Both the position numbers and the translations under genes were made by a program. From Candidatus Desantisbacteria bacterium CG1_02_49_89 (GTDB lineage Bacteria; Desantisbacteria; UBA1551): DNA of 10,448 bases. Positions within the stretch are counted from its first letter, which is position 1, and each line of letters begins with the position of its first letter. This document shows, one piece after another, positions 1-10,448 of the stretch. The notes below the pieces were generated by a model. The model was not told the DNA's origin. It saw only the letters and a list, made by a program, of their open reading frames with translations, and made no database searches. Location: positions 1-10,448 of the forward strand of contig MNUP01000074.1 in assembly GCA_001871075.1 (NCBI GenBank), read 5' to 3'.

Positions 1-345
1 CACGACTATCCTTCTTCTATATTCATTGTTCCTCGTATATCCGGTTGCATCAATAACCCTTCCTTCTATGCTGGTTGGCGGAGTGGTGATATTGACAACA
101 AAGTGCCCGTCTCCGAGGGTTTCACTGAAAGTAACGGGTGAGAGCCCGCTGGTGCAGTTCAACCGCCAGATGCCGTAGTCCACTCCTGCCTCTGCAAGAT
201 TGGTCGCCACCTTGTCAAGCCTGCTCCTCTTGCCCAGCCTGTACTGGGTAGTCGTGGTGAGAATCAGAGCTGTGCTTATCATTGCGATCAGCACTATTAT
301 TATTAAACCTGTGATGAGGGCGACCCCTTTTTCGCCAAGTTTCAT
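1..345 (-). CDS. PilX/GspK-like minor pilin, C-terminus off the left edge
   Basis: An open frame runs from ATG (343-345) to the left edge: 115 codons with no stop. The N-terminus begins MKLGEKGVALITGL and has one hydrophobic segment (about residues 8-25), followed by a polar stretch containing NLAEAGVDYG. Known of the family: PilX-type and GspK-type pilins have a KGVALI-like start, lack the Glu at mature position 5 (Thr here) and carry an AxxAxE/AEAG helix motif after the membrane segment. Inferred role: a minor pilin or pseudopilin that primes assembly of a type IV pilus or type II secretion pseudopilus in the inner membrane. A GGGGG ribosome-binding site lies about 5 nt upstream and overlaps the stop region of the preceding gene, only 8 nt away, so the two are probably translationally coupled. 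It is third in a pilV-pilW-pilX-like order; pilY1 would be expected beyond the edge. Confidence 0.75.
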   Translation of the reverse strand, partial: MKLGEKGVALITGLIIIVLIAMISTALILTTTTQYRLGKRSRLDKVATNLAEAGVDYGIWRLNCTSGLSPVTFSETLGDGHFVVNITTPPTSIEGRVIDATGYTRNNEYRRRIVV

Positions 346-353
346 ACAACCCC

Positions 354-953
354 CTAATTGCGCTTGTTGCGCAGCCTGACTGACGTAGATATAATTCCTT
401 TCTGGAATTTACCGAAGCTGGCATGCCTGCGTATCCTGAGCGTTACCGTGCATTCCGTAATAAGAGATGTTGTTTCGCTGTTATAGGAAAATATCGGCCT
501 GGGATCCTCTGAACTGTGGTTATCTATGTAGGTACAAAGGGTCCAAAGAGAATTGGTGTCATTACCGCTCACCTTATCGCCCCAGCCGCGCCTCCTGCTT
601 CCAGTTCCTTTTACCAGCCTCATTTTCAACTTCGCGGGATTTACTCCTGTATCCACAAAATACGTTATCGTATCACACCAGTAAATGGGAATGCTGCCGT
701 AGGTGTCCATATTGGGCAGAGACATCACCAGGGTATTCGGCGATGCGTATAACACGGCCTTTGCTTCTTTTATGTCTATGGTCATTTCCTGAATGACCGC
801 CCTTAGATCCTGGTTTACCTTGGACTGCGTGTCTATCCATGAATATTGCCGATAGCTGAAGTTTATAAAAGTATACGCTCCCACAAGGATTATGGAAAGG
901 ACCGCGAAAACTATCATCATTTCAAGTAAACTCATGCCTTTTTGGTCTGACAT
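354..953 (-). CDS. PilW/GspJ-like minor pilin with prepilin signal
   Basis: A 199-residue protein with a class III prepilin signal: MSDQKG, then the mature start MSLLEMMIVFAVLSIIL with Glu at mature position 5 and a hydrophobic segment. Type IV prepilin peptidase would cut after the Gly. The C-terminal part has the beta-rich look of PilW/GspJ proteins (an ITYFVD-type strand, an LKMRLVKG strand, and VTLRIRR near the end). The frame stays open upstream to 1076, but that part lies inside the preceding gene. The ATG at 951-953 was chosen because the prepilin signal starts there and AAGGAAAG sits 6-7 nt upstream. It lies 14 nt after the PilV-like gene and 8 nt before the PilX-like gene. Expected role: minor pilin in the initiating complex at the pilus tip. 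GspJ of a type II secretion system is the main alternative. Confidence 0.82.
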   Translation of the reverse strand: MSDQKGMSLLEMMIVFAVLSIILVGAYTFINFSYRQYSWIDTQSKVNQDLRAVIQEMTIDIKEAKAVLYASPNTLVMSLPNMDTYGSIPIYWCDTITYFVDTGVNPAKLKMRLVKGTGSRRRGWGDKVSGNDTNSLWTLCTYIDNHSSEDPRPIFSYNSETTSLITECTVTLRIRRHASFGKFQKGIISTSVRLRNKRN

Positions 954-967
954 AGCTGCTTTCCTTG

Positions 968-1363
968 TCAGGGATTTATCCCCTGCCGTGTAATATATGT
1001 GACTATCGTATCGTGCATTATTATGTCGCTGGACCACTTTTTCCAGGACATATTTATAACAACCAGCTTCAGCCATCCCGAATCGGGGTCGACTTCAGTA
1101 ATGGTCACAGTCCCTGCCGCATCCCGCAACTCCGGTTCGTTGGCCGTGAAAGTTTCGTTTGTTATAAGATAAAAACTCTCATCCCGTATGCTTTCCATTT
1201 TTTTATGCATTATCTCCGTTGCTATATCGTTCTCTTTCCCTCTCTGCCCGACAATGCCGCTCTGTTTCATCAGCTCCCCCACGCTCCAGAGCGCTATTGT
1301 AACAATAAGTATAGTCATCATAAGTTCTACCAAAGACATACCGCTTGAACTGTTTTTTTGCAT
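968..1363 (-). CDS. PilV/GspI-like minor pilin, first gene of the pilin operon
   Basis: A 131-residue protein starting MQKNSSSG, then mature MSLVELMMTILIVTIAL: prepilin peptidase site after Gly, Glu at mature position 5, and one hydrophobic N-terminal helix. The remainder is a small alpha/beta domain with a GWLKLVVINMSWKKW strand pattern, as expected for PilV/GspI pilins. The ATG at 1361-1363 was preferred to an upstream in-frame ATG at 1387 because GAGGAG lies 4-5 nt before it, and because the longer form would begin inside the intrinsic terminator hairpin. It is the first gene after the promoter at 1589-1617, separated by a leader of about 220 nt holding a riboswitch-like fold and a terminator. 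The PilV-PilW-PilX order matches the classical type IV minor-pilin operon. Confidence 0.82.
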   Translation of the reverse strand: MQKNSSSGMSLVELMMTILIVTIALWSVGELMKQSGIVGQRGKENDIATEIMHKKMESIRDESFYLITNETFTANEPELRDAAGTVTITEVDPDSGWLKLVVINMSWKKWSSDIIMHDTIVTYITRQGINP

Positions 1364-1375
1364 TTTCTCCTCAAT

Positions 1376-1423
1376 AAAAAAGCCCATCTACCGCGAATGG
1401 CGAGTTGCCAGCAGCAAATGGGC
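1376..1423 (-). terminator. Intrinsic terminator in the pilin-operon leader
   Basis: On the minus strand GCCCATTTGC (1423-1414) can pair over 10 bp with GTAGATGGGC (1391-1382), with two G-U wobbles. Six T residues (1381-1376) follow directly. Inside the loop a second small stem, TGGC/GCCA, can form. The T-run ends 12 nt before the start codon of the first pilin gene, so termination here would silence the whole operon. A terminator between a strong promoter and its first gene is the usual mark of an attenuation-type riboregulator. Confidence 0.75.
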
Positions 1424-1471
1424 GAATATTCACATTTTCTATATGCGCTTTAGGCGGCCTGGCAACCCACC
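1399..1471 (-). promoter_or_regulatory. Possible anti-terminator pairing linking aptamer and terminator
   Basis: The minus-strand segment GGTGGGTTGCCAG (1471-1459), the 3' side of the riboswitch-like fold, is complementary over 13 bp (two G-U wobbles) to CTGGCAACTCGCC (1411-1399), which lies in the loop of the terminator. The central 8 bp (GTTGCCAG/CTGGCAAC) are perfect. If the first segment is held in the ligand-bound aptamer, the terminator is free to fold. If it is released, it would capture the terminator loop before the 3' terminator arm is made. The inferred logic is therefore ligand present = OFF, but only structure probing can settle the direction. Confidence 0.55.
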
Positions 1472-1576
1472 CCCTGTCTGTTCCGATCTTATATCGTAGC
1501 AAGGGGGATTGGATCCATAACTTTGCGAGCCTCGGTTTCCCGGGGTTTGCTCTTTTCTAAACAGGTTTCTTTTACC
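1458..1576 (-). promoter_or_regulatory. GEMM-I-like cyclic-dinucleotide riboswitch aptamer
   Basis: Read on the minus strand, the 5' leader has the GEMM-I signature in order: AGAGCAAACC (1553-1544), a 6-bp stem with one mismatch capped by a GAAA tetraloop (1539-1536), GCAAAG (1526-1521), a TATGG-like stretch, a P2-type stem GATCCA/TGGGTT, an extension CCCCC/GGGGG, and the terminal GGGTTGCCAG. The pairs expected at Vc2 positions 21-46 and 22-45 are present (1550-1525 and 1549-1526). The base equivalent to Vc2 G20 is A (position 1551), as in the GEMM-Ib class that senses 3',3'-cGAMP. Weak points: the bases aligning with Vc2 42-43 are C and U, and the outer P1 (perhaps GGTAA at 1576-1572 with TTGCC) is set off by an unusually long spacer. 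Known: GEMM-I aptamers often control pilus and surface-adhesion genes, which fits the minor pilins downstream. Confidence 0.62.
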
Positions 1577-1588
1577 TTTTCACATACT

Positions 1589-1617
1589 ATTATAGCACAA
1601 ATCCGCTTAAAAGTCAA
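1589..1617 (-). promoter_or_regulatory. Sigma70-type promoter of the minor-pilin operon
   Basis: Minus strand: -35 TTGACT (1617-1612), 17-nt spacer, -10 TATAAT (1594-1589). This is one base from full consensus with ideal spacing. Transcription should start near 1582-1580, only a few bases before the riboswitch-like fold, giving a leader of about 220 nt before the ATG at 1363. Such a strong promoter is consistent with control being exerted downstream by attenuation. Confidence 0.88.
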
Positions 1618-1636
1618 GTGAAAAGTGAATGCTGGC

Positions 1637-1720
1637 ATGCCCAGAACTGATTTCTACGAATTGAAAGAACGGATTCCTGCGGATCAAGAGATCGAATTTA
1701 GACAGATAAGCAGTCTGTAA
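1637..1720 (+). other. 27-codon open frame ended by a REP element; possible gene remnant
   Basis: On the plus strand an ATG frame encodes 27 residues beginning MPRTDFYELKERIPADQE. Its TAA stop lies inside the GTAAC arm of the REP at 1717-1743. The peptide has a protein-like composition with charged and hydrophobic residues mixed. There is no ribosome-binding site and it points away from the pilin promoter. It could be the 5' remnant of a gene cut by REP/RAYT insertion, or chance. I recognise no family. Confidence 0.25.
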
Positions 1721-1743
1721 CTCAGGCCTTTAGGCCTGACTAC
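1717..1743. repeat. REP palindrome at the 3' end of RAYT copy 1
   Basis: A perfect palindrome TCAGGCCTTTAGGCCTGA (1722-1739) is flanked by GTAAC on the left and CTAC on the right. The TAG stop of the RAYT gene lies in the CTAC (read GTAG on the minus strand), and the TAA stop of the short plus-strand frame lies in the GTAAC. It belongs to the same family as the repeats at 2232-2406, 3588-3769 and 4258-4514. Confidence 0.85.
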
Positions 1744-2222
1744 AGCTCTTCTATCCGATACATCATGGAACCGGAAAATGAATACTCCTTGAAAGTATTA
1801 ACCAATCTTTTTCTGACAGGATTATTAAATATGTATTTCGCGGTCTCAAGCAGCTCTTCTTCTTTTCTGAGGATATGGTCATAGTAACTTAAATGCCATA
1901 ACTTTTTCTTAAATTGCCTGATAAACATAAAACCGCTTTTTTGCTTAAAATCCTTTATAACCCTTTTAAGATCTGATTTTGGGGATTTGCTTAAAAGCAA
2001 CAAATGGAGATGGTCCGGCATAAAACAATAAGCAGCAATATTGAAATCGGGCAGAATGGTTTCTCCTAAAATTGATAAAACTTTATTCACCGCCTCAAAA
2101 GAAGTAAAAACTTCTTGTCTTTTGCAGGTCAAAATAGTAATAAAATAAGCATGGGTTCCTTTATAATCAAATCCTTTGAGCCGGGGACGTTTTGGAAAAG
2201 GTTCAACGTGTTTTAGAGGCAT
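1740..2222 (-). CDS. REP-associated tyrosine transposase (RAYT), copy 1
   Basis: A 160-residue protein of the Y1/IS200-like transposase superfamily, RAYT branch. Visible motifs: the HUH pair in MPDHLHLLLL (His71, His73), the catalytic tyrosine region WHLSYYDHILR (Tyr113 or Tyr114), and the C-terminal AKYIFNNPVRK signature. Known of the family: single-strand endonucleases that cut at REP palindromes and are thought to spread them. Both ends of the gene abut REPs: palindromes start 10 nt before the ATG and at the stop codon, and arrays of the same family surround it. There is no ribosome-binding site before the ATG. The gene is visibly AT-richer than the metabolic genes beside it, suggesting transfer. 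It differs from copy 2 (3766-4248) at about 22 of 160 residues by hand alignment. All catalytic residues are present, so it is probably intact. Confidence 0.92.
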   Translation of the reverse strand: MPLKHVEPFPKRPRLKGFDYKGTHAYFITILTCKRQEVFTSFEAVNKVLSILGETILPDFNIAAYCFMPDHLHLLLLSKSPKSDLKRVIKDFKQKSGFMFIRQFKKKLWHLSYYDHILRKEEELLETAKYIFNNPVRKRLVNTFKEYSFSGSMMYRIEEL

Positions 2223-2231
2223 AGTATTTAA

Positions 2232-2406
2232 TCAGACCTGAAGGTCTGAGTTACGGTCAAACCTAAAGGTTTGAGTTACGATCAGACCTGAAGGTCTGAG
2301 TTACGGTCAAACCTAAAGGTTTGAGTTACGATCAGACCTGAAGGTCTGAGTTACGGTCAAACCTAAAGGTTTGAGTTACGGTCAAACCTGAAGGTCTGAG
2401 TTACGC
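2232..2406. repeat. Array of seven 25-bp REPs alternating between two arm types
   Basis: Seven head-to-tail 25-bp units start at 2232, 2257, 2282, 2307, 2332, 2357 and 2382. Each is an 18-nt palindrome followed by GTTAC and two variable bases. Units 1, 3 and 5 are TCAGACCTGAAGGTCTGA; units 2, 4 and 6 are TCAAACCTAAAGGTTTGA, so the G-C to A-T change in the arm is matched on the other side. Unit 7 is a hybrid with one unpaired arm position. The array fills the gap between malic enzyme and RAYT copy 1. It is not CRISPR: there are no unique spacers and the unit is a hairpin. Confidence 0.93.
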
Positions 2407-2425
2407 ACGACGCACGACTAATGAA

Positions 2426-3583
2426 TCAGCGCTTGCGTACGCGCCGCACGGCGGAAGCCACCGCGGGAACAACTCTTCTGTCCAGCGGATTAGGAATTAT
2501 ATAATCGGGACGCAAATCCCTTTTGGATATCAGGCCGGCTATCGCGCGGCTTGCCGCCATCTTCATTTCCTCGGTTATCGCTTTTGCCCTTGAGTCAAGC
2601 GCGCCGCGGAAGATGCCCGGGAAACCAAGCGCGTTGTTTATCTGGTTAGGGAGGTTTGACCTGCCTGTTGCAACAACCCTTGCGCCTGCCTTTTTTGCTT
2701 CATCAGGCATTATCTCGGGAACCGGGTTTGCCAGCGCGAACACTATAGGCCCGGGCGCCATCGACCTGACCATTTCCCAGCTGACAAGCCCTGCCGCCGA
2801 AAGCCCTATAAAAATATCTTTGCCCCTGATCACCCTGCCAAGAGCGCCCTTCTCAAGGCGCAGGTTTGAGATCTCGGCGATCTCCTGTTTCGCGAAATTC
2901 ATATGCTCGAACCTGCCCCTGTAAACAGCGCCCGCGCGGTCGCACAGCACTATGTTCTTAACGCCCGCGCTTATCAGGAACCGCGAAACCGCAATGGCGC
3001 CCGCTCCCGCGCCGTTGACCGCTATGCTGACCTCGGATATCTTCCTTCCCGTGATCTTCAGGGCATTCAGCAGGCCCGCAAGCACCACCACGGCGGTGCC
3101 GTGCTGGTCATCGTGGAAAACAGGGATATCAAGCTGTTCTTTCAGTTTCCTTTCTATCTCAAAGCACCTGGGTCCAGAAATATCCTCCAGGTTTATTCCG
3201 CCGAACCCCGGCGAGATCATTTTTACGGTCTCGACTATTTTTTCAATATCGGTTGTCGCAAGACAGAGAGGATAAGCATCCACTCCGGCAAGGACCTTGA
3301 AAAGCACCGCCTTCCCTTCCATTACAGGCAGAGCTGCTTCAGCGCCTATATCTCCAAGCCCTAATACCGCTGTGCCGTCCGTAACGATCGCGACTGAGTT
3401 CCATTTATTGGTGTATTTATAGACATTGCCGCGGTCCTTATGGATCTCCTCGCAGGGAAACGCGACGCCCGGCGTGTACGCAAGCGCGAGGTCATGGCCG
3501 GTCTTCATCCTGACACGGCTCCTGATCTCTATGACACCGCGGTATTTTTTCCGATAAGCTAAGGATTCTTGTTTTAATGACAT
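2426..3583 (-). CDS. NAD(P)-dependent malic enzyme
   Basis: Oxidative decarboxylation of malate to pyruvate and CO2 in the cytoplasm, linking C4 acids to pyruvate. At 385 residues it is the compact bacterial form. Visible: AYTPGVA with the catalytic Tyr36, MEGKAVLFK with general-base Lys91, metal ligands in GGINLEDI (Glu133, Asp134) and in FHDDQHGTA (Asp158/Asp159), the dinucleotide-binding GAGAGAIA (191-198), and the family signature GRSNLPNQINNALGFPGIFRGAL (308-329, split here as SNLPNQ and FPGIFRG). The ATG at 3581-3583 fits the usual family N-terminus but has only a weak ribosome-binding site made from REP sequence. A TTG at 3641-3643 with an excellent AAAGGAGG five nt upstream would add 20 REP-encoded residues. 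It sits between two RAYT units, downstream of isocitrate dehydrogenase. The cofactor cannot be decided by eye. Confidence 0.93.
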   Translation of the reverse strand: MSLKQESLAYRKKYRGVIEIRSRVRMKTGHDLALAYTPGVAFPCEEIHKDRGNVYKYTNKWNSVAIVTDGTAVLGLGDIGAEAALPVMEGKAVLFKVLAGVDAYPLCLATTDIEKIVETVKMISPGFGGINLEDISGPRCFEIERKLKEQLDIPVFHDDQHGTAVVVLAGLLNALKITGRKISEVSIAVNGAGAGAIAVSRFLISAGVKNIVLCDRAGAVYRGRFEHMNFAKQEIAEISNLRLEKGALGRVIRGKDIFIGLSAAGLVSWEMVRSMAPGPIVFALANPVPEIMPDEAKKAGARVVATGRSNLPNQINNALGFPGIFRGALDSRAKAITEEMKMAASRAIAGLISKRDLRPDYIIPNPLDRRVVPAVASAVRRVRKR

Positions 3584-3587
3584 ATAC

Positions 3588-3769
3588 TCAAACCTGAAGG
3601 TTTGAGTTACGTAACTCAGGGCTTTAGCCCTGATATTTCTCAAACCTTCCTCCTTTAAGATTGGCGGATCTTCGAAAAGGTTTGAGTTACGTAACTCAGG
3701 GCTTTAGCCCTGATGGTTTCAGGCCTCCCTCCTTAAAGATTGGCGGATCTTCGAGAAGACCTGAGTTAC
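3588..3769. repeat. REP mosaic upstream of malic enzyme, with two long-core elements
   Basis: In order: palindrome TCAAACCTGAAGGTTTGA + GTTAC (3588-3610); an inverted unit GTAAC + TCAGGGCTTTAGCCCTGA (3611-3633); a long-core element with arms TCAAACC (3640-3646) and GGTTTGA (3679-3685) + GTTAC; another inverted GTAAC/TCAGGGC unit (3691-3713); and a second long-core element (3719-3764, one arm mismatch) + GTTAC (3765-3769). Head-to-head junctions read GTTACGTAAC. The last GTTAC supplies the TAA stop of RAYT copy 2. The long-core elements share TCCTCC and GGCGGATCTTCGA with those at 4464 and 6281. Confidence 0.9.
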
Positions 3770-4248
3770 AGCTTGTCTATTTGAAACATCATGGAACCGG
3801 AAAATGGATATTCTTTAAATGAATTAACTAATCCTTTTCTGACAGGATTATTAAATATGTATTTCGCGGTCTCAAGCAGCTCTTCTTCTTTTCTGAGGAT
3901 ATGGTCATAATAACTTATATGCCATAACTTTTTCTTAAATTGCCTGATAAACATAAAACCGCTTTTTTGATTAAAATCCTTTATAACCCTTTTAAGATCT
4001 GATTTTGGGGATTTGCTTAAAAGCAACAAATGGAGATGGTCCGGCATAAAACAATAAGCAGCAATATTAAAATCCTGAAGGATAGTTTCTTTCAGAATAG
4101 ATAAGACATTATTTACTGTTTCGGGTGAGATAAAAATTTCTTTTCTTTCATGTGTTAAAATAGTAATAAAATAAGCATGGGTTCCCGTATAATCAAATCC
4201 TTTAAGACGCGGACGTTTAGGAAAAGGTTTATCGTGTTTTAGAGGCAT
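3766..4248 (-). CDS. REP-associated tyrosine transposase (RAYT), copy 2
   Basis: A 160-residue paralogue of the protein at 1740-2222, identical at about 138 positions. The HUH motif (MPDHLHLLLL), the tyrosine region (WHISYYDHILRK) and the NNPVRK block are all conserved; most differences lie at residues 33-54 and the C-terminus. The TAA stop is formed by the GTAAC arm of the adjoining REP, and a REP palindrome ends 9 nt before the ATG, so the gene is framed by REPs exactly as copy 1 is. There is no ribosome-binding site at the ATG (CTAAATAAT precedes it), implying poor or coupled translation. It is AT-rich relative to its neighbours. The two copies bracket malic enzyme in the same orientation, so recombination between them could delete or duplicate that gene. 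Confidence 0.92.
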   Translation of the reverse strand: MPLKHDKPFPKRPRLKGFDYTGTHAYFITILTHERKEIFISPETVNNVLSILKETILQDFNIAAYCFMPDHLHLLLLSKSPKSDLKRVIKDFNQKSGFMFIRQFKKKLWHISYYDHILRKEEELLETAKYIFNNPVRKGLVNSFKEYPFSGSMMFQIDKL

Positions 4249-4257
4249 ATTATTTAG

Positions 4258-4460
4258 TCAAACCTGAAGGTTTGAGTTACGGAGACTGCGTAACTCAGGG
4301 CTAAAGCCCTGAAGTTTTCAAACCTGAAGGTTTGAGTTACGGAGACTGCGTAACTCAGGGCTAAAGCCCTGAAGTTTTCAAACCTGAAGGTTTGAGTTAC
4401 GTATACTGCGTAACTCAGGGCTAAAGCCCTGAAGTTTTCAAACCTGAAGGTTTGAGTTAC
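4258..4460. repeat. 60-bp tandem repeat made of inverted REP pairs (BIME-like)
   Basis: Three consecutive 60-bp units (from 4258, 4318 and 4378) and a partial fourth (4438-4460). Each unit holds TCAAACCTGAAGGTTTGA + GTTAC, a 9-nt spacer (GGAGACTGC, or GTATACTGC in unit 3), then GTAAC + TCAGGGCTAAAGCCCTGA and AGTTTT. The two REPs face each other and have different arms (AAACC versus GGGC). Units 1 and 2 are identical, unit 3 differs only in the spacer, indicating recent tandem amplification. This is the arrangement known as a bacterial interspersed mosaic element. Confidence 0.93.
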
Positions 4461-4463
4461 GTA

Positions 4464-4514
4464 TCAGGGCTCCCTCCATAATGACTGGCGGGTCTTCGAA
4501 AAGCCCTGAGTTAC
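4464..4514. repeat. Long-core REP element that provides the isocitrate dehydrogenase stop codon
   Basis: Arms TCAGGGCT (4464-4471) and AGCCCTGA (4502-4509) are perfectly complementary and enclose a core with CCTCC and GGCGGGTCTTCGAAA. GTTAC follows at 4510-4514. On the minus strand this reads GTAAC, and its TAA is the stop codon of the dehydrogenase gene. The core is shared with 3640-3685, 3719-3764 and 6281-6326, while the arms differ but stay complementary. Confidence 0.85.
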
Positions 4515-5575
4515 ATAATTTTGCTTATGATCGCGTCACCCATTTCCTTTGTGCCGACCGCGGAGGGGTCGTCGGGATCAGGCTTGAAATCGTAGGTGAG
4601 ATATTTTCCCTCCTCGATCACCCCGGCGACCGCGGTTTCAAGCTTACTTGCCGCTTCCTTCTCGCCCAGGTACTCAAGCATCATTGCCCCTGACAGGACA
4701 AGCGCCGCGGGGTCAACTTTATTCATGCCTTTGTATTTAGGGGCGCTGCCGTGTATTGCCTCGAAAATAGCCCCGTTCTCGCCGAAGTTCGCGCCTGGCG
4801 CGACTCCCAGCCCTCCCACAAGGCCCGCGCACAGATCGGAAATTATATCACCGTAAAGATTGGGCAGGAGAAGCACGTCGTACTGGACCGGCTTCTGCAC
4901 TAATTGCATGCACATATTATCCACGAGGCGCTCTTCAAACAGGATACCGGGATATTTCTTCGCGACTTCCCTTGATACTTCAAGAAAGAGCCCGTCGGTG
5001 AATTTCATTATGTTCGCCTTCGTGACAGCGGTAACTTTTTTACGCCCGTTTTTGCGCGCGTATTCAAACGCAAATCTTGCGATGCGCTCCGTCCCTGTGC
5101 GGGATATCGGTTTTACAGAAATATTGGCGTCAGGGAATATTTTACCTTCAGCCCACTGGATGATCTCCTTCGCCTCTTTTGAGCCGGCGGCGAATTCAAC
5201 GCCCGCGTACAGGTCTTCCGTGTTCTCCCTGATCACAACAAGGTCTATGTCCCTGAACAGCGACTTTACTCCCTTGTATGTCCTGCAGGGACGCACGCAG
5301 GCGTAAAGGTTGAACAGCTTGCGCAGTTCAACGTTAACGCTCCTGAAACCTTTTCCTACGGGAGTGGTTATAGGTCCCTTAAGCGCCACTTTATTCTTTG
5401 TTATGGATTGCAGCAGGGTTTCCGGCAGGAGCGTGCCGTACTTTTTAAGGGCTTCCTCACCGGCCTGGTGAACATCCCAGTTGATCTGCACCCCGGTGGC
5501 TTCTATGCACTTCCTTGCTACGTCGGTGACTTCCGGCCCGACCCCGTCCCCCGGGATCAATGTGATATTATACAT
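4511..5575 (-). CDS. Isocitrate dehydrogenase, NAD-type (isocitrate/isopropylmalate dehydrogenase family)
   Basis: A 354-residue cytoplasmic enzyme expected to oxidise and decarboxylate isocitrate to 2-oxoglutarate. Visible: PGDGVGPEV (8-16); the substrate loop [11 protein letters not shown] with Ser79, Asn81 and Arg85; CVRP with Arg95; [10 protein letters not shown] with Arg116 and Tyr123; [11 protein letters not shown] with Lys186; metal aspartates Asp219 (LVDN), Asp243 and Asp247 (YGDIISD); and the cofactor loop [15 protein letters not shown] (275-289). The Ser-Val-Asn-Val-Glu-Leu-Arg loop marks isocitrate rather than 3-isopropylmalate dehydrogenase, and the short length and cofactor loop resemble NAD-linked forms. 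A good site AAGGAG lies 6 nt before the ATG. The stop codon lies within a REP. The upstream neighbour is the small dehydratase/aconitase-like subunit, the preceding pathway step. Homoisocitrate dehydrogenase is a weaker alternative. Confidence 0.9.
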
Positions 5576-5608
5576 TACAACTCCTTATTAAAGTATCAAA
5601 GTAAAAAG

Positions 5609-5660
5609 GTTTACAAGTTTACAGAGTTTAAAATTCGTGGAAATCCGTGTAAATTCGTGG
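5609..5660. repeat. Short tandem repeats between dehydratase small subunit and isocitrate dehydrogenase
   Basis: Two adjoining simple arrays: GTTTACAA / GTTTACAGA / GTTTA (5609-5630) and a 10-bp unit in three copies, AAATTCGTGG, AAATCCGTGT, AAATTCGTGG (5631-5660). They occupy most of the gap before the dehydrogenase ribosome-binding site. I see no convincing promoter here. Confidence 0.8.
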
Positions 5661-5670
5661 TTAAATGTTT

Positions 5671-6162
5671 TTAAAAACTTCCGTGTTTTCGCAGATAGTT
5701 CGCAAGGCCGCCGGCGTTGAATATCCTGAGCATTATTTCTGGCAGCGGGTGCGCCCGCAGAATAACATTCCTCGTTTTATCAAAGATGATCCCTTTTTTC
5801 AGGTCTATCTCAAGCGCGTCGCCCTGTTTTATTTTATCCGTTTCGCACTCAAGCAGCGGAAGGCCGATATTGACGGCGTTCCGAAAAAAAATGCGCGCGA
5901 AGGATTTCGCGAGCACCGCTCCCACCCCCGCGTGTTTTACCGCGAGCGGGGCCTGTTCCCTCGAGGAACCGCACCCGAAATTGGAACCGGCGACCATAAA
6001 ATCTCCCGGTTTCAGGTTTTTATAGAAATCCGGGCAAATGTCCTCCATTATGTGCTTTGCGAGCTCCTTCAGATCCAGGGTCTTGAACTTGTATTTCCCC
6101 GATATGATGTAATCCGTGTTTATGTCGTCCCCGAACTTGTGCGCTCGCCCTTTCAACAACAT
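5671..6162 (-). CDS. Small (swivelling) subunit of a 3-isopropylmalate dehydratase/aconitase-family enzyme
   Basis: A 163-residue LeuD-like subunit that supplies the swivelling domain of a two-subunit, iron-sulfur dehydratase. Visible: KFGDDINTDYI (9-19), the substrate-loop segment GKYKFKT (22-28), the active-site GSNFGCGSSREQAP (59-72), and SFARIFFRNAVNIGLP (87-102). Known: in archaeal relatives the loop reads YLVY in isopropylmalate isomerase and YLRT in the broader homoaconitase-type enzyme; here it is YKFK, so substrate cannot be read off directly. The next gene downstream is isocitrate dehydrogenase and no 3-isopropylmalate dehydrogenase is present, which favours citrate/isocitrate as substrate (inference). 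AAGGAGC lies about 6 nt before the ATG. The large subunit (8556-9956) is upstream, separated from it by the OmpA and four-helix genes, an unusual split. Confidence 0.9.
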   Translation of the reverse strand: MLLKGRAHKFGDDINTDYIISGKYKFKTLDLKELAKHIMEDICPDFYKNLKPGDFMVAGSNFGCGSSREQAPLAVKHAGVGAVLAKSFARIFFRNAVNIGLPLLECETDKIKQGDALEIDLKKGIIFDKTRNVILRAHPLPEIMLRIFNAGGLANYLRKHGSF

Positions 6163-6217
6163 TACAGCTCCTTGTGCAGATGCAAACGGATTAGAAGATC
6201 AGATTCATACAGATAAA

Positions 6218-6240
6218 TCAGACCTGAAGGTCTGAGTTAC
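6218..6240. repeat. Solitary REP upstream of the small dehydratase subunit
   Basis: TCAGACCTGAAGGTCTGA (6218-6235) followed by GTTAC (6236-6240): identical to the G-type units of the array at 2232-2406, nearly 4 kb away, with no RAYT next to it. Confidence 0.9.
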
Positions 6241-6280
6241 AAATAGGACTTAATAAATCTCGCCCTTACTCCTAAAACAC

Positions 6281-6375
6281 GCAAACCTTCCTCCACCAAG
6301 ATTGGCGGATCTACGAAAAGGTTTGCCCTATCCGCCCCGACGTCCATCGGGGCGAAACCTCGCCCCAAAGGGGCG
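6281..6375. repeat. Composite palindromic repeat: long-core REP + GACGTCC hairpin + GC-rich hairpin
   Basis: A long-core element with arms GCAAACC (6281-6287) and GGTTTGC (6320-6326) encloses TCCTCC...GGCGGATCTACG. It is followed by CGCCCCGA-CGTCCA-TCGGGGCG (6333-6354), itself enclosed by AGGTTT (6319-6324) and AAACCT (6355-6360), and then CGCCCC-AAA-GGGGCG (6361-6375). The middle hairpin recurs exactly inside the large dehydratase subunit gene (9118-9139). The gap 6163-6455 otherwise holds no credible gene. Confidence 0.85.
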
Positions 6376-6402
6376 GGCGATAAAATTCCTTGCTGTTGCG
6401 TT

Positions 6403-6434
6403 GACACGTTGATACGCTGATACGCTGACACGTT
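6403..6434. repeat. Octamer tandem repeat, GTTGACAC family
   Basis: Four 8-bp units in a row: GTTGACAC, GTTGATAC, GCTGATAC, GCTGACAC. The same octamer occurs twice inside the large dehydratase gene (9185-9206 and 9232-9245). A related 7-bp form (CGTTACA) occurs at 7983-8013 and 8465-8551. The block ends about 20 bp from the stop codon of the OmpA-family gene. Confidence 0.82.
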
Positions 6435-6455
6435 TTTGAACTGGCTGCGCATCCA

Positions 6456-8060
6456 TCATTTCTGGATCGTGATCTCGACGCGGCGGTTCTTCGCCCTGCC
6501 TTCCTCTGTCGTGTTGGGTGCCGCGGGATTCTTGTCTCCGTAGCCTTTCCTGACAAGCCTTTCGCCGGGTATGCCCAGTTTGACAAAATATTCCGCGACG
6601 CTCTCAGCCCTTGCCTGTGAAAGCTCCAGGTTGTTCTTATATTTTGATTTAAGCCTGCTGCTTATCGGCACGTTGTCAGTGTGCCCGTCGATCCTGACAA
6701 CGGTATTGGGATAAACGCCAAGGGCTTTTGCTATCTGTTCAAGAGTGCCGTAGCTTTCCTTTACTATTTCCGGGCTTCCGGAAGCGAACTGTATGGCGGT
6801 TTCCGTCGCAACGATTATGATCTTCTCCCTGTCTTCCTTTAAGGTTATCCCGCGCAGTTTCTTTAATTCATCCATGGCGTTGCGCTGCGCTTCCTCAAGC
6901 CTGCGCTTTTCTTCCTCAAGCCGCCTTTTTTCGTCTTCAAGCCTCTGCCTGTCCTCTTCCCACTTTTTCTTCTCGCTTTCAAACTTGCCCTTCTCGGCAA
7001 GCAGCCTTTCCATCTCGTCCTTTATGCGCCTTTCCTCCTCAAACCTTGTGCGCTCCTGTTTTTCCCACTTATACGCGTCCCCGAACAGGAAAGAAAGCGA
7101 AACCCACAGCCCGCCGCTCAGGTACTTGCTGGAAGTATGATATGGGATCACGACCGCGCAGTCGAGCTTCCAGTCTGTTTTTTCAACGCGGTTTGACTTT
7201 ATGCCGCCGCCGAACGCGAACGTGAAATCGCCGTTGTCGCCGAACTTCATGCCGGCCCTCACGCCGACCAGGTTATCCTTCATCGCCTTTTTAAGCTCTT
7301 CGGTCTGTTTCAGCCAGGCTTCTCCCCCGAGGCTGAACTTGAACCCGTCTGACCTGGCTATGAAATCCGCGGAACCCGTTATGTCGTTGAATATATTGAA
7401 CTCATTTATCCTGTAGGTCAGGCCGCCCCTGAATCCCATTGCTCCCGCTCCTATGTCAATGAACGCGAGGGCAAAGCTCAGCCTTTCCATTTTCGGTATA
7501 TTGTCAAAATATATGGCTATGTCCGCGTTTATTCCCTGCGGGAACCTGTCGGTGAAAAACCTGCTGTCGCAGGCATTCGAGATCGTAGCCGTGTTGTCCG
7601 GATACTCCTTTGAACACATCTTGACCGTTAAACCGATAGAGGAATAAAAGTTCAGGAGCCTGCTGTAAGAAACACCCAGGGTATTTTCCCTGTACCTGCT
7701 GGAAATATCTACGCCCCTGCCCATGTATCCGATGCCAAGGTGCCCGAGGTTCTGTATGGGATGGACGTAACTGAAAAAGCCGTAAAGGCTTTCTCCGGAT
7801 TCGACGGGATTATCCGAATTATGTGAAAACGAGGCGCCGGTGATCATGATCTCCGGCCTTTTGAGTTTTACAAGGCCCGCGGAGTTGAAAAAAATCGCGC
7901 TTGCGTCGTCTGACACGCCCATAAAAGCGCCGCCCATGCCCATAGCGCGCGCGCCGAAGCTGAAATCTTCGAAAGACGCGTAACAAACGTGTAACGTGTC
8001 ACGTGTAACGTGTAAGGCAAGCAGTAATAAAAGAATTGATAAGATTTTTTTATATTTCAT
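6456..8060 (-). CDS. Outer-membrane protein: PorV/UPF0164-like barrel, coiled coil, C-terminal OmpA domain
   Basis: A 534-residue envelope protein. Residues 1-28 form a signal peptide (MKYKKILSILLLLLAL core) whose C-terminal third (about 17-27) is encoded by a short repeat. Cleavage is likely after Ala28. Next comes FSFGARAMGMGGAFMGVSDDASAIFFNSAGL-type sequence (34-63), the start of PorV/UPF0164 barrels, continuing to about residue 330. Residues 331-410 are a highly charged coiled coil with heptads (RLEDEK, RRLEEEK, RRLEEAQ). Residues 411-534 are an OmpA-C domain with the peptidoglycan-binding GHTDN (Asp462) and KNRRVEITI (Arg526/Arg527). Inferred role: a barrel tethered to peptidoglycan through a periplasmic stalk. 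The ATG at 8060 was chosen because GGGAGG precedes it and the signal peptide starts there. It overlaps the four-helix gene by 11 nt. The combination is unusual: classical OmpA has no long stalk. Confidence 0.88.
   Translation of the reverse strand: MKYKKILSILLLLLALHVTRDTLHVCYASFEDFSFGARAMGMGGAFMGVSDDASAIFFNSAGLVKLKRPEIMITGASFSHNSDNPVESGESLYGFFSYVHPIQNLGHLGIGYMGRGVDISSRYRENTLGVSYSRLLNFYSSIGLTVKMCSKEYPDNTATISNACDSRFFTDRFPQGINADIAIYFDNIPKMERLSFALAFIDIGAGAMGFRGGLTYRINEFNIFNDITGSADFIARSDGFKFSLGGEAWLKQTEELKKAMKDNLVGVRAGMKFGDNGDFTFAFGGGIKSNRVEKTDWKLDCAVVIPYHTSSKYLSGGLWVSLSFLFGDAYKWEKQERTRFEEERRIKDEMERLLAEKGKFESEKKKWEEDRQRLEDEKRRLEEEKRRLEEAQRNAMDELKKLRGITLKEDREKIIIVATETAIQFASGSPEIVKESYGTLEQIAKALGVYPNTVVRIDGHTDNVPISSRLKSKYKNNLELSQARAESVAEYFVKLGIPGERLVRKGYGDKNPAAPNTTEEGRAKNRRVEITIQK
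7983..8013. repeat. CGTTACA/CGTGACA repeat inside the OmpA-protein signal peptide
   Basis: Minus strand: ACACGTTACACG, TGACACGTTACACG, TTTG in succession, the same CGTTACA motif as the array at 8465-8551. It lies in frame within the coding sequence and encodes LHVTRDTLHVC (residues 16-26), directly after the hydrophobic core of the signal peptide and before the likely cleavage site. Confidence 0.8.
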
Positions 8061-8427
8061 TGTTCCTCCCTCTGAAAACACTTATCAATTTACCAAGCAT
8101 ACTGCATATCCTGACACATTTTTCCCTTAATGAATCATGTTTTTCAACATCTATCTCATGCTGTTTAAGACATAAAGTAAGCATCGGGATGCATTCTCTT
8201 GCCGAGTTAATAGCAAAGCCGTAAAATTGTATTTTTTCCTTGGGGGTTGCTTTACCGCTTCCTTCGGCAATATTGTTGGTTATCGACAGCGATGCTCTTC
8301 TCAGCTGGTCGCTAACTGAAAACTGGATATCGCGGGATGCCTTCTTCAGGATGGTAAAAATCTCATCTACAAATTCAAGCGCCAGTTGATATACCTCAAG
8401 TCTTTCAAAATCAAATTCGTATTTCAT
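8050..8427 (-). CDS. Four-helix-bundle protein, S23 / 23S rRNA intervening-sequence family
   Basis: A 125-residue, mostly helical protein. Recognised by FERLEVYQLALEFVDEIF at the N-terminus (FxxLxVYQxAxxF pattern), SVSDQLRRASLSITNNIAEG (37-56, with QLRRAS and NIAEG), and the following FYGFAINSARE segment, which typify the four-helix-bundle family first seen in 23S rRNA intervening sequences of Leptospira. Members are now found as stand-alone genes in many genomes. The biochemical role is unknown; a nucleic-acid-binding function has been suggested. The stop codon overlaps the start of the OmpA-family gene by 11 nt, so the two may be translationally coupled. The ribosome-binding site is weak. 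It is separated from the large dehydratase subunit by a repeat array, and is more AT-rich than its neighbours, hinting at insertion. Confidence 0.9.
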   Translation of the reverse strand: MKYEFDFERLEVYQLALEFVDEIFTILKKASRDIQFSVSDQLRRASLSITNNIAEGSGKATPKEKIQFYGFAINSARECIPMLTLCLKQHEIDVEKHDSLREKCVRICSMLGKLISVFRGRNNEI

Positions 8428-8464
8428 AGGTTTTCGAATTCCGCATTTCCTATTTTCTTCTTTT

Positions 8465-8551
8465 CCGTTACACGTTACACGTTTTGCATTTCCCGTTACA
8501 CGTTACACGTTTTGCATTTCCCGTTACACGTTACACGTGACACGTTACACG
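8465..8551. repeat. 28-bp tandem repeat built from CGTTACA heptamers
   Basis: The unit is CCGTTACACGTTACACG + TTTTGCATTTC, in copies beginning at 8465, 8493 and 8521. The third changes into CGTGACACGTTACACGG and runs to within a few bases of the stop codon of the large dehydratase subunit. It fills the gap between that gene and the four-helix gene; no terminator or promoter was evident. Confidence 0.88.
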
Positions 8552-8555
8552 GTAT

Positions 8556-9956
8556 TTAAAGGAAGCTCCTCGGGTCCGTTATCCTGCCGGTGACGGCCGA
8601 CGCTGCGGCAGTCGCCGGGGAAGAAAGATAAATGAACGCTCTGGGATTCGCCATCCTGCCCTTGAAATTGCGGTTTGCCGTGGAGAGAACGACCTCCCCG
8701 TCCGCCGGAATGCCCTGGTGAGTTCCAACGCAGGGGCCGCATCCGGGATTAAGGACCGCGCCTCCCGACTTTACAAAGGCCTCGATGATCCCCTCTTTGA
8801 GGGCCCGCAAGAAGATCCCGCGCGATGCCGGAACGATAATAAGCTTAAGCTTCGGGTGTATTTTTCTATTCCTGAGGATCGCGGCCGCGATCTTCAGGTC
8901 CTCAAATCTGCCGTTGGTACAGGTCCCTATGACAACCTGGTCTATTTTTGTCCCTTCAACACTGCCCAAAGGAACAACATTATCCACGGTATGCGGTTTC
9001 GCTATCATCGGCCCTATCTTGCCCGCGTCAAACGTCAGTATCTTTTCGTATCTCGCATCTGCATCTGCTTTTACACCAGCAAGCCTACCCGCCCTGCACA
9101 AGGGCAGGGCGAGGTCTCGCCCCGACGTCCATCGGGGCGGAAAGGCTTGCCCTGCATTCTGCGCAGGCTGAAGCCTGCGGCTACCGTTGACACGTTGACA
9201 CGTTGCCTGCCCGCCAACGCTTTTTGGGTGGGACACGTTGACACGGTTTTTGTTCAGCCATGCCGCCGTTTTGCCGTCCGCTTCCATCAGGCCCGCCTTG
9301 GCTCCCATTTCAACAGCCATATTAGAAACGGTCAGCCTTGAATCAACGCTCAGAGAACTAATGGCAGAACCCGCGAATTCCACTGCCCGGTAGTTTGCGC
9401 CGTCCGCGCCGATCTTGCCTATGAGATAAAGGATCAGGTCCTTGCCAAACACTCCTTTTTTCAGCCTGCCGTTCATGACTATTTTTATTGTTTCGGGAAT
9501 TTTCAGCCATATCCTGCCCGATATCATAGCGGCAGCAAGGTCAGTTGAACCGACGCCTGTCGAGAAGGCATTCAGCGCACCGTATGTGGTTGTGTGGGAA
9601 TCAGCCCCTATGACCAGCATTCCGGGCAGAACGTTGTCTTCAGCCATGACCTGGTGGCATACGCCGCAGCCCACGTCATAAAGTTTGATCTTATGCCTGA
9701 GCGCGAACTCCCTCATCATGATATGCAGCCTTGAAACATCAATGCTGGGCGACGGGCTGTTGTGGTCAATGACCATGGCTATCCTGCCGGGGGAAAAAAC
9801 TTTCTTTCCGCGCATTTCCTCAAACGCCTTTATGGCAAGCGGCGAAGTCCCATCCTGGCCCATAAGGAAATCCACCCTGCACACGGCTATCCGGCCGGCA
9901 GAAACATCTATTCCCGAATGAGCACCCAATATTTTTTCCGCGATCGTCTTTCCCAT
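8556..9956 (-). CDS. Large subunit of a 3-isopropylmalate dehydratase/aconitase-family enzyme with repeat-encoded insert
   Basis: A 466-residue LeuC/aconitase-like catalytic subunit holding a [4Fe-4S] cluster. Residue numbers count from the ATG at 9956. Visible: MGKTIAEKIL at the start, VIDHNSPSP (62-70), ADSHTTTYGA (118-127), GVGSTDLAAAM (134-144), and cluster cysteines Cys346 (GTCTNGR), Cys406 and Cys409 (NPGCGPCVG). Family members are usually about 420 residues. The excess is an insert at about 235-295, encoded by a mosaic of palindromic repeats, between TAAWL and ADADARYEKI. No catalytic residue is lost and the frame is intact. The ATG at 9956 matches family N-termini; an ATG at 9971 lies inside a heptamer repeat, and neither has a ribosome-binding site. 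With the small subunit (5671-6162) and isocitrate dehydrogenase it probably handles citrate/isocitrate; isopropylmalate is the alternative. It is the first complete gene after the promoter at 10178-10205. Confidence 0.88.
   Translation of the reverse strand: MGKTIAEKILGAHSGIDVSAGRIAVCRVDFLMGQDGTSPLAIKAFEEMRGKKVFSPGRIAMVIDHNSPSPSIDVSRLHIMMREFALRHKIKLYDVGCGVCHQVMAEDNVLPGMLVIGADSHTTTYGALNAFSTGVGSTDLAAAMISGRIWLKIPETIKIVMNGRLKKGVFGKDLILYLIGKIGADGANYRAVEFAGSAISSLSVDSRLTVSNMAVEMGAKAGLMEADGKTAAWLNKNRVNVSHPKSVGGQATCQRVNGSRRLQPAQNAGQAFPPRWTSGRDLALPLCRAGRLAGVKADADARYEKILTFDAGKIGPMIAKPHTVDNVVPLGSVEGTKIDQVVIGTCTNGRFEDLKIAAAILRNRKIHPKLKLIIVPASRGIFLRALKEGIIEAFVKSGGAVLNPGCGPCVGTHQGIPADGEVVLSTANRNFKGRMANPRAFIYLSSPATAAASAVTGRITDPRSFL
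9072..9256. mobile_element. Composite palindromic element inserted in frame in the large dehydratase gene
   Basis: About 185 bp made of at least four repeat modules: outer arms GCAAGCCT (9079-9086) and AGGCTTGC (9143-9150) enclosing hairpins GCCCTGC/GCAGGGC (9091-9110) and CGCCCCGA/TCGGGGCG (9118-9139); CGCAGGCTGAAGCCTGCG + GCTAC (9162-9184); GTTGACAC octamers (9185-9206); CCCGCC/GGGTGGG (about 9210-9232); and another octamer block. Module 2 is identical to 6333-6354. Read on the minus strand it is open in the gene's frame and encodes about 60 residues, including the segment PPRWTSGRD. The exact ends of the insert are inferred from the family alignment as I remember it. Confidence 0.82.
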
Positions 9957-9967
9957 TTTAAATGCAG

Positions 9968-10002
9968 TCATTTGTCATTAGTCATTAGTCATTTGTCATT
10001 AG
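9968..10002. repeat. Heptamer tandem repeat at the start of the large dehydratase gene
   Basis: Five 7-bp units on the plus strand: TCATTTG, TCATTAG, TCATTAG, TCATTTG, TCATTAG. On the minus strand each contains ATGA, so five ATG triplets precede the likely start codon, in shifting frames. The first overlaps the alternative start at 9971. Confidence 0.85.
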
Positions 10003-10057
10003 TAAAATCTAAATATTATCTAACGCTTTCCAACGATTCTCAACGATTTTATCGGAA

Positions 10058-10108
10058 TGTAGTGGCAGACCTTGGTTTGCTTTATGTCGAGCAAGCTCGA
10101 CCACTACA
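10058..10108. repeat. 51-nt clover-shaped palindromic element
   Basis: Outer arms TGTAGTGG (10058-10065) and CCACTACA (10101-10108) enclose two further hairpins: GCAGACC-TT-GGTTTGC (10065-10080, one G-U) and GTCGAGC-AA-GCTCGAC (10086-10101). The GTAGTGG ends differ from the GTTAC family, so this is a separate repeat type. It lies in the predicted 5' leader of the large dehydratase gene. The preceding bases hold a short CAACGATT duplication (10031-10048). Confidence 0.82.
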
Positions 10109-10177
10109 ATAATCTGGCTTCATGCGGCAGGAATTAATGTCACGGGGTAGCAGTCCTATCATAAATTTCTTAAATAT

Positions 10178-10205
10178 ATAGTATCAGAAATTTTAAAAAT
10201 GTCAA
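10178..10205 (-). promoter_or_regulatory. Sigma70-like promoter upstream of the large dehydratase gene
   Basis: Minus strand: a perfect -35 TTGACA (10205-10200), 16-nt spacer, and -10 candidate TACTAT (10183-10178); TATATA at 10180-10175 is an alternative with a 19-nt spacer. It would give a leader of about 200 nt before the ATG at 9956. No other comparable promoter is visible before the downstream same-strand genes, so it may serve several of them. Confidence 0.6.
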
Positions 10206-10235
10206 TAAAAAAACGGGCTGGTGTTCCGCAACATT

Positions 10236-10272
10236 CAAAAGTATACTTTTGGGAACCTTAAAAGTATACTTT
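10236..10272. promoter_or_regulatory. Twin GTATAC palindromes, possible regulator-binding sites
   Basis: CAAAAGTATACTTTTG (10236-10251) is a perfect 16-bp palindrome. AAAGTATACTTT (10261-10272) repeats its centre 23 bp away, a little over two helical turns, so both face roughly the same side of the DNA. They lie just upstream of the promoter at 10178-10205 and directly after the stop codon of the partial right-edge gene. An operator for a dimeric regulator is plausible; there is no U-run, so a terminator is unlikely. Confidence 0.5.
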
Positions 10273-10273
10273 C

Positions 10274-10448
10274 TCATAAATGATATTCCCCGATTTTCTG
10301 CTCATCTTTTAACACAATAATCTTTTTGTTGGGGATAAGACACACGGTTACTTCCTGCTCTGGGAATCGCCCTACTTTCCAGATTCTGCCTTCGAGAGTA
10401 CCCACCCCCCTCACCCTACCCCTCTCCCTCGAGGGGAGAGGATAAAGG
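10274..10448 (-). CDS. C-terminal part of an unrecognised protein, cut by the right edge
   Basis: The minus-strand frame is open from the edge to TGA (10274-10276). The last 42 or so residues look like genuine protein (TLEGRIWKVGRFPEQEV, VCLIPNKKIIVLKDEQ, then KIGEYHL): alternating hydrophobic and charged residues as in short beta strands. The upstream part of the frame crosses a GC-rich palindromic repeat (10421-10441) and is low-complexity, rich in Arg and Gly. It may be a real gene with a repeat in it, or a short gene starting at GTG (10403-10405), for which no ribosome-binding site is clear. I do not recognise the family. Confidence 0.5.
   Translation of the reverse strand, partial: LYPLPSRERGRVRGVGTLEGRIWKVGRFPEQEVTVCLIPNKKIIVLKDEQKIGEYHL
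10421..10441. repeat. GC-rich palindrome CCTCTCCC/GGGAGAGG
   Basis: CCTCTCCC (10421-10428), a five-base loop TCGAG, then GGGAGAGG (10434-10441), preceded by CCCCCCTCACCCTAC. This is a commonly dispersed type of GC-rich intergenic repeat. Here it lies in the open frame of the partial right-edge gene. Confidence 0.75.

Follow-up and report, generated by a model that had tools for sequence, protein, structure and literature searches.

A GEMM-I riboswitch with an adenine at position 20 precedes a putative minor-pilin operon in Candidatus Desantisbacteria and may act as a transcriptional OFF switch

Introduction

Cd1 of Clostridioides difficile is a GEMM-I riboswitch that has been measured to be an OFF switch: its antiterminator pairs with the 3' strand of the aptamer, while the aptamer and the terminator are compatible with each other (PMC9262584). 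Changing its equivalent of G20 to A did not abolish c-di-GMP binding (PMC9262584). The pilM and pgcA switches of Geobacter are ON switches (PMC9262584, PMC6456294). In aptamers with A20, a base that makes contact with one of the guanines of c-di-GMP is exchanged, and the mutation A20G turns a cGAMP aptamer of Geobacter into a c-di-GMP aptamer (PMC6456294). A crystal structure of the G20A variant of Vc2 from Vibrio cholerae contains cGAMP (4YB1, cited by PMC6274999), and an engineered c-di-AMP binder also has C92U (PMC7288161).

Here, we describe a GEMM-I riboswitch in a 10,448-nucleotide stretch of contig MNUP01000074.1 from Candidatus Desantisbacteria bacterium CG1_02_49_89, hereafter the window. 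Like Cd1, it is a GEMM-I element with probable transcriptional control, whose predicted antiterminator pairs the 3' strand of the aptamer with a strand further downstream, and its P1 is weak, as the P1 of Cd1 is weak or absent (PMC9262584); unlike it, Cd1 controls a flagellar operon and has a G at the equivalent of position 20. With the Geobacter GEMM-Ib switches (pilM, pgcA, Gmet_0970) the window shares A20, the GEMM-I fold and a place before pilus genes, whereas those switches have C21-G46 and U22-G45, are ON switches and occur in genomes with Ser-type Hypr GGDEF proteins. Vc2 G20A has the same pocket change, A20 over a canonical P2 base, but it is engineered and its parent is a translational switch. 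Finally, A20, G21-C46 and C22-G45 are found together in L047, L051, L055 and other aptamers (Omnitrophota, Rokubacteria, Chloroflexi, Firmicutes, others), which differ from the window in a stronger P2 and in their downstream genes. The C92 that is changed in the c-di-AMP binder is retained in the window, which makes c-di-AMP a less likely ligand.

GEMM-I is a well-known family. What is new is its occurrence in a little-known lineage together with one informative change in the pocket, and GEMM-I control of minor pilins would thereby extend to a poorly sampled phylum (two genomes).

Results and discussion

Read on the minus strand, the locus contains a promoter, an RF01051 aptamer, a terminator, a ribosome binding site and prepilin-like ORFs, in this order (Table 1). 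This bears out the original prediction, which had placed a GEMM-I riboswitch, with a near-perfect promoter ahead of it and a terminator behind it, in front of a pilVWX-like operon. Transcription is expected to start near 1582. The aptamer matches Rfam family RF01051 (GEMM-I, c-di-GMP-I) over the full model (1-87) with 46.4 bits (E=1.1e-6), above the gathering score of 35. The 13-bp stem of the terminator (1423-1411 with 1394-1382) carries a 4-bp inner UGGC/GCCA helix.

Table 1. Coordinates of the leader elements and downstream ORFs in the window (all on the minus strand).
Feature	Position	Basis or detail
Promoter, extended -10	1617-1589	TTGACT, 17-nt spacer, TG before TATAAT; 11/12 consensus matches
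GEMM-I aptamer including P1	1561-1449	RF01051 for 1561-1450; P1 by eye
Antiterminator 5' strand, GGUGGGUUGCCAG	1471-1459	Within P3 3' strand; 13 bp with 1411-1399
Antiterminator 3' strand, CUGGCAACUCGCC	1411-1399	Within terminator upper stem and loop
Intrinsic terminator	1423-1376	MFE of full leader; ends in U6 (1381-1376)
Ribosome binding site GAGGAG	1372-1367	Sequence read directly
PilV-like minor prepilin, 131 aa	1363-968	N-terminus MQKNSSSG^MSLVEL
PilW-like minor prepilin	959-354	MSDQKG^MSLLEM; start 959 picked by prepilin motif
PilX/GspK-like minor prepilin	345-1	3' end truncated at window end

We regard the label pilVWX-like for the three ORFs as fair but not proven, since their family matches are mostly weak. 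The PilV-like ORF probably starts at 1363, behind the ribosome binding site, rather than at the mechanical start 1387; it matches TIGR02523 (PilV) below the cut-off (E=0.0033) and Pfam N_methyl with 21.0 bits against a cut-off of 21.2. The matches of the PilW-like ORF to N_methyl (33.3 bits) and TIGR02532 are both above the cut-off, and the PilX/GspK-like ORF reaches 22.5 bits with PilX_N (cut-off 25.5) and E=0.003 with GspK. Several PilB/PilT-type ATPases (T2SSE family) are encoded in the genome of the window, so a type IV pilus or a related system is likely in this organism. A search of the phylum's one other genome with the PilV-like protein gave no clear homologue, and hence orthologues provide no covariation; likewise, no relative of the pilin operon carrying the riboswitch was found.

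The aptamer retains the conserved GCAAA and GAAA elements, a GNRA-capped P2 followed by CGCAAAG, and the equivalents of A47 and C92 (the latter at 1454). When positions are numbered by the conserved GCAAAC..CGCAAAG core, the base aligned with Vc2 G20 is A1551, and the neighbouring 21-46 and 22-45 pairs are kept as G1550-C and C1549-G, both as originally read. Two further peculiarities had been ascribed to this aptamer. The CU replacing Vc2 42-43 is indeed present, but it is rare rather than unique, since the Coriobacteriia aptamer L055 has the same CU in J2/3 and L051 has CA. The spacer before P1 is not abnormally long: P1 can be drawn by eye as 5 bp (1561-1557 with 1453-1449), which leaves a J1/2 of 6 nt, the usual length also seen by eye in L006, L009 and other GEMM-I aptamers. 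P2 has one C-A mismatch, and P3 is long with a divergent receptor. Because of this mismatch, the short P1 and the divergent P3 receptor, binding could be weak, judging from the sequence.

Downstream of the core, we found a predicted 13-bp antiterminator, which is in competition with the aptamer as well as with the terminator. When the downstream part was dinucleotide-shuffled 2000 times, a helix as strong arose only twice. For transcripts ending at 1399 or 1395 the MFE structure is the antiterminator, and after 1394-1382 has been made it is the terminator. The antiterminator is joined to the 3' strand of the terminator by 4 nt, which on geometric grounds would be too short a link for both helices to form together. 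The same layout can be drawn in L001 and L004 but is no more than suggestive there, as 183 and 308 of 2000 shuffles, respectively, did equally well.

These competing helices suggest how the leader might operate. Without ligand, the 3' strand of P3 (1471-1459) would pair over 13 bp with 1411-1399, and polymerase would read through into the pilVWX-like genes. When ligand is bound, the P3 strand would stay in the aptamer, the terminator would form and the minor-pilin operon would be off. Since the antiterminator competes with both aptamer and terminator, as in Cd1, we infer that the ligand should switch the pilin genes OFF. We believe that the element is probably, although by no means certainly, a GEMM-I transcription-attenuation OFF switch, with c-di-GMP as the most likely physiological ligand.

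This predicted direction is opposite to that of the Geobacter GEMM-Ib switches, whose ON behaviour (PMC6456294, PMC9262584) would speak for a leader in which ligand binding blocks the terminator, as in pilM and pgcA. We rejected such an ON switch, and consider it very unlikely here, because the terminator stem and the aptamer have no base in common. The two can coexist, and it is as antiterminator that the aptamer strand rivals the terminator.

There is also a slim chance that the aptamer has decayed, with a P2, P1 and receptor so divergent that it no longer binds, and that the leader is a constitutive attenuator. The C-A mismatch, A20, the CU in J2/3 and a score of 46.4 bits, against 70-80 for the best GEMM-I aptamers, are consistent with decay. 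However, the conserved GCAAA, GAAA and CGCAAAG elements and the A47 and C92 equivalents are all retained, the antiterminator is significant and the promoter is close to consensus, and these features argue against decay.

As for the ligand, the window had originally been considered a possible cGAMP-sensing riboswitch of the GEMM-Ib type. When about 85,000 named genomes were scanned for A20 aptamers, with counts taken from the matches listed being lower bounds, these matches comprised two types that are split by the base of P2. The first type (ACUAAACC...CGGAAAG, with C21-G46 and U22-G45) was found, among the matches listed, in Geobacter, Geomonas, Geotalea and related Desulfuromonadia or 'Deltaproteobacteria' bins; its outliers were L083, from a loosely named Proteobacteria bin, and the variant L100, from a Competibacteraceae bin. 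The second type (AGCAAACC...CGCAAAG, with a canonical P2 base) was scattered, again among the matches listed, over Omnitrophota, Firmicutes, Chloroflexi, Rokubacteria, Actinomycetota and others. The window aptamer belongs to the second type: A20 is present, and the Geobacter-type P2 base is absent. Of 96 readable GEMM-I aptamers sampled separately from genomes spread across bacteria, with 15 further aptamers that our script could not read left out, 92 had G20, three had A20 (about 3%) and one had C20, and all three A20 aptamers had the canonical P2 base. Since roughly 3% of GEMM-I aptamers, over many phyla, have A20 but lack the P2 signature of Geobacter, this base by itself should not be taken as a marker of cGAMP.

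Group-specific covariance models point the same way. Even at E<=10, the model R1, built from 20 Geobacter-type aptamers, gave no hit in the window; it does detect G20 aptamers, with 37-42 bits. With the canonical-type models, the others having been built from 18 G20 and 21 scattered A20 aptamers, the window scores 39.9 bits (R2) and 48.4 bits (R3). We take the failure of R1 as supportive rather than decisive with regard to GEMM-Ib membership, since R1 is narrow, the P3 of the window is long and R1 also misses L001 and L003, two G20 copies from the same genome.

The genome, which is 93.5% complete, contains four GGDEF domains, and all four have the c-di-GMP-type Asp at the position of PleD D344, the residue that sets GTP specificity. 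Hypr-type GGDEF domains are recognised by Ser or Thr at this position (PMC9140294). The original prediction had suggested looking for DncV- or Hypr-type cyclases in the same genome; at this completeness, we found neither a Hypr-type variant among the four GGDEF proteins nor a match to SMODS/CD-NTase. Our residue script is able to detect Hypr-type domains, since it picks out Ser and Thr variants from a genome of Geomonas (L228, L232). Because no recognised cGAMP synthase is present in the genome, c-di-GMP is the likelier signal; at 93.5% completeness, a cGAMP synthase could nevertheless be missing from the assembly.

The GEMM-Ib reading is weakened by these results, and we regard it as possible but not favoured. 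In particular, we find it unlikely that the switch responds in vivo to cGAMP, or to cGAMP and c-di-GMP alike, by way of an unrecognised or missing synthase. A20 at 1551 would fit such a switch, as would the binding of cGAMP by Vc2 G20A (4YB1, as cited in PMC6274999 and PMC7288161). A further point in its favour comes from an Omnitrophota genome in which an A20 aptamer (L064) occurs together with a Ser-type, Hypr-like GGDEF protein (L191, GHMVGSHVL...RYGGDEF); judged by these sequences, this genome may be a case of cGAMP signalling beyond the Geobacter group. It was the single genome with a Ser-type domain among the other A20-bearing genomes checked, where coverage was near-complete for five and partial for the others; the rest had Asp, one Asn, or degenerate domains. 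Against a cGAMP switch in the window stand the lack of both Hypr GGDEF and SMODS proteins in its genome, the canonical P2 base, the missing match to the GEMM-Ib model, the spread of A20 with this P2 base over many phyla and a predicted platform opposite to that of the Geobacter switches.

With c-di-GMP as the preferred ligand, we infer that A20 probably alters affinity or relaxes specificity and is not the mark of a switch devoted to cGAMP. On a canonical pocket it may permit both c-di-GMP and cGAMP, since Cd1 with the equivalent change still binds c-di-GMP and Vc2 G20A holds cGAMP. More tentatively, and with doubts outweighing our confidence, A20 on a canonical pocket could be a recurrent third type of specificity or affinity, either a dual c-di-GMP/cGAMP sensor or a high-threshold sensor of c-di-GMP. 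If this were true, the minor pilins would be shut off at a signal level unlike that of the genome's three G20 switches. A natural canonical pocket with A20 makes a plain test of the effect of this base possible, and, as one A20 switch occurs here beside three G20 switches, thresholds can be compared within a single genome.

The three other GEMM-I aptamers of the genome all have G20, which fits c-di-GMP as the ligand. They precede a GxxExxY protein, a Big_1/DUF11 surface protein and a DUF7305 protein. One of them (L003:1501-1578) is a GEMM-I match with a shortened P3, and since its 3' part overlaps a possible ATG (1568) of the Big_1/DUF11 protein, control there could be translational. In the other of the two genomes of the phylum that we searched, GEMM-I had no match.

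Elsewhere in the window, we observed several repeats and mobile elements. Two near-identical IS200/Y1-type (RAYT-like) transposases (1740-2222 and 3766-4248) are both flanked by tandem palindromic repeats, TCAGACCTGAAGGTCTGAGTTACG and relatives, in arrays resembling those of REP/BIME (2206-2430 and 4241-4514). Tandem 28-nt TTACACGTTACACGT repeats (8461-8558 and 7981-8020), with inverted copies about 450-500 bases away, surround an ORF for a 23S rRNA intervening-sequence-type protein (8050-8427). A 22-bp palindromic REP-like repeat, CGCCCCGACGTCCATCGGGGCG, is present at 9118-9139 and 6333-6354 and at about 40 places in the genome; the reversed control gave no such places. The ORF of an aconitase/IPM dehydratase large subunit (8556-9971) contains one copy in frame, and the family match of this ORF is split at about residues 245 and 297.
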